Assembly (NCBI RefSeq): GCF_001267405.1
Contig: NZ_CP012369.1
Coordinates: forward strand, 1 to 64,000
DNA length: 64,000 bases
Origin: Moorella thermoacetica
GTDB taxonomy: Bacteria > Bacillota > DSM-521 > Neomoorellales > Neomoorellaceae
Reading direction: 5' to 3'
Position 1 is the first letter of the stretch, and each line of letters begins with the position of its first letter. The translations under genes and the position numbers were made by a program. Under the pieces are notes generated by a model. The model worked only from the letters and a program-made list of their open reading frames with translations. It made no database searches and was not told the origin of the DNA. This document shows positions 1 to 64,000 of the stretch, in pieces.

Positions 1-20
1 ATGATAAAAATACCAATTTT

Positions 21-32
21 ACCGGGCCCGGT
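21..32. promoter_or_regulatory. perfect 12-base palindrome upstream of dnaA
   Basis: ACCGGGCCCGGT is exactly self-complementary. It lies about 24 bases before a weak -10-like TATAAA (56-61) and 69 bases before the dnaA start. It could be an operator or a chance palindrome. The sequence left of the window would be needed to see whether it belongs to a larger origin region. Confidence 0.3.
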
Positions 33-100
33 ATACCTTTCCCCAGAATCAACACTATAAACATCTTCTTTATTTAACACTTTTCAAGGAGGTCGCCTTT

Positions 101-1429
101 TTGGCTCCTGTACAGCTCGATCTGGCCTGGCAACAGGCCTTAACGATTCTCGAAAAACAGGTCAGCACCCCTGCCCTGGAAACATGGTTTTACGAAGCCC
201 GGCCGGTTACCATGCAGGGCAATACCCTGGTCCTGGCTGTAGCCAACGAATTTGCCCGGGACTACATCCAGAGCCGCTATTATCCCCTTATCCAGGAAGC
301 ACTGCAACAGGTCCTGGGGCGAAAAATTATCAAAATCCAGGTAATCTGCTTCCCTCTCTCAAGTTCAAACCAGCGCCAGGAACCGGAACTGGAGGATCCC
401 AGTCTCCCCCCCCTCAACCCTAAATATACCTTTGAAACCTTTGTTGTGGGTAACAGCAACCGTTTTGCCCATGCAGCCTGCCTGGCCGTAGCCGAATCGC
501 CAGCCAGTTCTTATAATCCGCTATTTATCTACGGGGGCGTAGGTCTTGGCAAAACCCACCTGATGCAGGCCATCGGCCATCGGGTTCGCCAGCATTTACC
601 AGAACTCCGGGTAATGTACATCTCTTCGGAAAAATTCACGAACGACTTGATTAATGCTATTAAGGATAAGGCTACAGAACAGTTCCGCACCAAGTATCGC
701 AATATCGATGTTTTATTAATTGATGATATCCAATTTTTAGCAAAAAAAGAGAGTACCCAGGAAGAGTTCTTCCATACTTTTAATCATTTATATGAGGCAA
801 ATAAACAAATAATCATCTCCAGTGACCGGCCGCCCAAGGAAATTCCCACCCTGGAAGACCGCCTGCGTTCCCGCTTCGAGTGGGGCCTGATCACCGATAT
901 CCAACCGCCTGATCTGGAAACCAGGATGGCTATTTTACGCAAAAAAGCTGTTGCCGAGGGTATTAACCTGCCGGATGAAGTCATGTTCTTTATAGCTCAA
1001 AAAATTGATTCTAACATTCGAGAGCTGGAGGGGGCCCTCATCCGGGTTGCTGCTTACGCCAATTTTACCAAAAAAGAAATAACCCCCGGGCTGGCAGAAG
1101 AGATTTTAAAAGACGTTCTCGACCTGGCGCGACCTAAACCGATTACCATTCGTTTAATCCAGGAGACAGTAGCTAATTACTTCAATTTGAAGGTAGAAGA
1201 TCTAAAAGCCAAGAAGCGCACGCGTTCCGTGGCTTACCCCCGTCAAATTGCCATGTACCTCTGTCGGGAACTAACCGAATCCTCCCTGCCGGATATCGGT
1301 AAGGAATTTGGCGGCCGGGATCATACTACTGTTCTCCACGCCTACGACAAGATTCGCGACGACCTAAACACAGATCCTTCCCTTCCCCAGGTAATAGCCC
1401 AGATAAGGCAACAGCTTAGAAACCAGTAA
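101..1429 (+). CDS. dnaA: chromosomal replication initiator DnaA
   Basis: DnaA binds 9-mer DnaA boxes at oriC, melts the origin and loads the replicative helicase. The 442-residue protein has the usual domain order: an N-terminal interaction domain (about 1-80), a short linker, an AAA+ domain with Walker [11 protein letters not shown] near 148 and Walker [11 protein letters not shown] near 207, and a C-terminal helix-turn-helix carrying the DnaA signature around GGRDHTTV (about 406-413). Translation starts at TTG, set by AAGGAGG at 86-92 with a 7-8 base gap; no ATG gives a better N-terminus. It is first in a dnaA-dnaN-yaaA-recF run, the classic Firmicute origin order. Length is normal for the family. 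Confidence 0.98.
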
Positions 1430-1486
1430 CCCACAGGCCCGGAGGTTCCAACAGCCAGCCATCTATCCCTTATTCACAAATCCACA
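1427..1486 (+). other. DnaA-box-like cluster between dnaA and dnaN (part of origin region)
   Basis: The 115-base dnaA-dnaN gap holds three same-strand matches to TTATCCACA: TAACCCACA (1427-1435, 7/9), TTATTCACA (1470-1478, 8/9) and AAATCCACA (1478-1486, 7/9). In Firmicutes such boxes flank dnaA and form oriC. Most of the origin probably lies left of position 1, so this is at best one side of it. No clear AT-rich unwinding element is visible here. Confidence 0.4.
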
Positions 1487-1544
1487 GGCCCTATTACTAC
1501 GGTTACTAAGAATCGTTTAAGATGATGATGGAGGAAAAAATGCC

Positions 1545-2669
1545 ATGCATATCCTTTGTCCTCAACCCCAACTTGTTAATGCTGTGCAAAAGGTATACCG
1601 GGCGGTAGCCACAACGACAACCTATCACGCTATTACCGGGATTCTATTGCAGGCCCATGAAAATACCTTGACCCTCCAGGGTACCGATCTTGATCTGGGA
1701 ATTATTTATACCTTTCCTGTTGAGGTTATCGAAGAAGGCGAGCTCTTACTGCCGGCACGTATCTTTACCGAGATGGTCCGGCGCCTGCCGCCTACCTCCC
1801 TTTCTTTACAGAGTTTACAGGATAACACCGTGGAGATCGCTTACCAGCAGTCCAAAGTCCAACTTAACAGCATTGACGCCAGCCAGTTTCCGCTCCTGCC
1901 GCCGGTAGAAGGTAACTTCTCCTTTACAGTGGCCATTACCGCCCTCAAGGATGCCATCCGTAAGGTAACAATTGCCGCCGGTAATGACGACCTGCGCAGC
2001 ATTTTCAATGGTGTTCTCTGGGAATTAGAACCCGGGGAAAACAGGTTTAACCTGGTGGCCACCGATACCCATCGTCTGGCTGTCTACCACGGCCAACCAG
2101 AAGATTCCACGAGTAACGAAACGGCTACCGCCCTGGTACCATGCCGGGCTATGAATGAACTGGCGCGTTTACTCCCCGGAGAAGATGGTTTAGTAAAAAT
2201 AACCATCGGTGAAAGTCAGATCTACGCCCAGCACGAGGGCTTAACGTTATACACCCGATTATTGAATGGTAAATTTCCTCATTACCAGCAAGTTATCCCA
2301 ACTGATCATATAACTACCATAGAAATAGCCACCCGGGATCTCCTGGACACCGTTGAACGGGCTACCTTACTGGCCCGGGATGAGAATAAAGCCAGGGCCC
2401 ATATTATTATTTTGCAGGTAGGGGAAAAATCTTTAAAAATAACCAGTGAAGCTGCCGAGATAGGCCACCTGGAAGAGGAGTTAACGGCAGAAATAGCAGG
2501 ACAACCCCTGGAACTAGCTTTGAACGGGCGCTACCTGCTGGAAACCCTGCGGGTAATTGATACCGAAAACGTAATTCTGGAACTCCTGGCCCCGTTGAAA
2601 CCCGTTGTTGTCAGGCCGGCCGGCCAGGAAAACTACTTCTGCCTTATCCTACCGGTCAGGATTGGCTAA
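1545..2669 (+). CDS. dnaN: DNA polymerase III beta sliding clamp
   Basis: The clamp is a dimeric ring that tethers DNA polymerase III and other repair proteins to DNA. The 374-residue product is full length, with three repeated clamp folds and the C-terminal LPVRIG end typical of the third domain. The start is ATG 1545, with GAGGA at 1531-1535. An earlier ATG at 1540 is in another frame. It follows dnaA by 115 bases and precedes yaaA and recF as in B. subtilis. Identification rests on family resemblance and position. Confidence 0.97.
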   Translation: MHILCPQPQLVNAVQKVYRAVATTTTYHAITGILLQAHENTLTLQGTDLDLGIIYTFPVEVIEEGELLLPARIFTEMVRRLPPTSLSLQSLQDNTVEIAYQQSKVQLNSIDASQFPLLPPVEGNFSFTVAITALKDAIRKVTIAAGNDDLRSIFNGVLWELEPGENRFNLVATDTHRLAVYHGQPEDSTSNETATALVPCRAMNELARLLPGEDGLVKITIGESQIYAQHEGLTLYTRLLNGKFPHYQQVIPTDHITTIEIATRDLLDTVERATLLARDENKARAHIIILQVGEKSLKITSEAAEIGHLEEELTAEIAGQPLELALNGRYLLETLRVIDTENVILELLAPLKPVVVRPAGQENYFCLILPVRIG

Positions 2670-2695
2670 TAACCTGGAAGGCGAGGTGAGGGGGA

Positions 2696-2917
2696 ATCCA
2701 AAGGGTCATTATAACCACGCCGACTATCAGGTTGGACCAGTTCTTAAAGTGGAACGGCGTTGCTGCCACCGGCGGCCAGGCGAAAGAATTAATAACATCC
2801 GGGCTGGTCCGGGTGAACGGCCAAGTAGAAAGGCGGCGCAGTCACGAGCTGGTGCCTGGCGATGAGGTGGAGGTTAAGGGTGCCTGCTTTAAGCTTACAA
2901 CAGCTCCAGCTGATTAA
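2696..2917 (+). CDS. yaaA: S4-domain RNA-binding protein YaaA, probable ATC/ATT start
   Basis: A small S4-like RNA-binding protein found between dnaN and recF in Firmicutes; its exact role is unknown (ribosome assembly has been suggested for the family). The body reads LDQFLKWNGVAATGGQAKEL and then LVRVNGQVERRR, the S4 core. The first usual start codon in frame, TTG 2732, has no Shine-Dalgarno sequence and would cut off the conserved stretch before LDQFLKW. In frame, an upstream stop lies at 2687-2689. A strong GAGGTGA (2683-2689) is followed by ATC 2696, ATT 2708 and ATA 2711. I place the start at ATC 2696 provisionally. A one-base error in the GGGGG run (2690-2694) would instead bring GTG 2686 into frame. 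It overlaps recF. Confidence 0.75.
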   Translation: MQRVIITTPTIRLDQFLKWNGVAATGGQAKELITSGLVRVNGQVERRRSHELVPGDEVEVKGACFKLTTAPAD

Positions 2918-3992
2918 TTTCCGCAGTTATAAATGCCTTACCTGGGATTGCCGGCCCGGGCTAAATATTATTTTTGGGCCCAATGCTGCCGGTAAAACTA
3001 ATCTCCTGGAAGCCATTGGTTACCTGGCCCTCGCCCGATCCTTCAGGCAGCAACAGGACCAGCAATTGTTGACCTGGGGAGCAAGCTCCTTCCAGGTGCG
3101 AGGATTATGCCACAGTAATGGTGAAAAAATTGAGCTGGTAATTAACTACCAGCAGCACAATAAAAGGTTGACAATTAACGGCAACCGCAACCGCTTAATC
3201 GAACTCCTGGGTATATTCCCCGTCATTTACTTCGGACCTGATGACCTGCACCTCCTTAAGGGCGGCCCGGCCTACCGGCGCCATTTCCTGGATCGGGAGA
3301 TCAGTATGGGCGATCGCCTTTACTGCCGCAATCTGCAAGATTACCGGCGCATTCTCTTCCAGCGTAATCTTTTGTTGCGGGCCATTAAGGCCGGCCGGGG
3401 GAAGGAGGGGGAGCTGGAACCCTGGGATATCCAGTTATTAGCAACAGGTAAGGCTATCTGCGAAAAGCGATCTTGTTTTTTACAATCTTTGGCACCGAGG
3501 GTTGCCGCTACCTACCGGGATATGGCCGGGGGGGAAGAACTGGCCCTCATTTATCGGCCCGGGGTTGCCAGCCAGGAAGAGTGGGCGGAAAGGCTAAAGG
3601 TCGGCCGCGAAAGGGAGGTCCAGGCCGGTATGACCCTCTGGGGTCCCCACCGGGATGACTTTACCTTTACCCTGGACGGTCACGAGGCCCGTTATTTTGC
3701 CTCCCAGGGCCAGCAAAGAGCTATCGTTCTGGCCTTGAAACTGGCTGAGGCCCGGTATTACCGGGAACTTTTGCATGTAATGCCAGTTTTGCTCCTGGAT
3801 GACGTTTTTTCCGAACTTGATGAAGCGCACCAGGGGGCGTTACTGGAGTTATTGGCAGGGGCCGACCAGGCTTTTTTAACGACCACGGAGGTCGGCTTAT
3901 TACCAGCCAGGCTTATACAACGCTCCCATCTCTGGGAATTAGCCCGGGGAAGGGAACCCCGGCTCACCTCCGGGCCTGTTGAGGCACAGTAA
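2880..3992 (+). CDS. recF: DNA replication and repair protein RecF
   Basis: RecF is an SMC/ABC-like ATPase that with RecO and RecR loads RecA at single-strand gaps. Visible motifs are the N-terminal LQLINFRSYKCL, Walker A GPNAAGKTNLLEAIG near residue 35, and the C-terminal Walker B LLLDDVFSELD. Start GTG 2880 is preferred: GGTGGAGG lies about 6 bases upstream and the protein then begins like family members. The ATG at 2862 would add six residues without a ribosome-binding site. It overlaps the end of yaaA by 38 bases, which suggests coupled translation. About 370 residues, a normal length. Confidence 0.96.
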   Translation: MPALSLQQLQLINFRSYKCLTWDCRPGLNIIFGPNAAGKTNLLEAIGYLALARSFRQQQDQQLLTWGASSFQVRGLCHSNGEKIELVINYQQHNKRLTINGNRNRLIELLGIFPVIYFGPDDLHLLKGGPAYRRHFLDREISMGDRLYCRNLQDYRRILFQRNLLLRAIKAGRGKEGELEPWDIQLLATGKAICEKRSCFLQSLAPRVAATYRDMAGGEELALIYRPGVASQEEWAERLKVGREREVQAGMTLWGPHRDDFTFTLDGHEARYFASQGQQRAIVLALKLAEARYYRELLHVMPVLLLDDVFSELDEAHQGALLELLAGADQAFLTTTEVGLLPARLIQRSHLWELARGREPRLTSGPVEAQ

Positions 3993-4144
3993 GTATTTGC
4001 GGAGAAAACCTGATGGTGACCAGGCCTATTAAACCATTGGGGAATGTTTAGGCGGGCTTTATTTTTGCTTGATCCTTGGTCTTCGTTGCGAACATATGCC
4101 CGCCCAACAAGGGAGGAGCCATTCTTTGAAAGGGGGAAAAGGGA

Positions 4145-4396
4145 GTGTACCTGCATATTGGCAACGACATGGTAGTCCCCTACAGGGAGATTATCGCCAT
4201 CCTCGATCTAGAAACAGCCGGGCGGTCGGCAGCCACGCGGGAATTCCTGGAAATATTGAATTCCAAAGCCCGGAAGGATCCAGGGGCCGGCGAAATAAAG
4301 TCTTGTATCGTGACCGAAAAGGAGATTTACTATTCCACCATCTCCTCCGGCACCTTGATGAAAAGGGCCAGTATGGCATTAGCAATGCCCGATTGA
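4145..4396 (+). CDS. remB: DUF370 / RemA-RemB family DNA-binding protein
   Basis: An 83-residue member of the RemA/RemB (DUF370) family, small regulators that in Bacillus affect matrix and osmoprotection genes; RemB (YaaB) sits between recF and gyrB there as here. The sequence opens with MYLHIGNDMVVPYREIIAIL, typical of the family, and ends ASMALAMPD. Start GTG 4145 is preceded by a purine-rich AAAGGGGGAAAAGGGA. It may be read with recF, but a 152-base gap with an inverted repeat (4051-4104) separates them. Function is inferred from family and position only. Confidence 0.88.
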   Translation: MYLHIGNDMVVPYREIIAILDLETAGRSAATREFLEILNSKARKDPGAGEIKSCIVTEKEIYYSTISSGTLMKRASMALAMPD

Positions 4397-4416
4397 AGGG
4401 CAGGCAAACGTCCGGC

Positions 4417-4446
4417 TTGAATCAAGTATAGATTATATGCTATATT
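4417..4446 (+). promoter_or_regulatory. candidate gyrB promoter
   Basis: TTGAAT (4417-4422), an 18-base spacer, then TATATT (4441-4446) preceded by TGC as an extended -10. It lies 33 bases before the gyrB start, so gyrB may be transcribed apart from recF-remB. Confidence 0.5.
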
Positions 4447-4457
4447 TGTTCCGGTAA

Positions 4458-6383
<1,926 letters not shown>

Positions 6384-6404
6384 TCGGGGCAGTTTTTAGA
6401 GCTG

Positions 6405-6426
6405 CGGGGGTGAGACCCCCGTTTTT
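6405..6426 (+). terminator. rho-independent terminator after gyrB
   Basis: A perfect 7-bp stem, CGGGGGT (6405-6411) with ACCCCCG (6415-6421), three-base loop, followed by TTTTT (6422-6426). Confidence 0.85.
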
Positions 6427-6490
6427 CCTTTAGTTTGAACCGGCTGTTTGGCAGGATGTTCCTTATGGCATAATCTAGCTAGGGAACGGA

Positions 6491-8935
6491 ATGGCGAAGG
6501 AAGGTGGAAAATACTTGGCCCTGGAAACTAGCGGAAAGATAATGCCCGTGATCCTGGAAGAAGAAATGAAACGGTCGTACATCGATTACGCCATGAGCGT
6601 CATTGTCGGCCGTGCTCTGCCTGACGTCCGCGACGGCCTGAAACCGGTCCACCGGCGCATCCTCTACGCCATGTATGAGGAAGGACTGACCCCGGATAAG
6701 CCCTATAAAAAGTCGGCTGTTGTCGTAGGTACCGTCCTGGCCCGTTACCACCCCCACGGTGACGCCGCTGTCTATGAAACCATGGTCCGCCTGGCCCAGG
6801 ACTTTGCCTGCCGTTACCCCCTAATTGACGGCCACGGCAACTTCGGTTCTGTTGACGGCGACTCTCCGGCTGCCATGCGTTATACTGAGGCCAGGTTGTC
6901 CAAACTGGCCCTCACCATGCTGGCCGATATCGATAAAGATACCGTTGATTTTGTCGATAACTACGACGGTAGCCTCAAGGAACCGGTGGTGTTGCCGGCC
7001 CGCATTCCCCAGTTACTGGTGAACGGTTCGGCCGGCATAGCCGTCGGTATGGCCACCAATATTCCACCCCATAACCTGGGTGAGGTAATTGATGCCCTGG
7101 TTCTGCTTATTGATAAACCCGATGCCGATCTCAAGGAGATAACTAAAATTATTAAGGGCCCGGACTTCCCCACAGCGGGTTTGATTATCGGACGCGAGGG
7201 TATCAGAAACGCCTATCGTACCGGTCGTGGCAGTATCAAGGTCCGGGCCAAAGCCCAGGTTGAAACCCTGAGTAATGGCAAGAGCCAGATTGTCGTCACG
7301 GAGATCCCCTATCAAGTAAATAAGGCCCGCCTGGTGCAATCCATTGGCGACCTGGTCCGGGAGAAAAAGATAGACGGCATTGTCGACCTGCGGGATGAAT
7401 CCGACCGGACCGGAATGCGCATTGTTATTGAACTGCGCCGGGACGTACAGCCCAAAGTTATTCTGAACCAGCTCTACAAGCACACCCAGATGCAGGAGAA
7501 CTTCGGGGTGATTATGCTGGCCCTGGTGGACGGCCGGCCGCGGGTCCTCAATCTGCGGGAGATGCTCACCCTCTACCTGGATCACCAGAAGGAGGTCATT
7601 ACCCGTCGCACCCGCTACCTGCTGGCCCAGGCCGAAGCCCGGGCCCACATTGTTGCCGGCTTGCGGATTGCTATCCAGTTCCTGGACGAGGTAATTCGCA
7701 TTATCCGCCAGGCGCCCAACGAGCCGGAAGCCTGCCGTGGTTTGATGGAACGCTTTCAATTAAGCGACAAACAGGCCAAAGCCATCGTCGACATGCGCCT
7801 GGGCCGGTTGACGGCCCTGGAGAGGGAAAAACTAGAAGAAGAATGGCAGGAACTGCAAAAACGCATTGCTTACTATCAAGAAGTCCTGGCCAGTGAAGCC
7901 AGGGTGTACGCCATCGTCAGGGATGAACTCCTGGAAATAAAAAGAAAATTTGCCGACCCCCGGCGAACCCAGATTGTCCTGGAGGAAGAGAACCTGGAAT
8001 TAGAGGACCTTATTGCCCGGGAAGACATCGTGGTGACCCTGACCCATCGCGGTTATATCAAGCGCCAGCCGGTTGATACCTACCGCAGCCAGAAGCGGGG
8101 CGGCCGCGGCATCCAGGCCATGGGGACCCGGGAAGAGGACATTGTCAGGGATATTTTTGTCACGACCACCCATCACTACCTTCTTTTCTTTACCAACCAG
8201 GGACGGGTTTTCCGCCTGCGGGGCCACGAAATACCTGAGGCTGGTCGTCAAGCCCGGGGTACGCCCCTGGTTAATTTGCTATACCTGAATAAGGGAGAAA
8301 CCATCACCGCTGTTATCCCCATTCGCGAGCTTGAGGAAGACTCCTACCTCTTGATGGCCACCAGAAAAGGTATCGTAAAGAAGACCTCACTGGGCGAATA
8401 CCACACGTCCCGGCGGGACGGCCTGCTGGCCATCAACCTGGATGAAGATGATGATCTCGTCGGTGTTCTACGCACCGAAGGGAATAACGAGGTCATGCTG
8501 GTGACGCGCCGGGGCAAGGCCATCCGCTTTGGCGAAGATGAAGTCCGGCCCATGGGACGGGCGGCCCGGGGCGTCCGGGGTATCGCCCTGGATGACGATG
8601 ATATGGTAGTTGGCCTGGTAAAGGTTCGAGAAGATGCCGAGCTGGTGGTCGTATCCGAACGAGGTTTTGGCAAACGCACCACCCTGGAAGAATACCGGCC
8701 CCAGGGCCGGGGCGGTAAGGGTATAATTACCATGAACGTAACTGATCGCACCGGGCCGGTGGCGGCGGTAGCCGTAGTCAAACTGGAGGACGAGCTGATG
8801 CTCATCTCTGCCGAGGGCATCCTCATCCGCCTGGGGGTCGAGGATATCTCCCGCCAGGGTCGCAACACCCAGGGAGTCACCCTTATGCGCCTGGAACCCA
8901 GCGACCGGGTAGTGGCCATGGCCAGGATACAATAA
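6491..8935 (+). CDS. gyrA: DNA gyrase subunit A
   Basis: The cleavage-religation subunit of gyrase, 814 residues. The catalytic tyrosine is Tyr131 in [10 protein letters not shown]. The C-terminal half carries the repeated beta-pinwheel blades, each with a GRG-type turn (for example [12 protein letters not shown], the GyrA box), which marks gyrase rather than topoisomerase IV. In the quinolone region the sequence is [11 protein letters not shown]: Ala92 replaces the serine at E. coli position 83 and Glu96 the aspartate at 87. Start ATG 6491 has only a weak AGGGAACGGA upstream. A poor -10-like CATAAT lies at 6469-6474. Confidence 0.98.
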
Positions 8936-8979
8936 TACTTTAATTTACCGGCAACTTCTGGAGCATAATTAAATGGTTA

Positions 8980-9008
8980 TTGCTCCGGGGGTGCCCCTGT
9001 AGTAGAAT
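8980..9008 (+). promoter_or_regulatory. candidate pdxST promoter
   Basis: TTGCTC (8980-8985), 17-base spacer, TAGAAT (9003-9008). The -10 matches 5/6, the -35 only 3/6. The same TTGCTC hexamer appears in the candidate serS promoter. Confidence 0.35.
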
Positions 9009-9100
9009 TGAGGGTAGATACCTAGGCCGCCGGCGCGGCACCACGGATAAAAAAACTTTGTCAATCACATAAGTGATGAAATAAGCAGGGGGGAGATAAG

Positions 9101-9991
9101 ATGGCAGCAGCAGAAGTAGGAACCTGGACGGTCAAAAAGGGCCTGGCCGAGATGCTCAAGGGCGGCGTCATTATGGATGTGACCACCCCGGAACAGGCTA
9201 AAATCGCCGAGGAGGCGGGGGCCTGCGCGGTTATGGCCCTGGAACGGGTGCCGGCCGACATCCGGGCCGCCGGCGGGGTGGCCCGGATGGCCGATCCCAC
9301 GGTTATCTTAAGAATTATGGACGCCGTAACCATTCCGGTCATGGCCAAGGCCAGGATCGGCCACTTTGTCGAGGCCCAGATCCTGGAGGCCCTGGGTGTC
9401 GATTATATTGATGAGAGCGAAGTTCTTACCCCGGCTGACGAGGACTTCCATATCAATAAGCACGAGTTCAAGGTTCCCTTTGTCTGTGGCGCCCGCAATC
9501 TCGGTGAGGCTCTAAGACGCATCGGCGAGGGAGCAGCCATGATCCGCACCAAGGGTGAACCCGGTACCGGCAACGTGGTCGAAGCTGTGCGCCACATGCG
9601 CCGGGTAATGAGCGAGATCCGGCGCCTGCAGAATCTACCCGACGAGGAACTGATGACCTTTGCCAAAGAAATCCAGGCACCCTATGAATTAGTGAAACAG
9701 GTAAAGGAACTGGGACGGTTGCCGGTGGTCAATTTCGCCGCCGGCGGCATCGCCACCCCGGCCGATGCGGCTCTAATGATGCAACTGGGGGCCGATGGCA
9801 TATTTGTGGGCTCTGGAATCTTTAAATCCAGCGATCCGAGGAAACGGGCCCGGGCCATTGTCGCCGCCACCACCCACTTCCGTGAACCAGAGGTTTTGGC
9901 CGAGGTCTCCCGGGACCTGGGCGAAGCTATGCCTGGCATAGAGATTGCTACCATAAAACCTGAAGAACGCATGCAGGAACGCGGTTGGTAA
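9101..9991 (+). CDS. pdxS: pyridoxal 5'-phosphate synthase, PdxS subunit
   Basis: PdxS condenses ribose 5-phosphate, glyceraldehyde 3-phosphate and ammonia into PLP in the ribose-5-phosphate-dependent route. The 296-residue TIM-barrel protein shows the family landmarks [30 protein letters not shown] and [20 protein letters not shown]. Start ATG 9101 has GGGGGGAGA upstream. It is followed 17 bases later by pdxT, its glutaminase partner, an arrangement kept near dnaA in B. subtilis. The PLP made here serves several enzymes in this window (class V aminotransferase, basic amino acid decarboxylase). Confidence 0.98.
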
Positions 9992-10007
9992 GGAGAGGCG
10001 AAGGAAG

Positions 10008-10574
10008 ATGAGGATAGGCGTACTGGCCATGCAGGGCGCCTTTCGTGAGCATATTCAATCCCTGGAGGCCCTGGGCGTCCAGGGGGTGGAGATCCGGCAC
10101 GCCAATCAACTAGAGGGGATTGCCGGCCTCATTATTCCCGGTGGCGAAAGTACCACCATCGGTAAGCTCATGGTAGAGTTTAACCTCCTGGAACCCGTCC
10201 GCCACCTGGCGGAAGGCGGCCTTCCCGTCTTCGGCACCTGCGCCGGCATGGTTTTACTTGCTAGGGATATTATCGGCAGCGACCAGCCTCGCCTGGGGCT
10301 CATGAATGCCCGGGTCCAGCGCAATGCCTTCGGTCGCCAGGTGGACAGCTTTGAAGTTGACCTGGAGATCCCCGTCCTGGGGGAGGAGCCCTTTCATGCC
10401 GTCTTTATCAGGGCGCCCTATATCGAAGAAATAGAGCCGCCGGCGGAAGCCCTGGCTACTTTTAAAGATAAGATTGTAATGGTGCGCCAGGGTAATCTCC
10501 TGGCCACCGCCTTTCACCCGGAACTGACTAAAGATTTACGGGTCCATAGCTATTTTCTTAAAATGATAGGGTAA
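10008..10574 (+). CDS. pdxT: pyridoxal 5'-phosphate synthase, glutaminase subunit PdxT
   Basis: The class I glutamine amidotransferase that supplies ammonia to PdxS. The 188-residue protein has the start MRIGVLAMQGAFREH, the oxyanion-strand motif IPGGESTT, the nucleophile elbow GTCAGM with the catalytic cysteine, and the catalytic His/Glu pair in FHPEL. ATG 10008 follows AGGAGAGGCGAAGGA. It is co-transcribed with pdxS. Confidence 0.97.
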   Translation: MRIGVLAMQGAFREHIQSLEALGVQGVEIRHANQLEGIAGLIIPGGESTTIGKLMVEFNLLEPVRHLAEGGLPVFGTCAGMVLLARDIIGSDQPRLGLMNARVQRNAFGRQVDSFEVDLEIPVLGEEPFHAVFIRAPYIEEIEPPAEALATFKDKIVMVRQGNLLATAFHPELTKDLRVHSYFLKMIG

Positions 10575-10761
10575 CGAAAATAGGCCTCAGGTAATGGCTG
10601 CCGCTTTATACGCGGTGGTTGCTAACAGCAAAGCATCCCTCGCCGGAGCAGGTGAGGGATGCTTTGGATTCCTCGAAAACAAGTTTTGCATCGGGTTACT
10701 GGAAAAATGGTTTAGGGGCAAGAAAGAAACAGCATTACAATTCAAGGTATAAAGATTAATC

Positions 10762-10788
10762 AAGGCAGCCGGCAATGGTTGCCTTTTT
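10762..10788 (+). terminator. rho-independent terminator ahead of the fru operon
   Basis: Stem AAGGCAGCC (10762-10770) with GGTTGCCTT (10777-10785), one G-T wobble, six-base loop, then a T-run to 10788. Confidence 0.75.
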
Positions 10789-10797
10789 AACTATCAA

Positions 10798-10851
10798 TTT
10801 ACGATTTATTTCGTTAAAAAGATCTTGACATTAAATATAAATAATCGTAAA
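10798..10851 (+). promoter_or_regulatory. fru-operon promoter flanked by an inverted-repeat operator
   Basis: The promoter is TTGACA (10825-10830), 17 bases, TAAACT (10848-10853). TTTACGATTTATT (10798-10810) and AATAATCGTAAA (10840-10851) are inverted copies of each other with one extra T. They lie 42 bases apart, centre to centre about four helical turns, bracketing the -35 and overlapping the -10. This is the arrangement expected for a DeoR-family repressor acting on its own promoter; that the adjacent regulator binds here is inferred. Confidence 0.6.
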
Positions 10852-10897
10852 CTACAGGTAAGTAAATGAAAATAGATGAAAGGTATTTGAGTAAGAT

Positions 10898-11674
10898 ATG
10901 TTCTCAAACGAACGTAAACAAAAGATAATAGAAATCCTGCTGCAAACACCCTCAGTTAGGGTAGCGGAATTGAGCAATCTCTTTCAAGTTTCCGAAGTCA
11001 CCATCCGCCGTGATCTGCAGGAATTAGAAGCTGCTGGCCTTCTTAAACGTACCCATGGCGGTGCCGTGAGCATTACTACGGCTTCCTTTGAACCCGCTTT
11101 GGTTGAAAAAGAAGAAGAGCACCTGGAGGAGAAAAAGGCCATTGCCCGAGCGGCTGTGGACTTAATAGCCGAAGGTGATACCATTCTCCTGGACGCCGGT
11201 TCCACCACCTTGCAGCTGGCTCGCCTGCTGAAGGCGAATAAAAAACAGCGTTTAACAGTAGTGACTAACGCCCTTAATGTGGCCTGGGAACTGGCCTTTG
11301 TTGAAACTATCGATTTAATCCTCACCAGCGGCCACCTGCGAAACCGTACCCTTTCCGCTGTCGGTCCCATCGCTGACAACACCCTGCAGGGTTTATATGT
11401 CGATAAAGTTTTTCTGGCCACCAACAGCCTGGATGTCGAGCGCGGTCTGACTACGCCCAATATCTACGAGGCGCAGACGAAGCAAAAAATGGTCAAGGCT
11501 GGTTGTGAGATTATTGTCTTGGCCGACCACAGCAAGTTCGGCCGTATCTCATTAGGCCTTATCTGCCCGGTTACCGCCGTTGATCGCATCATTACCGATG
11601 CCGGTGCTCCTGCGGAGGACCTGGCGCGCCTGAAGGAGCGTGGCGTGGAAGTAATAGTAGCCGGTGGAAACTAA
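10898..11674 (+). CDS. fruR: DeoR-family transcriptional regulator of the fructose PTS
   Basis: A 258-residue DeoR-type repressor. The N-terminal winged helix carries the family signature (VAELSNLFQVSEVTIRRDLQ, about residues 18-37), followed by LEAAGLLKRTHGGAV. The C-terminal sugar-phosphate sensing domain has ILLDAGSTTLQLAR and ADHSKFGR. It stands directly upstream of 1-phosphofructokinase and the fructose PTS genes, the typical place of FruR in Gram-positive bacteria, whose effector is usually fructose 1-phosphate. Regulation of the operon is inferred from position and the inverted repeat at its promoter. The ribosome-binding site (GAAAGG, about 12 bases away) is weak. Confidence 0.9.
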   Translation: MFSNERKQKIIEILLQTPSVRVAELSNLFQVSEVTIRRDLQELEAAGLLKRTHGGAVSITTASFEPALVEKEEEHLEEKKAIARAAVDLIAEGDTILLDAGSTTLQLARLLKANKKQRLTVVTNALNVAWELAFVETIDLILTSGHLRNRTLSAVGPIADNTLQGLYVDKVFLATNSLDVERGLTTPNIYEAQTKQKMVKAGCEIIVLADHSKFGRISLGLICPVTAVDRIITDAGAPAEDLARLKERGVEVIVAGGN

Positions 11675-11827
11675 GCTGTTGGGAGGGGAACGTGTTCTCT
11701 ACATCCCTGTCATTTAATACTAAAGATCAAGGTGCTCAAATAAGGAAAAGAAACTTTTTCCTGATCCTACAATTATTAAATTTAAACATAAACTAAATTA
11801 TCCCTGGAGGTAAATAAGTGATAGCAA

Positions 11828-12754
11828 ATGATAGCCACAATTACTTTGAATCCAGCTATTGATAAATCAATTATTATTTCTAAATTTACTATTGGGAAGA
11901 CGAATCGAGCCAGAGTAGACAGGATAGATCCCGGAGGCAAAGGTATCAATGTAGCAAAAGTTTTAAAGCAACTGGGGTGCCAGGTAATTACTTCCGGTTT
12001 CCTGGCAGGAAACAATGGACGCTATATTGCAGCTTACTTAACAGAACAAGAAATAATGAATGATTTTATCGTCATCCCTGGCGAAACGAGGCAGAATCTA
12101 AAAATCGTTGATCCAGTTAAAAAGACGATAACTGAAATTAATGAGCCGGGTGCTGAGGTAGATGAGAGCTATCTAAAACAATTGAAGGATAAGGTAGAAG
12201 AACTGGCAGCGCAATGCCAGGTGATAGTTTTTTCTGGAAGCCTGCCTCCGGGTTTGCCGGATCATACTTACAAACAATTAATTCTCCTGGCAAAAGAGAG
12301 GGGGGCACAGACAATTTTAGACACCGGAGGAAAAGCTTTATGGAAGGGGCTTGAAGCATGTCCTACATTAATTAAGCCTAACAAGCAAGAAGTAGAAGAA
12401 CTACTTCAGATGGAGGTGGGAGGAGGGAGGCTATTAGATGCTGCCGATCACCTTTTAGCTTTGGGGTTGGATGTAGTAGTAATTTCCCTTGGTGCTGAAG
12501 GTGCCCTTTTAGCCTCAGGCAATCAAAAATTAAGGGCCCATCCGCCTGCAGTAGAAGCAAATAGTACAGTAGGTGCGGGAGACGCAATGGTAGCAGTTTT
12601 CGCTTATGGGTTAGAAAGGGGTTTACCTTTAGCTGAAACTCTGCGGTTGGCCACTGCCGTAAGTGCGGCAACAGCCGCTGCCCATGGAAGCGAGGTGGGG
12701 GATATAGAGCTAGCTAAAAATATGTTACACGAGGTAAAAATACAAGAAATATAG
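11828..12754 (+). CDS. fruK: 1-phosphofructokinase
   Basis: A PfkB-family kinase of 308 residues that converts fructose 1-phosphate to fructose 1,6-bisphosphate. It begins MIATITLNPAID, has DPGGKGINVAKVLKQLG for substrate binding, and the C-terminal anion-hole motif VGAGDAMVA with the catalytic aspartate. ATG 11828 is 17 bases from the best Shine-Dalgarno sequence (CTGGAGG, 11804-11810). A GTG at 11818 in another frame is better spaced and would make a 14-codon peptide that overlaps the fruK start, so coupled initiation is possible. Codons and base composition here are clearly more AT-rich than in flanking genes. Confidence 0.95.
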   Translation: MIATITLNPAIDKSIIISKFTIGKTNRARVDRIDPGGKGINVAKVLKQLGCQVITSGFLAGNNGRYIAAYLTEQEIMNDFIVIPGETRQNLKIVDPVKKTITEINEPGAEVDESYLKQLKDKVEELAAQCQVIVFSGSLPPGLPDHTYKQLILLAKERGAQTILDTGGKALWKGLEACPTLIKPNKQEVEELLQMEVGGGRLLDAADHLLALGLDVVVISLGAEGALLASGNQKLRAHPPAVEANSTVGAGDAMVAVFAYGLERGLPLAETLRLATAVSAATAAAHGSEVGDIELAKNMLHEVKIQEI

Positions 12755-12805
12755 AAAAAAGCATTCTAAAACAAGTATCCAAAACAAGGAGGAAAAGGGT
12801 AATTA

Positions 12806-14194
12806 ATGAAAAAAATAGTTGCTGTTACTTCCTGCCCGACAGGAATAGCCCACACCTATATGGCAGCGGAAGCTTTGCAAAAGGCAGCTAAAGAACAGGG
12901 AGTGGCGATAAAAGTAGAAACCCGTGGGTCTATTGGGGTTGAAAATGAACTGACGCCAGCAGATATCGAAGAGGCCGTGGCAGTTATTATAGCTGCAGAT
13001 GCTAAAGTAGATGAGGAAAAATTTCAAGGGAAGCCCATAGTTAGGTCTTCAACGGGAGAAGCTATTAAAAATGCTAAAACTTTGATAGACAAAACTTTAA
13101 GCTTGGAGGGTAAAGCGTCCTCAAGGCAAATTACTGATTTTATTCGTGAGGTCGAGCAGCGCAAAAGTGAGCGGAGGTCCCAGGCTACTGGTTTTTATAA
13201 ACACTTAATGACAGGCGTATCGTATATGATACCCTTTGTGGTAGCAGGTGGAATAATCATTGCTCTTTCCTTCATATTTGGTATCGAGGCCTTTAAGCAA
13301 GAGGGTACTTTAGCCGCCAACCTTATGCGTATTGGTGGCGGTTCAGCTTTTGCCTTAATGGTGCCAATACTGGCAGGGTATATTGCATTTTCCATTGCTG
13401 ATCGGCCGGGCCTGGCTCCAGGAATTATAGGAGGTATGCTGGCTACTCAAATGGGGGCAGGTTTTCTGGGAGGAATTGTTGCTGGATTTCTGGCTGGTTA
13501 TGTGGCCAAATTTTTACGAGATAATATTAAGCTCCCTGCGGGTCTGGAAGGATTAAAACCGGTATTAATAATTCCACTAATTTCTACTTTAATAGTGGGT
13601 TTGTTGTTAATCTACGTTATAGGAACTCCCGTAAAAGTTATAATGGATGGTCTTGAACATTGGTTGACGTCAATGAGCAGAGGCAATGCTGTTATTTTAG
13701 GCTTTATTCTAGGTGCTATGATAGCCTTCGATATGGGAGGACCGGTAAACAAAGCGGCTTATACCTTTGCGGTTGGGTTGCTTGGTAGCAATATTTATGA
13801 GCCCCAGGCTGCGGTTATGGCTGCCGGCATGACGCCTCCTTTAGGTTTAGCTCTAGCTACTTTGCTGTTCCCTAAAAAGTTTACTAGCGAAGAAAGAGAG
13901 GCTGGTAAGGCAGCAGCAGTTTTAGGGATTTCTTTTATTACCGAAGGCGCTATTCCCTTTGCTGCATCTGATCCTTTCAGGGTGATTCCATCTATTGTGG
14001 CAGGTTCAGCCGTAGCTGGTGTTCTCTCCATGGCTTTTAATGCAACCCTGAGGGCGCCACATGGAGGCATTTTCGTCCTTGCCATCCCTAATGCAGTAGG
14101 GCACTTAGGATTATATAGCCTGTCTATTGCCATTGGTACCCTCGTCACGGCTTTAATGGTGTCACTTTTGAAACCCAACAAAGAAATAAAATAA
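12806..14194 (+). CDS. fruA: PTS fructose transporter subunit IIBC
   Basis: Membrane permease that imports fructose and phosphorylates it to fructose 1-phosphate. The first 100 residues are the IIB domain with the phosphocysteine Cys10 in TSCPTGIAHTYMAAEALQ. The rest is a IIC domain of many hydrophobic helices, with the fructose-family GGPVNKAAYTF and TEGAIPFAASDP motifs. 462 residues; the IIA domain is not fused but encoded next door. RBS AAGGAGGAAAAGGG precedes ATG 12806. It is part of the fruK-IIBC-IIA-HPr-EI operon. Confidence 0.95.
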   Translation: MKKIVAVTSCPTGIAHTYMAAEALQKAAKEQGVAIKVETRGSIGVENELTPADIEEAVAVIIAADAKVDEEKFQGKPIVRSSTGEAIKNAKTLIDKTLSLEGKASSRQITDFIREVEQRKSERRSQATGFYKHLMTGVSYMIPFVVAGGIIIALSFIFGIEAFKQEGTLAANLMRIGGGSAFALMVPILAGYIAFSIADRPGLAPGIIGGMLATQMGAGFLGGIVAGFLAGYVAKFLRDNIKLPAGLEGLKPVLIIPLISTLIVGLLLIYVIGTPVKVIMDGLEHWLTSMSRGNAVILGFILGAMIAFDMGGPVNKAAYTFAVGLLGSNIYEPQAAVMAAGMTPPLGLALATLLFPKKFTSEEREAGKAAAVLGISFITEGAIPFAASDPFRVIPSIVAGSAVAGVLSMAFNATLRAPHGGIFVLAIPNAVGHLGLYSLSIAIGTLVTALMVSLLKPNKEIK

Positions 14195-14212
14195 AATTGG
14201 AGGACCTTAAAA

Positions 14213-14677
14213 ATGGATATAAGAAATTTGATCAGTGAAGATTTAATTACGCTTGATTTAAAAGCTAGAGATAAACAAACAGCCATAAGAGAACTGGCTG
14301 GCCTTTTAGAGAAGTGCGGTTTAATTACTAATGAAGATGAATTTCTTCAAGACGTCTTAAAAAGGGAGGCCATGACAACTACGGGCATTGGGTATGGTAT
14401 TGCCATACCCCATGCAAAATCTAAAGCAGTTAAAAAATCGGCAGTAGTCTTTGGTCGTTCTAAACTGGGGGTTGAATGGGAAAGCCTGGATGGACAACCG
14501 GTGGATATGGTTTTTCTAATTGCAACGCCAGCAGAGCAGAAAGAGAATGAGCATTTAAAGGTGTTATCGTTGCTTTCCCGCAAATTGGTCTATGAAGAAT
14601 TTCGCCAGCGCCTGCGGGATTCTAAAACTATCCAAGAGATATTAGAAATATTGAATACGGTGGTAGAAGGAGATTAG
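14213..14677 (+). CDS. PTS fructose subunit IIA
   Basis: A 154-residue fructose/mannitol-type IIA protein that takes phosphate from HPr and gives it to the IIB domain. The phospho-accepting residue is His67 in GIAIPHAKS. The surrounding TTTGIGYGIAIPH and DGQPVDMVFLIATP motifs are typical of the family. It starts 18 bases after the IIBC gene and ends 4 bases before ptsH, so the subunits are made from one message. Confidence 0.95.
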   Translation: MDIRNLISEDLITLDLKARDKQTAIRELAGLLEKCGLITNEDEFLQDVLKREAMTTTGIGYGIAIPHAKSKAVKKSAVVFGRSKLGVEWESLDGQPVDMVFLIATPAEQKENEHLKVLSLLSRKLVYEEFRQRLRDSKTIQEILEILNTVVEGD

Positions 14678-14681
14678 AGAA

Positions 14682-14963
14682 ATGATTACAAAAGAACTAA
14701 CCATCACCAATGAAACAGGCCTTCATGCCCGTCCGGCTACTCTTTTTGTCCAAACTGCCCAGTCATTTAAAAGTAAAATAGGCATAACAAAGGGAAATAG
14801 ACAAGCCGACGCCAAAAGTATTCTGGCAGTAATGGGCCTGGGAATCACCAAAGACACTTCCATTACGATATGGGCGGAAGGGGAAGACGAGAAGGAAGCT
14901 ATAGAGGCCTTAGAACGATTAGTTAAAAGCAATTTCCGGGAAGGTATTGAAGATGCTTCTTAA
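14682..14963 (+). CDS. ptsH: phosphocarrier protein HPr
   Basis: HPr carries phosphate from enzyme I to IIA. The catalytic His15 is in NETGLHARPATLF, and Ser46 lies in ADAKSILAVMGLG, the site that HPr kinase uses in Firmicute carbon-catabolite control. Both residues are present, so the protein could serve in transport and in CcpA signalling; no HPr kinase gene is in this window. 93 residues, slightly longer than usual at the C-terminus. Its 3' end overlaps ptsI by 11 bases. Confidence 0.96.
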   Translation: MITKELTITNETGLHARPATLFVQTAQSFKSKIGITKGNRQADAKSILAVMGLGITKDTSITIWAEGEDEKEAIEALERLVKSNFREGIEDAS

Positions 14964-16662
14964 GGGAATAGCTATTTCCCCGGGTAAGGTGATAGGACGG
15001 GCACACCGGTTAATAGAGCATGCCAACAATTACTCCAGGAGCTTTTTAACCAGTGAAGTAGAGAAGGAGAAAGAGCTTGCCAGGTTAGCACAGGCTTTCA
15101 ACCAGGCTAAGGAACAACTGGCAAGCCTCATTGATAAAACTAAACGCGAGATTGGCCTCCAGGAAGCTAAAATTTTTGAAGCCCATCTTTTACTTCTTTC
15201 CGATCCGCTATTGGGGGAAAAAATAAGAACAAAAATCCAGGTGGAAGGGAAAGATGCTGTCTGGGCGGTTAGTGAAGCTACCGAAGAAATAGCTCAGGAG
15301 TTTGCCTCCCTGGAGGATGAATACTTCCGCGAAAGGGCTGTGGACATTCGCGATATAGGCCGGCGTCTAATTGCCTGTCTGGGAAATGGCTTAGAGGAAG
15401 TAAGCGACGAGGCAACCAACACCATAATTGTAGCTGAAGAATTAACGCCTTCCCAAACAGCCAGTTTTTCTCGCCGCACAGTAGCCGGGATTATTACCGA
15501 AAAGGGAGGACCTACCAGTCATACAGCAGTGGTAGCCAGGTCATTAGGTATACCTGCAGTCTCCGGAGTAACCAACTTATTAGACCTGGTTAAAGATGGT
15601 GATTTCGTTTTCATAGACGGAAATAATGGGGTAATACATTTAAACCCCGATGTAGAAGAGATCAAGAACCTGCCGACCAACGGGCAAAACAATTGGAGAG
15701 AAAAAAGGTGTATAAGGAATGCTTTAGCTAAAGCCATAACCCGTGATGGACATGAAATAGAGGTAGCAACAAATCTCCGCAACTTTGAAGAGGCGGAGTT
15801 AGCGCTGGCATATGGCGCCGAAGGCGTAGGGCTCTTCCGAACAGAATTTCTTTATATGAATCGCCAGGAGCCTCCGGGAGAAGAAGAACAATTTTTGATT
15901 TACCGGGACGTGTTACTTGCCTTAAAAGATAAACCCGTGATTGTGCGCACCCTGGACATTGGGGGCGATAAACATCTGCCTTACCTTGAGCAAGATAAAG
16001 AAGATAACCCATTTTTAGGCTTGAGGGGAATAAGGCTGTGTTTAAAACACAAAGACCTTTTTAAGACACAACTGAAAGCCTTGCTACGTGCTTCTTCTTA
16101 CGGTAATCTCAAGCTCATGTTTCCCATGGTAACGACCTTGGAGGAAATCCGCCAGGCTAAAACTCTCCTGGAAGAAGCACGAGAAGAGTTGCAGGTTGCT
16201 GGTATAGAAACAAGTATAAATATTCCCATCGGTATTATGATCGAAGTGCCAGCGGCGGCTCTCATGGCCGATATTTTAGCCAGCGAAGTGGACTTTTTCA
16301 GCATAGGCACCAATGATTTAACCCAATACACATTGGCCGTAGATCGGGACAATGAAAAAGTAGCAGTTCTTTACGATGTCTACCATCCGGCAGTTTTAAA
16401 ATTTATTTACCAGGTGGTGGATGCTGCTCACCGAAAGGGCAAATGGGTAGGTCTTTGTGGTGAGCTGGGCGGAGATAGCCTGGCTGCACCTCTCCTGGTA
16501 GGTCTGGGGCTGGACGAGATAAGTATGAGTCCTGTATTTATTCCCGCAATGAAGGAAAGAATACGAGCACTTTCTTATGAGGAGGGACGGGAATTGGTGC
16601 GGCGACTGCTGGAACTGCCCGGTGCTAAAGAAGTAAGAGAGGTGTTAGTAAAAACATCATAG
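14953..16662 (+). CDS. ptsI: PTS enzyme I (phosphoenolpyruvate-protein phosphotransferase)
   Basis: The soluble enzyme that starts the PTS relay by transferring phosphate from phosphoenolpyruvate to HPr. Visible are the phosphohistidine loop GGPTSHTAVVARSLGIPAV with His190, and the PEP-binding TIM-barrel motifs GVGLFRTEFLYM, RTLDIGGDKHLPYL and FSIGTNDLTQYTLAVDRDN. ATG 14953 is preferred over TTG 14947 because GGGAAGG lies at the right distance and the protein then starts MLLKGIAISPGKVIG. 569 residues, full length. A bidirectional terminator follows. Confidence 0.97.
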   Translation: MLLKGIAISPGKVIGRAHRLIEHANNYSRSFLTSEVEKEKELARLAQAFNQAKEQLASLIDKTKREIGLQEAKIFEAHLLLLSDPLLGEKIRTKIQVEGKDAVWAVSEATEEIAQEFASLEDEYFRERAVDIRDIGRRLIACLGNGLEEVSDEATNTIIVAEELTPSQTASFSRRTVAGIITEKGGPTSHTAVVARSLGIPAVSGVTNLLDLVKDGDFVFIDGNNGVIHLNPDVEEIKNLPTNGQNNWREKRCIRNALAKAITRDGHEIEVATNLRNFEEAELALAYGAEGVGLFRTEFLYMNRQEPPGEEEQFLIYRDVLLALKDKPVIVRTLDIGGDKHLPYLEQDKEDNPFLGLRGIRLCLKHKDLFKTQLKALLRASSYGNLKLMFPMVTTLEEIRQAKTLLEEAREELQVAGIETSINIPIGIMIEVPAAALMADILASEVDFFSIGTNDLTQYTLAVDRDNEKVAVLYDVYHPAVLKFIYQVVDAAHRKGKWVGLCGELGGDSLAAPLLVGLGLDEISMSPVFIPAMKERIRALSYEEGRELVRRLLELPGAKEVREVLVKTS

Positions 16663-16670
16663 GACGAATT

Positions 16671-16699
16671 AAAGACCCGCCGTTGGAGCGCGGGTCTTT
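16671..16699. terminator. hairpin terminator between convergent ptsI and aminotransferase remnant
   Basis: Perfect 10-bp stem AAAGACCCGC (16671-16680) with GCGGGTCTTT (16690-16699), nine-base loop. A/T-rich ends on both sides suit both directions, though the T-runs are short. Confidence 0.65.
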
Positions 16700-16718
16700 A
16701 CACTAATTAGCGGCCCTT

Positions 16719-17309
16719 TTACGCCTTTTTCCCGGCCAGAAACTCTGCCAGGCGGTCCAGGCCTTCTTTGATGTTTTCCAGGGAATTGGCGTAGGAGATG
16801 CGGAGATACCCCTCGCAGTTGCGGCCGAAGTCGATACCCGGGGTGACGGCTACCCGGGCCTTCTCTAAAATTTCAAAGGCGAAGGAATAGGAATCGCCGG
16901 TATATTTCTTAACGTTGGCCAGGGCATAGAAGGCGCCGGTAGGCTCGACCCGGGTGGCCAGGCCCATGGTCTTGAGGCGTGCTAAAAGATAGCGGCGGCG
17001 CTCGTCGTAAGTGGCGACCATTTGCGCCACGTGTTCGTCACATTCCCGCAGGGCGGCGATACCTGCGGCCTGGACGAAGGAACCGGCGCAGATAAAGAGG
17101 TTTTGCTGCAGTTTTTGTAAAGGGCGGATAAATTCCGGCGGGGCGATGACGTAACCCAGGCGCCAGCCGGTCATGGCGTAGAGTTTGGAGAAGCCGTTGA
17201 TGGCTTCCATTTCTTTGGCCTTTTCCAGGATGTCCATGACAATAAAGGGCGGCATTCCCCTAGCCCTGCTGGCGATATTTTTTTCCCCGTCAGGCATGAT
17301 CTTCACCAC
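16719..17309 (-). pseudogene. class I/II aminotransferase with large internal in-frame deletion
   Basis: The reading frame is open (196 residues) but the protein is a splice of two ends of a PLP-dependent aminotransferase that is normally near 390 residues. The N-terminus (IASRARGMPPFIVMDILEKA) is followed, after KEMEA, directly by INGFSKLYAMTGWRLGYV, which contains the PLP-binding lysine and normally lies around residue 230. Roughly 190 residues, including the PLP phosphate- and ring-binding parts, are missing. The C-terminal domain is intact (PGIDFGRNCEGYLRISYANS). The junction is near 17205. A product could be made but should not work as an aminotransferase. Start GTG 17309 has no convincing ribosome-binding site. 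Confidence 0.85.
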
Positions 17310-17386
17310 TTTAATTGACTGAGAATGATAATGGGTTAACGCTTTTTTCGCTACAGGGAAGGCGAAATCCTGCCTCTTAACTCATG

Positions 17387-17395
17387 TGCTATAAT
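17387..17395 (+). promoter_or_regulatory. extended -10 promoter for the methyltransferase gene
   Basis: TGCTATAAT is a perfect extended -10. No good -35 is seen at 17 bases. It overlaps the first in-frame ATG of the next reading frame, which argues that translation starts downstream at GTG 17415. Confidence 0.5.
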
Positions 17396-17414
17396 GATTT
17401 TGGTGAGGAAATCA

Positions 17415-18029
17415 GTGGACAGGGAACTGACGGAAATAATCAAGAAGCGCTATAACCGCACGGCCCTCTTTTACGATTGGATGGACCGGATGATCCCTGC
17501 TGGTTTACGCCGGCGGGTGTGGCAGGAGGCCCGGGGCCGGGTACTTGAGGTCGGCGTGGGTACGGGGGCCAACTTTCCTTTCTACCCCTCTGGCTGCCGG
17601 GTGACGGCTATTGATTTTAGTCCGGGAATGCTGGCCAGGGCCCGGCAGAAGTTACATCTGGCCCGGGTGCCGGTGGATTTACGCGAAATGGACGTCCAGC
17701 ACCTGGAATTTGATGCCGCCACCTTTGATACAGTAGTAGCCACCTGTGTTTTTTGCACCGTACCCGACCCCGTCCGGGGATTGCAGGAAGTTTGCCGCGT
17801 CTGCCGGCCGGAGGGGAAGATCGTCCTCCTGGAGCACGTCCGTAGTGAGCACTGGCTCCTGGGCCCCCTTATGGACGCCCTCAATCCCCTGGTCCTGTAT
17901 CTTATCGGGTCCAACATCAACCGGCGGACGGTGATCAACGTGAGGAAGGCCGGTATCATAATTGAGCGAGAGGAGAATCTGGCAGGGAAAATAGTCAAGT
18001 TAATCGTCGGCCGTCCCGGGAAAGCCTGA
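17415..18029 (+). CDS. class I SAM-dependent methyltransferase (UbiE/phospholipid-type)
   Basis: A SAM-dependent methyltransferase of about 204 residues. The N-terminal YNRTALFYDWMDRM resembles UbiE and phosphatidylethanolamine N-methyltransferases. Motif I is VLEVGVGTGANFPFYP, followed by VTAIDFSPGMLARARQKL and motif IV-like DTVVATCVFCTV. The substrate cannot be told from sequence. Start GTG 17415 is chosen because GTGAGG lies six bases upstream and the earlier ATG 17394 lies inside the promoter -10. It stands alone between the aminotransferase remnant, which is divergent, and the serine T-box. Confidence 0.85.
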   Translation: MDRELTEIIKKRYNRTALFYDWMDRMIPAGLRRRVWQEARGRVLEVGVGTGANFPFYPSGCRVTAIDFSPGMLARARQKLHLARVPVDLREMDVQHLEFDAATFDTVVATCVFCTVPDPVRGLQEVCRVCRPEGKIVLLEHVRSEHWLLGPLMDALNPLVLYLIGSNINRRTVINVRKAGIIIEREENLAGKIVKLIVGRPGKA

Positions 18030-18103
18030 ACCAGTCAGGGCCTGAGGTGGGGGTAGATAGGCTTATAGTTTTTTAAGAATATGTTAAGTATGGCATCCGG
18101 GTC

Positions 18104-18132
18104 TTGCGTTCCTGCACTTGTTATGCTAATAT
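18104..18132 (+). promoter_or_regulatory. promoter of the T-box leader
   Basis: TTGCGT (18104-18109), 17-base spacer, TAATAT (18127-18132) with TGC before it as an extended -10. Transcription would start near 18139, just before the T-box 5' end. Confidence 0.5.
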
Positions 18133-18154
18133 AACCTACAAAATCACCTTTGCC

Positions 18155-18404
18155 AAAGCGATGAAGGGGAGTGCCGGCGGCCCACTCCGGTAGGCGAGAG
18201 AGCTGGTGGTTGGTGGGAACCAGCCCGGAGGCTGTCGGGAGGCACCCCTGAGTACCCGGCGAGAAATCCTGTTAAGGAATTAAGCCGGGGCGGTCATGTC
18301 CGTTACGCATGTCGAGGGGGTCAGGTTTGGCATAATAACCTGGCCAAGCAGGGTGGCACCGCGGGTAAAACTCTCGTCCCTTTTACTAGGGGCGAGAGTT
18401 TTTA
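18155..18404 (+). promoter_or_regulatory. T-box leader, probably tRNA-Ser-responsive
   Basis: A T-box antitermination leader. The conserved T-box sequence AGGGTGGCACCGCGGG is at 18350-18365. The 5' side has AAAGCGATGAAGGGGAG and the GAGAGAGC / GGTTGGTGGGAACC stem I landmarks. A terminator follows: CTCTCGTCCC (18371-18380) pairs with GGGGCGAGAG (18389-18398), then TTTTTATTTT. In the expected specifier loop I read CTG-AGT-ACC, which gives AGT (18251-18253), a serine codon. Uncharged tRNA-Ser(GCU), encoded at 25891, would then stabilise the antiterminator. The specifier is inferred from loop position and fits the serine genes downstream. Confidence 0.93.
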
Positions 18405-18455
18405 TTTTAGGTGGCTGCTGTTACCATAAAGGGAGGTTGGAAAAGGAGGAGATAC

Positions 18456-18485
18456 GTGCTGCTATTTACTTTTCTGTATAGATGA
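18456..18485 (+). other. nine-codon open frame with strong ribosome-binding site after the T-box
   Basis: AAAAGGAGG (18441-18449) precedes GTG 18456 by six bases; the frame is VLLFTFLYR then TGA. It lies between the T-box terminator and the aminotransferase gene. It may be a leader peptide, a translation-coupling device, or chance. No conserved residue pattern can be judged from one sequence. Confidence 0.25.
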
Positions 18486-18537
18486 AGTGATGTTTATTTT
18501 ATAAAGTATTACTTAATTACTTGGGAGGTTGATTTTG

Positions 18538-19704
18538 GTGACTGACAAGCAGATCCTGCTCTTGCCCGGGCCGACGCCGGTGCCGCCGCAGGTGGCCCTG
18601 GCCATGGCACGTCCGGCGATAAACCACCGCGGCCCGGAGTTTAAAGCCCTGTGGGCGGAAGTTACCTCGGGGTTAAAGGACGTTTTCCAGACCCGCGCGG
18701 AGGTGGTGATTTTAACCGCTTCCGGTACAGGTGGCATGGAAGCTGCCGTAGCCAATCTCATTTCCCCCGGTGAGAAGGTGCTGGTCGTGACCATCGGCGC
18801 CTTTGGCGAGCGCTTCGTCCAGATCTGCCGGGCCTTTAACGTGGAGGCGGAGGTCGTAGCCTTCCCCTACGGCCAGGCTGCCGACCCGGAGGTTATAGCA
18901 GAGCGTCTGGCAGCCGACACCGGGCATGAGATTAAAGCCATCCTGGTCCAGCATAACGAGACCTCGACAGGAGTTTTAAACGATATCCAGGCTATTAGCC
19001 GTGCCCGGGGGGATCATCCGGCTTTGCTTATCGTGGACAGCATCAGCGGCCTGGCGGCGGCTGATTTGCCCATGGACGCCTGGCATATCGATGTGGTTAT
19101 CGCCGGTTCCCAGAAAGCCTTTATGCTGCCCCCGGGATTAACCATGCTGGCTGTGGGCGAGCGCGCCTGGCAGGCGGCTGAGAAATGCTCCAACCAACGT
19201 TTTTACCTGGATATTAAAAAAGCAAGAAATTCGGGCCTGAAGGGCCAGACGCCCTTTACCCCGGCCGTTCCCTTGCTATATGGTTTACAAGAATCCCTGC
19301 GGCTGCTAAAGGCCGAGACCCTGGCCGGCAGCTATGCCCGTCACGCTTTGATGCGGGACATGGTGCGGGCCGGGGTTCGCGCCCTGGGCCTGAAGCTCCT
19401 GGCCGACGAGGCAATAGCCTCGCCGGCGGTGACCGCTGTCTGTGTCCCAGAGGGGATGAAACCGGCGGATATAATCAATCCCCTGCGGGAAAGATTTGGC
19501 GTGGTCGTGGCCGGGGGCCAGGGAGCCGTTAAAGACCAGGTCTTCCGCATCGGCCACTTAGGGTATGTGAGCTTTAACGCCATCCTGGCCGGACTGGCCG
19601 CTCTGGAGGCCGTTCTGGCCGACGCCGGGGTACCGGTGACCCGGGGTGCGGCAGTGGCGGCAGCCAGTACTATTTTAAGTGAAAGTGAGGCTGTAGATAA
19701 GTAA
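18538..19704 (+). CDS. class V aminotransferase (alanine/serine-glyoxylate type)
   Basis: A PLP-dependent aminotransferase of about 388 residues in the alanine-glyoxylate / serine-pyruvate / phosphoserine group. The start LLLPGPTPVPPQVALAM, ASGTGGMEAAVANL and the PLP-lysine motif GSQKAFMLPPG are typical. A serine T-box lies upstream and serA and serS follow, so a serine or glyoxylate role is likely, possibly standing in for SerC in serine synthesis or moving nitrogen between serine, alanine and glyoxylate. The exact substrates cannot be read off. GGGAGG (18523-18528) serves TTG 18535 or GTG 18538; I use the latter. Confidence 0.92.
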   Translation: MTDKQILLLPGPTPVPPQVALAMARPAINHRGPEFKALWAEVTSGLKDVFQTRAEVVILTASGTGGMEAAVANLISPGEKVLVVTIGAFGERFVQICRAFNVEAEVVAFPYGQAADPEVIAERLAADTGHEIKAILVQHNETSTGVLNDIQAISRARGDHPALLIVDSISGLAAADLPMDAWHIDVVIAGSQKAFMLPPGLTMLAVGERAWQAAEKCSNQRFYLDIKKARNSGLKGQTPFTPAVPLLYGLQESLRLLKAETLAGSYARHALMRDMVRAGVRALGLKLLADEAIASPAVTAVCVPEGMKPADIINPLRERFGVVVAGGQGAVKDQVFRIGHLGYVSFNAILAGLAALEAVLADAGVPVTRGAAVAAASTILSESEAVDK

Positions 19705-19964
19705 ACTTTGCGTAAAGCCGATAGCTGCGGCGGCGGGGAACGGGATGGGGATCGTAACGTAAGTTGAGGAACGAAGAGTTCCGCTCCCTGCTGCGCTTAT
19801 TCAAAGAGATAAAGTCAAGTCACCCCCGCCGCTAGAGCAGCCAAGCGATAAGTTTACTAGCAGATAACTACTTAGGGCCGGGGCTGTACCCTCAGCCCCC
19901 GGGTAACTAGCTAATAATTGTTTAATTTGGAAGAACTATCTTTTCGGAGGAAGGGATAATTTTC
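19705..19964 (+). repeat. copy A of an intergenic leader element, upstream of serA
   Basis: A 260-base gap full of pairing potential. AGTAAACTT (19700-19708) faces AAGTTTACT (19850-19858), and inside it GCGGCGGGG faces CCCCGCCGC, with a further GGAAC/GTTCC hairpin (19768-19782). The downstream half matches the leaders of korA and holB: CACCCCCGC (19821), AAGTTTACTAGC (19850), GGCTGTACCCTCAGCCC (19882) and CTATCTTTTCGG (19936-19947), the last running into the serA Shine-Dalgarno sequence. No known riboswitch class is recognised. Confidence 0.6.
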
Positions 19965-21542
19965 ATGCGTGTTTTAGCTCTGGACGGCGTTGACGCGCGG
20001 GGCCTGGCCGCTCTCCGGGAGGCCGGGCTGGAAGTAACGACCTCCGGTAAGATGGAGGAGGAAGAATTGAAAGAGGCTATTCGCGACTGCGAAGCCCTGA
20101 TCGTCCGCAGCGGCACGAGGGTGACAGCAGCAGCCATTAATGCCGCTAAAAAGTTAAAGATTATCGCCCGTGCCGGGGTCGGTACCGACAACATCGATGT
20201 AGCGGCGGCCACTGAAAGGGGTATTGTAGTGGTCAATGCCCCTGAGGGCAATACCATTGCTGCCGCTGAACACACCATAGCCATGATGCTGGCCCTGGCC
20301 CGTAATATCCCCCAGGCCAGCGCCGCCCTGAAACAGGGCCGCTGGGAAAAGAAAAAATTTGTAGGCGTGGAACTGCGGGGAAAAACCCTGGGGATAATCG
20401 GCCTGGGCAAGATTGGCCGGGAGGTGGCCCGTCGCGCCCGGGGCCTGGAAATGAAGGTGGTGGCCTTTGATCCCTATGTAGATTCGGAACAGGCGGCCCG
20501 TCTGGAAGTCGAGTTGGTGCCCCTGGAAACCCTTCTGGCCGGGGCTGATTTTGTAACCGTGCATCTGCCCCTCACCAAAGACACCCGCCACCTCCTGGAC
20601 CGGGAGAAGCTGGGGCTCATGAAGCAGGGAGCGCGGGTTTTAAATGTCGCCAGGGGGGGTATTATTGACGAAGGAGCCCTCTATGAAGCCCTGAAGGCGG
20701 GCCACCTGGCGGGGGCGGCCCTGGATGTCTTTGAGGAAGAACCCCTGGGGCAGAGCCCCCTGCTGGAACTGGAAAATGTCATTGTGACCCCGCACCTGGG
20801 GGCTTCCACCCGGGAGGCCCAGGTGGCAGTGGCGGTGGAGGTGGCCGGTGACGTTATCCGTTGCCTCCAGGGTGAACCGGTGCTCAATGCCGTCAATATA
20901 CCGGTGGTTCGGGGGCATCTGGCGGAGGTCCTCCACCCCTACCTGCAGCTGGCGGAGAAGCTGGGCAGTTTCCTCTCCCAGCTGATGGAGAGCCCCATCC
21001 TCACGGCAGAAATATGTTTTAACGGCGAGCTGGCCGGCTACGACCTGGCCCCCCTTACCAGTTCCTTTTTAAAGGGGCTCTTACGGCCCCTCCTGGCTGA
21101 AGCCGTCAATTACGTGAACGCCCCCCTGGTGGCCAAAAAACGGGGTATCCGTATCCGAGAGAAAAAGAGCCCGGAGATGGAGTACTTTGCCAACCTGATC
21201 GGCGTTCAGGTCCAGGGTCGGCGGGAGTCCCACCGCCTGGCCGGGACCGTTAACCAGGCTGGGGAACCCCGGTTGGTAAACCTGGACGGTTACAGCGTGG
21301 ACACTATCCCGGCCGGCCATCTTCTGGTGATACCTCACCTGGACCGGCCCCGGATTATCGGCCCGGTGGCCCTGGCTATCGGTGACCACGGCGTCAATAT
21401 CGCGGCGATGCAGGTGGGCCGGCGCGAGCGGGGCGGCCAGGCCGTTATGCTAATCAGCGTCGATTCCGAAGTCCCCCGGGCCGCCCTGGACGCCATTCGC
21501 CAGGTGGACGGCGTCCTGGACGTGCGTTATATCTCCCTTTAG
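19965..21542 (+). CDS. serA: D-3-phosphoglycerate dehydrogenase
   Basis: SerA makes 3-phosphohydroxypyruvate from 3-phosphoglycerate, the first step of serine synthesis. The 525-residue long form has a substrate domain, an NAD-binding fold (LGIIGLGKIGREVARRA), catalytic-site motifs ARGGIIDEGALYEAL and VTPHLGASTREAQ, an intervening domain and a C-terminal ACT domain (GPVALAIGDHGVNIAAMQVG) that in other SerA proteins mediates serine feedback. GGAGGAAGG lies before ATG 19965. It follows the class V aminotransferase and copy A of the repeated leader element, so it may have its own control besides the T-box. Confidence 0.97.
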   Translation: MRVLALDGVDARGLAALREAGLEVTTSGKMEEEELKEAIRDCEALIVRSGTRVTAAAINAAKKLKIIARAGVGTDNIDVAAATERGIVVVNAPEGNTIAAAEHTIAMMLALARNIPQASAALKQGRWEKKKFVGVELRGKTLGIIGLGKIGREVARRARGLEMKVVAFDPYVDSEQAARLEVELVPLETLLAGADFVTVHLPLTKDTRHLLDREKLGLMKQGARVLNVARGGIIDEGALYEALKAGHLAGAALDVFEEEPLGQSPLLELENVIVTPHLGASTREAQVAVAVEVAGDVIRCLQGEPVLNAVNIPVVRGHLAEVLHPYLQLAEKLGSFLSQLMESPILTAEICFNGELAGYDLAPLTSSFLKGLLRPLLAEAVNYVNAPLVAKKRGIRIREKKSPEMEYFANLIGVQVQGRRESHRLAGTVNQAGEPRLVNLDGYSVDTIPAGHLLVIPHLDRPRIIGPVALAIGDHGVNIAAMQVGRRERGGQAVMLISVDSEVPRAALDAIRQVDGVLDVRYISL

Positions 21543-21556
21543 AGCCGCAGGAATAT

Positions 21557-21585
21557 TTGCTCTCCGCCGGCAATAGTGGCATAAT
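21557..21585 (+). promoter_or_regulatory. candidate serS promoter
   Basis: TTGCTC (21557-21562), exactly 17 bases, CATAAT (21580-21585, 5/6). It lies in the 90-base gap between serA and serS. Confidence 0.45.
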
Positions 21586-21608
21586 AATGGCAGGATTATC
21601 CGTACTAA

Positions 21609-22916
<1,308 letters not shown>

Positions 22917-22920
22917 CTCC

Positions 22921-24384
22921 ATGGACCCGGCCCTCCACGCCCTTACCGACCAGTACTGGTACTGGTCCCTGTTTTTCTTCATTTACGGCCTGTCCTTCTT
23001 CCTGATGGGCTTTGGCATCCTCATCCGTTCCAGGTGGGGAAGTAACCTCAGCCTGGGACGGCGGTTACCCTCCCTGGCCGTCTTTGGCCTGTTGCACGGG
23101 GCCACGGAATGGGGTTATATCTTCATTCCGGCCCGGGTGGTAGCCGAGGGCTGGCAAACCTTGCGGGGGGCCCTTTTAACCGGCGGCCATGCTTTACTTC
23201 TAGCCCTTTCCTATACCTTTCTCCTGGCCTTTGGCCTCAACCTTATGGTCGATACCAGGAACTGGCCCGGCTGGGTTAGAACCCTGCCGGCAGTTTTCCT
23301 GGGTGGCTGGGGTCTGATTTTTTTCCTCACCTTTCCCGGCGGCGGGGCAGCCACGGGGCCGTGGCTTGTTTCCGGAGACGTAACGGCCCGTTATTTACTG
23401 GCAGTACCGGGGTCGATCTTGAGCGCCCTGGCCATCCTGGCCCAGGTGGAGGAGCTGGCCCGGTTACGGCGCCGTTCCTTGAGGTTTTGCCTGATTGGCT
23501 CAGCTATGGCTTTATTCCTCTATACCTTTGCCGGTGGCCTGATGGTGCCGCCGGCGTCCTTCTTCCCGGCCAACGTCCTGAATACGGGCCTTCTAATGTC
23601 CCTTGGCCTGCCGGCCCCGGTCCTGCGCATCCTCAGCAGCGTCCTGGTTGCCTACTTTATCTTCCGCCTCCTGGAGGTTTATGACGCCGAGGAGCAACGT
23701 TACCGGGAGACAGTTAGGGAGCGGGAGATGATCTGGCGGGAAAGGGAAAAGATTCGCCGGGATCTCCACGACGGGGTTATCCAGTCCATTTACGGCCTGG
23801 CCCTGGGCCTGGAGCATAGCCGCAACCTTCTCGCTGACAACCCGGCGGCAGCAGCCGACAGGTTAAAGGTCTTGACCGGCCAGGCGGAAGGGATAATCAA
23901 CGACTTGCGGGGATACCTGGCCGGGTTGCACCTGGGCCGGGAACTGCCGGCCGATCCGGTGGCCATTATCAAAGAACAGGTGATCAATCTGGCCCGGGGT
24001 ACAGAATTGGAGATCAAATGGCAAATTAAGGGGGCAGCCCAGGGCGGCCTGGATAGTGAACAGCGGGACCACCTCTACCATATGGTGGCGGAGATCTGCA
24101 GTAATATCCGTCGCCATGCCCGGGCCAGCTGGGTCCGGGTCCAGGTGGATCTAGGTGGGGAGGGTTTTAAGGTTACAATAAAAGATAACGGCACCGGCCT
24201 GTTGGGAACAGTGCCAGACCACGGCCAGGGGTTAATCAACCTGCGGCAGAGGGCGGCCCTGGCCGGGGGCTGGCTGGAAATAGCAAGCTCACCCGGTCGG
24301 GGCACGACGGTAACCTTCTGGTTGCCTTACTCTATCGGCGGCGGGAGGGAAGGGGATGGCCATTCGCGTTATGCTGGTCGATGA
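22921..24384 (+). CDS. NarL-family sensor histidine kinase
   Basis: A 487-residue membrane kinase. The first 260 residues contain about seven hydrophobic segments, suggesting an intramembrane sensor rather than an extracytoplasmic one. A short charged linker (YRETVREREMIWREREKI) leads to the HisKA_3 phosphoacceptor His283 in RRDLHDGVIQSIYGLALG, and then a GHKL ATPase domain (DNGTGLL, HGQGLINLRQRAALAGG). The next gene, a NarL-type regulator, overlaps it by 29 bases. The signal is unknown. It starts four bases after serS, so it may be read from the serS promoter. Confidence 0.93.
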   Translation: MDPALHALTDQYWYWSLFFFIYGLSFFLMGFGILIRSRWGSNLSLGRRLPSLAVFGLLHGATEWGYIFIPARVVAEGWQTLRGALLTGGHALLLALSYTFLLAFGLNLMVDTRNWPGWVRTLPAVFLGGWGLIFFLTFPGGGAATGPWLVSGDVTARYLLAVPGSILSALAILAQVEELARLRRRSLRFCLIGSAMALFLYTFAGGLMVPPASFFPANVLNTGLLMSLGLPAPVLRILSSVLVAYFIFRLLEVYDAEEQRYRETVREREMIWREREKIRRDLHDGVIQSIYGLALGLEHSRNLLADNPAAAADRLKVLTGQAEGIINDLRGYLAGLHLGRELPADPVAIIKEQVINLARGTELEIKWQIKGAAQGGLDSEQRDHLYHMVAEICSNIRRHARASWVRVQVDLGGEGFKVTIKDNGTGLLGTVPDHGQGLINLRQRAALAGGWLEIASSPGRGTTVTFWLPYSIGGGREGDGHSRYAGR

Positions 24385-25021
24385 TCATGCTCTGGTCCGG
24401 GAAGGGCTCAGGGCCCTCCTGGAGCGAGAAGGGGACATTGAAGTAGTGGGTGAGACTGGCTCGGCTGCCGGAGTGCTGGCCCTGGCAGAAGAGTCCCGGC
24501 CGGAGGTAGTAGTTATGGATCTCCAGCTGGGCGCGGGCCGGAACGGTGTCGAGGCCACCAGGGAGCTGGTAGAGAAAAAACCGGAAATCAAGGTCGTTAT
24601 CCTCAGTATGTATGACGATGAAGAGCTGGTCTTCCGCGCCCTGGAGTCGGGGGCCAGGGGTTACGTGCTAAAACGGGCCGGGATTGAGGAACTGACAACG
24701 GCCATCCGCCTGGTAGCCAGGGGGGAGGCTTACCTGGATCCCCAGATAGCGCGACGGGTGATAGAGGGCCTGCAAGAAAGGCTGCCCTTCACCAGGGCGT
24801 CCCGGCCGGAAGGACCGGAGCTTACCGAGCGGGAGTTAGAGGTGCTGCGCCTGGCCGCGGAGGGCCTGACTAACGCTGAGATCGCCCGGCGCCTGGTCAT
24901 CAGCGTTAAAACCGTCCAGGCCCACCGGGCCAATATCATGCAAAAGCTGGGCCTCCACGACCGGGTAGACCTGGTCAAATACGCCATTAAAAACGGAATC
25001 CTCAAGCTGGATTCCGGCTGA
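24356..25021 (+). CDS. NarL/LuxR-family response regulator
   Basis: Partner of the preceding kinase, 221 residues. The receiver domain has the acidic pair Asp9-Asp10, phosphoacceptor Asp55 in VVVMDLQLG and the lysine of YVLKRAG. The C-terminal LuxR-type helix-turn-helix reads LTERELEVLRLAAEGLTNAE and then IARRLVISVKTVQAHR. ATG 24356 overlaps the kinase gene, so the two are translationally coupled. Target genes are unknown; the next gene (DoxX-like) is in the same direction after a 122-base gap. Confidence 0.95.
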   Translation: MAIRVMLVDDHALVREGLRALLEREGDIEVVGETGSAAGVLALAEESRPEVVVMDLQLGAGRNGVEATRELVEKKPEIKVVILSMYDDEELVFRALESGARGYVLKRAGIEELTTAIRLVARGEAYLDPQIARRVIEGLQERLPFTRASRPEGPELTERELEVLRLAAEGLTNAEIARRLVISVKTVQAHRANIMQKLGLHDRVDLVKYAIKNGILKLDSG

Positions 25022-25056
25022 GATAGGCAGACGGGGTATAGGGCAACGAATCTAGG

Positions 25057-25067
25057 CCGAAAATAGG
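25057..25067 (-). repeat. inverted copy of the CCTATTTTCGG motif
   Basis: CCGAAAATAGG is the exact reverse complement of the 11-mer that lies before korA (32985-32995) and holB (43563-43573). It is preceded by CTAG, as is the CCGAAAA in the korA leader, so it may be a fragment of the same element. Confidence 0.35.
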
Positions 25068-25143
25068 TTCCCGAACCGATGGGCTCTTTCTCCTCCGACA
25101 GGTATAGTAAAGATGCGAAGACCTTCACAAGGGGGAGAGGGAA

Positions 25144-25656
25144 ATGCTTAATCTGTTAAGGGACCGCCGTCTGAGTATCCTCTGGACAGTCGTACGGATT
25201 TGGTTGGGCTGGCAGTGGTTGCAGGCAGGCCTGCACAAGCTAGCGGACCCCAAGTGGATGGAAACCGGCGTAGCCCTCAAGGGATACTGGACCAAAGCCG
25301 TAGGTACCCCCGGACTTATCCATTACGGATGGTATAAAGCTTTTCTCAACGGGTTGTTAAATAGCGGTTCTCACACCTGGTTTGCCAAGTTTGTAGCGGT
25401 AGGGGAGTTTTTGACGGGTGTGGGCCTCATTCTGGGGGCGCTGACGGTAGTCGCGCTGGTTGCAGGGGCTTTCATGAATCTCAATTATATGCTGGCCGGA
25501 ACTACTAGCACAAACCCCGTCCTGTACACTCTGGCTATCATTTTGCTGCTGGCCGGCAGTGCGACCTATTACTATGGCGTTGACCGCTTTCTCTTCAATT
25601 ACCTGCGGCGGGAGAGAAAAGATACTCTAAATAATCCTGTACCAGCCCATAAGTAA
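25144..25656 (+). CDS. DoxX/DoxD-like integral membrane protein
   Basis: A 170-residue membrane protein with four hydrophobic segments, related to the DoxX family and to the DoxD subunit of thiosulfate:quinone oxidoreductase. The motifs ILWTVVRIWLGWQWLQAGLH and FAKFVAVGEFLTGVGLILG fit the family. A GGGGGAGAGGG site precedes ATG 25144. Its function in this organism is unknown; a redox role at the membrane is possible but not shown by the sequence. A strong terminator follows. Confidence 0.85.
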   Translation: MLNLLRDRRLSILWTVVRIWLGWQWLQAGLHKLADPKWMETGVALKGYWTKAVGTPGLIHYGWYKAFLNGLLNSGSHTWFAKFVAVGEFLTGVGLILGALTVVALVAGAFMNLNYMLAGTTSTNPVLYTLAIILLLAGSATYYYGVDRFLFNYLRRERKDTLNNPVPAHK

Positions 25657-25674
25657 TAACAGGTTGCCCCGGAT

Positions 25675-25710
25675 AACTCCGGTTTCATGAGAAACCGGAG
25701 TTGTCCTTTT
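25675..25710 (+). terminator. terminator after the DoxX-like gene
   Basis: Perfect 12-bp stem AACTCCGGTTTC (25675-25686) with GAAACCGGAGTT (25691-25702), four-base loop, then GTCCTTTT. Confidence 0.8.
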
Positions 25711-25741
25711 CCTGTCGGCTGGGTTTCAGAGAGAAAACCTT

Positions 25742-25771
25742 TTGACAGCCGGTAGGAGCATGTGTTATACT
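25742..25771 (+). promoter_or_regulatory. promoter of the tRNA-Ser genes
   Basis: TTGACA (25742-25747), 18-base spacer, TATACT (25766-25771) with TGT before it. It is 16 bases upstream of tRNA-Ser(TGA), as expected for a stable-RNA promoter. Confidence 0.7.
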
Positions 25772-25786
25772 ATCTTTGCTAGACGT

Positions 25787-25878
25787 GGAGGGGTGTCCGA
25801 GTGGTTTATGGAGCTGGTCTTGAAAACCAGTGATGCTCTTGACGGGCACCGTGGGTTCGAATCCCACCCCCTCCGCCA
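25787..25878 (+). tRNA. tRNA-Ser (anticodon TGA)
   Basis: Acceptor GGAGGGG pairs with CCCCTCC, followed by G and an encoded CCA. The anticodon arm CTGGT-CTTGAAA-ACCAG gives TGA, reading UCA and related codons. A long class II variable arm and the T loop GGTTCGAATCC are present. Confidence 0.97.
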
Positions 25879-25890
25879 GTAAGCGAACGT

Positions 25891-25986
25891 GGAGAGATGG
25901 CCGAGTAGGTCGAAGGCGGTCGCCTGCTAAGCGATTGTACAGGACTAAAACCTGTACCGTGGGTTCGAATCCCACTCTCTCCGCCA
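25891..25986 (+). tRNA. tRNA-Ser (anticodon GCT)
   Basis: Acceptor GGAGAGA / TCTCTCC, encoded CCA, anticodon arm GTCGC-CTGCTAA-GCGAT (one G-T pair) giving GCT for AGC/AGU codons. A long variable arm is present. Its anticodon matches the AGT specifier read in the T-box at 18251-18253. It is 12 bases after the first tRNA-Ser and probably shares its transcript. Confidence 0.97.
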
Positions 25987-25996
25987 TAATCAACTG

Positions 25997-26026
25997 GCGC
26001 CTTACCAAGGCGCTAGTCGCCTTTTT
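25997..26026 (+). terminator. terminator with an overlapping alternative hairpin after tRNA-Ser(GCT)
   Basis: AAGGCG (26007-26012) pairs with CGCCTT (26018-26023) and runs into TTTTT, a standard terminator. The same AAGGCGC can instead pair with GCGCCTT at 25997-26003, so the two hairpins exclude each other. Confidence 0.65.
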
Positions 26027-26043
26027 ACCTTTCGTTTCATGAC

Positions 26044-26072
26044 TTGACGCGGGCCGGTAACTCTGTTAAAAT
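26044..26072 (+). promoter_or_regulatory. promoter of the tRNA-Arg pair
   Basis: TTGACG (26044-26049), 17-base spacer, TAAAAT (26067-26072), with TGT as an extended -10; 28 bases upstream of tRNA-Arg(ACG). Confidence 0.65.
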
Positions 26073-26100
26073 AAACGTTGCCGGTAAAAAATAAAAACGC

Positions 26101-26177
26101 GCGCCCGTAGCTCAACGGGATAGAGTAACTGGCTACGAACCAGGAGGTTGGGGGTTCGAGTCCCTCCGGGCGCGCCA
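26101..26177 (+). tRNA. tRNA-Arg (anticodon ACG)
   Basis: Acceptor GCGCCCG / CGGGCGC, encoded CCA, 77 bases. The anticodon loop CTACGAA gives ACG. The outermost anticodon-stem pair looks like an A-G mismatch. A34 must be turned into inosine by TadA, whose gene starts 112 bases downstream. Confidence 0.96.
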
Positions 26178-26189
26178 TTTTTTATCTTT

Positions 26190-26266
26190 GCGTCTGTAGC
26201 TCAGGTGGATAGAGCAGCGGTTTCCTAAACCGCGTGCCGGGGGTTCGAGTCCCTCCAGGCGCACCA
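26190..26266 (+). tRNA. tRNA-Arg (anticodon CCT)
   Basis: Acceptor GCGTCTG / CAGGCGC (one G-T pair), A discriminator, encoded CCA. Anticodon arm GCGGT-TTCCTAA-ACCGC gives CCT for AGG codons. It ends 22 bases before the tadA start. Confidence 0.96.
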
Positions 26267-26288
26267 GGATAGCAGCGGGGTGGCCTTT

Positions 26289-26741
26289 ATGGACCACCAT
26301 TTCTATATGGGCGAGGCCCTGGACGAAGCCAGGAAGGCCTTTGATCTGGGGGAAGTTCCCATCGGAGCGGTAATAGTAGCAGGGGGGGAGATCATCGCCC
26401 GGGCCGGCAACCGCCGGGAAACCCTGGCTGACCCTACGGCCCATGCCGAGATCATCGCCCTCCGGGCAGCAGCCCGGGTACGAGGTGACTGGCGGTTAAC
26501 AGGGGCTACTTTGTATGTCACCCTGGAACCCTGTCCCATGTGCGCCGGTGCCCTGGTCCAGGCCCGCATCCGCCAGCTGGTTTATGGGGCCCCGGACTTG
26601 CGCAGCGGGGCGGTAGATTCCGTGGTCAATCTGGTGGAGAATCCCCATTTTGACCATCAGGTAGAAGTGATCCCAGGCATCAGGGAGGAAGAGTGCCGGG
26701 AGCTAATAAAAAAGTTTTTCCAGATGCGGAGAGATGGCTGA
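26289..26741 (+). CDS. tadA: tRNA-specific adenosine deaminase TadA
   Basis: TadA converts adenosine 34 of tRNA-Arg(ACG) to inosine so that it can read CGU, CGC and CGA. The zinc site is His/Glu in TAHAEIIALR and the two cysteines in EPCPMCAGALVQARI. About 150 residues, full length. ATG 26289 has GGGGTGG five bases upstream; GTG 26280 in frame is an alternative. Its last 14 bases are also the 5' end of the tRNA-Ser(CGA) gene. It lies between its own substrate tRNA and the SRP RNA, like yaaJ in B. subtilis. Confidence 0.97.
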   Translation: MDHHFYMGEALDEARKAFDLGEVPIGAVIVAGGEIIARAGNRRETLADPTAHAEIIALRAAARVRGDWRLTGATLYVTLEPCPMCAGALVQARIRQLVYGAPDLRSGAVDSVVNLVENPHFDHQVEVIPGIREEECRELIKKFFQMRRDG

Positions 26742-26819
26742 GCTGGTTTAAGGCGCTCGACTCGAAATCGAGTGAAGGTGATGAGCCTTCCGTGGGTTCG
26801 AATCCCACTCTCTCCGCCA
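26728..26819 (+). tRNA. tRNA-Ser (anticodon CGA)
   Basis: Acceptor GGAGAGA / TCTCTCC, encoded CCA, long variable arm. Anticodon arm CTCGA-CTCGAAA-TCGAG gives CGA for UCG. The first 14 bases overlap the last codons and stop of tadA, so this tRNA is probably processed from a tadA transcript. Confidence 0.97.
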
Positions 26820-26832
26820 GTATAGTATAGGG

Positions 26833-26864
26833 GGGGTTCTGCCATTACAGGTGGAACCCCTTTT
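26833..26864 (+). terminator. terminator after tRNA-Ser(CGA)
   Basis: GGGGTTCTGCC (26833-26843) with GGTGGAACCCC (26850-26860), 11 bp with wobble pairs, six-base loop, then TTTT. Confidence 0.7.
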
Positions 26865-26894
26865 AGTACTTCGACAGGGAGCTATTTTTCCAGT

Positions 26895-28022
26895 ATGATC
26901 AGAAATCCAAGGTTAAGCCCCATTATAAAATGGGCCGGCGGCAAGGAAAAGGAACTTCGTTACATCCTCCCCAACCTCCCCAGCGGGGTCCGCAATTACT
27001 ATGAACCCTTTGTCGGCGGCGGGGCCGTCTTTTTTGCCGTTGACCGGCCGGCCATGTATATCAATGATAAAGCGCCGGAGCTAATTACCCTTTATAACAT
27101 GATTCGCGAAAATAACCGGGATTTTTTTCAAACCCTGGAGGCCCTGGCCTGGAGCTGGGAACGCCTTACCATGGTTGTAAGGGATAATGGCACCATTTTG
27201 GAAGATATTTACAGAAAGTATGCCAGCGAGGTCTATTCCGGTACGCAATTGTCCCGGGCAGTGGCAGAGCTTATTAAAACGCGGGGGCAGGAGTTCAGGG
27301 AGATTCTGGCACCTTTTATTAACCCGGAAAACTTCTTCGGGGAAATAAAAAGAAACCTTCTCAACAAGATAACCAGGATGAAAAAAATTGCCGCCCGGAA
27401 GGGCGCCCTGGCCAGCAGGGATATCCTGGCCAACCTGGAAGGCGCCTTTAAAAGTGCTTTCTACATGCACTGCCGCTACCTGTACAACCATACCGCTACC
27501 TTCGGCTTGGGCCCGGGAACCGCCACCGCCCTCTTTTACTTTATCCGGGAATACTGCTATGCCGCCATGTTTCGTTATAACAGTCGGGGCGAATTTAACG
27601 TCCCTTACGGCGGTATTTCTTATAACGATAAGGATTTCGCCCGTAAGATAGCCTACCTCAAATCCCGTGAAGTACGCGAACACCTGGGTAAGGCCAGGAT
27701 TTTTTGCCTGGATTTCGAAGAGTTTCTCCGCCAGACTGCCCCCGGGCCGGAGGATTTTATCTTCCTGGACCCGCCCTATGATAGTGATTTCAGCGCCTAC
27801 GCCGGGATGTCTTTCGGACCAGCCGATCAGGAGCGCCTGGCAGCCTATCTCGCTGGCGCATGCCGGGCAAGGTTTATGCTGGTAATTAAAAATACGCCCT
27901 TTATTTACGACCTCTACCGGGATCACGGCTTTAGAATCCGGGCCTTTAACAAAAGATACCAGGTTAGTTTTCAGAACCGAAACGATAAGTCCGCGAGGCA
28001 TCTGATGATTACCAACTACTGA
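26895..28022 (+). CDS. D12-class N6-adenine DNA methyltransferase (Dam-like)
   Basis: A 375-residue adenine methyltransferase of the D12/Dam group. Motif I is [16 protein letters not shown] with the [13 protein letters not shown] stretch, and the catalytic motif IV is [13 protein letters not shown]. The protein is longer than classical Dam (about 280), with extra sequence near residues 90-200. Recognition sequence cannot be read from the protein. No restriction endonuclease gene is adjacent, so it looks like an orphan methylase. It sits between two tRNA-Ser genes whose 3' ends are identical over 29 bases, a possible sign of insertion. The ribosome-binding site (AGGGAG, 13 bases away) is weak. 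Confidence 0.92.
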
Positions 28023-28169
28023 GTTCCGGCGAAGTCTCCCGGCACGACGAACTTTAACCGGTGAGAGCGTGAAGATGCCACGCTGCCTTTTGTTTGCAGC
28101 GAGCAAGCTTCTACCGAAAGGAGAATCGATCGAAGGCTGGGGCGAGGGATGACTAAGGCAAAAGACGGC

Positions 28170-28198
28170 TTGCAATTAAGCCTAGTTAGCTGTATAAT
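28170..28198 (+). promoter_or_regulatory. promoter of tRNA-Ser(GGA)
   Basis: TTGCAA (28170-28175), exactly 17 bases, TATAAT (28193-28198). An inverted repeat GTTAGCT ... AGCTAAC surrounds the -10. Confidence 0.65.
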
Positions 28199-28243
28199 AA
28201 ACTAGCTAACAGATTTAACTATAAACGACCATCAGTTTGGCGC

Positions 28244-28338
28244 GGAGAGATGGCTGAGTGGTCGAAGGCGCTCGCCTGGAGAGCGAGTAGACGGGTCACA
28301 ATCCTGTCTCGTGGGTTCGAATCCCACTCTCTCCGCCA
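28244..28338 (+). tRNA. tRNA-Ser (anticodon GGA)
   Basis: Acceptor GGAGAGA / TCTCTCC, encoded CCA, long variable arm. Anticodon arm CTCGC-CTGGAGA-GCGAG gives GGA for UCU/UCC. It completes the serine set in this cluster. Confidence 0.97.
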
Positions 28339-28359
28339 TTTTAATTTTTCCAGATTTGA

Positions 28360-28624
28360 CCGTGCTAGATGGGGAGGTAGCGGTGCCCTGTAACCCGCAA
28401 ACCGCTATAGCGGGGTTGAAGTCCCACTGGCGGACCTGACCTGTGGGGTCCGGCCGGTGTAAGGGGCGAAGAGAACCGGGTCCTGCGCGACGAGAACTCA
28501 TGAACCCCGTCAGGTCCGGGAGGAAGCAGCGGTAAGTGAGCAGCCTCGGGTGCCGCAGGGGTACCTGGTTGGAGTTACCTGCACCGGTAACGCCCGGAGG
28601 CCATGTTCAACAGTGGGTGCACGG
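28360..28624 (+). ncRNA. ffs: signal recognition particle RNA (large Gram-positive type)
   Basis: About 265 bases, closed by CCGTGC (28360-28365) and GCACGG (28619-28624). It has the Alu-domain start GTGCTAGATGGGGAGG and the domain IV core that binds Ffh, read as CAGGTCCGGGAGGAAGCAGC. The apical tetraloop there is GGGA, a GNRA variant of the usual GGAA. The position between tadA and dnaX is the same as scr in B. subtilis. Confidence 0.95.
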
Positions 28625-28641
28625 TCACTTAAGGTGACAAG

Positions 28642-28676
28642 AAGGGATTATTCGGATGGTGAATAATCCCTTTTTT
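28642..28676 (+). terminator. terminator after the SRP RNA
   Basis: Perfect 12-bp stem AAGGGATTATTC (28642-28653) with GAATAATCCCTT (28661-28672), seven-base loop, then T-run. Confidence 0.9.
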
Positions 28677-28749
28677 ACATACCTGTTTTCCTACCTGCCG
28701 GCAGTTATTTGCAGGTGCACTATTATTCCGGCAAAAGAAGGTGAAAGAA

Positions 28750-30519
28750 TTGGCCCAGTACCAGGCCCTGTACCGGCAGTGGCGGCCTCGCACCTTTGCC
28801 GAGGTGGTGGGGCAGGAACATATAACCAGGACCCTTCGTAACGCCCTGCGTACCGGGCGCCTGGTTCACGCCTACCTCTTCTGTGGCCCCAGGGGTACGG
28901 GGAAAACCAGCACGGCGAAAATACTGGCCCGGGCCATCAATTGCCTGGCACCCCGGGAGGGGGAACCCTGTAACGAATGCGCCAATTGCCGGCGTATCCT
29001 GGCCGGAAACTCCCTGGACGTCCTGGAGATGGACGCCGCCTCCAACCGGGGGATTGACGAGATCCGCAATCTGATTGAGAAAATACCTCTGGGTCCGGTA
29101 GAAGGCAGGTACAAGGTTTATATTATCGATGAAGTCCATATGCTGACCCAGGAGGCCTTTAATGCCCTCCTGAAAACCCTAGAAGAGCCCCCGGCCCATG
29201 CAGTCTTTATTCTGGCTACCACCGAGCCGCGCAAGGTTCTGCCGACCATCCTATCCCGCTGCCAGCGCTTTGATTTTCACCCCCTGACGGTACAGGCCAT
29301 TGCCGGTCGCCTTCAGGAAGTGGCAGCAGCCAACGGGGTGGAGATTGAGCCCGGAGCTTTGAGCCTCTTATCCCGCAAGGCTGCCGGCGGCTTGCGGGAT
29401 GCCCTCAGCCTCCTGGACCAGATTCTGGCCAGCGGCACCAGGGGACCGGTAACGGCCGGGCAGGTAGCAGTTACCCTGGGCACGGCGCGACTGGACACCC
29501 TCCTGGCCCTGACCGATGCCCTGGCTACCGGCGATGGTGCCGGGGTGTTGAACCTGGTAGATAAAGCCCTGGCATCCGGTATCGAGCCCCGGCGCCTGCT
29601 TGAGGACTTACTCGATCATACCCGCAACCTTCTGCTCTTAAAAGTGGACCCCGGCGCCGGCTCCCTGACCGGCCTTCTGCCTGAGGAAGTGGAGCAGGTG
29701 GCGGCTCAAGCCCGGCAGTTTGACCACCATCGCCTGCTAGACCTCATGGAAAGGCTACAGCAAGGTGGAGCGGCTCTGCGCCGGAGCAACCAGCCGCGGG
29801 TCATCCTGGAGATGACCCTGGCTGGCTTCCTGGTTGCCCCCGGCCCCTCCCTGGAAGGCCTGGCCCGGCGGGTGGCGGAACTGGAGGCACGTCTGGCCGC
29901 CCTGGAAGGTTCCGCTCCCAGCAGGACCCGGGAAAAGGTTGCCACCAGGAACCAAGGAGAAGGGGGCAGGCCGCCGGTTGCCCCGGGGAGCCGGGCTGAT
30001 GCCGGCGGGCAGGAACGGGGAAACAGCGGCCCACTTGAGGCCCCCGGGGCAGGGTCTCCTGCTGGACGGGCCCGAGTAATTAACCGTTCCCGGGAATTCC
30101 CGCAGGCTGCCGGCAGGGATCGGGCAGGGCTGGCCGGGCCGGAGACCGCGACCGGCCTGGAACCCGGTTCGCCGGCATCTCCGGGGCTGGAACTGGCCGT
30201 AGTGCAGGAACACTGGCCGGAAGTCCTGGCTGCCGCCCGCAGGGAAAGCATCCAGCTTCAGGCCTTCCTGCGGGAGGGCGAACCGGTAGCAATAGATGGT
30301 GATACCCTGACTCTGGCCGTCAAAGCCGATTTTCACCGGGGCATGCTGGAGCAGCCTGGTAACAGGCAGAAGGTGGAGAAAGCCCTGGCTGCGGTCTTCG
30401 GCCGGCCTTTAAAAGTAGTCATTACCTCCGGGAAACCCTCCCCACCGGGGGACACCGGCGATACCTTGACCCGGTTGGTGAACTTTTTCGGGGCGGATAA
30501 AGTGGAGATCAAGGACTGA
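28750..30519 (+). CDS. dnaX: DNA polymerase III subunits gamma/tau
   Basis: The clamp-loader ATPase. Walker A is CGPRGTGKTSTAKILARAIN, followed by the zinc motif CNECANCRRI, the DEVH-type Walker B IIDEVHML and the sensor LSRCQRFDFHPL. Residues about 370-470 form a Gly/Pro/Ala-rich linker. TTG 28750 is favoured: AAGGTGA lies six bases upstream and the protein then begins MAQYQALYRQWRPRTF, as in relatives. The in-frame GTG 28741 is the alternative. No A6-type frameshift signal for a separate gamma form was seen. It heads dnaX-ybaB-recR-yaaL-bofA. Confidence 0.96.
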   Translation: MAQYQALYRQWRPRTFAEVVGQEHITRTLRNALRTGRLVHAYLFCGPRGTGKTSTAKILARAINCLAPREGEPCNECANCRRILAGNSLDVLEMDAASNRGIDEIRNLIEKIPLGPVEGRYKVYIIDEVHMLTQEAFNALLKTLEEPPAHAVFILATTEPRKVLPTILSRCQRFDFHPLTVQAIAGRLQEVAAANGVEIEPGALSLLSRKAAGGLRDALSLLDQILASGTRGPVTAGQVAVTLGTARLDTLLALTDALATGDGAGVLNLVDKALASGIEPRRLLEDLLDHTRNLLLLKVDPGAGSLTGLLPEEVEQVAAQARQFDHHRLLDLMERLQQGGAALRRSNQPRVILEMTLAGFLVAPGPSLEGLARRVAELEARLAALEGSAPSRTREKVATRNQGEGGRPPVAPGSRADAGGQERGNSGPLEAPGAGSPAGRARVINRSREFPQAAGRDRAGLAGPETATGLEPGSPASPGLELAVVQEHWPEVLAAARRESIQLQAFLREGEPVAIDGDTLTLAVKADFHRGMLEQPGNRQKVEKALAAVFGRPLKVVITSGKPSPPGDTGDTLTRLVNFFGADKVEIKD

Positions 30520-30543
30520 AAGACCTGAAGGAGGATTGAATCA

Positions 30544-30858
30544 ATGGGCATGGGCAATATGAACAAAATGATGAAACAGATGCAGAAGATGCAGGCCCAG
30601 GTAGCCAGACTCCAGGAGGAATTGGGGGAGAGGACGGTTGAGGCCAGCGCCGGCGGTGGGGTAGTAAAAGTTACGGCCAATGGTCGCCAGGAACTAGTCA
30701 ACATTAAAATTGACCCGGCAGCCGTTGATCCTGAAGACGTGGAGATGCTCCAGGACCTTATCCTGGCGGCCGTCAACGAGGCTCTGCACCAGTCCCAGGA
30801 GATGGTAACCAGGGAAATGGCGAAGATTACTGGCAATATCCGCCTGCCGGGGTTTTAG
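30544..30858 (+). CDS. ybaB: YbaB/EbfC nucleoid-associated protein
   Basis: A 104-residue homodimeric DNA-binding protein that is almost always encoded between dnaX and recR. The Met/Gln/Lys-rich N-terminus (MGMGNMNKMMKQMQKMQAQV) and the VKVTANGRQELVNIKIDP core identify it. GAAGGAGG precedes ATG 30544. It ends three bases before recR, so the two are co-translated. Confidence 0.96.
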   Translation: MGMGNMNKMMKQMQKMQAQVARLQEELGERTVEASAGGGVVKVTANGRQELVNIKIDPAAVDPEDVEMLQDLILAAVNEALHQSQEMVTREMAKITGNIRLPGF

Positions 30859-30861
30859 GGA

Positions 30862-31461
30862 ATGTATTACCCGGAGCCCCTCAATAAACTGATTACCGCC
30901 CTGGGCAGGCTACCCGGAATCGGCCCCAAGACAGCCCAGCGCCTGGCCTTTCATCTCCTTAAAGTTCCGGCCAGCGAAGCCCGGGACCTGGCGGCGGCTA
31001 TCCTGGAAGCGCGCCAGAAGACAATCTATTGCTCCATCTGCGGTAACTTCACTGACAGGGATCCCTGCCGCCTCTGCAGTGATCCGGAAAGGGATCACTC
31101 CTGCATCTGTGTGGTTGAAGAAGCACGGGACATTATCGCCCTGGAGAAAACACGCCAGTACCGGGGCCTGTACCACGTCCTCCAGGGAGCCATATCCCCC
31201 GTGGATGGTATCGGCCCGGAGCAGTTAAGGGTCAAGGAGCTCCTGGCCCGGCTTCATGACGGGAAAGTCAAGGAGGTCATCCTGGCCACTAATGCCGATG
31301 TCGAGGGGGAATCGACGGCCCTTTACTTGGACAAACTGCTGAAAACCCTGGGGGTAAAGGTTACCCGCCTGGCCTACGGCTTGCCCGTCGGCGGCGATCT
31401 GGAATACGCTGATGAGGTTACCCTGGCCCGGGCCTTTGCCGGCCGCCACGAACTAGAATAA
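30862..31461 (+). CDS. recR: recombination protein RecR
   Basis: RecR acts with RecF and RecO in gap repair. The 199-residue protein has a helix-hairpin-helix near LPGIGPKTAQRLAFHLL, a four-cysteine zinc motif (CSICGNFTDRDPCRLC), and a TOPRIM domain (ICVVEEARDIIALEKT, ATNADVEGESTALYL). Start ATG 30862 follows ybaB closely, with the preceding GTTTTAGGGA as a weak ribosome-binding site. The yaaL gene follows after an 85-base gap. Confidence 0.97.
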   Translation: MYYPEPLNKLITALGRLPGIGPKTAQRLAFHLLKVPASEARDLAAAILEARQKTIYCSICGNFTDRDPCRLCSDPERDHSCICVVEEARDIIALEKTRQYRGLYHVLQGAISPVDGIGPEQLRVKELLARLHDGKVKEVILATNADVEGESTALYLDKLLKTLGVKVTRLAYGLPVGGDLEYADEVTLARAFAGRHELE

Positions 31462-31546
31462 AATTGGGATAGAGCAAAAAGTTGGCAAGAAATAATTCCC
31501 AGCTGCATATCCTATCACCAAAGGCAGTTGGGAGGTGGCCGGTTTT

Positions 31547-31765
31547 ATGGAACTGGGACCGAGGGAAGAATTAGAAAAAATGGCTGAAGCCATCAGAGAA
31601 GCCAGGGAGGAATGGCTGGCGGCCCAGCGTTTTTTTGCCGAAGTTACGGAACCGGACCTGGTTGATCAGGCCATCTACCGGCTGGAGGCTGCAGAAAGAA
31701 GGTATATGTACCTGTGGAAAGTAGTCCGTAACCGGGGACAGGCCTTGCATAATTTCGATCTGTAG
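31547..31765 (+). CDS. yaaL: DUF2508 family protein YaaL
   Basis: A 72-residue, highly charged, probably all-helical protein of the DUF2508 family, encoded between recR and bofA as in B. subtilis. The core is LEKMAEAIREAREEWLAAQR, followed by AIYRLEAAERRYMYL. Function unknown. ATG 31547 is nine bases after GGGAGGTGG; GTG 31535 in frame lies within that site and is less likely. Confidence 0.85.
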   Translation: MELGPREELEKMAEAIREAREEWLAAQRFFAEVTEPDLVDQAIYRLEAAERRYMYLWKVVRNRGQALHNFDL

Positions 31766-31777
31766 GGGGTAGTAGCC

Positions 31778-32053
31778 GTGGCAGGCGATACCATCCAGCT
31801 CCTTTTTGCTGCCCTGTTCCTGCTCTTCCTGATTTATCTCCTGGGCAGTATTTTTTTAAAACCCCTGAAGCTGGTCTTGAAAATCATAATCAACTCCTTC
31901 TTTGGCCTGCTAATCCTCTGGGCCTTTAATTTCTTCGGTGCCTATTTTCACTTTTTTATCCCTTTAAACTGGCTCACAGTCTTAATTGCCGGTTTTCTGG
32001 GCCTGCCAGGCCTGGTCTTGCTGATTTTTTTACGCCTGGTACTGGGAGCCTGA
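31778..32053 (+). CDS. bofA: BofA, inhibitor of pro-sigma-K processing
   Basis: A 91-residue membrane protein with three hydrophobic stretches (about 6-27, 31-56, 62-90). In Bacillus BofA holds the SpoIVFB protease inactive until the forespore signals, so it links to late sporulation. Family landmarks are KLVLKIIINSFFGLLILW and HFFIPLNWLTVLIAGFLGLP. Start GTG 31778 has TAGGGGGTAG upstream. Its place after recR-yaaL supports the call. A terminator follows. Confidence 0.92.
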   Translation: MAGDTIQLLFAALFLLFLIYLLGSIFLKPLKLVLKIIINSFFGLLILWAFNFFGAYFHFFIPLNWLTVLIAGFLGLPGLVLLIFLRLVLGA

Positions 32054-32097
32054 GGCCGGAGCTGATAGGCCAACAAACTGAATCTGGTTTTTACTTT

Positions 32098-32120
32098 AAG
32101 CCCGGTTGCCCCGGGTTTTT
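32098..32120 (+). terminator. terminator after bofA
   Basis: CCCGG (32101-32105) pairs with CCGGG (32111-32115), extended by A-T pairs outside, then TTTTTATTTT. Confidence 0.7.
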
Positions 32121-32183
32121 ATTTTCCTTTCATACTCGGCCCGATAATGAAACATACTAAAGGCGAGGTGAGGGCCGGCGCGC

Positions 32184-32837
32184 ATTGTAGAGGCTTATGT
32201 AGGCGAATACGGCAGCGGCAAATCGGAAAACGCTATTAACCGGGCTGTCTATTTACGCAGGCAGGGCCGGGTAGTCACCCTGGCCGACCTGGATACCGTA
32301 GAACCATGTTATACCCTGCGACCCCTAAAAAAAGAACTAGAAGAGCAAGGCATAGAGGTCTTGGGGTGGGAAACAGGACAGGTAACTGGCTGGGGTGAAG
32401 CCGGGACTGTACTTTACCCGGCGGTCCGCTGGGCCCTGCGCCGGGAAGGCAGTGTCATTATCGATGTCGGTTATGGCGTCGCCGGGGCAAGGACTTTACA
32501 TTTACTGGAGGACGTGGAGGAGAATCCCGACCTCCGGGTCCTGGCAGTTATTAACACTACCCGTCCGGCTACGGCCACGGTGCCGGCTATAATCGATCAT
32601 GTCCGCTCCCTGGGGCGGGTCGACGGTCTCATCAATAACACCCATCTGGGCGACGAGACCACGGCTGCCTTGGTACAGGAAGGTGCGGGGATGGTGACCA
32701 CCGCGGCCCGGGAGCTGGGAATACCGGTGGTGGCTACGGCTGTAGTGGAGGAACTGGCTTTCTTCCTGGGAGAGCGGGACTGGGAAGGTAATCCCGTACG
32801 GGTGCTTCATCGCTACATGCCCCGGGCCTTCTGGTAG
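32184..32837 (+). CDS. P-loop NTPase of unknown function, probable ATT start
   Basis: The frame is open from 32172 and encodes a Walker A motif, GEYGSGKSE, that would be lost if translation began at the first usual start codon (TTG 32361). Next to it come RQGRVVTLADLDTVEPCYTL, a strand with acidic residues like the second switch of SIMIBI/ParA-type NTPases, and later VIIDVGYGVAGARTL and GLINNTHLGDETTA. The best start is ATT 32184, nine bases after GAGGTGAGGG (32165-32174); no ATG, GTG or TTG exists between the in-frame stop (32169-32171) and the P-loop. About 218 residues. It precedes the korABCD operon after a 171-base leader. Role unknown; it could assist that enzyme's assembly, but nothing in the sequence proves this. 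Confidence 0.75.
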   Translation: MVEAYVGEYGSGKSENAINRAVYLRRQGRVVTLADLDTVEPCYTLRPLKKELEEQGIEVLGWETGQVTGWGEAGTVLYPAVRWALRREGSVIIDVGYGVAGARTLHLLEDVEENPDLRVLAVINTTRPATATVPAIIDHVRSLGRVDGLINNTHLGDETTAALVQEGAGMVTTAARELGIPVVATAVVEELAFFLGERDWEGNPVRVLHRYMPRAFW

Positions 32838-33008
32838 GACCCCTGTGGCCGGGGGAACTAAAGTTCCACCCCCGCTGCTTAGGCAACTGAACGCCAAGTT
32901 TGCTAGCCGAAAACCACTGGAGCCCTTATGGCTGTATTTCTAGCCCACGGGAAACAAACCAAGAAACACTTCATTTAGCAGAATCCTATTTTCGGAGACG
33001 GTGAATAT
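32838..33008 (+). repeat. copy B of the intergenic leader element, upstream of korA
   Basis: Matches copy A with the same spacing: CACCCCCGCTGCT (32867), AAGTTTGCTAGC (32896), GGCTGTATTTCTAGCCC (32930) and CCTATTTTCGG (32985-32995). A GGAAC-TAAA-GTTCC hairpin lies at its 5' side. CCGAAAA (32907-32913) can pair with TTTTCGG (32989-32995), which leads straight into the korA Shine-Dalgarno sequence GGAGACGGTGA. Confidence 0.6.
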
Positions 33009-34100
33009 ATGGCTGCAAAACCCATTGAAGGAGAGCAAAGGGCCTTTATGACCGGCAACGAGGTTGTCGCCTGGGCCGCCCTGGCGGCAGGGGCTGACAT
33101 CATGTACGGTTACCCCATTACGCCCCAAAACGAGATCATGCACTACTGGACCCGCATGGCTCCCAGGTACGACCGGGGTTTTTTACAGACCGAGGACGAA
33201 ATATCAGCCGGGTTTACTACTGTGGGCGGGGTTCTGGCCGGCAAGAGGGCCTTTACGGCCACCGCCGGGCCGGGCAATGTCCTCATGCAGGAGGCCATGT
33301 CCATGGCCGAGATGATGCGCCTGCCCACCGTGGTGGTCGTGACCCAGCGGGGCGGCCCTTCGACGGCCACGGTCATCTATTCCCAGCAGGAACTCAACCT
33401 GACCTGTTTCGGCGGCAATGGGGAGGGACTCAGGATTGTTTATTCCACCTCCTCCCATCAGGACCTTTTTAACTATACCATCAAGGCCTTCAACACTGCC
33501 TGGAAATATCGTTTCCCTACCTTTGTCCTGGGTGACGGTTACCAGTCCAAGATGAGGGAACCGGTAACCATCTATGACCCCGCCACCAGGGGTATTGTCA
33601 TGGAAGAGTGCCGGCCGATGGTAGGCCTGCCGGGTATAGCCGGGATAGATCGTGAGCCTGCCCACCTGCGCAATACCTACAACCTCGAGGATGAACTTTA
33701 TGACCGGCTTAGCGCCTCAATTAAAGACTACCAGGCCATGCTCCCGGAAGTAGTCGAATGGGAGGCCTACGCTGTGGACGATGCCGAGTTCCTGGTCATT
33801 GCCCACGGAGTTGTTTCCAGGGCCGCCCGGGCAGCCGTAGACTCCCTCCGGGAAGCCGGCATCAAGGCCGGGTACTTCCGGCCCATTACCCTTAGACCCT
33901 TCCCGGAGGAAGCCTTGCAGCCCCTAGCTGCCAGGGCGCAAAGGATCCTGGTGGTCGAGTCCGCCCACGGCCAGCTGGAACGCCAGGTCAGGGCCAGCCT
34001 CTATGGCCTGGAAACACCCGTCAGCGGCTACCTGCGGCCGGGCATGGGCATAACCCCGGAGGAGATAATCGGCGCCGTCCAACAAACTATAAGGAGCTGA
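33009..34100 (+). CDS. korA: 2-oxoacid:ferredoxin oxidoreductase, alpha subunit
   Basis: The alpha (pyrimidine-binding) subunit of a four-subunit 2-oxoacid:ferredoxin oxidoreductase, 363 residues. It shows GYPITPQNEI, TEDEISAGFTTVGGVLAGKR and TATAGPGNVLMQEAMSMAEM. The operon order alpha-beta-gamma-delta, with a separate small ferredoxin, is that of Kor/Vor-type enzymes, which oxidise 2-oxoglutarate or branched 2-oxoacids to acyl-CoA with reduced ferredoxin, or run in reverse. The substrate cannot be fixed from sequence; the symbol is a family label. Expression may be set by the repeated leader element. Confidence 0.9.
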   Translation: MAAKPIEGEQRAFMTGNEVVAWAALAAGADIMYGYPITPQNEIMHYWTRMAPRYDRGFLQTEDEISAGFTTVGGVLAGKRAFTATAGPGNVLMQEAMSMAEMMRLPTVVVVTQRGGPSTATVIYSQQELNLTCFGGNGEGLRIVYSTSSHQDLFNYTIKAFNTAWKYRFPTFVLGDGYQSKMREPVTIYDPATRGIVMEECRPMVGLPGIAGIDREPAHLRNTYNLEDELYDRLSASIKDYQAMLPEVVEWEAYAVDDAEFLVIAHGVVSRAARAAVDSLREAGIKAGYFRPITLRPFPEEALQPLAARAQRILVVESAHGQLERQVRASLYGLETPVSGYLRPGMGITPEEIIGAVQQTIRS

Positions 34101-34104
34101 TTTT

Positions 34105-34899
34105 ATGGCCCTGGCTGCTCAACCGCAAATGCCGCGGGTCTGGCGGGCCGAAACCAAACCCCATAAGTTTTGCCCCGGCTGCGGCCACGGTATTATCCTC
34201 AAGGCCCTGGGTGAAGCCATCGATGCCCTGAATATCCAGGAAAGGACCATTTTCGGCTGCGATATAGGTTGTTCCCTCCTTTCCTGGGACTTTTTCAACC
34301 TGGATACCATCCAGACCCATCACGGCCGGACAACCCCGGTCCTGGTAGGGATGAAACGGGTCCGGCCGGAGCTGGTGGTTGTTTCCTACATGGGTGACGG
34401 CGGCGCCTATGCCATCGGTGCCCAGCACCTGGTCAGCAGCGCCGTGCGCAACGACCTGGTAACCATCATCGTCGTCAACAACACCCAGTACGGTATGACC
34501 GGCGGGCAAATGGCGCCAACCACCCTCCCCGGACAAAAGACCGAGACAACCCCCTACGGCCGTGACGTCAAGCTCACCGGCCGGCCTATGCTGGGACCGG
34601 AACTGGTGGCTGCCGTCGCCCCGCCCGGAGCCTATGTGGCCAGGGGCAGCATTGCCAACGTGGTCCAACTCAAGAACTTTATCCAGAAAGGGCTGCTAAA
34701 CCAGATAGAGGGACGGGGAATAGCCTTTATCGAGGCCCTGTCAGCCTGCCCGACCAACTGGCGTACCAATGCCGCCGAAACCTGGCGCTTTATTGAAAAA
34801 GAAATGGCCGCCTATTTTCCTACCGGGGAATTAAGGACCCCCGGCGAGGTAAAAAACGGCCAGGTCGGGGAGGGAACGCCCGATGCCCCTGAACATTAA
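34105..34899 (+). CDS. korB: 2-oxoacid:ferredoxin oxidoreductase, beta (TPP-binding) subunit
   Basis: The thiamine-diphosphate subunit, 264 residues. Visible are the cluster/TPP motif FCPGCGHGIILKALGEAID, another conserved Cys in FGCDIGCS, and the TPP-Mg motif MGDGGAYAIGAQHL with VNNTQYGMTGGQMAPT. It begins four bases after the alpha gene and overlaps the gamma gene by 17 bases, so the subunits are made together. Confidence 0.92.
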   Translation: MALAAQPQMPRVWRAETKPHKFCPGCGHGIILKALGEAIDALNIQERTIFGCDIGCSLLSWDFFNLDTIQTHHGRTTPVLVGMKRVRPELVVVSYMGDGGAYAIGAQHLVSSAVRNDLVTIIVVNNTQYGMTGGQMAPTTLPGQKTETTPYGRDVKLTGRPMLGPELVAAVAPPGAYVARGSIANVVQLKNFIQKGLLNQIEGRGIAFIEALSACPTNWRTNAAETWRFIEKEMAAYFPTGELRTPGEVKNGQVGEGTPDAPEH

Positions 34900-35455
34900 G
34901 ATTGCCCTGGCCGGGGAAGGCGGCCAGGGAGTCCAGTCCATAGCCGAGATTTTAACTGAAGCCGCCTACCGCGCCGGTCACCAGGCCCTGTATATCCCCA
35001 ACTTCGGGGTAGAACAACGTGGCGGTGTTTCGGTAGCCTTCGTTCAGGTAAGCGAACAGCCGGTGAGTGCACCCAAATTTACCACCGGGGATATAGTCGT
35101 GGCTTTAAGCTACCGGGCCGTGGAACGGGTAAAGCAGTATACCGGCGCGGCGACCACCCTGGTTTATGACGCCAGCCTGGAGGATGAAGTCCGTAAGGTA
35201 TATGGGGATAAGCCCGGAAAGCTGGCCGTTCCTGCCCTGGAGATAGCCCAGAAGGAGATGCACCCCCGGGTTTTTAATGTCATTATCCTGGGGGTGCTGG
35301 TGGGTCTCACCGGTTTTCTGAAACAACAGGAAGTAAAAGAAGCCCTGGAACGCCAGCTCGGCCATAAATTTGCCCAGGACCCCAGCCTGCGGGATCTGAA
35401 CTATCGCGCCCTGGAAAGGGGCTACCAGCTGGTTAGCAGGAGGGAAGCACAATGA
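34883..35455 (+). CDS. korC: 2-oxoacid:ferredoxin oxidoreductase, gamma subunit
   Basis: The gamma (catalytic-domain) subunit, 190 residues, with the signature GEGGQGVQSIAEILTEAAYR and NFGVEQRGGVSVAFVQVS. ATG 34883 lies inside the beta gene and its stop overlaps the delta start as ATGA. The four subunits are therefore tightly coupled. Confidence 0.92.
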   Translation: MPLNIKIALAGEGGQGVQSIAEILTEAAYRAGHQALYIPNFGVEQRGGVSVAFVQVSEQPVSAPKFTTGDIVVALSYRAVERVKQYTGAATTLVYDASLEDEVRKVYGDKPGKLAVPALEIAQKEMHPRVFNVIILGVLVGLTGFLKQQEVKEALERQLGHKFAQDPSLRDLNYRALERGYQLVSRREAQ

Positions 35456-35745
35456 GCGTAGCTTTTAAAGCCATTACTACGGAAAACGGCAAGGGCATCT
35501 TTCACCTCTTCCCGGCCCTTTGCAAGGGCTGCGGCCTGTGTATCGAGAAATGCCCGGTGGATACCATTGGCTGGGCCAAACAACTGGGGGCCTTTGGTAC
35601 GCCGGTGGTCGAACCCGGTCATGGTAAACCCTGCATTGCCTGTAAAAAATGCCAGCTGGTCTGCCCCGACGCAGCCATCTGGATTGAGCGCCGCAACGGC
35701 AAGGACCGGTCTGACAGCCTTACCAGTTTGCCAGAAAGGCATTGA
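35452..35745 (+). CDS. korD: 2-oxoacid:ferredoxin oxidoreductase, delta (ferredoxin) subunit
   Basis: A 97-residue subunit with two [4Fe-4S] motifs, CKGCGLCIEKCP and CIACKKCQLVCP, that carries electrons out to ferredoxin. It is the last gene of the operon. Its stop codon is part of a strong promoter (TTGACA at 35742-35747) that points to the next operon. The C-terminal tail (KDRSDSLTSLPERH) is not part of the ferredoxin fold. Confidence 0.93.
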   Translation: MSVAFKAITTENGKGIFHLFPALCKGCGLCIEKCPVDTIGWAKQLGAFGTPVVEPGHGKPCIACKKCQLVCPDAAIWIERRNGKDRSDSLTSLPERH

Positions 35746-35770
35746 CAGGTGTACCAGGCAGTGGTATATT
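35742..35770 (+). promoter_or_regulatory. strong sigma-A-type promoter overlapping the korD stop
   Basis: TTGACA (35742-35747), exactly 17 bases, TATATT (35765-35770) with TGG before it. It would produce a leader of about 400 bases ahead of the glc operon. Confidence 0.7.
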
Positions 35771-36005
35771 GAGAGTAGATGGAGCAATATTTAAATTTTT
35801 TATTAAGTAGGGGTATATTGTGATTGGTTACGCGTAATCTTGAACCCTGCCCCATTTACAGCCGGCTCGCCCGAGGGAGTGAAAATAAAATAACCGCAAA
35901 GGTGGTAAGGCCATAAGACAGGTAGTTAAAAAGTGAAAAATGGTGAACGATTTTTATTAACCGGTCTTTTTGCCTGCCTGAAGGATATAACTATGAGAAC
36001 AATTC

Positions 36006-36044
36006 TTGACATAGATTTAAAACAGCTGCTACATTTATATGTAG
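36006..36044 (+). promoter_or_regulatory. second glc promoter with palindromic operator
   Basis: TTGACA (36006-36011), 18 bases, TACATT (36030-36035). CTACAT-TTAT-ATGTAG (36029-36044) is a perfect 6-bp inverted repeat covering the -10, suited to a repressor. The regulator is not identified in this window. Confidence 0.5.
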
Positions 36045-36084
36045 ATTTTTTGTATTGCCATCATACCCACGAGGGGTAGGAGGG

Positions 36085-36138
36085 ATGCGAGGGGTTATCT
36101 TATTTTTATTCATCATTTTTCGCCCGGGGAGCGGTTAA
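36085..36138 (+). CDS. 17-residue hydrophobic small open frame
   Basis: ATG 36085 lies one base after GTAGGAGGG, giving MRGVILFLFIIFRPGSG and TAA. The spacing to TAGGAGG is about 1-3 bases, shorter than ideal. The composition is strongly hydrophobic. It could be a leader peptide or a tiny membrane peptide; alternatively the purine run serves nothing. It ends 41 bases before the first glc gene. No homology can be claimed. Confidence 0.25.
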   Translation: MRGVILFLFIIFRPGSG

Positions 36139-36179
36139 GATGATACGTTTATACAAAGTGGGGAAGGGGAGAAGGCTGA

Positions 36180-37567
36180 ATGGTCGATCAAGCAACTCTA
36201 AACGAACTGGTTGCTATTGTCGGTAAGGAAAATGTATTTACTTCTAAAATTTCGTTGAATACCTACATGTATGATGCTTCTCTCGTTTACGGTCGACCGG
36301 AGGTTATTGCTTATGTCAAAAATCGTCAGGAGATAGCATCTATTTTGAAATTAGCCAGCATCAAAAAAATCCCGGTGACCCCCAGAGGTGGCGGTACCTG
36401 TTTAAGTGGCGGCGCTGTACCCCAGCGTGGCGGCATTGTCATGGTGATGACGAAAATGAACCGCATCCTGGAGGTTGATCCCGAAAACAGGGTGGCGGTA
36501 GTCGAACCGGGCGTTACCAATATGGAGTTGCAGAAGGCCGTAGCCCCCTACGGGCTGGTTTATATGCCGGATCCTGCCAGCCAGAAGGTTTCCACCATGG
36601 GCGGCAATCTTGGTGAGAACTCCGGTGGCATGAGGGGGATCAAGTACGGCCTTACCAAGGATCACATCATTGGCATGGAACTGGTCTTATCCAGCGGGGA
36701 AATTGTGCAAATTGGAGGTAAATTGGAGCCAATAGCCCAGGAATTAAATCTCAATGCCATTATTATCGGCTCAGAAGGCAATTTAGGCGTGGCCACCAAG
36801 ATTATCTGCAAACTAACCCCGGCGCCGAAGGCTAACCGGACCATGCTGGCCTCTTACAACACCCTGGAAGATGCCGGGACAACCGTTTCCGCCATTATCG
36901 CCCATGGCATTATCCCCTGCACCCTGGAGCTCATGGATAACAAGATCATTAACGCCGTTGAGGACTGGTTGCATATCGGCTTGCCTACCCGGGCGGGAGC
37001 TATCCTCCTGATTGAAGTGGACGGCTGGGACGCCGGCCTGGATCGCCAGGCCCAGCAGATAATGGCTATCTGCCGCGAAAACGGGGCTACGGACGTCAAA
37101 CTGGCCCAGAATGCCCGGGAGAGGGATAACCTCTGGACAGCCCGGCGGATGGCCATTGGCGCCATCGGCCGCTTGGCACCCAACTACGATATGGAGGACG
37201 CCACCGTCCCCCGTACTAAACTGCCATTAATCCTCAAAGAAGTCGACCGCTTGAGCAAGGAATACAATGTCCCCATCGGCATGCTGGCCCACGCCGGCGA
37301 CGGCAACCTCCATCCCCTGGTCCTGTTTGATGAACGGAATAAGGAAGAGATGGCTAGAGTGGAAAGGTGCGAGCCGCCCTTTTCCGCTATGCCCTTGACC
37401 TGGGCGGTACCCTCTCCGGCGAGCACGGCATCGGCCTGGCCAAGCTGGATTTTGTTCCCTGGGCCTTTAACCAGCAGGAGCTTCAGTTTTTACGCCGGGA
37501 ACGTCTGGCCTTCGATCCCAGTGATACATTAAACGCTGGTAAAACTGTTCCCGAAACGGCAGCTTGA
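36180..37567 (+). pseudogene. glcD: FAD-linked oxidase GlcD-type, disrupted by a frameshift near 37363
   Basis: A flavoprotein of the glycolate/D-lactate dehydrogenase group. The FAD-binding domain is intact (TPRGGGTCLSGGAVPQRGG, MGGNLGENSGGMRGIKYG, IGSEGNLGVATKI) and the C-terminal domain reaches AHAGDGNLHPLVLF. After MARVERC the frame loses homology and runs to 37532. The true C-terminus continues in another frame: RAALFRYALDLGGTLSGEHG, IGLAKLDFVPW, to TAA at 37567. One missing base in the AAA run at 37363-37365 (AAAA would restore VEKVRAA) explains it. It may be a sequencing slip, a real mutation or, less likely, recoding. Restored length would be about 462 residues. GGGGAAGGGGAGAAGG precedes ATG 36180. 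Confidence 0.88.
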
Positions 37568-37580
37568 GGAGGATGGCAAA

Positions 37581-38939
37581 ATGCGACGCGAAATTATCGC
37601 CAACCTGGAAAAAATCGTTGGCAGGGAGAATTGCCAGGTGGAAGAGGCCGTCAGGCGGCAGCACGGTTTTAGCAAAACAGCCCTCCCGGAGGCCGTTCTT
37701 TACCCTCAGGACAGCCAGCAGGTAGCCGCGATATTAAAGGTGGCCGCCGCGGAGGGCATTCCGGTGGTACCCTGGGGTGCCGGTACCATGGCCCGCAGGG
37801 GTTTACTACCCTTAAACGGGGGCCTGGCGATTAACCTTACCGCGATGAACAAGATCCTCGAATATGATTACGAAAATATGACGGCCTTCGTAGAAGCGGG
37901 CGTCACCCTCAAGGATTTACAGGCCACCCTGAAAACCCACAACCTATACTGGCCTGTGGAGCCGGTGGATGGAGACACCTCAACAGTCGGCGGTTGCGTG
38001 GCCGCCGGCGCTTCCGGACCCAGCAAACTGGGCTACGGTGACGCCAAATTTCACATCCTGGGACTCGAGGTGGTCCTGTCTACGGGAGAGATTATCCGCA
38101 CCGGCGGCAAGACGGTGAAAAACGTCCAGGACTATGATAACACTCGCTTTATAGCTGGCTCCTGGGGCAGCCTGGGGATTATCACCAGGGTGATGCTGAA
38201 GTTAAGGCCGTTGCCGGAAAAGGAAATCACCGTCTTCCTTTCCTTCAAGGAACTGGAAGCAGCCATTGAGGCGGCCCGGATCATCAGGAGCGATACCCTG
38301 CCCACAGCCCTGGAACTCATGGATGGCGTGGCCATGAAGATCCTGGCCCGTGCCGGTTACCGTCCAAACGGGGAAGGCCCTGGCATCCTGGCGAACTTTA
38401 ACGGTTTTACCGAGCAGGTGGACGCCCAGGCGGACTACCTGCAAGGGAAGTTTAAAGGTACCCTTATCCTGGAAGGAGAGGCTGCGGCCGGCGCCTGGCA
38501 GGCCCGGCGGCAGATCTGGCCGACCTTTGCCGGTGAGGGGGGAGCCATCCTGGCCAGCGCGGCGGTACCCTTCACCGCCTTGGGAGAGTTCCTCAAGGGG
38601 GCCAGGGCGGAACTGGACCGCAGCCGTAAAGGGGCGGCTATGGTAGCCCACTTTGGTAACGGCCACATTCATATTCTCCTGGACCAGGCCCCCGAAGCTT
38701 TTAACGGCGTCCGGGGGGTTGTCGACCAGCTGTCTGCCCGGGCGGAAAACCTGGGCGGTTTCCTGGTAGTAGATAATATCGATGACCTCGAGTTTACCAG
38801 ACGCCGGGTTGAGGCCCGGGGAAGGGCTATCTTTGAACTCCTGGGCCGGGTCAAGGCGGCCTTCGATCCGCGAGGGATCATGGCCCCCAACAGCAAGGTC
38901 CTGGCCTATGTATTAGTAGATAATAGGGCAGCTTCTTGA
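37581..38939 (+). CDS. FAD-linked oxidase, GlcD/GlcE-type
   Basis: A second, intact flavoprotein of 452 residues in the same family. It has the FAD-binding motifs VVPWGAGTMARRGLLPLNGG, VGGCVAAGASGPSKLGYGD and AGSWGSLGIITRVMLKL. It is clearly diverged from the gene before it. Together with the iron-sulfur gene that follows it forms a GlcDEF-like complex that oxidises a 2-hydroxyacid (glycolate or lactate) and passes electrons on. AGGAGGATGGCAAA precedes ATG 37581. If the preceding gene is truly broken, this one may carry the flavin function alone. Confidence 0.9.
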   Translation: MRREIIANLEKIVGRENCQVEEAVRRQHGFSKTALPEAVLYPQDSQQVAAILKVAAAEGIPVVPWGAGTMARRGLLPLNGGLAINLTAMNKILEYDYENMTAFVEAGVTLKDLQATLKTHNLYWPVEPVDGDTSTVGGCVAAGASGPSKLGYGDAKFHILGLEVVLSTGEIIRTGGKTVKNVQDYDNTRFIAGSWGSLGIITRVMLKLRPLPEKEITVFLSFKELEAAIEAARIIRSDTLPTALELMDGVAMKILARAGYRPNGEGPGILANFNGFTEQVDAQADYLQGKFKGTLILEGEAAAGAWQARRQIWPTFAGEGGAILASAAVPFTALGEFLKGARAELDRSRKGAAMVAHFGNGHIHILLDQAPEAFNGVRGVVDQLSARAENLGGFLVVDNIDDLEFTRRRVEARGRAIFELLGRVKAAFDPRGIMAPNSKVLAYVLVDNRAAS

Positions 38940-38957
38940 GGGGAGGAGGAATAGGCC

Positions 38958-40253
38958 ATGGTTAAAACCTTTCGCCAGCGGGAAGAAGATATTGTCCGTT
39001 GTAATAGATGCGGTTTTTGTGAGGAAGTTTGTCCCACCTACAAGGCGACGGGGGAAGAGTTTTCCCTGGCCCGGGGACGTAACCGTTTAATGCGCCAGTC
39101 CATGGAGGGCAAACTGGATTTAACGAAAGAGCCCGAGATCAACCAGCATATCTATTCCTGCCTTCTTTGCGGCGCCTGTGTAGCGGCCTGCCCCTCGTCC
39201 GTCATCACCGACACCCTGATCAAGACCGCCCGGGCCGAAATTACCCGGGCCAAGGGCCAGCCCTTCCCCATCCGCATGGCTTTGCGGGGGGTCCTGGCCA
39301 ACCAGCGGCGCCTGACCCTGGGGGCCAAAGTCCTGCGCTTCTACCAGCGCAGCGGCGCACGCTGGCTGGCCCGGCATATCGGTTTTCTTAACTTGATGGG
39401 TTCCCTGGGCAAGGCCGAGGGGCTGCTGCCGGCCATCCCCGAGAAAACCCTGCGCGTCCAGTTACCCCAACTCTTAAAGAAGCCGATGAAGCCCCGGCAT
39501 AAAGTCGCCTACTTTGCCGGCTGCATGATTAACAACTTTTTTACTGCTGTTGGCGAGGCCACCCTGCGGGTTTACCAGGAAAACGATATCGAAGTAGTAG
39601 TGCCGACCAGCAACTGCTGCGGCATCCCCCATGAGGCCTATGGCGATATAGAGATGCAAATAAAACTGGCCAAAGAAAATCTGGACGCCTTCAGCCGCTA
39701 TGAGGTTGAAGCAATTGTCACCGATTGCGCCAGCTGTGCCCACGGCCTTCACAGTTACGCCGAACTCCTTCAGGACGATCCCCATTATGGTCCCCTGGCG
39801 GCGCAGCTAGCGGCTAAAGTAAAGGATGCCTCTCAGTACCTGGTCGAGATTGGCTTTAAAAAGGAGATGGGGCCGGTCAACGCTACCGTAACTTACCACG
39901 ATCCCTGCCATGCAGCCCGGGGCCTGAAGGTCAAGGAGCAACCGCGGGAGATCTTGAAGAGTATCCCGGGGGTTAAATTCGTCGAGATGAATGAATCCGA
40001 CTGGTGCTGTGGCGGTGCCGGTTCCTATAACGTAACCCACTACGAACTATTACGTAAGATCCTCGCCCGCAAGATGGATAACTTTAAGAAGACCGGAGCC
40101 GAATACCTGGCAACCTCCTGCCCGGCCTGCCTCATGCAACTGGCCCACGGCCTGGATGTCTACCGCTTGTCTGGCAAAGCAATCCATGTTATGCAAATAT
40201 TGGACCAGGCCTACCAGAACCGGGCCGTCCGGAGCAAGGCCAAGGCCGGCTGA
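38958..40253 (+). CDS. glcF: iron-sulfur subunit of 2-hydroxyacid dehydrogenase (GlcF-type)
   Basis: A 431-residue electron-transfer subunit. Two N-terminal [4Fe-4S] motifs (CNRCGFCEEVCP and CLLCGACVAACP) are followed by two CCG domains (NCCGIPHEAYGD with YFAGCMIN; DWCCGGAGSYN with SCPACLMQLAHGL), as in GlcF and heterodisulfide-reductase-like proteins. GAGGGGAGGAGGAA precedes ATG 38958. With the two flavoproteins it should make a glycolate- or lactate-oxidising complex. Which substrate is used is not visible; glycolate growth is known for Moorella. A terminator follows. Confidence 0.92.
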   Translation: MVKTFRQREEDIVRCNRCGFCEEVCPTYKATGEEFSLARGRNRLMRQSMEGKLDLTKEPEINQHIYSCLLCGACVAACPSSVITDTLIKTARAEITRAKGQPFPIRMALRGVLANQRRLTLGAKVLRFYQRSGARWLARHIGFLNLMGSLGKAEGLLPAIPEKTLRVQLPQLLKKPMKPRHKVAYFAGCMINNFFTAVGEATLRVYQENDIEVVVPTSNCCGIPHEAYGDIEMQIKLAKENLDAFSRYEVEAIVTDCASCAHGLHSYAELLQDDPHYGPLAAQLAAKVKDASQYLVEIGFKKEMGPVNATVTYHDPCHAARGLKVKEQPREILKSIPGVKFVEMNESDWCCGGAGSYNVTHYELLRKILARKMDNFKKTGAEYLATSCPACLMQLAHGLDVYRLSGKAIHVMQILDQAYQNRAVRSKAKAG

Positions 40254-40261
40254 TACCCCTG

Positions 40262-40283
40262 ACCCCCACCCGGGGGTTTTTCT
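40262..40283 (+). terminator. terminator after glcF
   Basis: CCCCC (40263-40267) pairs with GGGGG (40272-40276), loop ACCC, then TTTTTCTTTTT. Confidence 0.8.
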
Positions 40284-40387
40284 TTTTGGCGCGGTTCTGG
40301 CCAACGGCTATTTTTTACGCCCACCCTGTGAGTTATAGTTCATATACCCACCCGCAACCGAATAGGATCATCCTGGGGGTGAAGGGG

Positions 40388-41164
40388 ATGATCCTGCTCT
40401 GGCACCGGCGCCGGATAAGCAATTTCCTGATCCCGGTGCTTTTGTTTTTCCTGGGGCTTATGCTGGGGGCCTGGCTGGCCGATTGCCAGCCCCTGGCGGC
40501 CCTGGTTGGGCGTACCAACAGGCTTTTACCCATTTATAGCGTGGGCACCACGGAAAAAAAGGTGGCCCTCTCCTTTGACGCCACCTGGGGGGCGGAGTAT
40601 ACCCCCAAGTTGCTGGCTACCCTTAAACAGCACGGTGTCAAGACGACCTTTTTCCTGACCAACATCTGGCTCAAAAAGTATCCTGATGTGGCCAGACAGA
40701 TAGCCGCCGACGGCCATGAAATCGGCCTCCACTCGGCCTCCCATCCCCATTTTACCGCCCTGAGCCCGGCGGAAATGGAAAAGGAACTGCAGGAGAACAG
40801 CCGTATGGTTACGGAGGTGACGGGTTATAAGGCTGAGCTCTTCCGGCCGCCCTTTGGTGACTACAACGACACGGTCATCAGGACGGTGGAGAGGCTGGGT
40901 TACCGGGCCATCCAGTGGGATGTCGATTCCCTGGACTGGCAGGAGCAAATGACGGCTACGGATATCTATAACCGGGTAGTCAAGGGCATCAAACCGGGTT
41001 CCATTGTCCTGTTCCATAATAATGGCCGTTATACGGCCGATGTCCTGGGCCCCCTCCTGGATAAGCTGAAGGCCGACGGCTACCAGGTGGTGCCGGTGGG
41101 GCAACTGATTCTCAAGGGTGATTACTACGTGGATCACGCCGGGGTCCAGCGCGCCGGGCGCTGA
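40388..41164 (+). CDS. polysaccharide deacetylase, PdaB-like, membrane anchored
   Basis: A NodB-type carbohydrate esterase of about 258 residues. An N-terminal anchor (FLIPVLLFFLGLMLGAWLA) leads to the NodB domain: motif 1 VALSFDATWGAEYTP, motif 2 HEIGLHSASHPHFT, motif 3 FRPPFGDYN, and the C-terminal VLFHNNG. Asp/His metal ligands are present. In spore formers such proteins (PdaA, PdaB) deacetylate cortex or wall glycan; PdaB is needed late in sporulation. Start ATG 40388 follows GGGGTGAAGGG; longer in-frame extension to 40286 has no ribosome-binding site. It lies alone between terminators. Confidence 0.9.
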   Translation: MILLWHRRRISNFLIPVLLFFLGLMLGAWLADCQPLAALVGRTNRLLPIYSVGTTEKKVALSFDATWGAEYTPKLLATLKQHGVKTTFFLTNIWLKKYPDVARQIAADGHEIGLHSASHPHFTALSPAEMEKELQENSRMVTEVTGYKAELFRPPFGDYNDTVIRTVERLGYRAIQWDVDSLDWQEQMTATDIYNRVVKGIKPGSIVLFHNNGRYTADVLGPLLDKLKADGYQVVPVGQLILKGDYYVDHAGVQRAGR

Positions 41165-41298
41165 GGGACGGGGGCGTTCAGTTTGCCCGCCAGGAACCAC
41201 CGGAGCCCGGAGCCTATACCCCGGCCCGGAGGAAGGTATATACGAAACCGGGAATGCCCCGGGCAATGGAGGGTGTTTCGCCCCTCCGGTAAGTATGT

Positions 41299-41304
41299 TA
41301 CAAT
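41299..41304 (+). promoter_or_regulatory. -10 element close to the decarboxylase start
   Basis: TGTTACAAT is an extended -10 whose TACAAT ends seven bases before GTG 41311. Transcription from it would begin at or next to the start codon, giving a leaderless message. No clear -35 is seen. Confidence 0.35.
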
Positions 41305-41310
41305 AGAAGG

Positions 41311-42720
41311 GTGAAGACCCAAGGGCAGGCGCCTCTATGGGAGGCGCTTTTAAACTATCGTCAGCAAGGACTTAATTCCTGGCATACTCCCGGTCACAAG
41401 GACGGGGCCTATACCTTGCCCCTGTGGCGGGATTTCCTGGGCGCGGCCCTGGCTCTGGACCTGACTGAGGTACCTGGCCTGGATAACCTGGCCTGTCCCG
41501 GGGGGGCTATCGCCGCCGCCCAGGAGCGGGCGGCCCGCTTTTATGGCGCAGCCCGGACTTTTTTCCTGGTAAACGGTGCGAGCGCCGGCCTGATGGCCGT
41601 CATCCTGGCCACCTGCCGCCCCGGGGATGAAGTTTTGCTGCCCCGGTACGCCCACCGGGCGGTTTTTAATGGCCTGATTTTAAGTGGGGCCCGGCCGGTT
41701 TACCTGGCCACGGAATGGCTGGCCAGCCCGGGCCTGCCCCTGGGGGTAGCCCCGGAAAGCCTGGCCGGAACCTTAAGGGAACATCCCGGGGCCAGGCTCC
41801 TGCTCCTGGTCCATCCTACCTATGAAGGTGTAGTACCCCGGAGCGAAGAACTAATTGCCCTGGCCCACGCCCACGGCGTGGCGGTCCTGGCCGATGCCGC
41901 CCATGGGGCCCACTTTGGCCTGGCTCCGGGCCTGCCACCGTCTCCCCTGGACCTGGGGGCTGATTTTGTCGTCCAGAGTAGCCATAAAACCCTGGCGGCC
42001 CTGACCCAGGCAGCCATGCTGCACCTGCGGGAGGAGGCAGCGGCAGCAAGGGTGGCGGCAGCCCTGAACCTGCTCCAGACTACCAGTCCTTCCTACCTCC
42101 TGCTGGCTTCCCTGGATACGGCCCGTCTCCTGGCGGAAGAACGGGGCCGGCAGGACTGGGGTCTGACGGTAGCCCGGGCTACCGCGGCCCGGGCCAGGCT
42201 GGATCGGGCCGGACTACCGCCCCTGGCAATGGCAGATGTTACCGGGCCGGCGGCCAGCGGCCTGGATGTAACCCGCCTGCTCCTGCCTACGGCGCCCCTG
42301 GGCCGGAGGGGAACGGAGGTGGCTGCCACCCTGCGCCGCGCCGGCCAGGAGGTAGAACTGGCGGGAGAGGATTATATCGTGGTAATCATCACCCCCGGCG
42401 ACGGTGAGGAGAAAATCGAGGCCCTGGTGACCGCCCTGCTGGCCCTGCCGCGATCCGACAGTAGGCAGCCGGCAGCTTTAGCCCCGGCACCGCCCGTCAG
42501 GATACCCGAGACGGCTTTGACGCCCCGGGAGGCCTGGCTTGCCCCCCGGCGGGAGTTGCCCCTGGGGGAGGCTACGGGGAAGATTGCCGCCGAACTCATC
42601 TCCCCCTGCCCGCCGGGCCTGGCCCTGACGGTACCGGGGGAGGTTCTGACGCCGGAGGTCCTCGAGCGGCTCAGGGATTTACGGGGACCGTCTGGCCGGG
42701 TGCTGGTAGTGGATGGCTAA
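41311..42720 (+). CDS. Orn/Lys/Arg decarboxylase family protein (YaaO-like)
   Basis: A fold-type I PLP enzyme of 469 residues, the short form related to B. subtilis YaaO and SpeA. Landmarks are SWHTPGHKDGAYTLPL, LVNGASAGLMAVILAT, VLADAAHGAHFGLAPGLP and the PLP lysine in QSSHKTLAALTQAAMLHL. It probably decarboxylates arginine or lysine; the substrate is not clear. It directly precedes tmk, as yaaO does. The sequence is rich in Ala, Leu, Arg and Pro. GTG 41311 has almost no leader; no better in-frame start gives the family's N-terminus. Confidence 0.9.
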   Translation: MKTQGQAPLWEALLNYRQQGLNSWHTPGHKDGAYTLPLWRDFLGAALALDLTEVPGLDNLACPGGAIAAAQERAARFYGAARTFFLVNGASAGLMAVILATCRPGDEVLLPRYAHRAVFNGLILSGARPVYLATEWLASPGLPLGVAPESLAGTLREHPGARLLLLVHPTYEGVVPRSEELIALAHAHGVAVLADAAHGAHFGLAPGLPPSPLDLGADFVVQSSHKTLAALTQAAMLHLREEAAAARVAAALNLLQTTSPSYLLLASLDTARLLAEERGRQDWGLTVARATAARARLDRAGLPPLAMADVTGPAASGLDVTRLLLPTAPLGRRGTEVAATLRRAGQEVELAGEDYIVVIITPGDGEEKIEALVTALLALPRSDSRQPAALAPAPPVRIPETALTPREAWLAPRRELPLGEATGKIAAELISPCPPGLALTVPGEVLTPEVLERLRDLRGPSGRVLVVDG

Positions 42721-42816
42721 CCCGGCAGGGTGCGCGGTAACCGGGGTGCTCGCTGGCACGAAGGAAATACTGGTAGTAATTATAAATTTAATCCTGGGAC
42801 GGCAGGTAATGGAGAT

Positions 42817-43440
42817 ATGGGCAGAGGCCTTTTTATAACCCTGGAGGGGCCGGACGGTTCCGGTAAAACTACCCAGATGGATCGGCTGGAAGAATACCTG
42901 CACCGGCGGGGGCTGGCAGTGGAACGGACCCGGGAACCGGGCGGGACGCTGCTTTCGGAGGCCATCCGCCGGTTGCTCCTGGAGCCTTCGTATAGCCCTG
43001 TTGATGCCCGGGCGGAGCTTTTCCTCTACGCCGCCGCCCGGGCCCAGCATGTAGCGGAGCGGATTCGCCCGGCCCTGGCGGCGGGCAAGATCGTCCTGTG
43101 CGATCGCTTCAGCGATTCCACCCTGGCCTACCAGGGGTACGGCCGCCAGCTGGGAGCAGAACTGGTAGAGCGGCTCAACGACCTGGCCACCGGTAACCTG
43201 CGGCCGGATATAACCTTTCTCATTGATGTTCCGGTGGCAATCGGCCTGGGCAGGCATTCGGGCGGCAGCGACCGACTGGAACAGGAAGATCTGGAGTTTC
43301 ACCGGCGGGTACGCCAGGGTTATCTGGACCTGGCCCGCCGGGAACCCCGGCGGGTGCACCTCATTGACGGTACTCCCTCCCCGGATGTGGTCTGGGAGGA
43401 GATTAAGGAGATCCTGGATGCCCGGCTGGAAAGGTTATAA
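42817..43440 (+). CDS. tmk: thymidylate kinase
   Basis: Converts dTMP to dTDP. The P-loop is LEGPDGSGKTTQ, then ERTREPGGTLLSEAIRRLLL, the DRFSDSTLAYQGYGR motif and the LID region RHSGGSDRLEQEDLEFHRRV. 207 residues when started at ATG 42817, the normal length; the open frame reaches back to 42730 but that extension has no homology. The ribosome-binding site is weak (TGGAG directly before). It is between the YaaO-like gene and holB, as in B. subtilis, but yaaQ and yaaR are absent here. Confidence 0.95.
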   Translation: MGRGLFITLEGPDGSGKTTQMDRLEEYLHRRGLAVERTREPGGTLLSEAIRRLLLEPSYSPVDARAELFLYAAARAQHVAERIRPALAAGKIVLCDRFSDSTLAYQGYGRQLGAELVERLNDLATGNLRPDITFLIDVPVAIGLGRHSGGSDRLEQEDLEFHRRVRQGYLDLARREPRRVHLIDGTPSPDVVWEEIKEILDARLERL

Positions 43441-43592
43441 ACTAAAGCAGCTGAGCGCATAGCCTGCTCGTCTAGAACCGCCGGAGGCCGTAGCCTGTAC
43501 CCTCCAGCCCTTCAAGAAACTGGAATATAGCAAGAACCAGCAATCGCTATTTTTGGTAGGATCCTATTTTCGGGAGGAGGTGGCAACAGGTT
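43441..43592 (+). repeat. copy C of the intergenic leader element, upstream of holB
   Basis: Shares GCCTGTACCCTCCAGCCC (43493-43510) with copy A (15 of 16 bases identical in the core) and the exact CCTATTTTCGG (43563-43573) with copy B, the latter running into the holB Shine-Dalgarno sequence GGGAGGAGG. A GGAGG ... CCTCC hairpin covers the first core. The CACCCCC and AAGTTT blocks are not present, so this copy is shorter or more diverged. Confidence 0.5.
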
Positions 43593-44447
43593 TTGACGGC
43601 ACACCAGCAATTAAAACAGGCTTTACTGGCGGGGAAACTGGCCCATGCCTACCTCCTGGTAGGGGGGAGTGAAGAAGGACGCCGGGCCGAAGCCATCTAC
43701 CTGGCCACGGCCCTGAACTGCCGCTACCTCCAGGGGGGCGAACCCTGCGGTAGCTGCCACTCCTGCCGGCAAATGGCCGGCGGTAACCATCCCGATTTCT
43801 ACCTCCTGGAGCCCCGCGGTACCAATTTAAAGATTGCCCAGATAAGGGAACTGGAAGCCAGGCTGGCCCTCCAGGCCTTTCAGGGTGGAGTCAAGGTAGC
43901 TGTCCTGGCCGGTGCCGACACTATGACGGAAGCAGCAGCCAATTGCCTTCTAAAGACCCTGGAGGAACCGCCGGAAGGGACTTATCTTATTTTACTGGCC
44001 GCCCAACCTGACCCCCTTTTGCCCACCATTCGCTCCCGCTGCCAGGAAATCCACCTGGAAGGGGCAATGGCGATTTCTCAGGCGGGTACCGGTTACTGGG
44101 CCCGCTTGGTGGCGGCCGATTTACCGGTTATAATGGAAGAGATCCTGCCGGAACTGGAAAAGGAGGCTGACTTGCCGGCAGTGCTGACCGGTATGGCCCT
44201 GGCCTGCCGGGACCAGCTGGTTTGGCAGCTTACAGGGTCGGCAACACTATTACTAAAGCCAGGCGAACCGCTGACGCCGTTCCTGGCACCTTCCCGGCTG
44301 TGGGCCTGTTTCTGGACTATCCAGGATACCCTGGCGGCCCTGGAGCATAACGCCAACCACCGCCTGGCCCTGGAAGTCATGATGTTTAAACTTTACACCC
44401 AGTTTTCCGGAGAAGCCATTCATGGCGGCGAGCCGTCGCCAGCGTAG
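43593..44447 (+). CDS. holB: DNA polymerase III delta' subunit
   Basis: A clamp-loader subunit of 284 residues. It resembles DnaX but its P-loop is degenerate (VGGSEEGRRAEA), as usual for delta'. The zinc motif CGSCHSCRQMAGGNHPDF, LKTLEEPPEGTYLILLA and the TIRSRCQEIHL sensor region are present. Start TTG 43593 is 12 bases from GGAGGAGG; no other start in frame fits better. It lies between tmk and yaaT in conserved order. Confidence 0.94.
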   Translation: MTAHQQLKQALLAGKLAHAYLLVGGSEEGRRAEAIYLATALNCRYLQGGEPCGSCHSCRQMAGGNHPDFYLLEPRGTNLKIAQIRELEARLALQAFQGGVKVAVLAGADTMTEAAANCLLKTLEEPPEGTYLILLAAQPDPLLPTIRSRCQEIHLEGAMAISQAGTGYWARLVAADLPVIMEEILPELEKEADLPAVLTGMALACRDQLVWQLTGSATLLLKPGEPLTPFLAPSRLWACFWTIQDTLAALEHNANHRLALEVMMFKLYTQFSGEAIHGGEPSPA

Positions 44448-44489
44448 GCATGCAAGCATTATCAAGCATTATCCGGGGGAGGTGCATAA

Positions 44490-45302
44490 ATCATCATTAC
44501 GGTAGTCGGCATCAGGTTCAAAAAAGCCGGGAAGATATACTACTTTGACCCGGGCGGTCTGAAACTCAACAAGGGCGACGCCGTGATTGTAGAAACGGCC
44601 AGGGGCCTGGAATTAGGTGAAGTAGTCATTGCCCCCCGCCAGGTGGAAGAAACCGAGGTGGTCCAACCACTGCGGCCGGTTCTACGCCCGGCTACCCAGG
44701 CCGATCTGGAACAGGTGGCCGTAAACCGCCAGAAGGAAAAAGATGCCTTCGCTATCTGCCAGCAGAAAATCCAAGAACACGGCCTGCCCATGAAACTGAT
44801 AGATGTCGAATTTACCTTTGACGTCAGCAAGATTATCTTTTACTTCACCGCCGAGGGCCGGGTCGATTTCCGGGAGCTGGTTAAGGACCTGGCAGCTATT
44901 TTTCGCACCCGCATCGAATTGCGCCAGATAGGCGTCCGGGATGAGGCCAAGATGCTGGGCGGTCTGGGCTGCTGCGGCCGTCCCATCTGCTGCGCCACCT
45001 TTATGGGCGACTTTGACCCGGTATCCATCCGCATGGCCAAGGAACAGAACTTATCCCTGAATCCGACCAAGATCTCCGGGCTCTGCGGCCGGCTCATGTG
45101 CTGCCTGCGCTATGAAAATGACGCCTATGAAGATGCCAGGCACCGCTTGCCCCGCTGCGGGGCCATGGTCCGGACGCCGGCAGGCTGTGGACGGGTGACG
45201 GGGATTAATATCCTTAAGGAAAGGGTAACCGTAGAAATACCCGAGCAGGGGAGTATGGAGTTTCCTCTGGAAGCCATTGAGGGAGAATGTCATGAGCACT
45301 AA
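44490..45302 (+). CDS. ricT: PSP1/YaaT (RicT) protein, probable ATC/ATT start
   Basis: YaaT/RicT forms a complex with YlbF and YmcA that binds Fe-S clusters and promotes RNase Y-dependent RNA maturation in B. subtilis. The cysteine-rich core is GLGCCGRPICCATF and GLCGRLMCCLRYE. The family N-terminus is present but starts without a normal start codon: an in-frame TAA (44487-44489) is followed by ATC-ATC-ATT-ACG and then VVGIRFKKAGKIYYFDPGG. GGGGGAGGTG (44475-44484) is well placed for ATC 44490 or 44493 or ATT 44496. Starting at the first usual codon (GTG 44583) would remove about 30 conserved residues. It overlaps yabA. Confidence 0.85.
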   Translation: MIITVVGIRFKKAGKIYYFDPGGLKLNKGDAVIVETARGLELGEVVIAPRQVEETEVVQPLRPVLRPATQADLEQVAVNRQKEKDAFAICQQKIQEHGLPMKLIDVEFTFDVSKIIFYFTAEGRVDFRELVKDLAAIFRTRIELRQIGVRDEAKMLGGLGCCGRPICCATFMGDFDPVSIRMAKEQNLSLNPTKISGLCGRLMCCLRYENDAYEDARHRLPRCGAMVRTPAGCGRVTGINILKERVTVEIPEQGSMEFPLEAIEGECHEH

Positions 45303-45609
45303 TCTACCGGAGGATACCGGGGGCATGCTGACAGTCGCCCTGGCCGGGTTGGAAGGGCAGCTGAATGAGGTCCTTAAGGAAACCCGGCGCCTGCGGGCCA
45401 GGGTCGCTGCCCTGGAAGAAGAAAACCAGCGCTTGCGGGCCATGATCCTGGCTGCCGGCGAGGGGGAGAGTGGGCGCCAGCAGCTGGTGCGCCTTTATAA
45501 TGAAGGTTACCACGTCTGCCCGCCCCATTTTGCCCGGGTACGGGGTAATGAGGGCTGCCTTTTTTGCCAGAGTTTCCTGGAAAAGAAGGGGTTACTGCCC
45601 GATGGCTAG
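45292..45609 (+). CDS. yabA: YabA, negative regulator of replication initiation
   Basis: YabA bridges DnaA and DnaN to restrain initiation in Bacillus. The 105-residue product has an N-terminal leucine-rich coiled coil (about 15-55, ETRRLRARVAALEEENQRLR) and a C-terminal zinc domain (HVCPPHFARVRGNEGCLFC). ATG 45292 follows GAGGGAG by six bases. It overlaps ricT by 11 bases and rsmI by 8, so all three are coupled. Both its partners, dnaA and dnaN, are in this window. Confidence 0.9.
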   Translation: MSTNLPEDTGGMLTVALAGLEGQLNEVLKETRRLRARVAALEEENQRLRAMILAAGEGESGRQQLVRLYNEGYHVCPPHFARVRGNEGCLFCQSFLEKKGLLPDG

Positions 45610-46525
45610 TCTCTACCTGGTGGGAACTCCCATCGGCAACCTGGAGGATATTACCTTCAGGGCTTTGCGGGTCCTGAAGGAAGTAGACCTTATCGCCGCC
45701 GAAGATACCCGGCATACCCGGGAACTCCTGACCCATTATGATATTCACACCCCCCTGACCAGCTATCACCGTCACAACCTGGCCAGCAAGACCCCTTACC
45801 TGTTGGGGCTGCTGCGGGAGGGTAAGGATATCGCCCTGGTTTCCGACGCCGGCCTGCCGGGAATCAGCGATCCCGGGGAGGAACTGGTCCGGGCCACGGT
45901 AGCCGCCGGACTGCCGGTGGTACCGGTACCCGGGGCGAATGCCGCCCTGACTGCCCTGGTGGCCTCCGGTTTGCCCGCTGGTCGTTTTGCCTTTGAAGGC
46001 TTTTTGCCCCGGGCCGGGAAGGAGCGCCGGGAACGCCTGGCCGCCCTGGTGGGGGAAGAACGGACCCTGATTTTTTATGAGGCGCCCCACCGGCTAACTG
46101 CCACCCTGGATGACCTGGCGGCAACCCTGGGACCCAGGCAGGTGGCCATCGGTCGGGAGTTAACAAAAAAGTTTGAGACCATATGGCGGGGAACACTGCC
46201 GGAGGCCAGGGAGTATTTCCGGGATAACCCACCCCGGGGCGAACTTACCCTGGTGGTAGCCGGGGCGCCACCAGCCCCCCGGCCGGCCTATGATCCCGCC
46301 CGGGCGGCTGCCGAGGTGGCTGACCTGGAGGCCAGCGGGCTGGACCGTAAGGAAGCCATGGCCCGGGTAGCTCGCATCTACGGCCAGTCCCGGCGGGAGA
46401 TCTACAGGGCCTGCCTGCAAGCCCGGGAAGGTGGGCAGGGAGGGTCCGGCGGGCTGGGGGAACCTGCAACCGCAAGGGGTGGGAGCCTACCGGGAGACAA
46501 AGCTGTTAGCCCTTCAGGGGATTAA
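45602..46525 (+). CDS. rsmI: 16S rRNA 2'-O-ribose C1402 methyltransferase RsmI
   Basis: RsmI methylates the ribose of C1402 in 16S rRNA. The tetrapyrrole-methylase fold is shown by LYLVGTPIGNLEDITFRAL, AAEDTRHTRELL, LVSDAGLPGISDPGEELV and FYEAPHR. ATG 45602 gives MASLYLVG, the family start; the frame is open further upstream through yabA but without homology. 307 residues, with a Gly/Ala-rich non-conserved tail of about 35 residues. A bidirectional terminator separates it from abrB. Confidence 0.96.
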   Translation: MASLYLVGTPIGNLEDITFRALRVLKEVDLIAAEDTRHTRELLTHYDIHTPLTSYHRHNLASKTPYLLGLLREGKDIALVSDAGLPGISDPGEELVRATVAAGLPVVPVPGANAALTALVASGLPAGRFAFEGFLPRAGKERRERLAALVGEERTLIFYEAPHRLTATLDDLAATLGPRQVAIGRELTKKFETIWRGTLPEAREYFRDNPPRGELTLVVAGAPPAPRPAYDPARAAAEVADLEASGLDRKEAMARVARIYGQSRREIYRACLQAREGGQGGSGGLGEPATARGGSLPGDKAVSPSGD

Positions 46526-46553
46526 AAAAGGGACACCCCCTGGTGCCCCTTTT
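46526..46553. terminator. bidirectional terminator between rsmI and abrB
   Basis: AAAAGGGACACC (46526-46537) pairs with GGTGCCCCTTTT (46542-46553) apart from one A-C mismatch; A- and T-runs flank the stem for both directions. Confidence 0.8.
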
Positions 46554-46568
46554 GTCCCCTGAATTTCC

Positions 46569-46826
46569 TTAGACGGCTTTGGCCTGCTGGCTCATGGCCT
46601 CCAAGCATTCGCGGCAGACGTTCTTTCCGTGGAAGTTAACGATATCCTCGGCGTTGCCGCAGAAGACGCAGGCCGGCTCATATTTCTTGAGGATGATCTT
46701 CTCATGATCGACGTAAATCTCCAGGGCATCGCGTTCATCGATACCCAGGGTGCGGCGTAATTCAATGGGAATGACCACCCGGCCAAGCTCGTCCACTTTC
46801 CGGACAATACCAGTGGATTTAATCAT
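46569..46826 (-). CDS. abrB: AbrB-family transition-state regulator
   Basis: An 85-residue DNA-binding regulator of the AbrB/SpoVT type. The N-terminal swapped-hairpin domain reads STGIVRKVDELGRVVIPIEL. The C-terminal part has two CxxC pairs (CVFCGN, CRECLEAM) that could bind zinc, a common variant in Clostridia. In Bacillus AbrB represses stationary-phase genes; here the targets are unknown. GGAGGGGGAGAAAG precedes the ATG on the minus strand, with a promoter at 46874-46902. It keeps its place between rsmI and metG. Confidence 0.93.
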   Translation of the reverse strand: MIKSTGIVRKVDELGRVVIPIELRRTLGIDERDALEIYVDHEKIILKKYEPACVFCGNAEDIVNFHGKNVCRECLEAMSQQAKAV

Positions 46827-46873
46827 GGCTTTCTCCCCCTCCCTGTTTCAACATGTTTCGACAACCTGTCTAT

Positions 46874-46902
46874 ATGGTACCAATCCTTCCAGTAAAAGTC
46901 AA
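46874..46902 (-). promoter_or_regulatory. candidate abrB promoter
   Basis: On the minus strand TTGACT (46902-46897), 17-base spacer, TACCAT (46879-46874). Confidence 0.45.
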
Positions 46903-46951
46903 CCATATTTTGGACAAAAAAATAGCATTCTCGCGCTATTACAGGCAAAAC

Positions 46952-46981
46952 TTGACACCTTACTCCTGTTTTTAATATAAT
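46952..46981 (+). promoter_or_regulatory. metG promoter
   Basis: TTGACA (46952-46957), 18 bases, TATAAT (46976-46981): both hexamers are perfect. Transcription should start near 46988, giving a leader of about 25 bases. Confidence 0.8.
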
Positions 46982-47013
46982 ACTCCTGAATTTGCCGAAA
47001 GGGGACGACCCAA

Positions 47014-48969
47014 GTGGGGGATAAGGTTTTCTATGTAACTACCCCTATCTATTACCCCAGCGATAAGTTGCATATCGGCCATGCCCTGACCACCACCATG
47101 GCCGATACCCTGGCGCGTTACAAGCGCCTGCGGGGTTACGACGTCTACTTTCTTACCGGGTCGGACGAACACGGCCAGAAGATCCAGCGCAAGGCCCGGG
47201 AGGCCAACCTGGAACCCATCCAGTATGTGGATCGGATTGTCGCCACTTTCCAGGAACTCTGGCGGCGCCTAAATATCTCTTATAATGATTTTATCCGTAC
47301 CACCGAACCGCGCCATGCACGGGTCGTCCAGGCCCTGTTGCAAAAGATATATGACCAGGGCGATATCTACAAATCCACTTACGAGGGCTGGTACTGTACC
47401 CCCTGCGAGACCTTCTGGACAGAACGGCAGCTGGTGGATGGCAATTGCCCGGATTGCGGCCGGCCGGTGGAACTGGTCAAGGAAGAAAGTTATTTCTTCC
47501 GTATGAGTAAATACGCCGACCGTTTGCTGCAATATATCAAAGATCATCCCGATTTTATCCAGCCTGTCACCCGGCGTAACGAAATGATTAGTTTTATCGA
47601 GGGCGGCCTGGAGGACCTGTGCATCTCCCGGACGACCTTTGACTGGGGCATTCCGGTGCCTATGGACCCCAAACATGTTATCTACGTGTGGTTCGACGCC
47701 CTGACCAACTATATCTCGGCCCTGGGTTATGGCACCGCCGACGACCATCTCTTCCGCAAATACTGGCCGGCAGCCGTGCACCTGGTGGGCAAGGACATTG
47801 TCCGCTTTCATACTATTATCTGGCCCATTATCCTAATGGCTGCCGGTATTGAGCCGCCCCGTCAGGTCTTCGGCCACGGTTGGCTACTGGTTGACGGCGG
47901 TAAGATGTCTAAATCCAGGGGGAATGTCGTTGACCCCATGATCCTCATTGATCGCTACGGCTCCGACGCCATCCGCTACTTCCTCCTCAGGGAGATGCCC
48001 TATGGTGCCGACGGCTATTACAGCGAGGAGGCCTTAATTAATCGCTACAATACCGATCTGGCCAACGACTTTGGCAACCTCTTAAGCCGGACGACGGCCA
48101 TGATCGAGAAATTCAACGGGGGCGTTATTGACCCGCCGTCAGCCCCGGAACCCTTGGACGAAGAGCTCAAAAACCTGGCCGCCGGCATCCCGGACGAGGT
48201 GGACAACGCCCTGAATCATTATGAGTTTGCCAGGGCCCTGGCGGCAATCTGGCGTCTGGTTAACCGGGCCAATAAATACATTGAAGAAACCGCACCATGG
48301 GCCCTGGCCAGGGACCCCGGGCAAAAACAGCGCCTGCAGACGGTTCTCTATAACCTGGCCGAGGCCGTGCGCCAGGCGACGATTATGGTCGGCCCCTTTA
48401 TGCCCGGCGTACCCGACCGGGTCTGGGACCAGCTGGGCCTTAAAGACGTTCCGGCGGCCCTTACCTGGGAGAGCCTGGCTACCTGGGGGGGCATTCCCGC
48501 CGGTACCAGGGTGAGAAGGGGCGAAGCCCTGTTCCCCCGGATTGATTTAAAAGAAGGAGAGATACCAGTGGCAGAAAAAGCAACGGAACCGGTTAAGGTG
48601 GCCGAGGCTGCTCCCGCCGGGGGGGCTGTTGCCCGACCCGGTGAAGAGGAAATCACTATAGAAGAATTCGCCCGGATTAAACTGCGGGTAGCCCTGGTGC
48701 TGGAGGCCGAAAAGGTGGCCAATGCCGACAAACTCCTGAAATTGCGGGTCCGGGTCGGCAACGAGGAACGCACCATTGTGGCCGGGATTGCCCGCTACTA
48801 CCAGCCGGAGGAACTCGTTGGGAAAAAGGTGGTCATCGTAGCCAACTTGAAACCGGCCAGACTGCGGGGTATCGTCTCCCAGGGCATGGTCCTGGCGGCC
48901 GTTGACGACGAATCCTTAAGCCTGGTAACCCCGGAGCGGGCCATCAAAGACGGCGCCCAGGTGCGCTAA
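47014..48969 (+). CDS. metG: methionyl-tRNA synthetase with C-terminal tRNA-binding domain
   Basis: Charges tRNA-Met. Class I signatures are HIGH in DKLHIGHALTTT and KMSKS in DGGKMSKSRGNVVDP. Four zinc-type cysteines are seen (CTPCETFWTERQLVDGNCPDC). Residues about 540-651, after an Ala/Glu linker, form a Trbp111-like tRNA-binding domain (FARIKLRVALVLEAEKVANA). 651 residues. Start GTG 47014 has AAAGGGGA nine bases upstream. The tatD gene starts at the base after its stop. Confidence 0.97.
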   Translation: MGDKVFYVTTPIYYPSDKLHIGHALTTTMADTLARYKRLRGYDVYFLTGSDEHGQKIQRKAREANLEPIQYVDRIVATFQELWRRLNISYNDFIRTTEPRHARVVQALLQKIYDQGDIYKSTYEGWYCTPCETFWTERQLVDGNCPDCGRPVELVKEESYFFRMSKYADRLLQYIKDHPDFIQPVTRRNEMISFIEGGLEDLCISRTTFDWGIPVPMDPKHVIYVWFDALTNYISALGYGTADDHLFRKYWPAAVHLVGKDIVRFHTIIWPIILMAAGIEPPRQVFGHGWLLVDGGKMSKSRGNVVDPMILIDRYGSDAIRYFLLREMPYGADGYYSEEALINRYNTDLANDFGNLLSRTTAMIEKFNGGVIDPPSAPEPLDEELKNLAAGIPDEVDNALNHYEFARALAAIWRLVNRANKYIEETAPWALARDPGQKQRLQTVLYNLAEAVRQATIMVGPFMPGVPDRVWDQLGLKDVPAALTWESLATWGGIPAGTRVRRGEALFPRIDLKEGEIPVAEKATEPVKVAEAAPAGGAVARPGEEEITIEEFARIKLRVALVLEAEKVANADKLLKLRVRVGNEERTIVAGIARYYQPEELVGKKVVIVANLKPARLRGIVSQGMVLAAVDDESLSLVTPERAIKDGAQVR

Positions 48970-49740
48970 ATGGTGGAACTTATCGACTCCCATGCCCACC
49001 TCAATGACCCGGCCTTCGCCGGCGACCTGGACCAGGTTATGGCCCGCCTGGAGCAGGCCGGGGTGGTAGGGCTGGTTAATGCCGGCTACGATGTCCCTTC
49101 CTCCCGCCTGGCAGTGGAACAGGCCCACAGCCGGGGCTATATCTACGCTGCCGTGGCCGTGCATCCCCACGACGCTTTAAACTTTGATGAAGAAGCGGCA
49201 GCCATCATCCGGGGCCTGGCCAGGGACAGCCGGGTGGTGGCTATTGGTGAAACAGGGCTCGATTACTACCGTAATCTCTCGCCCCGCCGGCGGCAGCAGG
49301 AGGTCTTCCGCTGGCACCTGGACCTGGCGCGAAGCTTGAGGCTACCGGTGATTATCCACGACCGCGATGCCCATGAGGATACCCTGCGGATCCTGCAGCA
49401 GGCTGCACCCTACCCGGCCGGGGGTGTGCTCCATTGTTTTTCCGGTAGCTGGGAGATGGCCCGACAGTGCCTGGACCTGGGCTTTTATATCTCCTTCGCC
49501 GGGCCGGTGACCTTTAAGAACGCCGTCAAACCCCGGGCCGTGGCCGCCCGGATACCCCTGGAAAGGCTGCTGATAGAGACCGATTGTCCCTACCTGACGC
49601 CGGAACCCCACCGCGGCCAACGCAACGAGCCGGCCTACGTGGGCCTGGTAGCAGCGGCCCTGGCGTCAGCCCGGGGTCAGACGGTGGAGGAAATAACGGC
49701 CGCCACCACCGCCAACGCCCGGAAGCTGTTTGGGATCTAG
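48970..49740 (+). CDS. tatD: TatD-family metal-dependent hydrolase
   Basis: A TIM-barrel metal hydrolase with nuclease activity in studied homologs (YabD in B. subtilis). The metal ligands are in LIDSHAHLNDPAF, GETGLDYY, VIIHDRDAHEDT and LHCFSGSWEMA, and ETDCPYLTPEPHRG completes the site. 256 residues. It is fused in operon with metG with no gap, an arrangement common in Firmicutes. Confidence 0.96.
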   Translation: MVELIDSHAHLNDPAFAGDLDQVMARLEQAGVVGLVNAGYDVPSSRLAVEQAHSRGYIYAAVAVHPHDALNFDEEAAAIIRGLARDSRVVAIGETGLDYYRNLSPRRRQQEVFRWHLDLARSLRLPVIIHDRDAHEDTLRILQQAAPYPAGGVLHCFSGSWEMARQCLDLGFYISFAGPVTFKNAVKPRAVAARIPLERLLIETDCPYLTPEPHRGQRNEPAYVGLVAAALASARGQTVEEITAATTANARKLFGI

Positions 49741-49765
49741 ATCCCCCGGTTAATGTCAGGTTCTG

Positions 49766-49785
49766 GCGGCTGGGGCGCCGCTTTT
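49766..49785 (+). terminator. terminator after tatD
   Basis: GCGGC (49766-49770) pairs with GCCGC (49777-49781), six-base loop, then TTTT. The stem is short. Confidence 0.5.
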
Positions 49786-49883
49786 GTTTGACCGGGAGCC
49801 TTTGATGGTGACCGGTTAGAATGGCATTTGGTTGCCTTGAACGGCTTGATGCGGGCGCTAACAGCTAGCAGGTGAAAGGTGAC

Positions 49884-49918
49884 CCCGCCCCTTCGCTTTT
49901 TGCAAGGGGCGGGTTTTT
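49884..49918 (+). terminator. strong terminator upstream of the first YabE-like gene
   Basis: Perfect 10-bp stem CCCGCCCCTT (49884-49893) with AAGGGGCGGG (49904-49913), ten-base loop, then TTTTTATTT. Confidence 0.85.
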
Positions 49919-49985
49919 ATTTGCAGTATAAAAAACAAATATTCTGGCAAGACTATGGGCGGCATATAATGGAAGGAGTGAAGTC

Positions 49986-50954
49986 ATGTTTCTGCTGCGA
50001 CAGCCTTCTGCAGGCCGGGGTCGTAAACTGGTGCTCCTGGCCTGCCTGGTGGCGGGGTTACAATCCCTCTTCCTGGTGGGCTGGACCAGTAAAAAGGTTG
50101 ATATCTACGCCGATGGTCAGGCCAGGCAGGTGACCGTTAACCAATGGCTGGTAGGCGATTTCCAGTCCCGAAGCCAGGAAAACTTAAGGATTGGCGACTG
50201 GATTTTACCCCTTCCAGGAGGCTGGTTCTGGCCCGGCTTGAAGCTGTTTATGGCCAGGGGTACGCCTGTGGCGGCCGAGGTTGCCGGCCAAAATATCTGG
50301 CCCCGGGAACCGGCCTCTGTGGCCAGTGAGCTCCTGAACAGGGAGGGTATAACCCTGGGGCCCGGGGACAGGGTGGAGACCAACCTGGGAAGCGAAGACC
50401 CCCACCAGTACATCCGGGTAATTCGCGTCGAGGATAGTATCGAAGTACAGCAGCAACCAGTAGACCCGCCGGTGGTGCGCCGGCCAGACCGTTACCTGCC
50501 TCCGGGCCAGGAAAAGGTGGTACAGGAGGGGCAACCAGGTGTCCGCTATTACAAATACCAGGTGCGAAAAGAGAATGGCGTTGAAGTCGAGCGCCGGCTG
50601 GTAGACACGTGGGTTGAAATCCAGCCCAGCCCCAAAATAGTTGCCTACAGCAGCAGGGCTTATCCAGAGGTTACCGCCCGGGCCGGGGACACTTTGATGG
50701 TAATTGCGACGGCCTATACCCATACAGGCAACCGGACGGCCACCGGGATCTGGCCCTATCGGGGCGTTGTTGCCGTAGACCCGCGGGTTATCCCCCTGGG
50801 GACCCGGCTCTATGTAGAAGGTTATGGCTATGCCGTTGCCCAGGATACCGGTGGGCTCATTAAAGGCAAGCGCATCGATCTCTTTATGGATAGCGCCGGG
50901 GAGGCGATGCGCTGGGGCCGGCGACAGGTAACCGTTCGCATTCTCGGCGATTAG
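49986..50954 (+). CDS. G5- and 3D-domain cell-wall protein (YabE-like), first copy
   Basis: A 322-residue exported or membrane-anchored protein. It has one N-terminal hydrophobic segment (LVLLACLVAGLQSLFLVGW), a central part, a G5 domain (about 150-228, ending VERRLVDTWVE) and a C-terminal 3D domain (about 240-322) with the three conserved aspartates, as in AVDPRVIPLGTRLYVEGYG, VAQDTGG and KGKRIDLFM. 3D domains occur in resuscitation-promoting and MltA-type wall hydrolases. GGAAGGAGTGAAG precedes ATG 49986. It is followed by a paralog. Unlike the second copy it has no clear DUF348 repeats. Confidence 0.88.
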   Translation: MFLLRQPSAGRGRKLVLLACLVAGLQSLFLVGWTSKKVDIYADGQARQVTVNQWLVGDFQSRSQENLRIGDWILPLPGGWFWPGLKLFMARGTPVAAEVAGQNIWPREPASVASELLNREGITLGPGDRVETNLGSEDPHQYIRVIRVEDSIEVQQQPVDPPVVRRPDRYLPPGQEKVVQEGQPGVRYYKYQVRKENGVEVERRLVDTWVEIQPSPKIVAYSSRAYPEVTARAGDTLMVIATAYTHTGNRTATGIWPYRGVVAVDPRVIPLGTRLYVEGYGYAVAQDTGGLIKGKRIDLFMDSAGEAMRWGRRQVTVRILGD

Positions 50955-51074
50955 AAAAAAATTCCAGGCGTAAAGGCAGGAAAATCTTACCCCGGTGTCG
51001 AAGTATTTAGGGCCGGCATATACAGGAGGTCAGTTTGGTTCTTGTACTTAAAGAGTTTAATCTGGAGGTGACCC

Positions 51075-52076
51075 ATGGACGGCTGGATTAATAATTGGCG
51101 CCAGAAGCATTCCCGGGGGCGCCGCCGGCCCTGGCCCTGGCTCCTGGTGGCGGTACTATTACTTTTTACCGGCACCGGGTGGGGAGTAATGAGTTATACC
51201 TGGAAAAAGGTAACCCTGGAGGTAGATGGACAAAGAATTGCTACGCGCACTTTTGCCCCTACAGTTGGCGAGTTTTTAAGCCAGCAGCATATCACCCTGG
51301 GGGCAGAGGATGCCGTCACCCCGGCCCTGGATGCACCGGTTACCAGGGATATAGTGATAACTATCAAAAGGGCTGTACCGGTTAAAATCAATGCAGACGG
51401 CCGGGAAAAGGAGATCTTAACACCGCCGGATACAGTGGCCAACGTCCTGAATAAGGCAGGGGTCACCCTGAACCCGGCAGACCGGGTAATCCCTGACCTC
51501 AATGCTACCATTGCCGCGGGAGATACCATCAAGGTGATCCGGGTAACCGTAAAGACAGAAACCGTCAGTAAAGAAATCAACTACCGGGTGGAACGGCGCC
51601 CGGAACCGCAACTGGAAAAGGGTATTACGCGCTTGCTGCAGGAAGGGGTGAAGGGTCTCCAGGAGGAGACCTACCGGGTTATCCTGGAGGACGGCCAGGA
51701 GGTTAAACGCGAGCTGGTCTCCACAAAAACCCTGAAGGAACCTGTGCCGGAAATAGTAGCCGTTGGCGCCATGGATACAGCCTCCCGGGGCGGGCAGAGT
51801 TTTCGCTTCGAGCGGGTCTTCTGGGCTACGGCCACGGCCTATACCCACTCCGGCGCGCCGACGGCCACCGGCGCCTACCCCCGGGTGGGAACCATTGCCG
51901 TAGATCCTGCGGTAGTTCCCCTGGGTACCCGCCTTTATGTCGAGGGTTACGGCTATGGTATCGCCCAGGATATCGGCAGTGCCATCAAGGGCGACCGAAT
52001 TGACGTCTTCCTGGATACCGAGGCGGATACTCGCCGCTGGGGTGTCCGCCGGGTGAAAGTCTATGTCCTGCGTTGA
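51075..52076 (+). CDS. yabE: YabE-like protein with DUF348, G5 and 3D domains
   Basis: A 333-residue wall protein. After a basic N-terminus and one membrane segment (WLLVAVLLLFTGTGWGVMSY) come two DUF348 repeats (about 45-100 and 105-155), a G5 domain (about 160-238) and a 3D domain (about 250-333) with AVDPAVVPLGTRLYVEGYG, GIAQDIGSAIKGDRIDVFL. This is the classical YabE/Rpf-like layout, normally next to ksgA as here. It probably acts on peptidoglycan at resuscitation or germination. GGAGGTGACCC precedes ATG 51075. RnmV, usually between yabE and ksgA, is absent. Confidence 0.92.
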   Translation: MDGWINNWRQKHSRGRRRPWPWLLVAVLLLFTGTGWGVMSYTWKKVTLEVDGQRIATRTFAPTVGEFLSQQHITLGAEDAVTPALDAPVTRDIVITIKRAVPVKINADGREKEILTPPDTVANVLNKAGVTLNPADRVIPDLNATIAAGDTIKVIRVTVKTETVSKEINYRVERRPEPQLEKGITRLLQEGVKGLQEETYRVILEDGQEVKRELVSTKTLKEPVPEIVAVGAMDTASRGGQSFRFERVFWATATAYTHSGAPTATGAYPRVGTIAVDPAVVPLGTRLYVEGYGYGIAQDIGSAIKGDRIDVFLDTEADTRRWGVRRVKVYVLR

Positions 52077-52100
52077 GGGAAGCCAGCAGAGCCTTCCCTG

Positions 52101-52127
52101 AAAACCACCCTGACGGGTGGTTTTTCC
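52101..52127 (+). terminator. terminator after yabE
   Basis: AAAACCACCC (52101-52110) pairs with GGGTGGTTTT (52115-52124), loop TGAC, followed by TTCC and more Ts. Confidence 0.85.
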
Positions 52128-52139
52128 TTTTATAGGTAT

Positions 52140-52168
52140 TTGTACCCCGGGGCCGGGTGTAGTATAAT
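52140..52168 (+). promoter_or_regulatory. ksgA promoter
   Basis: TTGTAC (52140-52145), 17 bases, TATAAT (52163-52168). The -35 coincides with a TTG that opens the longest reading frame, which shows that translation starts later. Confidence 0.65.
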
Positions 52169-52187
52169 AGTTTACGGAGGGATCAGG

Positions 52188-53054
52188 TTGGATTCTGTAG
52201 CCACGCCGGGGAGAACCCTGGCTCTGGTCCGGGAAAAGGGACTGGTCCCGCGCAAATCCCGCGGCCAGAATTTTCTTGTAGACGCCAATATCGTCCGGAA
52301 GATTGCCCGGGCAGCCGAAGTTGGCCCCGGTGATACTGTGGTGGAAATCGGCCCCGGCCTGGGAGCCCTTACCCAGGAACTGGCCGCCAGGGCCGGACTG
52401 GTGATAGCCATAGAAATCGACCGGGAATTGTTTGCTGCTCTGGAAGAAACCCTGGCCGGCAGGGATAACGTTCGCCTGGTTGCCGGTGATGCCCTGAAAG
52501 TCGATTTTGACCGGCTGGTGGCCGGAATTTTAGGGACTGGAGAGGGAAGGTTGCCCACTTATAAGGTTGTGGCTAACCTTCCTTATTATATAACCACGCC
52601 GATCCTGATGCATTTACTAACCAGTAGGTTCCGGATAGCAGAACTAGTTTTAATGGTCCAGGCCGAGGTGGGCTATCGCATGTTGGCCCGGCCTGGAGGA
52701 AAGGACTACGGCGCTCTGAGTGTCGTGGTGCAGTATTATACAGAACCGGCCGTCGTCCTCAAAGTCCCGCGGACGGTATTTTATCCGCGGCCGGAGGTGG
52801 ACTCCCTGGTCCTGAAGCTGACCTGTCGCACCCGGCCGGTGGTACAGGTAGAGGACGAGGACTTCTTTTTCCGGGTAGTCCGGGCTGCCTTTAACCAGCG
52901 GCGCAAGACCATTCTCAATGCCCTGGGGAGTCTGGGCTTTGAGAAATCGAAAATAATGGAGGCCTTAGCGGGGGCCGGTATCGACCCGCGGCGCCGGGGG
53001 GAGACCCTGGGAATGGAGGAATTTGCGAGCATCAGCAGGACACTACAGCACTAA
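52188..53054 (+). CDS. ksgA: 16S rRNA (adenine 1518/1519-N6) dimethyltransferase
   Basis: KsgA dimethylates A1518 and A1519 in the 3' hairpin of 16S rRNA and checks small-subunit assembly. It shows KSRGQNFLVDANIVRKI, SAM motif EIGPGLGALTQELA, IEIDREL, catalytic motif NLPYYITTPILM and the C-terminal NQRRKTILNAL. TTG 52188 is chosen: CGGAGGGATC lies just upstream, and the longer frame to 52140 would begin inside the promoter. 288 residues. Confidence 0.97.
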   Translation: MDSVATPGRTLALVREKGLVPRKSRGQNFLVDANIVRKIARAAEVGPGDTVVEIGPGLGALTQELAARAGLVIAIEIDRELFAALEETLAGRDNVRLVAGDALKVDFDRLVAGILGTGEGRLPTYKVVANLPYYITTPILMHLLTSRFRIAELVLMVQAEVGYRMLARPGGKDYGALSVVVQYYTEPAVVLKVPRTVFYPRPEVDSLVLKLTCRTRPVVQVEDEDFFFRVVRAAFNQRRKTILNALGSLGFEKSKIMEALAGAGIDPRRRGETLGMEEFASISRTLQH

Positions 53055-53065
53055 AGGGAAAGAAG

Positions 53066-53551
53066 GTGGAACCAGTGTATTTTACCAGTCCTACCAGGGG
53101 TCGCCTGACGGAAGACGAGATGTTTGCCGACATGATGCAGTTTGTTGATGCCAACCCCGAAGCCCAGTACAAGATTATCATCGGCTCGGATTCCCAGGCC
53201 CGGGTGCGTACTTGTTTCGTCACCGCCGTTATTGTCCATCAGGTAGGCAGGGGAGCACGTTATTATTACCGCAAAAAGTACCAGCGTAAAATTACCTCCC
53301 TGCGCCAGAAAATCTTTTATGAAACAGCCCTCAGCCTGGAAACGGCCAGTTTCATCGCCCAGAGGCTGGCGGCCAATGGCCATGCTGATTTAAACGTGGA
53401 GATCCACCTGGATATAGGTCCCAATGGCGAGACCCGGGACTTGATCCGGGAGATAGTCGGGATGGTGGTAGGGAGCGGGTTCGCCGCCAAGATCAAACCC
53501 TACTCCTGTGGCGCCTCCAAGGTGGCCGATAAGTACACCAAGAGCGGGTAA
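53066..53551 (+). CDS. DUF458 (YkuK-type) RNase H-like protein
   Basis: A 161-residue protein of the DUF458 family, predicted to have an RNase H-like fold; biochemical role unknown. Typical segments are YKIIIGSDSQARVRTCFVTA, ETASFIAQRLAANG and LDIGPNGETRDLIREIVGMV. The acidic residues in GSDSQ and DIGPNG could form a metal site. GTG 53066 and GTG 53075 are both possible starts; AAGAAGG suits the first poorly and AAGGTGG the second. It follows ksgA by 11 bases, so it is probably in the same transcript. The reader should take the function as open. Confidence 0.85.
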   Translation: MEPVYFTSPTRGRLTEDEMFADMMQFVDANPEAQYKIIIGSDSQARVRTCFVTAVIVHQVGRGARYYYRKKYQRKITSLRQKIFYETALSLETASFIAQRLAANGHADLNVEIHLDIGPNGETRDLIREIVGMVVGSGFAAKIKPYSCGASKVADKYTKSG

Positions 53552-53728
53552 ATCCCGGCCACCGGCCAGGGGCCGTTCATTCCGGCTATTTGCCATCGGG
53601 CCTTTACCTGCAACTAGGGGTTGCAGCCGGACGGCGAAAGGGGCCGCAGGCTGGGTCGAATATTGATAAGCGGTACCGGGGCGGCTGGAGGATAGGGTTA
53701 CGGAATAAGCCCCGGCAAGTGTAAACAC
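53552..53728. other. GC-rich, highly structured gap between convergent genes
   Basis: This 177-base stretch holds several short hairpins, for example GCAAC-TAGG-GGTTGC near 53611-53625, and no open frame with a ribosome-binding site. It does not match an RNA family I recognise. A strong terminator follows. Confidence 0.4.
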
Positions 53729-53769
53729 AAAGGGGTGGCGAGCCTGTTTTCAGGCTGCCACCCCTTTTT
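53729..53769. terminator. bidirectional terminator between DUF458 and SleB-like genes
   Basis: AAAGGGGTGGC (53729-53739) and AGCCTG (53741-53746) pair with CAGGCT (53751-53756) and GCCACCCCTTT (53757-53767), a 17-bp stem with one bulged G and a TTTT loop, followed by T-runs on the plus strand. Confidence 0.9.
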
Positions 53770-53791
53770 CCTGGCCTCCGTCCGGGTTTTT

Positions 53792-54577
53792 TTACCGGGC
53801 AAAAACATGGTTACCAATGGTAGTGATGATGGTACGCGTCCAAACCCAGGAATCGGCCGGTACCTCGGCAGGATTCCAGAAATAGAGGGCGCCGCCACTG
53901 GGGTCATAACCCCGCAGGGCCTCCCGGGCCGCCTGGTAGGCCGTAGCGTCGGGAGTAAGGTAAAATTGACCGTCGTTTACCGAGGTAAAGGCATCGACAT
54001 CGTAGATAACCCCGGCGATGGTACTGGGGAAGCGGCCGTCACGGGTGCGGTTAATGGCTACTGCGGCCACGGCGACCTGGCCAGCATAGGGTTCACCCCG
54101 GGCTTCACCGTAGACCAGATGGGCCAGTAGATCCAGGTCACTGGAGCTATAACCGTAACTTGTCCCCCTGGAGGCAGTCGCTGTCCGGGTCCCATTAGGG
54201 ATGCGCAGGGTCTGTCCTGGATAAATGATATCGCTGGATAAGCCGTTAGCTGCCATTATCTGGTCCGCGGTCACGCCGTAGCGCTGGCCGATGAAGAAGA
54301 GGGTATCACCTGGCTGGACGACGTAAGTATTTCCACCTCCGTCAGGAACCCAGAGGGTCTGACCCGGGTAGATCCAGGTGCTGTCCAGGTTATTTGCTTT
54401 TTGTAAATCCCAGGCGCTAATACCATAACGCTGGCCAATGAGGTACAGGGTATCACCAGGTTGGACGGTGTAAGTGGCTGCAGCGGCTGTACCGGCAAAG
54501 GCGAGGAGGCCGGTCAAGAGGAAGGTAACCAACAGGAACAGCCGCCAGCGGGTATGGTCTTTCCTTTTTATTGCCAT
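53792..54577 (-). CDS. secreted SleB/CwlJ-type spore cortex hydrolase with two LysM domains
   Basis: A 261-residue exported hydrolase. A signal peptide (LFLLVTFLLTGLLAFAGTAA) is followed by two LysM repeats (YTVQPGDTLYLIGQRYGISA about 36-79; YVVQPGDTLFFIGQRYGVTA about 84-127) and a hydrolase_2 domain with the conserved LVYGEARGEPYAGQVAVAAV motif holding the catalytic glutamate. SleB-type enzymes open the cortex at germination. ATG 54577 has AAGGAG only three bases away; the TTG just before it is the alternative. A TATAAT-type promoter lies upstream (54629-54658). Confidence 0.92.
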   Translation of the reverse strand: MAIKRKDHTRWRLFLLVTFLLTGLLAFAGTAAAATYTVQPGDTLYLIGQRYGISAWDLQKANNLDSTWIYPGQTLWVPDGGGNTYVVQPGDTLFFIGQRYGVTADQIMAANGLSSDIIYPGQTLRIPNGTRTATASRGTSYGYSSSDLDLLAHLVYGEARGEPYAGQVAVAAVAINRTRDGRFPSTIAGVIYDVDAFTSVNDGQFYLTPDATAYQAAREALRGYDPSGGALYFWNPAEVPADSWVWTRTIITTIGNHVFAR

Positions 54578-54628
54578 CAACTCCTTAAATTTTTTCTCTC
54601 TCCCGGACAGGCCATCCAGCTTACTGCT

Positions 54629-54658
54629 ATTATACCTTTACTTAACATAATTCGTCAT
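54629..54658 (-). promoter_or_regulatory. candidate promoter of the SleB-like gene
   Basis: On the minus strand ATGACG (54658-54653), 18-base spacer, TATAAT (54634-54629). Confidence 0.45.
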
Positions 54659-54660
54659 TG

Positions 54661-55602
54661 CTAAATAGTTGCCAGGGAAGGAGCATTATGGAAACTTGAC
54701 ATAATCATGAGGGGCCGCTGCCCGGAAAGAACCCGGACCAGGATGTCCCGTCGCCGGGCGTGATCGTAGCCAAGGTAATTACACCCTGCTGTAGAACGGT
54801 CGGGAGTCTCTCCCCTGGCGGTTTTAATGGCCTGGATACAGTCGCCGATGAGGGTCACAGCCATAGTTTCCGCATGAGGGTCAAGGCGTTGCCGTGACCC
54901 CAGATAGATATGATCCAGGGTAACGGCTACGGATACGTTGCAACCGGTTCGGGTGGCATGGACCAGGGTCAGGGGGGGTACGGCCAGGTCAGCCAGGGGT
55001 ATTTGCAGGAGCAGGCGGCGCGAAATGGCGTGGGGGCCGTGGGAAGGGGTAGCGTAACCGATATCGGACCAGAGACCCAGCTCTTGATTCAGTAAACCCC
55101 GGTAGTAAAGGACCGCCCCTGCCAGGGGATGCCGGGGTTTCACCTCGGGGTAGCAATTGCAAAGGGCCAGGTCGACGTTCCTTTCCAGGGCTTCCAGGAG
55201 GAGTGCCGCTTCCCGGTTGAAGTTACCCACCATGTCGCCGTCGACATAGAGAAGGCCCCGGGCGCCCTGGTCCAGGGCATATAGGGTCCCTATGGCCCGG
55301 GGTACATCTGGACCCAGGGCTTCGGGGAAATAGATAATTTTGGCCCTGGAGCCTGTGAAGTTGAGGACCTCAGCCAGGGTGGCATCCCGGCAGCCGTTGA
55401 GGACCGGGATAAATAAATCCAGGGGCAGAGCCCACAGATTTTTAATTACCCTGACCAGACGACCGGCTTCGTTGCAGGCAGGTATAACGGCAGCGAACAA
55501 GCTCTCACCATCCCGACGAGCAAAGCTCTCTTTACTATAAGATATTCTTTCTGTGGGAGATAAGCGAAAGTTGTCGGTCACCACCCGGGGAGAACGGAAC
55601 AT
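54661..55602 (-). CDS. family 2-like glycosyltransferase
   Basis: A 313-residue GT-A type glycosyltransferase. The nucleotide-sugar region begins FAAVIPACNEAGRLVRVIKN, and the metal-binding motif is LLYVDGDMVGNF. No membrane segment is seen. Sugar and acceptor are unknown. It is divergent from yabG with only 40 bases between the starts, so its promoter and the yabG promoter overlap or lie in each other's gene. It precedes the SleB-like gene on the minus strand with about 83 bases between them. A spore or envelope role is possible from context only. Confidence 0.8.
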   Translation of the reverse strand: MFRSPRVVTDNFRLSPTERISYSKESFARRDGESLFAAVIPACNEAGRLVRVIKNLWALPLDLFIPVLNGCRDATLAEVLNFTGSRAKIIYFPEALGPDVPRAIGTLYALDQGARGLLYVDGDMVGNFNREAALLLEALERNVDLALCNCYPEVKPRHPLAGAVLYYRGLLNQELGLWSDIGYATPSHGPHAISRRLLLQIPLADLAVPPLTLVHATRTGCNVSVAVTLDHIYLGSRQRLDPHAETMAVTLIGDCIQAIKTARGETPDRSTAGCNYLGYDHARRRDILVRVLSGQRPLMIMSSFHNAPSLATI

Positions 55603-55608
55603 AAAATA
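55583..55608 (+). promoter_or_regulatory. candidate sigma-K promoter of yabG
   Basis: CATAAAATA (55600-55608) is an exact match to the sigma-K -10 consensus CATANNNTA, with AC at 55583-55584 fifteen bases upstream. YabG is a sigma-K gene in B. subtilis, which supports the reading. Confidence 0.5.
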
Positions 55609-55642
55609 GAATGATTAGAGGTCCACCGGGGAGGGATAAAGG

Positions 55643-56545
55643 TTGGATCAGATCAAGCCTGGAGATATTGTGGCGCGGAAGTCATATGGTAAAGATATTT
55701 TTTTTAAAGTCAAGGCTTTGACCATCACCGATAAAGGAACGACTACGGCAATTTTAAGGGGTCTGGACGTACGGCTGGTGGCCGATGCCCCGCTGGACGA
55801 CCTGGAACTGCAGCCGGCAGAAGAGGTGTTGCGTTATCGTCACGACGATATCCAGCGGCATAACCTGTGTATCCGGCGTATTTTACAGCGCCGGGCTGTA
55901 GAAAAGGAAGCCCTGTTCACCCGCAGTGAAGAAGCAACCGCCAGGGAAAAATCAGCCGATAGGCAGGCGACGCCGGAGAATTTTTTTGAGGTCCCGGGCC
56001 GGGTGCTGCACCTGGATGGTGACGAGGAGTATCTGGATAAATGCCTGCACGCTTATGAACAATTAAAACTCCCGGCCCACGGAGTCTATGTCCCGGAAGA
56101 ACAACAGGCAAATAAAGTCAAGGATCTATTACAGGAGTATACCCCCGATATCCTGGTCCTGACTGGCCACGATGGTCTGTTAAGGGAAAGGAGCAATTTT
56201 AGCGACCTGGATAGTTACCGCCATTCCAAACACTTTTTAGCCGCTGTCAAGGCAGCCAGGGCCCTGCGGCCCGGCCATGATGACCTGGTCATCTTTGCCG
56301 GCGCCTGCCAATCCCATTATGAAGCCCTGCTAAAAGCTGGAGCCACCTTTGCCAGCTCGCCCTTGCGGGTGTTAATTCATGCCTACGACCCTGTTTTTGT
56401 AGTTGAGAGGGTGGCCTATACCTCCATCGAGAAGACCCTGGCCCCGGCTGAGATAATTAAAGACACCATTACCGGCAATGAAGGTGTCGGCGGAGTAGAG
56501 ATTAAAGGGAAATTGCGTCTCGGCTATCCCAGCTCGCCATATTGA
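55643..56545 (+). CDS. yabG: sporulation-specific protease YabG
   Basis: YabG is a protease that processes spore coat proteins late in sporulation. The 300-residue product begins MDQIKPGDIVARKSYGKDIF and contains LHLDGDEEYLDKCLHAYEQL, DILVLTGHDGLL, RHSKHFLAAVKAAR and VIFAGACQSHYEALL, all family landmarks; the conserved Cys and His residues of the last two may be catalytic. Start TTG 55643 follows GGGGAGGGATAAAGG. A sigma-K-like promoter is upstream. It stands before veg as in B. subtilis. Confidence 0.95.
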   Translation: MDQIKPGDIVARKSYGKDIFFKVKALTITDKGTTTAILRGLDVRLVADAPLDDLELQPAEEVLRYRHDDIQRHNLCIRRILQRRAVEKEALFTRSEEATAREKSADRQATPENFFEVPGRVLHLDGDEEYLDKCLHAYEQLKLPAHGVYVPEEQQANKVKDLLQEYTPDILVLTGHDGLLRERSNFSDLDSYRHSKHFLAAVKAARALRPGHDDLVIFAGACQSHYEALLKAGATFASSPLRVLIHAYDPVFVVERVAYTSIEKTLAPAEIIKDTITGNEGVGGVEIKGKLRLGYPSSPY

Positions 56546-56629
56546 AACTTTCTCCAGGGCAATGCCGTTATTATGCCATTATTACCCTTGACAATTAACC
56601 TGCTGTTTTAGTAAAAAAATTTATTAAAG

Positions 56630-56658
56630 TTGACATTGTCCTTTTTCTGCGGTATAAT
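56630..56658 (+). promoter_or_regulatory. veg promoter, perfect consensus
   Basis: TTGACA (56630-56635), exactly 17 bases, TATAAT (56653-56658). The veg promoter of B. subtilis is likewise a very strong consensus promoter. Confidence 0.85.
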
Positions 56659-56688
56659 AAGGTATACGCGGAAAGAGGGTGGTCTTAT

Positions 56689-56964
56689 TTGAATGGAAAG
56701 GAAGTACTGGCTACCATCAGGGAAGACCTCGAAGCCCGCGTCGGGCAGAAGGTTAAGCTACGGGCTAACCGGGGGCGTAAAAAAATCCTGGAACGGACCG
56801 GAGTACTCGAAAAGACTTACCCTAATATCTTTGTTATTCGCCTGGAAGAACAGAAAAGCCCGGAGCGCCGGATTTCCTTTAGCTATACCGATGTTCTTAC
56901 AAATACCGTGGAACTAATGGTAGAAGGAGATTATGGTGACAAAAAGCTCGGGGCCAAGCCTTAG
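56689..56964 (+). CDS. veg: Veg protein
   Basis: A 91-residue protein of the Veg (DUF1021) family, which in B. subtilis stimulates biofilm formation and is expressed strongly. The core VGQKVKLRANRGRKKILERT and FSYTDVLTNTVELM are typical. TTG 56689 follows AGAGGGTGG. It has its own perfect promoter and a terminator, so it is a single-gene unit. Confidence 0.93.
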   Translation: MNGKEVLATIREDLEARVGQKVKLRANRGRKKILERTGVLEKTYPNIFVIRLEEQKSPERRISFSYTDVLTNTVELMVEGDYGDKKLGAKP

Positions 56965-56966
56965 GG

Positions 56967-56994
56967 GGTTACCAGTTATCTGGTGACCTTTTTT
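56967..56994 (+). terminator. terminator after veg
   Basis: GGTTACCAG (56967-56975) pairs with CTGGTGACC (56980-56988), four-base loop, then TTTTTT. Confidence 0.85.
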
Positions 56995-57040
56995 ATTACC
57001 CGGGCCATGGCTTGCCGGGAAAACTGCATACTAAAGTCCG

Positions 57041-57075
57041 CCCCGCCCCATACTAACAAGAGGGGTGGGGTTTTT
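57041..57075 (+). terminator. terminator/attenuator hairpin covering the etfB ribosome-binding site
   Basis: CCCCGCCCC (57041-57049) pairs with GGGGTGGGG (57062-57070) over nine pairs (one G-T), 12-base loop, then TTTTT (57071-57075). The 3' arm is also the only Shine-Dalgarno-like sequence for the TTG start at 57077. The hairpin could stop transcription and hide the ribosome-binding site at once. See the findings. Confidence 0.75.
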
Positions 57076-57076
57076 G

Positions 57077-57886
57077 TTGCAGATGGTAGTATGTGTAAAG
57101 CAGGTACCGGATACGGCTGAGGTGCGCATCAATCCCCGGACCAATACCCTGGTCCGGGCCGGGGTACCGGCAATCATCAATCCCTATGATGCCCACGCCG
57201 TTGAGGCCGCGGTCCAGCTAAAGGAGAAGTACGGCGGCCAGGTGACGGCCCTGTCTATGGGCCCACCCCAGGCGGAAGAAGTCCTGCGCCGGGCCCTGGG
57301 CATGGGGGCTGACCGGGCCATCCTCCTCAGTGACCGGGCCTTCGCTGGTTCCGACACCCTGGCCACCAGCTATATCCTGGCTGCAGCTATCAGGGCCATC
57401 GGCCGGGAGACTCCGGTTGACCTGGTCTTCTGCGGTAAACAGGCCATTGACGGCGACACGGCCCAGGTGGGACCGGGCATTGCCACTCGATTGGGTTTTA
57501 CTCAGCTGACTTACGTTATGGCCATTGACGGGGTGGACCTGGAAAAGGGGCAGATCCAGGTCCAGCGCAAGCTGGAGGGTAAACGGGAGGTTATCCGCGG
57601 CCGCCTACCCGCCTTGCTGACGGTGGTCAAGGATCTCAATGAGCTGCGTTATGCCTCTCTCCCGGCCCTAATCCGGGCCGCCCGGGCCACAATTACCACC
57701 TGGAGTAAAGATGACCTGGACCTCGACCCGGCCTCCATCGGCCTCAAGGGTTCGCCCACTTCCGTCCGGCGCATCTTCGCCCCGCCGGCCCGGCCGGGCG
57801 GGGAGCTCATCCCCGGCGACCCCCGCCAGGCGGCAGCCATCCTGGTAGCCAAACTGGTCCAGACCAAGATTATAGCGGATAAGTAG
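57077..57886 (+). CDS. fixA: electron-transfer flavoprotein beta subunit (FixA)
   Basis: The small subunit of an electron-bifurcating ETF, about 269 residues. It starts MVVCVKQVPDTAEVRI and has ALSMGPPQAEEVLRRALGMG and CGKQAIDGDTAQVGPGIA, the nucleotide-binding region of EtfB/FixA. It heads fixA-fixB-fixC-fixX. In such complexes NADH electrons are split between a quinone and ferredoxin or flavodoxin. TTG 57077 or ATG 57083 may be the start. Its ribosome-binding site lies within a terminator-like hairpin, so expression may be attenuated. Confidence 0.93.
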   Translation: MQMVVCVKQVPDTAEVRINPRTNTLVRAGVPAIINPYDAHAVEAAVQLKEKYGGQVTALSMGPPQAEEVLRRALGMGADRAILLSDRAFAGSDTLATSYILAAAIRAIGRETPVDLVFCGKQAIDGDTAQVGPGIATRLGFTQLTYVMAIDGVDLEKGQIQVQRKLEGKREVIRGRLPALLTVVKDLNELRYASLPALIRAARATITTWSKDDLDLDPASIGLKGSPTSVRRIFAPPARPGGELIPGDPRQAAAILVAKLVQTKIIADK

Positions 57887-57902
57887 AGGAGCTGACGCGG
57901 GC

Positions 57903-58928
57903 TTGACTACAGTCTCCAATGCCGAATATCGCGGCGTCTGGGTCTTTATCGAACAGGTGGCCGGCGAACCGGCCCCGGTTTCGTGGGAGCTGCTTGGAGC
58001 CGGCCGACAACTGGCCGATGCCCTGGGAGTCGAACTGGCCGGCGTGCTCCTGGGTCAGGGAGTAGCGGGTCTGGTTAGTGAAGCCTGGGCCTACGGGGCC
58101 GACAGGGTCTACCTGGTGGAAGACCCTGTCCTGGGCCCATATCGTACAGCTCCCTACGCCCGGGCCCTGGTGGAGCTGGTTCAACGCTACCGGCCAGAGA
58201 TACTGCTCCTGGGGGCCACCAGCCTGGGCCGGGATCTCTCCGGGGCCGTGGCCACAGCCCTGGGAACCGGCCTCATGGCCGACTGCACCGGCTTGAATAT
58301 AGACCCCGCAACCCGCCTGCTGGAACAGACCCGGCCGGCCTTTGGCGGCAACGTCATGGCTACCATTCTCTGTCAACGGCATCGGCCCCAGATGGCTACC
58401 GTCCGGCCCCGGGTCATGCCTCTGCCGCCCCGGCAGGAAGGCCGCCAGGGGGAGTTGGTACGGGTAGGAATAGCTTTAAAAGAGGAAGAGGCCCTGGCCA
58501 CGGTCCTTAAGGTTATCGAAGAGAAGGGAAAGGCTATCTACCTCGACCGGGCGGAGATTATCGTTGCCGGCGGCCGGGGACTGGGGTCCAGGGAAAACCT
58601 GCGCCTCCTGGAAGAACTGGCCGGTGTCCTGGGGGGCACCCTGGGGGCTTCCCGGGCGGCAGTAGAAGCCGGCTGGCTGCCACCGGAGTACCAGGTAGGC
58701 CAGACGGGTATTACCGTCCGGCCAAAGGTATATTTCGCCATCGGTATTTCCGGGGCCATCCAGCACCTGATCGGCATGCAGAACTCGGAAGTGATTGTGG
58801 CCATCAACAAGGACCCGGAGGCGCCCATCTTCAAGGTGGCTACCTACGGTATAATTGGCGATTTCCAGGAGGTAGTACCGGCGCTGACGGAGGAGTTCCG
58901 CCGGCAGCTGGCAGCGAGATCCGCCTGA
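57903..58928 (+). CDS. fixB: electron-transfer flavoprotein alpha subunit (FixB)
   Basis: The large ETF subunit, 341 residues. The C-terminal FAD-binding domain is clear: GGRGLGSRENLRLLEELAGV, LGASRAAVEAGWLP, QVGQTGITVRPKVYFAIGIS and GAIQHLIGM. The N-terminal domain resembles other FixB proteins (GVWVFIEQ). Start TTG 57903 follows GAGGAGCTGA by about eight bases. It is 16 bases after fixA. Confidence 0.94.
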   Translation: MTTVSNAEYRGVWVFIEQVAGEPAPVSWELLGAGRQLADALGVELAGVLLGQGVAGLVSEAWAYGADRVYLVEDPVLGPYRTAPYARALVELVQRYRPEILLLGATSLGRDLSGAVATALGTGLMADCTGLNIDPATRLLEQTRPAFGGNVMATILCQRHRPQMATVRPRVMPLPPRQEGRQGELVRVGIALKEEEALATVLKVIEEKGKAIYLDRAEIIVAGGRGLGSRENLRLLEELAGVLGGTLGASRAAVEAGWLPPEYQVGQTGITVRPKVYFAIGISGAIQHLIGMQNSEVIVAINKDPEAPIFKVATYGIIGDFQEVVPALTEEFRRQLAARSA

Positions 58929-58978
58929 AAACCGGCGCCGCCGGTTGCAAGAATCTCTCTTCCGGAAGGGGTGCGAGG

Positions 58979-60277
58979 ATGGCTGAGCGCTTTGAGGTAG
59001 TAGTTGTCGGGGCCGGTCCGGCCGGCCTGGCGGCGGCCCTGACCCTGGCCCGGGCCGGGGTGGAAGTAATTGTCTTTGAGCGTGGAGAACACCCGGGCAG
59101 CAAAAACGTTATGGGTGGCGTCCTCTACCGCCACCCGACAGAAACTGTGGTCCCCGGGTTTTACCACCAGGCTCCCCTGGAACGACCGGTGGTGGAACAG
59201 CGCCTGTGGTTGCTCACCGAGGAGGCGGCCCTGACCCTGGGCTATAAAGATATGGTTTTTGCCGGCGAACCCTTCAATGCCTTTACCGTCCTGCGGGCCC
59301 GTTTTGACCGCTGGCTGGCCGACCAGGCCGTAGCCGCCGGGGCGCTTTTGATCAACGAAACCGTCGTCGAAGACCTCCTGTGGGAAAACGAGCGCGTCAT
59401 CGGGGTACGGACAGGCCGGGAAGGGGGCGATGTGCGGGCGGAAGTGGTTATCCTGGCCGAGGGGGCCAACTCCCTGTTGACCCAGAAGGCCGGGCTGAAA
59501 CCCGACGGCATTAACACCAACCAGCTGGCCGTGGCCGTGAAGGAGATTATTGCCCTGCCCCGGGAAAAAATCGAGGATCGTTTTAACCTGGAAGAGGGCC
59601 AGGGCTGCACCATTGAACTCCTGGGGGAAGCCACCAAGGGGATGCTGGGCACCGCCTTTATCTATACCAATAAGGACTCCCTCTCCGTAGGTGTGGGGGT
59701 CCTCCTGGCGAGCCTGGTGCGCCGCCGCCTGAACCCCAACGACCTCCTGGAGCACCTGAAATCCCACCCCATGGTACGTCCTCTCCTGGCCGGGGGCGAG
59801 AGCAAGGAGTACCAGGGACATCTTATCCCCGAGGGCGGTTACCAGGCTGTTCCTAAACTCTACGGCAACGGCGTCCTGGTAGTCGGGGATGCCGCCATGC
59901 TGGTCAACGGGATTCACCGGGAAGGTTCCAATCTGGCCCTGACCTCCGGCCTGCTGGCAGCCAGGACTATCCTGGCCGCCAGGGAGAAGGGTGACTACAG
60001 TGAAGCCAACCTGGCCCCTTATCGCCAGGCCCTGGAGGAGAGCTTTGTCCTGAAGGACCTGAAGAAATACCAGCGGGCCCCATTTTTCTTCGACCAGAAC
60101 CCCCAATTCTTCACCCTGTACCCCGGCCTCCTCTCCCGGGCCGCCAGGGAGTTTTTAACCGTTGACAACGTCCCCAAGCGTGAGAAGCAGAAGCGGATTT
60201 TGCGGGAGATTATCACCTCCCGCAGCCGTTTCCAGATTGCCCGCGATCTCTATAACCTCTGGAGGGTGATGGGCTGA
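58979..60277 (+). CDS. fixC: FixC, flavoprotein quinone oxidoreductase
   Basis: An ETF:quinone oxidoreductase-like FAD protein, 432 residues. The N-terminal Rossmann motif is VVVGAGPAGLAAALTLARAG with FERGEHPGSKNV; the second FAD motif is VLVVGDAAMLVNGIHREGSN. It receives electrons from FixAB and passes them to quinone. ATG 58979 follows GGAAGGGGTGCGAGG. Its stop overlaps the fixX start as TGATG. Confidence 0.94.
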   Translation: MAERFEVVVVGAGPAGLAAALTLARAGVEVIVFERGEHPGSKNVMGGVLYRHPTETVVPGFYHQAPLERPVVEQRLWLLTEEAALTLGYKDMVFAGEPFNAFTVLRARFDRWLADQAVAAGALLINETVVEDLLWENERVIGVRTGREGGDVRAEVVILAEGANSLLTQKAGLKPDGINTNQLAVAVKEIIALPREKIEDRFNLEEGQGCTIELLGEATKGMLGTAFIYTNKDSLSVGVGVLLASLVRRRLNPNDLLEHLKSHPMVRPLLAGGESKEYQGHLIPEGGYQAVPKLYGNGVLVVGDAAMLVNGIHREGSNLALTSGLLAARTILAAREKGDYSEANLAPYRQALEESFVLKDLKKYQRAPFFFDQNPQFFTLYPGLLSRAAREFLTVDNVPKREKQKRILREIITSRSRFQIARDLYNLWRVMG

Positions 60278-60555
60278 TGCGCCTGGAGGATAAACTCTTT
60301 CTTAATCGTTATCAGACCGACAAACACCCTCACCTGCGCATCAAGGACCGGGAGGTCTGCCGCCACTGCGAGGGCAAACCCTGTACCTTTATCTGCCCGG
60401 CCCGGGTTTACGTCTGGAACGAAAGGGAAGAACGCATCGAGACCGCCTATGAAGGTTGCGTCGAATGCGGCACCTGCCGCTACGGGTGTGCCCATGATAA
60501 CATCGACTGGCGCTATCCCCGCGGCGGTTTCGGTATCTTGTATAAGTATGGTTAA
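60277..60555 (+). CDS. fixX: FixX ferredoxin-like protein
   Basis: A 92-residue iron-sulfur protein that completes FixABCX. Cysteines are arranged as CRHCEGKPCTFICP and CVECGTCRYGC, the FixX pattern. It starts inside the end of fixC, so both are coupled. No terminator is evident right after it. Confidence 0.94.
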   Translation: MRLEDKLFLNRYQTDKHPHLRIKDREVCRHCEGKPCTFICPARVYVWNEREERIETAYEGCVECGTCRYGCAHDNIDWRYPRGGFGILYKYG

Positions 60556-60701
60556 CTTAATCATCCACGTGGCACCGGCCGGGCATGGCTTTACGCCCTG
60601 CTTAAACATAAAAACCCTGCAGTCTTCCTATCCCTTTGGGCACACTTTCCAGGTCGGTAAAATATTATATATTAACGACGACCAACCCGGAGGTGTGCTT
60701 G

Positions 60702-61130
60702 ATGACCATTGACCAGATAATTAATTTACTGAACCTGGACCTCTCCTGGGAGTACGCCGCCATGATCCAGTATATCCAGCATGCTAGCCTGTTGACCGGG
60801 CCCGAGTATTTTGCCATTATCGATGAAGAACTCCAGCATGCCCAGGATGAGCATGAGCATGCAGTCAGATTAACCGATAAGATCCAGTATCTGGGGGGCT
60901 TCCCGACGGTTAATGTCCAGGAAATCAAGACCTCCCTCAGTAACGTGGAAATGCTGCGTCAGGATCTTCAGGCGGAATATGACGCCCTGCACCGTTATCT
61001 CCAGCGCATTGAGCAGCTGGAAGCCCTCAAACTCTACGATGTCGCCCAGGTCATCCGCGAGATCGCCCTGGTAGAACAGGGGCACATTATCGACCTGGAG
61101 AAATCCCTGGGCATCCAGAAAGTCAGGTAA
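60702..61130 (+). CDS. ferritin-like di-iron protein
   Basis: A 143-residue, all-helical protein of the ferritin/bacterioferritin-like group. Di-iron ligand motifs are DLSWEYAAMIQYIQH, IDEELQHAQDEHEH, LQAEYDALHRYL and ALVEQGHIIDLE (Glu and ExxH type). It may store iron or reduce peroxide or oxygen. ATG 60702 follows CCGGAGGTG; the longer frame to 60636 lacks homology. It stands alone between fixX and a terminator. Confidence 0.88.
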   Translation: MTIDQIINLLNLDLSWEYAAMIQYIQHASLLTGPEYFAIIDEELQHAQDEHEHAVRLTDKIQYLGGFPTVNVQEIKTSLSNVEMLRQDLQAEYDALHRYLQRIEQLEALKLYDVAQVIREIALVEQGHIIDLEKSLGIQKVR

Positions 61131-61149
61131 ATATAAGGAATTTATTTTA

Positions 61150-61175
61150 GGGACCATGTCGGGTTCCATTTTTTT
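61150..61175 (+). terminator. terminator after the ferritin-like gene
   Basis: GGGACC (61150-61155) pairs with GGTTCC (61162-61167), six-base loop, then ATTTTTTT. Confidence 0.75.
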
Positions 61176-61263
61176 ATGCCCGGCTGCGTACGGCTGGTAA
61201 CGAACCCCCAGTTAACAAAAACCATATTATGGTTAATAATGCCTTTTCTAGGGGGAGTTAACG

Positions 61264-62202
61264 TTGGCCCTGCAGGAACGACAACTGGAAAACAATTGGT
61301 ACTATGTCCCCGACCCGTCGGGGCTGGCCTCCTTACGCAGCTACGGTGGCCTGCTACGATATGTCCTGCCCTTCTGGTTTGGCGTAACTGAGAACGGTGG
61401 CCTGGTGGACCAGGCCGACACCGGGGGACTGGCAGCCATCCGCCGCTACAATCTGCCGGTGCTGGCCATTGTCCACAATTACTCCAGCCCCCAGTACGGT
61501 CCCCTCATCCATCGCCTGCTGACGACAGAAGGGTTGCGCCAGGCCCTGGTCCAGAATATCCTGAACCTGATGTATCGCTGGGACTTTGCCGGGGTGAATA
61601 TTGATTTTGAGTTCGTCCCGCCGGAGGATCGTCCCTACCTGACCAGTTTTTTGAACCAGCTGGGGCAGACCCTGAAAGGGGCCGGCTTTTTAACAACTAT
61701 TTCCGTACCGGCGGAACTCCGGGACAATCCCCGCCACCCCTTCTCGGGGGCTTTCAGCTATCCGAATCTGGCCGCCGCCAGCGACCAGGTTTATATCCTG
61801 GCTTACGATGAACATTTCGCCACCCCGGGTCCCATAGCCTCTACCAGTTTTATCCGCCAGGTCCTGGATTATGCCGTGACGGTAATTCCCCGGGAAAAGA
61901 TTCGCCTGGGCATGGCTGTCTACGGTTATGACTGGGCCGAAGGGGCCAGGGTGCCGGTGACCCTATCCCACAGCCAGGTCCTTGACCTGGCCCGTCGTGT
62001 CGGGGCCAGCATCTACTATGACCCCAATGCCCAGGAGTCGACCTTTACTTATGTTGAGGATAATACGCCCCATGTGGTGTGGTTTGAAGACGTGCGCAGC
62101 TTTAGCGTTCGCCTGGGGCTGGTCAGGGAGTACAACCTGCCTGGTATTGCTGTCTGGCGCCTGGGCCTGGAAGACCAGCGCATCTGGGAACTCCGGGGGT
62201 AG
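61264..62202 (+). CDS. glycoside hydrolase family 18 protein (YaaH/SleL-like catalytic domain)
   Basis: A 312-residue GH18 barrel. The catalytic motif is FAGVNIDFEFVP with the acid glutamate, and QVYILAYDEHFATPGP, RLGMAVYGYDWAEG and GIAVWRLGLEDQ follow as in spore enzymes YaaH/SleL and YdhD. There is no signal peptide and no LysM repeat, unlike YaaH. It probably acts on peptidoglycan or cortex fragments. TTG 61264 follows AGGGGGAG by seven bases. A small palindrome AACCAT-ATT-ATGGTT (61220-61234) lies upstream. Confidence 0.88.
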   Translation: MALQERQLENNWYYVPDPSGLASLRSYGGLLRYVLPFWFGVTENGGLVDQADTGGLAAIRRYNLPVLAIVHNYSSPQYGPLIHRLLTTEGLRQALVQNILNLMYRWDFAGVNIDFEFVPPEDRPYLTSFLNQLGQTLKGAGFLTTISVPAELRDNPRHPFSGAFSYPNLAAASDQVYILAYDEHFATPGPIASTSFIRQVLDYAVTVIPREKIRLGMAVYGYDWAEGARVPVTLSHSQVLDLARRVGASIYYDPNAQESTFTYVEDNTPHVVWFEDVRSFSVRLGLVREYNLPGIAVWRLGLEDQRIWELRG

Positions 62203-62269
62203 GTTAAATATGGTCATTACCAATCCCTAAAAGAGGCTGGAATGCAATCCAACCAGCCATCACCTTTTT

Positions 62270-62314
62270 GCCAGGTAAAATAAACAAAGGCCAGGAGTTT
62301 GCACTCCTGGCCTT
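62270..62314 (-). terminator. terminator of the PFOR gene
   Basis: Perfect 12-bp stem AAGGCCAGGAGT (62287-62298) with ACTCCTGGCCTT (62303-62314), four-base loop. On the minus strand it is followed by TTTGTTTATTTT. Confidence 0.9.
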
Positions 62315-62330
62315 GCGGCGTACCAGGCGA

Positions 62331-64000
62331 TTATCCTTCGGCCAGCTTCTTGTACTGCTCCAGCCGGGCCTTGGCGTCGGCTTCGGCCTTGGCAAAGAGC
62401 TGTTCGGCCTTCTCCGGGAACTGCTTCTTCAGGGAGGTGTAACGAATCTCGCCCATCAGGAAGTCCCGGAAGCTAGCTGTTGGGGTCTTGTAATCCAAGA
62501 TGAAGGGGTTTTTGCCCTCTTGCGCCAGCTGCGGGTTGTAGCGATAGAGGGGCCAGTAGCCGGCTTCCACCGCCTTTTTGGCTTCCCGCTGGCTGTAAGT
62601 CATGTTGATGCCGTGGTTGATGCAGGGCGCATAGGCTATTATCAGGGAAGGCCCGTCGTATTTCTCGGCCTCGATCAGGGCCTTCATCAACTGGCTGTGG
62701 CTGGCGCCCATGGCTACGGAAGCCACGTAGACATAGCCATAAGACATGGCCATGAGGCCCAGGTCCTTCTTCTTGGTGAATTTACCACCGGCGGCGAAGC
62801 GGGCCACGGCGCCCGTCTGGGTGGCCTTGGAGGACTGACCGCCGGTGTTGGAGTAGACCTCAGTGTCCAGGACCAGGACGTTAACGTTGGCACCGCTGGC
62901 CAGAACGTGGTCCAGACCGCCGTAACCGATGTCGTAAGCCCAGCCGTCGCCACCGATGATCCAGATAGATTTCTTGGTCAGGTAGTCCTTTTGCCGGTCG
63001 ATGTCCAGGAGCAGGTCTTTCACTTCACCGCTGGCCTGGCTGATCTCGCCGGGCAGGAGGGCCTTAATTCTATCGCCGTATTCGCGGGAACGGTCGGCGT
63101 CGTCCTTGCCGGCCAACCAGCCTTCGCAGGCGGCCTTAAAGGCTGCACTGACGGGAGCCTCCAGAGCTTTGCTGATAGCTGTGGCCAGTTCGTCCTGGCG
63201 CTTGGCCACGGCCAGGGCCATACCGTAACCGAACTCGGCGTTATCCTCAAAGAGGGAGCTGGCCCAGGCAGGACCATGTCCCTGGCGGTTCACAGTATAG
63301 GGGCAGGCCGGCGCGCTGCCACCCCAGATGGAGGAACAACCGGTAGCATTGGCAATGATCATCCGGTCGCCAAAAAGCTGGGTGACGAGTTTGACATAAG
63401 GCGTCTCGCCGCAACCGGCGCAGGCACCGGAGAACTCCAGTAAAGGCTGGCGGAACTGGCTGCCCTTGATGGTGGCCGGGTTGAAGTTGACCTTGACTTC
63501 CGGTAACTGTTCGGCGAAGTTGTAGTTGGCCTCTTCGACGGCCGTCACTTCCTCCAGGGGTACCATAGTCAAGGCCTTGACCTTGGCCGGGCAGACATCG
63601 GCACAGTTGCCGCAACCGGTGCAGTCCAGGGGTGAAACCTGGATGCGGAACTTGAGGCCGGCAGCCTCTTTGCCGATGGCATCTTTAGTAACAAAGGTCT
63701 CCGGCGCTCCGGCCAGGTCTGCTGGTTTGGCCAGGTAGGGCCGGATAGCAGCATGGGGGCAGACCAGGGAGCACTGGTTGCACTGGATGCAGTTCTCCGG
63801 CTGCCACTGGGGGATGTTAACGGCGATGCCCCGTTTTTCATATTTGGTCGTCCCTACAGGGAAGACTCCATCCGGAGTAAAGGTGCTAACCGGCAGCTCA
63901 TCGCCCTTCAAGGCGTTGATGGGCCGCAGGACCTTCTGGATGAATTCCGGTTCCTCGGTAACGGTGGCTGCCGCTTCATCAACGGCGTCAGCCCAGCTGG
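62331..64000 (-). CDS. pyruvate:ferredoxin oxidoreductase, C-terminal part (gene runs off the window)
   Basis: The single-chain PFOR that interconverts pyruvate and acetyl-CoA + CO2 with ferredoxin, central to the acetogenic Wood-Ljungdahl metabolism. About 556 C-terminal residues are visible; the full enzyme is near 1,170. Seen are two [4Fe-4S] motifs (CIQCNQCSLVCPHAAI and CTGCGNCADVCP), the proximal-cluster cysteines (CAGCGETPYVKL, NATGCSSIWGGSAP), the TPP site (GGDGWAYDIGYGGLDHVL, VYSNTGGQSSKATQTG) and CINHGINM near the end. It reads to the window edge without a start; the first TTG within the window (63911) is internal. Confidence 0.97.
   Translation of the reverse strand, partial: SWADAVDEAAATVTEEPEFIQKVLRPINALKGDELPVSTFTPDGVFPVGTTKYEKRGIAVNIPQWQPENCIQCNQCSLVCPHAAIRPYLAKPADLAGAPETFVTKDAIGKEAAGLKFRIQVSPLDCTGCGNCADVCPAKVKALTMVPLEEVTAVEEANYNFAEQLPEVKVNFNPATIKGSQFRQPLLEFSGACAGCGETPYVKLVTQLFGDRMIIANATGCSSIWGGSAPACPYTVNRQGHGPAWASSLFEDNAEFGYGMALAVAKRQDELATAISKALEAPVSAAFKAACEGWLAGKDDADRSREYGDRIKALLPGEISQASGEVKDLLLDIDRQKDYLTKKSIWIIGGDGWAYDIGYGGLDHVLASGANVNVLVLDTEVYSNTGGQSSKATQTGAVARFAAGGKFTKKKDLGLMAMSYGYVYVASVAMGASHSQLMKALIEAEKYDGPSLIIAYAPCINHGINMTYSQREAKKAVEAGYWPLYRYNPQLAQEGKNPFILDYKTPTASFRDFLMGEIRYTSLKKQFPEKAEQLFAKAEADAKARLEQYKKLAEG

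Follow-up and report, generated by a model that had tools for sequence, protein, structure and literature searches.

Which codon starts translation in genes that carry a strong Shine-Dalgarno sequence followed by an in-frame stop, but no ATG, GTG or TTG at their beginning? This question was raised by three genes, yaaA, an unnamed P-loop protein gene and ricT (yaaT), in the first 64 kb of the 2.53-Mb single-contig Moorella genome G000; this 64-kb stretch is referred to as the window. Comparison with related genomes leads us to consider it very probable that ricT and yaaA are translated from ATC in G000, and that the same arrangement is present at infC, at rny and, with CTG as the codon, at an AhbC-like and a Spo0F-like gene.

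Genes lacking a canonical start codon

Genes in the window were predicted by hexamer bias, and 63 window genes were compared with sequence stretches from seven other Moorella genomes. In G000, an ATG, GTG or TTG within reach of the start was missing from three genes only: yaaA, the P-loop gene and ricT. A canonical start codon was present in the other flagged genes of the window. An ATA at position 62208 was dropped as a candidate, the coding signal being found only from 22 codons later. The 3' end of 16S rRNA was taken as standard, in agreement with the spacing seen at canonical starts; in G000, the aligned spacing of these starts peaks at 4–6 (n=314).

At all three sites, an in-frame stop was read within or beside a strong Shine-Dalgarno sequence, as originally predicted. 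A TGA inside this sequence is not a separate oddity, since a spacer of 3 or 6 bases behind GGAGGTGA (ending in GGTGA) necessarily brings the TGA into frame. When the same loci were compared in related Moorella, the lack of a canonical codon proved to be conserved for ricT (9 of 10 genomes), for the P-loop gene (8 of 10), and for yaaA in G000 and its nearest relative, G010. Since the lack is common to relatives, chance does not account for it. It had also been proposed that three cases in 64 kb are unusual. Another 20 stretches of the genome, each of 20 kb and together holding about 360 genes, yielded one verified non-canonical case, and the three cases therefore represent a local excess and not the genome rate. 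The genome-wide rate is based on a 16% sample together with two strict pattern searches of the whole genome.

The ricT start

The features of ricT are as follows:

Positions 44475–44484, + strand: Shine-Dalgarno sequence GGGGGAGGTG, duplex energy -14.6 kcal/mol
Positions 44493–44495, + strand: proposed start codon ATC, aligned spacing 7, placed by comparison of homologous codons
Positions 44493–45302, + strand: ricT (yaaT); NF041131 (RicT) 325.8 bits, cut-off 70; PF04468

The leader contains an in-frame TAA (44487–44489) followed by three consecutive candidates, ATC 44490, ATC 44493 and ATT 44496. Among the 10 Moorella genomes with the gene (G000 included), seven have ATA and three have ATC as the homologous codon, always four codons ahead of the motif VVG[IV]RF; the spacer is variable, and codon-like conservation begins at this ATA/ATC codon. 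The one genome of the ten with a canonical codon, G002, has an ATA preceded by GTG one codon earlier. Outside the genus, the homologous codon, at an unchanged distance from the motif, is ATG (7), GTG (4) or TTG (6) in 17 of 19 readable genomes, with one of the remaining two having ATA and the other an ATG farther upstream. Because ATC 44493 is the codon homologous to the canonical starts of the orthologues, it was chosen as the start in G000 over 44490 and 44496. Translation of ricT from an AUH codon (AUA, AUC or AUU), namely ATC 44493, is thus well supported by these alignments.

The yaaA start

The features of yaaA are as follows:

Positions 2683–2689, + strand: Shine-Dalgarno sequence GAGGTGA, in which TGA 2687–2689 is an in-frame stop
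Positions 2696–2698, + strand: proposed start codon ATC, 6 nt past the TGA; the same ATC is also present in G010, at 6 nt, and in G005, at 5 nt
Positions 2696–2917, + strand: yaaA, encoding an S4_2 domain protein (Pfam PF13275, E=8.9e-22) at the yaaA position before recF

The product scored 64.1 bits against TIGR02988 (YaaA), under the curated cut-off of 84.75. The ATC is flanked by matching neighbours in G000, G010 and G005. In G005, it lies 5 nt after GGAGGTGA and a GTG is in frame, yet this GTG is inside the Shine-Dalgarno sequence. The other Moorella use instead an ATG two codons upstream, and the ATC is homologous to the canonical starts of the orthologues only approximately. A start at ATC 2696 is supported, on the basis of three closely related genomes. 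Of the ATC/ATT starts in the original prediction, those of yaaA and, after correction to ATC 44493, ricT were supported; that of the P-loop gene (ATT 32184) is probably wrong (see below).

The P-loop gene

The features of the P-loop gene and its upstream region are as follows:

Positions 32153–32159, + strand: CATACTA, a -10-like element of the sporulation-sigma type, kept in most Moorella; putative promoter
Positions 32165–32171, + strand: Shine-Dalgarno sequence GAGGTGA, in which TGA 32169–32171 is an in-frame stop
Positions 32175–32180, + strand: CCG GCG, the likeliest region of the translation start, with GCG at spacing 6; TTG replaces CCG in G010
Positions 32184–32186, + strand: ATT, the originally predicted start, judged unlikely (spacing 12, conserved Arg codon before it)
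Positions 32178–32837, + strand: P-loop protein gene of an unnamed family, downstream of bofA, with orthologues across Clostridia

The protein had no match in Pfam, NCBIfam or PDB. CATACTA is a candidate promoter element from which a transcript would begin near the Shine-Dalgarno sequence, and in several Moorella the sequence GTATG is found about 17 nt upstream of it.

Among the 10 congeners, a canonical start is absent in 8; the exceptions are G010, in which TTG stands immediately ahead of GCG, and G002, in which an ATG is in frame. An infC-type AUH start codon would be expected at normal spacing and as the first conserved codon. ATT 32184 has an aligned spacing of 12, which is rare in G000 (4 of 314 canonical starts), and codon-like conservation begins two codons before it, at GCG CGY. 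Moreover, in 20 of 20 orthologues the conserved motif has its first Ile preceded by an Arg, for which differing codons are used. ATT 32184 is thus probably wrong as the start.

In our judgement, there is about an even chance that the gene starts instead at GCG 32178 or at the preceding, variable codon (32175). The aligned spacing of 6 at GCG, the conservation of GCG/ACG and CGY (Arg) behind a variable spacer, the invariant Arg, and the TTG immediately before GCG in both G010 and G025 all favour this region. However, GCG does not belong to the near-cognates of AUG, and we know of no example of a native GCG start; codon 32175 (AAA, AAG, CCG or CCA) is a still less likely start. Alternatively, translation might begin at the GTG within the Shine-Dalgarno sequence and undergo a +1 frameshift, as could be suggested by G002, in which the in-frame ATG is at the homologous place in a sequence one base shorter. 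We consider this improbable, since the genomes have no slippery site in common and the GTG frame of G015 stops after two codons (GTG AAG TAA). The distant orthologues in L022, L027 and L029 are likewise without an obvious ATG, GTG or TTG start.

infC and rny

As a known AUH case, infC (encoding IF3) serves as a positive control inside the same genome. All ten Moorella with the gene have GGTGA-NNN-ATT behind a strong Shine-Dalgarno sequence, the arrangement in G000 being GGAGGTGA-CGC-ATT. The original prediction cited infC as the established AUU case, and the infC-type layout does recur in the genome, being found also at rny, the AhbC-like gene and the Spo0F-like gene. The rny and Spo0F-like cases came from the pattern searches of the whole genome.

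G000:C1, about 1006491–1007990 (L206:1501–3000): rny (RNase Y), proposed start ATT, layout GGAGGTGA-AAAACA-ATT

The closest named match of this RNase Y is that of Moorella stamsii (89% identity), in keeping with the assignment of G000 to Moorella. In all ten Moorella holding the gene start, the rny start codon would be an ATT or ATC located exactly 6 nt past the TGA, behind a Shine-Dalgarno sequence of about -16 kcal/mol. An AUH codon (ATA, ATC or ATT) at spacing 5–7 was also found outside the genus, in other genera of the family and in other orders. Named genomes with this arrangement are those of Lucifera, Veillonella, Propionispira, an Acidaminococcaceae, Syntrophomonas, Tepidanaerobacter, Romboutsia, Anaerotignum, Anaerosalibacter and Monoglobus, and the sampled loci of Bacillus, Paenibacillus and Lachnospiraceae have ATG or GTG.

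In a survey of 105 rny loci, a canonical codon was present at spacing 2–9 in 58 and absent in 47. In 39 of these 47 loci, AUH occupied the in-frame slot at spacing 5–7, as compared with 3 in the 2–4 slot and 2 in the 8–9 slot. This excess corresponds to a binomial p <1e-9 at an assumed AUH rate of 25% with Moorella excluded, a value to be read with the reservation that related genomes are not independent. The N-terminus of RNase Y is an Ile-rich hydrophobic helix, which raises the likelihood of an AUH codon, and this is accounted for because the slots were compared within the same loci. The 39 AUH loci could be divided into 21 with no ATG, GTG or TTG from the upstream stop to the AUH codon and 18 with an in-frame GTG inside the Shine-Dalgarno sequence, or a farther canonical codon, that could in principle serve. 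A possible ACG start is seen for rny in L264 (Bacillota MAG GB_MAG17_124), where GAGGGGGTGA is followed by ACG at spacing 5 and a canonical codon is absent at Shine-Dalgarno spacing.

IF3 itself differs within the genus, G000 and G010 having VKLRLN at the position where the other eight Moorella have VKLRPN (L099). The Arg adjoining this Pro to Leu change is presumably equivalent to the E. coli fidelity residue R99, and the change might loosen start selection.

Other candidates in the genome

At one and the same position of the AhbC-like radical-SAM gene, seven Moorella carry CTG, three carry GTG and one carries ATG, and G011 has TTG there; CTG thus takes the place of an ordinary start. The Spo0F-like gene (L173) has the layout GGAGGTGA-GCTGGT-CTG, with CTG conserved in 10 of 11 congeners. 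Its leader GAGGTGAGCTGGT ahead of the start codon is identical in 10 of 11 Moorella and persists in G012, a conservation exceeding the level of a spacer. An ATC start is possible for modC (L159), though an in-frame GTG sits inside its Shine-Dalgarno sequence.

Three other candidates were rejected: 1) a membrane protein gene (L077:14070–14825) with an apparent ATT start is N-terminally truncated in G000, a longer upstream frame being present in nine homologues (G010, other Moorella and G012); 2) a match at L072:8497, which we take from its protein sequence to be prfB, was set aside as a likely RF2 frameshift gene; and 3) a match at a CTG of ilvC was dropped, as it is followed in frame by a GTG whose leader is rich in purines.

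Alternative explanations

Sequencing or assembly slips, offered in the original prediction as the rival account, would mask a GTG of the Shine-Dalgarno sequence that is truly in frame. A one-base change at yaaA or the P-loop gene would indeed frame the GTG of GAGGTGA, and at yaaA this GTG is in frame in G005. However, congeners whose genomes were assembled independently show these layouts too, which refutes slips for ricT and the P-loop gene, and the yaaA layout has equal length in G000 and G010. In addition, the GTG would itself be part of the Shine-Dalgarno sequence, and pairing upstream of the framed GTG in G005 is weak. We therefore regard slips as very improbable.

The same low probability is given to the view that the true starts are TTG 2732 (yaaA), TTG 32361 (P-loop gene) and GTG 44583 (ricT), which are the first in-frame ATG, GTG or TTG of each gene and would yield shorter proteins. 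Such starts would cut away conserved N-terminal residues, among them the Walker A motif GEYGSGKS of the P-loop protein, and would leave the strong pairing upstream for poor pairing before TTG 2732 (near zero, 0.1 kcal/mol) and GTG 44583 (-4.4 kcal/mol). Decay into pseudogenes might be suspected, as another ATT-like gene in G000 proved to be a truncated copy, but this is also very improbable: the frames of ricT and the P-loop gene are full-length, with no internal stops, and their products share 74–99% protein identity with those of 9 other Moorella.

Proposed mechanism and relation to known systems

In the mechanism proposed for these genes, a near-complete Shine-Dalgarno helix of the GGAGGTGA type would hold the 30S subunit and thereby place fMet-tRNA on the AUH codon 5–7 nt downstream, so that the first residue would be Met. 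AUH starts are weak and are as a rule screened out by IF3. The products would therefore be expected at a low level and, like that of infC, to vary with the activity of IF3; for ricT, yaaA and rny, control by IF3 is to this extent a suggestion.

AUU starts are listed for E. coli infC and pcnB in PMC13009471. Like the proposed starts of ricT, yaaA and rny, the AUH start of infC in E. coli and other bacteria lies behind a strong Shine-Dalgarno sequence; infC regulates itself through IF3 feedback, whereas the likeness of the other three genes to it is one of sequence layout. The AUU start of pcnB, which encodes poly(A) polymerase I, limits expression, as found by experiment (Binns and Masters 2002, as reported in PMC13009471). 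As RNA-decay genes, pcnB with its AUU start and rny with its putative ATT start are alike, but pcnB encodes a different enzyme in a different phylum. In S. aureus, cvfC1 (AUU), ccpN and citZ (both AUA) have mapped starts with extended Shine-Dalgarno sequences and give about 10–30% of the AUG yield; these starts are backed by ribosome profiling and reporters, and that of ccpN is conserved to Bacillus (PMC13009471). They share with the present cases the phylum Bacillota and the combination of AUH with an extended Shine-Dalgarno sequence, but the genes differ and the Moorella cases are predicted from sequence. Streptomyces sigR starts at GTC behind AGGAGGTG, was missed by annotation and is repressed by IF3 (PMC5472188). 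It resembles our genes in having a non-canonical start, but differs in its codon and in that IF3 repression has been demonstrated.

Non-AUG starts aided by an extended Shine-Dalgarno sequence are thus already known, and the list of genes with an AUH start can apparently be extended by ricT, yaaA and rny; a literature search, which covered few subscription journals, found no published AUH start for any of the three. Gene callers restricted to ATG, GTG and TTG would truncate, extend or miss such genes, which would leave AUH starts miscounted. Asking which in-frame slot behind the Shine-Dalgarno sequence holds AUH provides a comparative method by which more cases can be found.

In Bacillus subtilis, RicT directs RNase Y as its specificity factor. 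This, together with the layout common to infC, rny and ricT, suggests a common control of the three genes, a reading that we rate as rather unlikely. Moorella would then tune RNA decay through IF3, with a drop in initiation fidelity raising infC, rny and ricT together, and with the P-loop protein possibly made from GCG. The most interesting result is the breadth of the rny AUH codon across Bacillota. That such a codon comes back at rny among Moorella, the Negativicutes and several lineages of clostridia points to translation initiation as a step at which RNase Y synthesis is controlled, in parallel to pcnB in E. coli.

Follow-up and report, generated by a model that had tools for sequence, protein, structure and literature searches.

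A conserved terminator-like hairpin that would mask the Shine-Dalgarno sequence of fixA in Moorella thermoacetica

Introduction

In the model acetogen Moorella, FixABCX (EtfABCX) is thought to connect NADH, ferredoxin and menaquinone, and its transcripts are reported to be lower on methanol than on glucose (log2 -2.5 to -2.2) and about 16-fold higher with DMSO (log2 +3.7 to +4.3) (PMC13391211). According to the available portions of PMC13040438, EtfABCX was not differentially expressed on H2+CO2 or CO. The operon found in the 64,000 nucleotides of M. thermoacetica DNA analysed here (the window) would, judging from the species and the gene content, be Mothe_c00620-00650 of the literature. Its layout raises a question: the terminator of the preceding veg gene is followed after 45 bases by a second hairpin, directly before fixA. 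What is this second hairpin for? The fixA leader is not discussed in the available portions of PMC13391211 or PMC13040438, and a literature search found no paper on it and no Moorella transcription start map. For the control of EtfABCX the hairpin offers an element that is small, precisely positioned and open to experiment, and in it a bacterial operon may combine a terminator, a mask of the Shine-Dalgarno (SD) sequence and a promoter within about 40 bases.

Results

All features lie on the + strand. The veg gene (56689-56964; matching NCBIfam NF046033 BflmStimVeg at E 6.5e-29, below the curated cut-off of that family) is preceded by a promoter with 12 of 12 consensus matches (TTGACA-17-TATAAT, 56630-56658). 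As originally predicted, veg has an intrinsic terminator of its own at 56967-56994, with the stem at 56967-56988 and T to 56994; this stem covaries among relatives. The second hairpin consists of a 5' arm with a CCCCRCCCC core (GCCCCGCCCC, 57040-57049), a loop of 12 bases (57050-57061) and a 3' arm (GGGGTGGGGT, 57062-57071), followed by a T tract (57071-57075) and G57076. The TTG start codon of fixA (etfB; 57077-57886) occupies 57077-57079, and fixB (etfA; 57903-58928), fixC (58979-60277) and fixX (60277-60555) follow. The original prediction had described a nine-pair GC hairpin with a five-T tail ending one base before the TTG. The position and the five T were correct, but the nine core pairs comprise eight G-C and one G.U.

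The folding energy of 57035-57090 was -21.1 kcal/mol, which was not significant against dinucleotide shuffles of the same region (z -1.61; 14 of 200 shuffles as stable). The hairpin was not listed by the terminator scan because its loop exceeds eight bases, the limit of the scan. Each of the nine hairpins found in the family has the form of an intrinsic terminator: a G-C rich stem with 7-13 pairs in an unbroken row, followed directly by no fewer than four T. Their loops of 10-12 bases are long for a terminator. We infer that termination occurs here in the cell. Among the 57 ORFs of the window, a terminator-like hairpin adjoined a possible start in three cases, and in one of 57 after the true starts of ksgA and pdaB were read and these two ORFs dropped, a correction applied post hoc, after the hits were known. 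The terminator before ksgA (52102-52190) lies near a false upstream start, and the likely true TTG is downstream, after GGAGG.

The TTG start of fixA is backed by homology, as the alternative position lacks an ATG in two relatives (G014 and G001), and FixA in other families starts with GTG-CAT/CAC at the aligned codon. The ATG at 57083 is a possible start in this genome. In G010 (L007, about 1500) the conserved TTG is CTG, and an in-frame TTG lies one codon upstream.

By eye, GGGGTG (57062-57067) in the 3' arm is the only SD-like stretch, as had been claimed; it would form six pairs, one of them G.U, with what we take to be the anti-SD sequence. The 16S 3' end was sought with two patterns and not found, and the growth temperature of Moorella used in the predictions was likewise assumed. 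In the predicted fold the SD-like stretch is paired inside the stem, and its predicted opening in this genome (G000) at 60°C was 0.002, both in read-through RNA and in RNA that begins close to the base of the stem, but 0.84 in RNA starting at 57061, which lacks the 5' arm. The model thus agrees with the earlier view that a terminator-like stem would also hide the start signal. Across the eight genomes that have both the hairpin and an intact fixA, predicted openings were 0.002-0.15 when the 5' arm is present and 0.57-0.98 when it is missing; in G017, which has lost fixA, they were 0.002 and 0.17. Were all mRNA molecules to carry the hairpin, there would be hardly any translation of fixA, and therefore something must free the SD sequence.

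Within the 2.53 Mb genome the pattern CCCCNCCCCN{3,15}GGGGNGGGG matched a single site (reversed control, 0), and viral contigs gave no match to the hairpin pattern. A search of Rfam at the hairpin found no family up to E 5. The 18 genomes of the family were then searched with CCCCATAMTAN{3,7}GGGGTGG, which occurred once in each of nine (control, 0): in G000, G001, G002, G004, G005 (the nearest relative in this set), G009 and G010 of Moorella, and in G014 and G017 of the sister genus g5. A covariance model gave matches with E <= 1 in 17 of the 18 genomes, with up to 150 candidates scored per genome. The strong ones (E <= 5.3e-4) were the fixA sites of ten genomes, seven of which were training sequences and two of which have fixA decayed (G003) or deleted (G017), together with a match on G007:C93. 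The latter, and weaker matches at G000:108330 and G003:550030, were rejected as ordinary terminators. Further matches on G002:C17 and G019:C6 both had E about 0.002. A further copy of loop and stem elsewhere in the genome, which might have pointed to a regulon, was found neither by the pattern searches nor by the covariance search with its up to 150 scored candidates per genome.

The persistence of the hairpin among relatives, one of the checks named with the original prediction, was confirmed: it stands at fixA in all seven Moorella genomes with intact fixA (FixA identity 83-100%) and in G014 (74%). It is absent from G013 of genus g4, where veg and fixA are present and FixA matches in two pieces (76% and 65%). 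In other families (L009, L010 and others) fixA has different leaders, several with a clear SD sequence. In G017 fixABCX is deleted and the hairpin persists; a few fixA codons come after it, and after these the tail of fixX. The deletion site lies at 3405-3650 of L137 (G017:C1:129000-138000), from the fixA start to the fixX end. G003 has a slightly damaged copy before its decayed fixA, G008 has lost the 3' arm along with the operon start, and G006 has neither hairpin nor fixA. Loss or breakage of the fix operon has thus occurred on several occasions in the family (G017, G003, G006, G008).

Genus g5 has a small ORF of about 85 amino acids between veg and the hairpin (L137 3142-3399; also upstream of fixA in L008, from G014), and the hairpin therefore goes with fixA and not with veg. 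Together with the separate veg terminator, this upholds the claim that veg does not need it. In G014 the frame of the small ORF appears, by eye, to enter the hairpin and stop within the loop.

The kind of conservation was assessed with the veg terminator as a control. MAFFT misaligned the two g5 rows, which have a shorter loop, and stem pairs were counted from typed rows of nine genomes, numbered outward from the loop. Pairs 1-4 of the fix stem were invariant. Pair 5 was A-U in six genomes and G.U in three, pair 6 C-G in six and U.G in three, and pair 7 C-G in eight and U.G in one. Pair 8 was broken in one genome and pair 9 in three, while pair 10 was G.U in three, A-U in three, G-C in two and broken in one. 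The compensatory changes sought as a second check were almost absent: no two-sided change occurred in pairs 1-9 and one at pair 10, against five of eight pairs of the veg terminator in nine genomes. The 5'-arm changes in the core (pairs 5, 6 and 7) are all accommodated by G.U pairs, and the 3' arm with the SD sequence is nearly unchanged; for this reason the 5' arm appears to follow the SD sequence. The rare 3'-arm changes break lower pairs and extend the T tract.

Pairwise identities among the seven Moorella genomes were 88% and 90% for the arms of the fix hairpin and 57% for the 20 bases upstream. Loop bases 1-6 (ATACTA) were 95% identical, and bases 7-12, which vary freely, 59%. The arms of the veg terminator had 62% and 58% identity in seven genomes, and its loop 50%. 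As the fix arms and ATACTA are near-frozen whereas the veg terminator drifts and covaries, the fix hairpin is not merely a spare terminator. Judged from these alignments, its letters themselves are constrained beyond what an ordinary terminator needs, and it probably does more than one. A role as SD sequence would account for the conservation of the 3' arm, and the need to pair with it for that of the 5' arm; the frozen ATACTA requires a separate reason.

Such a reason could be a promoter. CATAMT stands at the loop entry of all nine hairpins (CATACT at 57049-57054 here; the sole variant is CATAAT in G010) and is a candidate -10 box. In G013, which has no hairpin, CATACT lies 24 bases before the ATG-aligned codon, the same spacing as in G014 (counted by eye). 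A YATAYT-like element (57027-57032 here), another possible -10 box, lies 22 bases upstream of the loop element (23 in g5). This candidate loop promoter lacks both a good -35 box and an extended -10, as would-be promoter CATAMT therefore standing alone. Scores in ten genomes, obtained with approximate matrices, were 2.6-8.6 overall, the lowest belonging to the upstream element, and 3.8-8.6 for the loop element; none exceeded 10.4, the 95% level of shuffles, which were made of the G000 region only. A direct repeat CATACTAA at 57027 and 57049 was set aside as an operator: it is complete in G000 and G005 alone, and all that remains in the rest is a YATAYT-like element. A sigma-54 promoter seen by eye in GGGGTTTTTTGTTGCA was rejected, since its spacing does not hold in G014 and the RNA would begin within the gene.

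Discussion

The reading that we place first, tentatively and without calling it probable, is that the hairpin is a cis-acting gate against incoming transcripts and that the productive mRNA starts inside it. Transcription from the veg side would meet a second terminator at the fix hairpin, and any read-through RNA would fold and hide the fixA SD sequence in the 3' arm. The productive mRNA would start within the hairpin and use CATAMT, where the loop begins, as its -10 box; it would lack the 5' arm and leave the ribosome site free, and the known regulation of the operon would act on this inner start. The veg promoter is a perfect consensus, and therefore such a gate has something to stop. The fit of CATAMT to a -10 box, the free variation of the six following bases, the predicted rise in SD opening without the 5' arm and the retention of CATACT in G013 all favor this reading. 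It is also in line with the failure to find a conserved antiterminator or aptamer in the leaders of relatives or in Rfam. On the other side, the leader of an mRNA starting in the loop would be very short and the SD sequence would lie almost at the 5' end, and the G013 evidence comes from a single genome. The inner start can only be proposed conditionally because promoter scoring does not support it. The original prediction had counted a start downstream of the 5' arm against itself, and such a start now appears to lead the readings.

By analogy with gene e (lysozyme) of phage T4, an RNA that starts inside the hairpin may be the simplest way to free the SD sequence. In gene e, according to the available portions of PMC3014915, a hairpin masks the SD sequence in transcripts started upstream, and late promoters at the 5' part of the hairpin give a productive transcript without the 5' arm. 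The fix stem differs in being also terminator-like, with a T tract, and in serving a bacterial metabolic operon, and its inner promoter is putative. As at fix, one helix carries terminator and SD sequence in the rplJL leader of Bacillus subtilis; there, however, the SD sequence, located in the 3' portion of this hairpin, is that of a leader peptide, whereas at fix it is that of the first enzyme gene itself. The rplJL leader also possesses antiterminator structures that overlap, together with a known protein, neither of which was found at fix (PMC4538822). The parts of the fixABCX hairpin are known, and their combination is unusual. Expression platforms of riboswitches and attenuators also place a terminator close to a gene start. 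The fix leader differs from these in having no aptamer, no Rfam match and no conserved leader.

Less likely, though a serious competitor, is that the whole hairpin is part of a regulated mRNA and that a factor, either a protein or an RNA, recognising the ATACTA loop or opening the stem admits RNA polymerase and ribosomes when acceptors such as DMSO are present. The frozen loop sequence would suit this, and so would the terminator form shared by all nine hairpins, each with four T or more, as would the rise of the operon by log2 3.7-4.3 with DMSO and its fall by 2.2-2.5 on methanol in the available portions of PMC13391211, although the DMSO response could equally be promoter-based. Against it, there is no antiterminator, no Rfam match and no second copy marking a regulon, and nothing alike at the dms loci: no motif common to the fix leader and the DMSO-induced dms loci was seen in the regions of this genome. 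A start inside the hairpin is ranked above a factor-opened stem, and no higher, because loop and spacing fit it, but a -35 box and an extended -10 are lacking and the scores lie below the shuffle level.

The reading of the hairpin as terminator and SD mask is reasonable. The antitermination that the original prediction added to it is unsupported, with no conserved upstream partner of either arm in relatives (by eye), no Rfam match, and pairing of loop and gene start only in G000 and G005. A pseudoknot of CATACTA in the loop with TAGTATG at the fixA start was rejected as a general feature, as its seven pairs form only in these two genomes (at most five in six others) and 141 and 136 of 2000 synonymous redraws equal it. 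Loop positions 57049-57058 are complementary to 57084-57093 at the fixA start at nine of ten bases, which among the relatives is kept only in G005.

It is unlikely that the RNA starts at the hairpin base, with YATAYT as -10 box and the hairpin as promoter-proximal attenuator or 5' stabiliser. The element keeps a fixed distance of 22 bases (23 in g5) to the loop element, which would put the +1 at the stem base; yet it has no -35 box, scores no higher than shuffles and overlaps the stop codon of another ORF in G017, and the SD sequence would be buried in every mRNA. Somewhat more doubtful still is the specific proposal of an RNA switch read through its loop, in which a factor responding to redox state or to electron acceptors would bind the frozen AUAMUA sequence in this single-copy terminator/SD hairpin and switch the bifurcating complex at transcription and translation together.

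A palindromic DNA operator CCCCACCCC-N10-12-GGGGTGGGG, with the RNA hairpin incidental, would account for conservation of the sequence and not only of pairing, and its half sites are about two turns apart. It is improbable, as the 5'-arm changes are all tolerated by an RNA stem (G replacing A opposite U, U replacing C opposite G), the loop length varies from 10 to 12, the T tract is retained and the genome has no second site. Least likely of all is an ordinary second veg terminator that overlaps the fixA start by accident: Moorella has similar terminators, such as CCCCAC...GTGGGGTTTTTG behind a gene ending in ITGLF (presumably fhs), but comparable ones have drifting loops and sit well before the next SD sequence, the veg terminator drifts and covaries while the fix hairpin is frozen, and in g5 another ORF separates the hairpin from veg.
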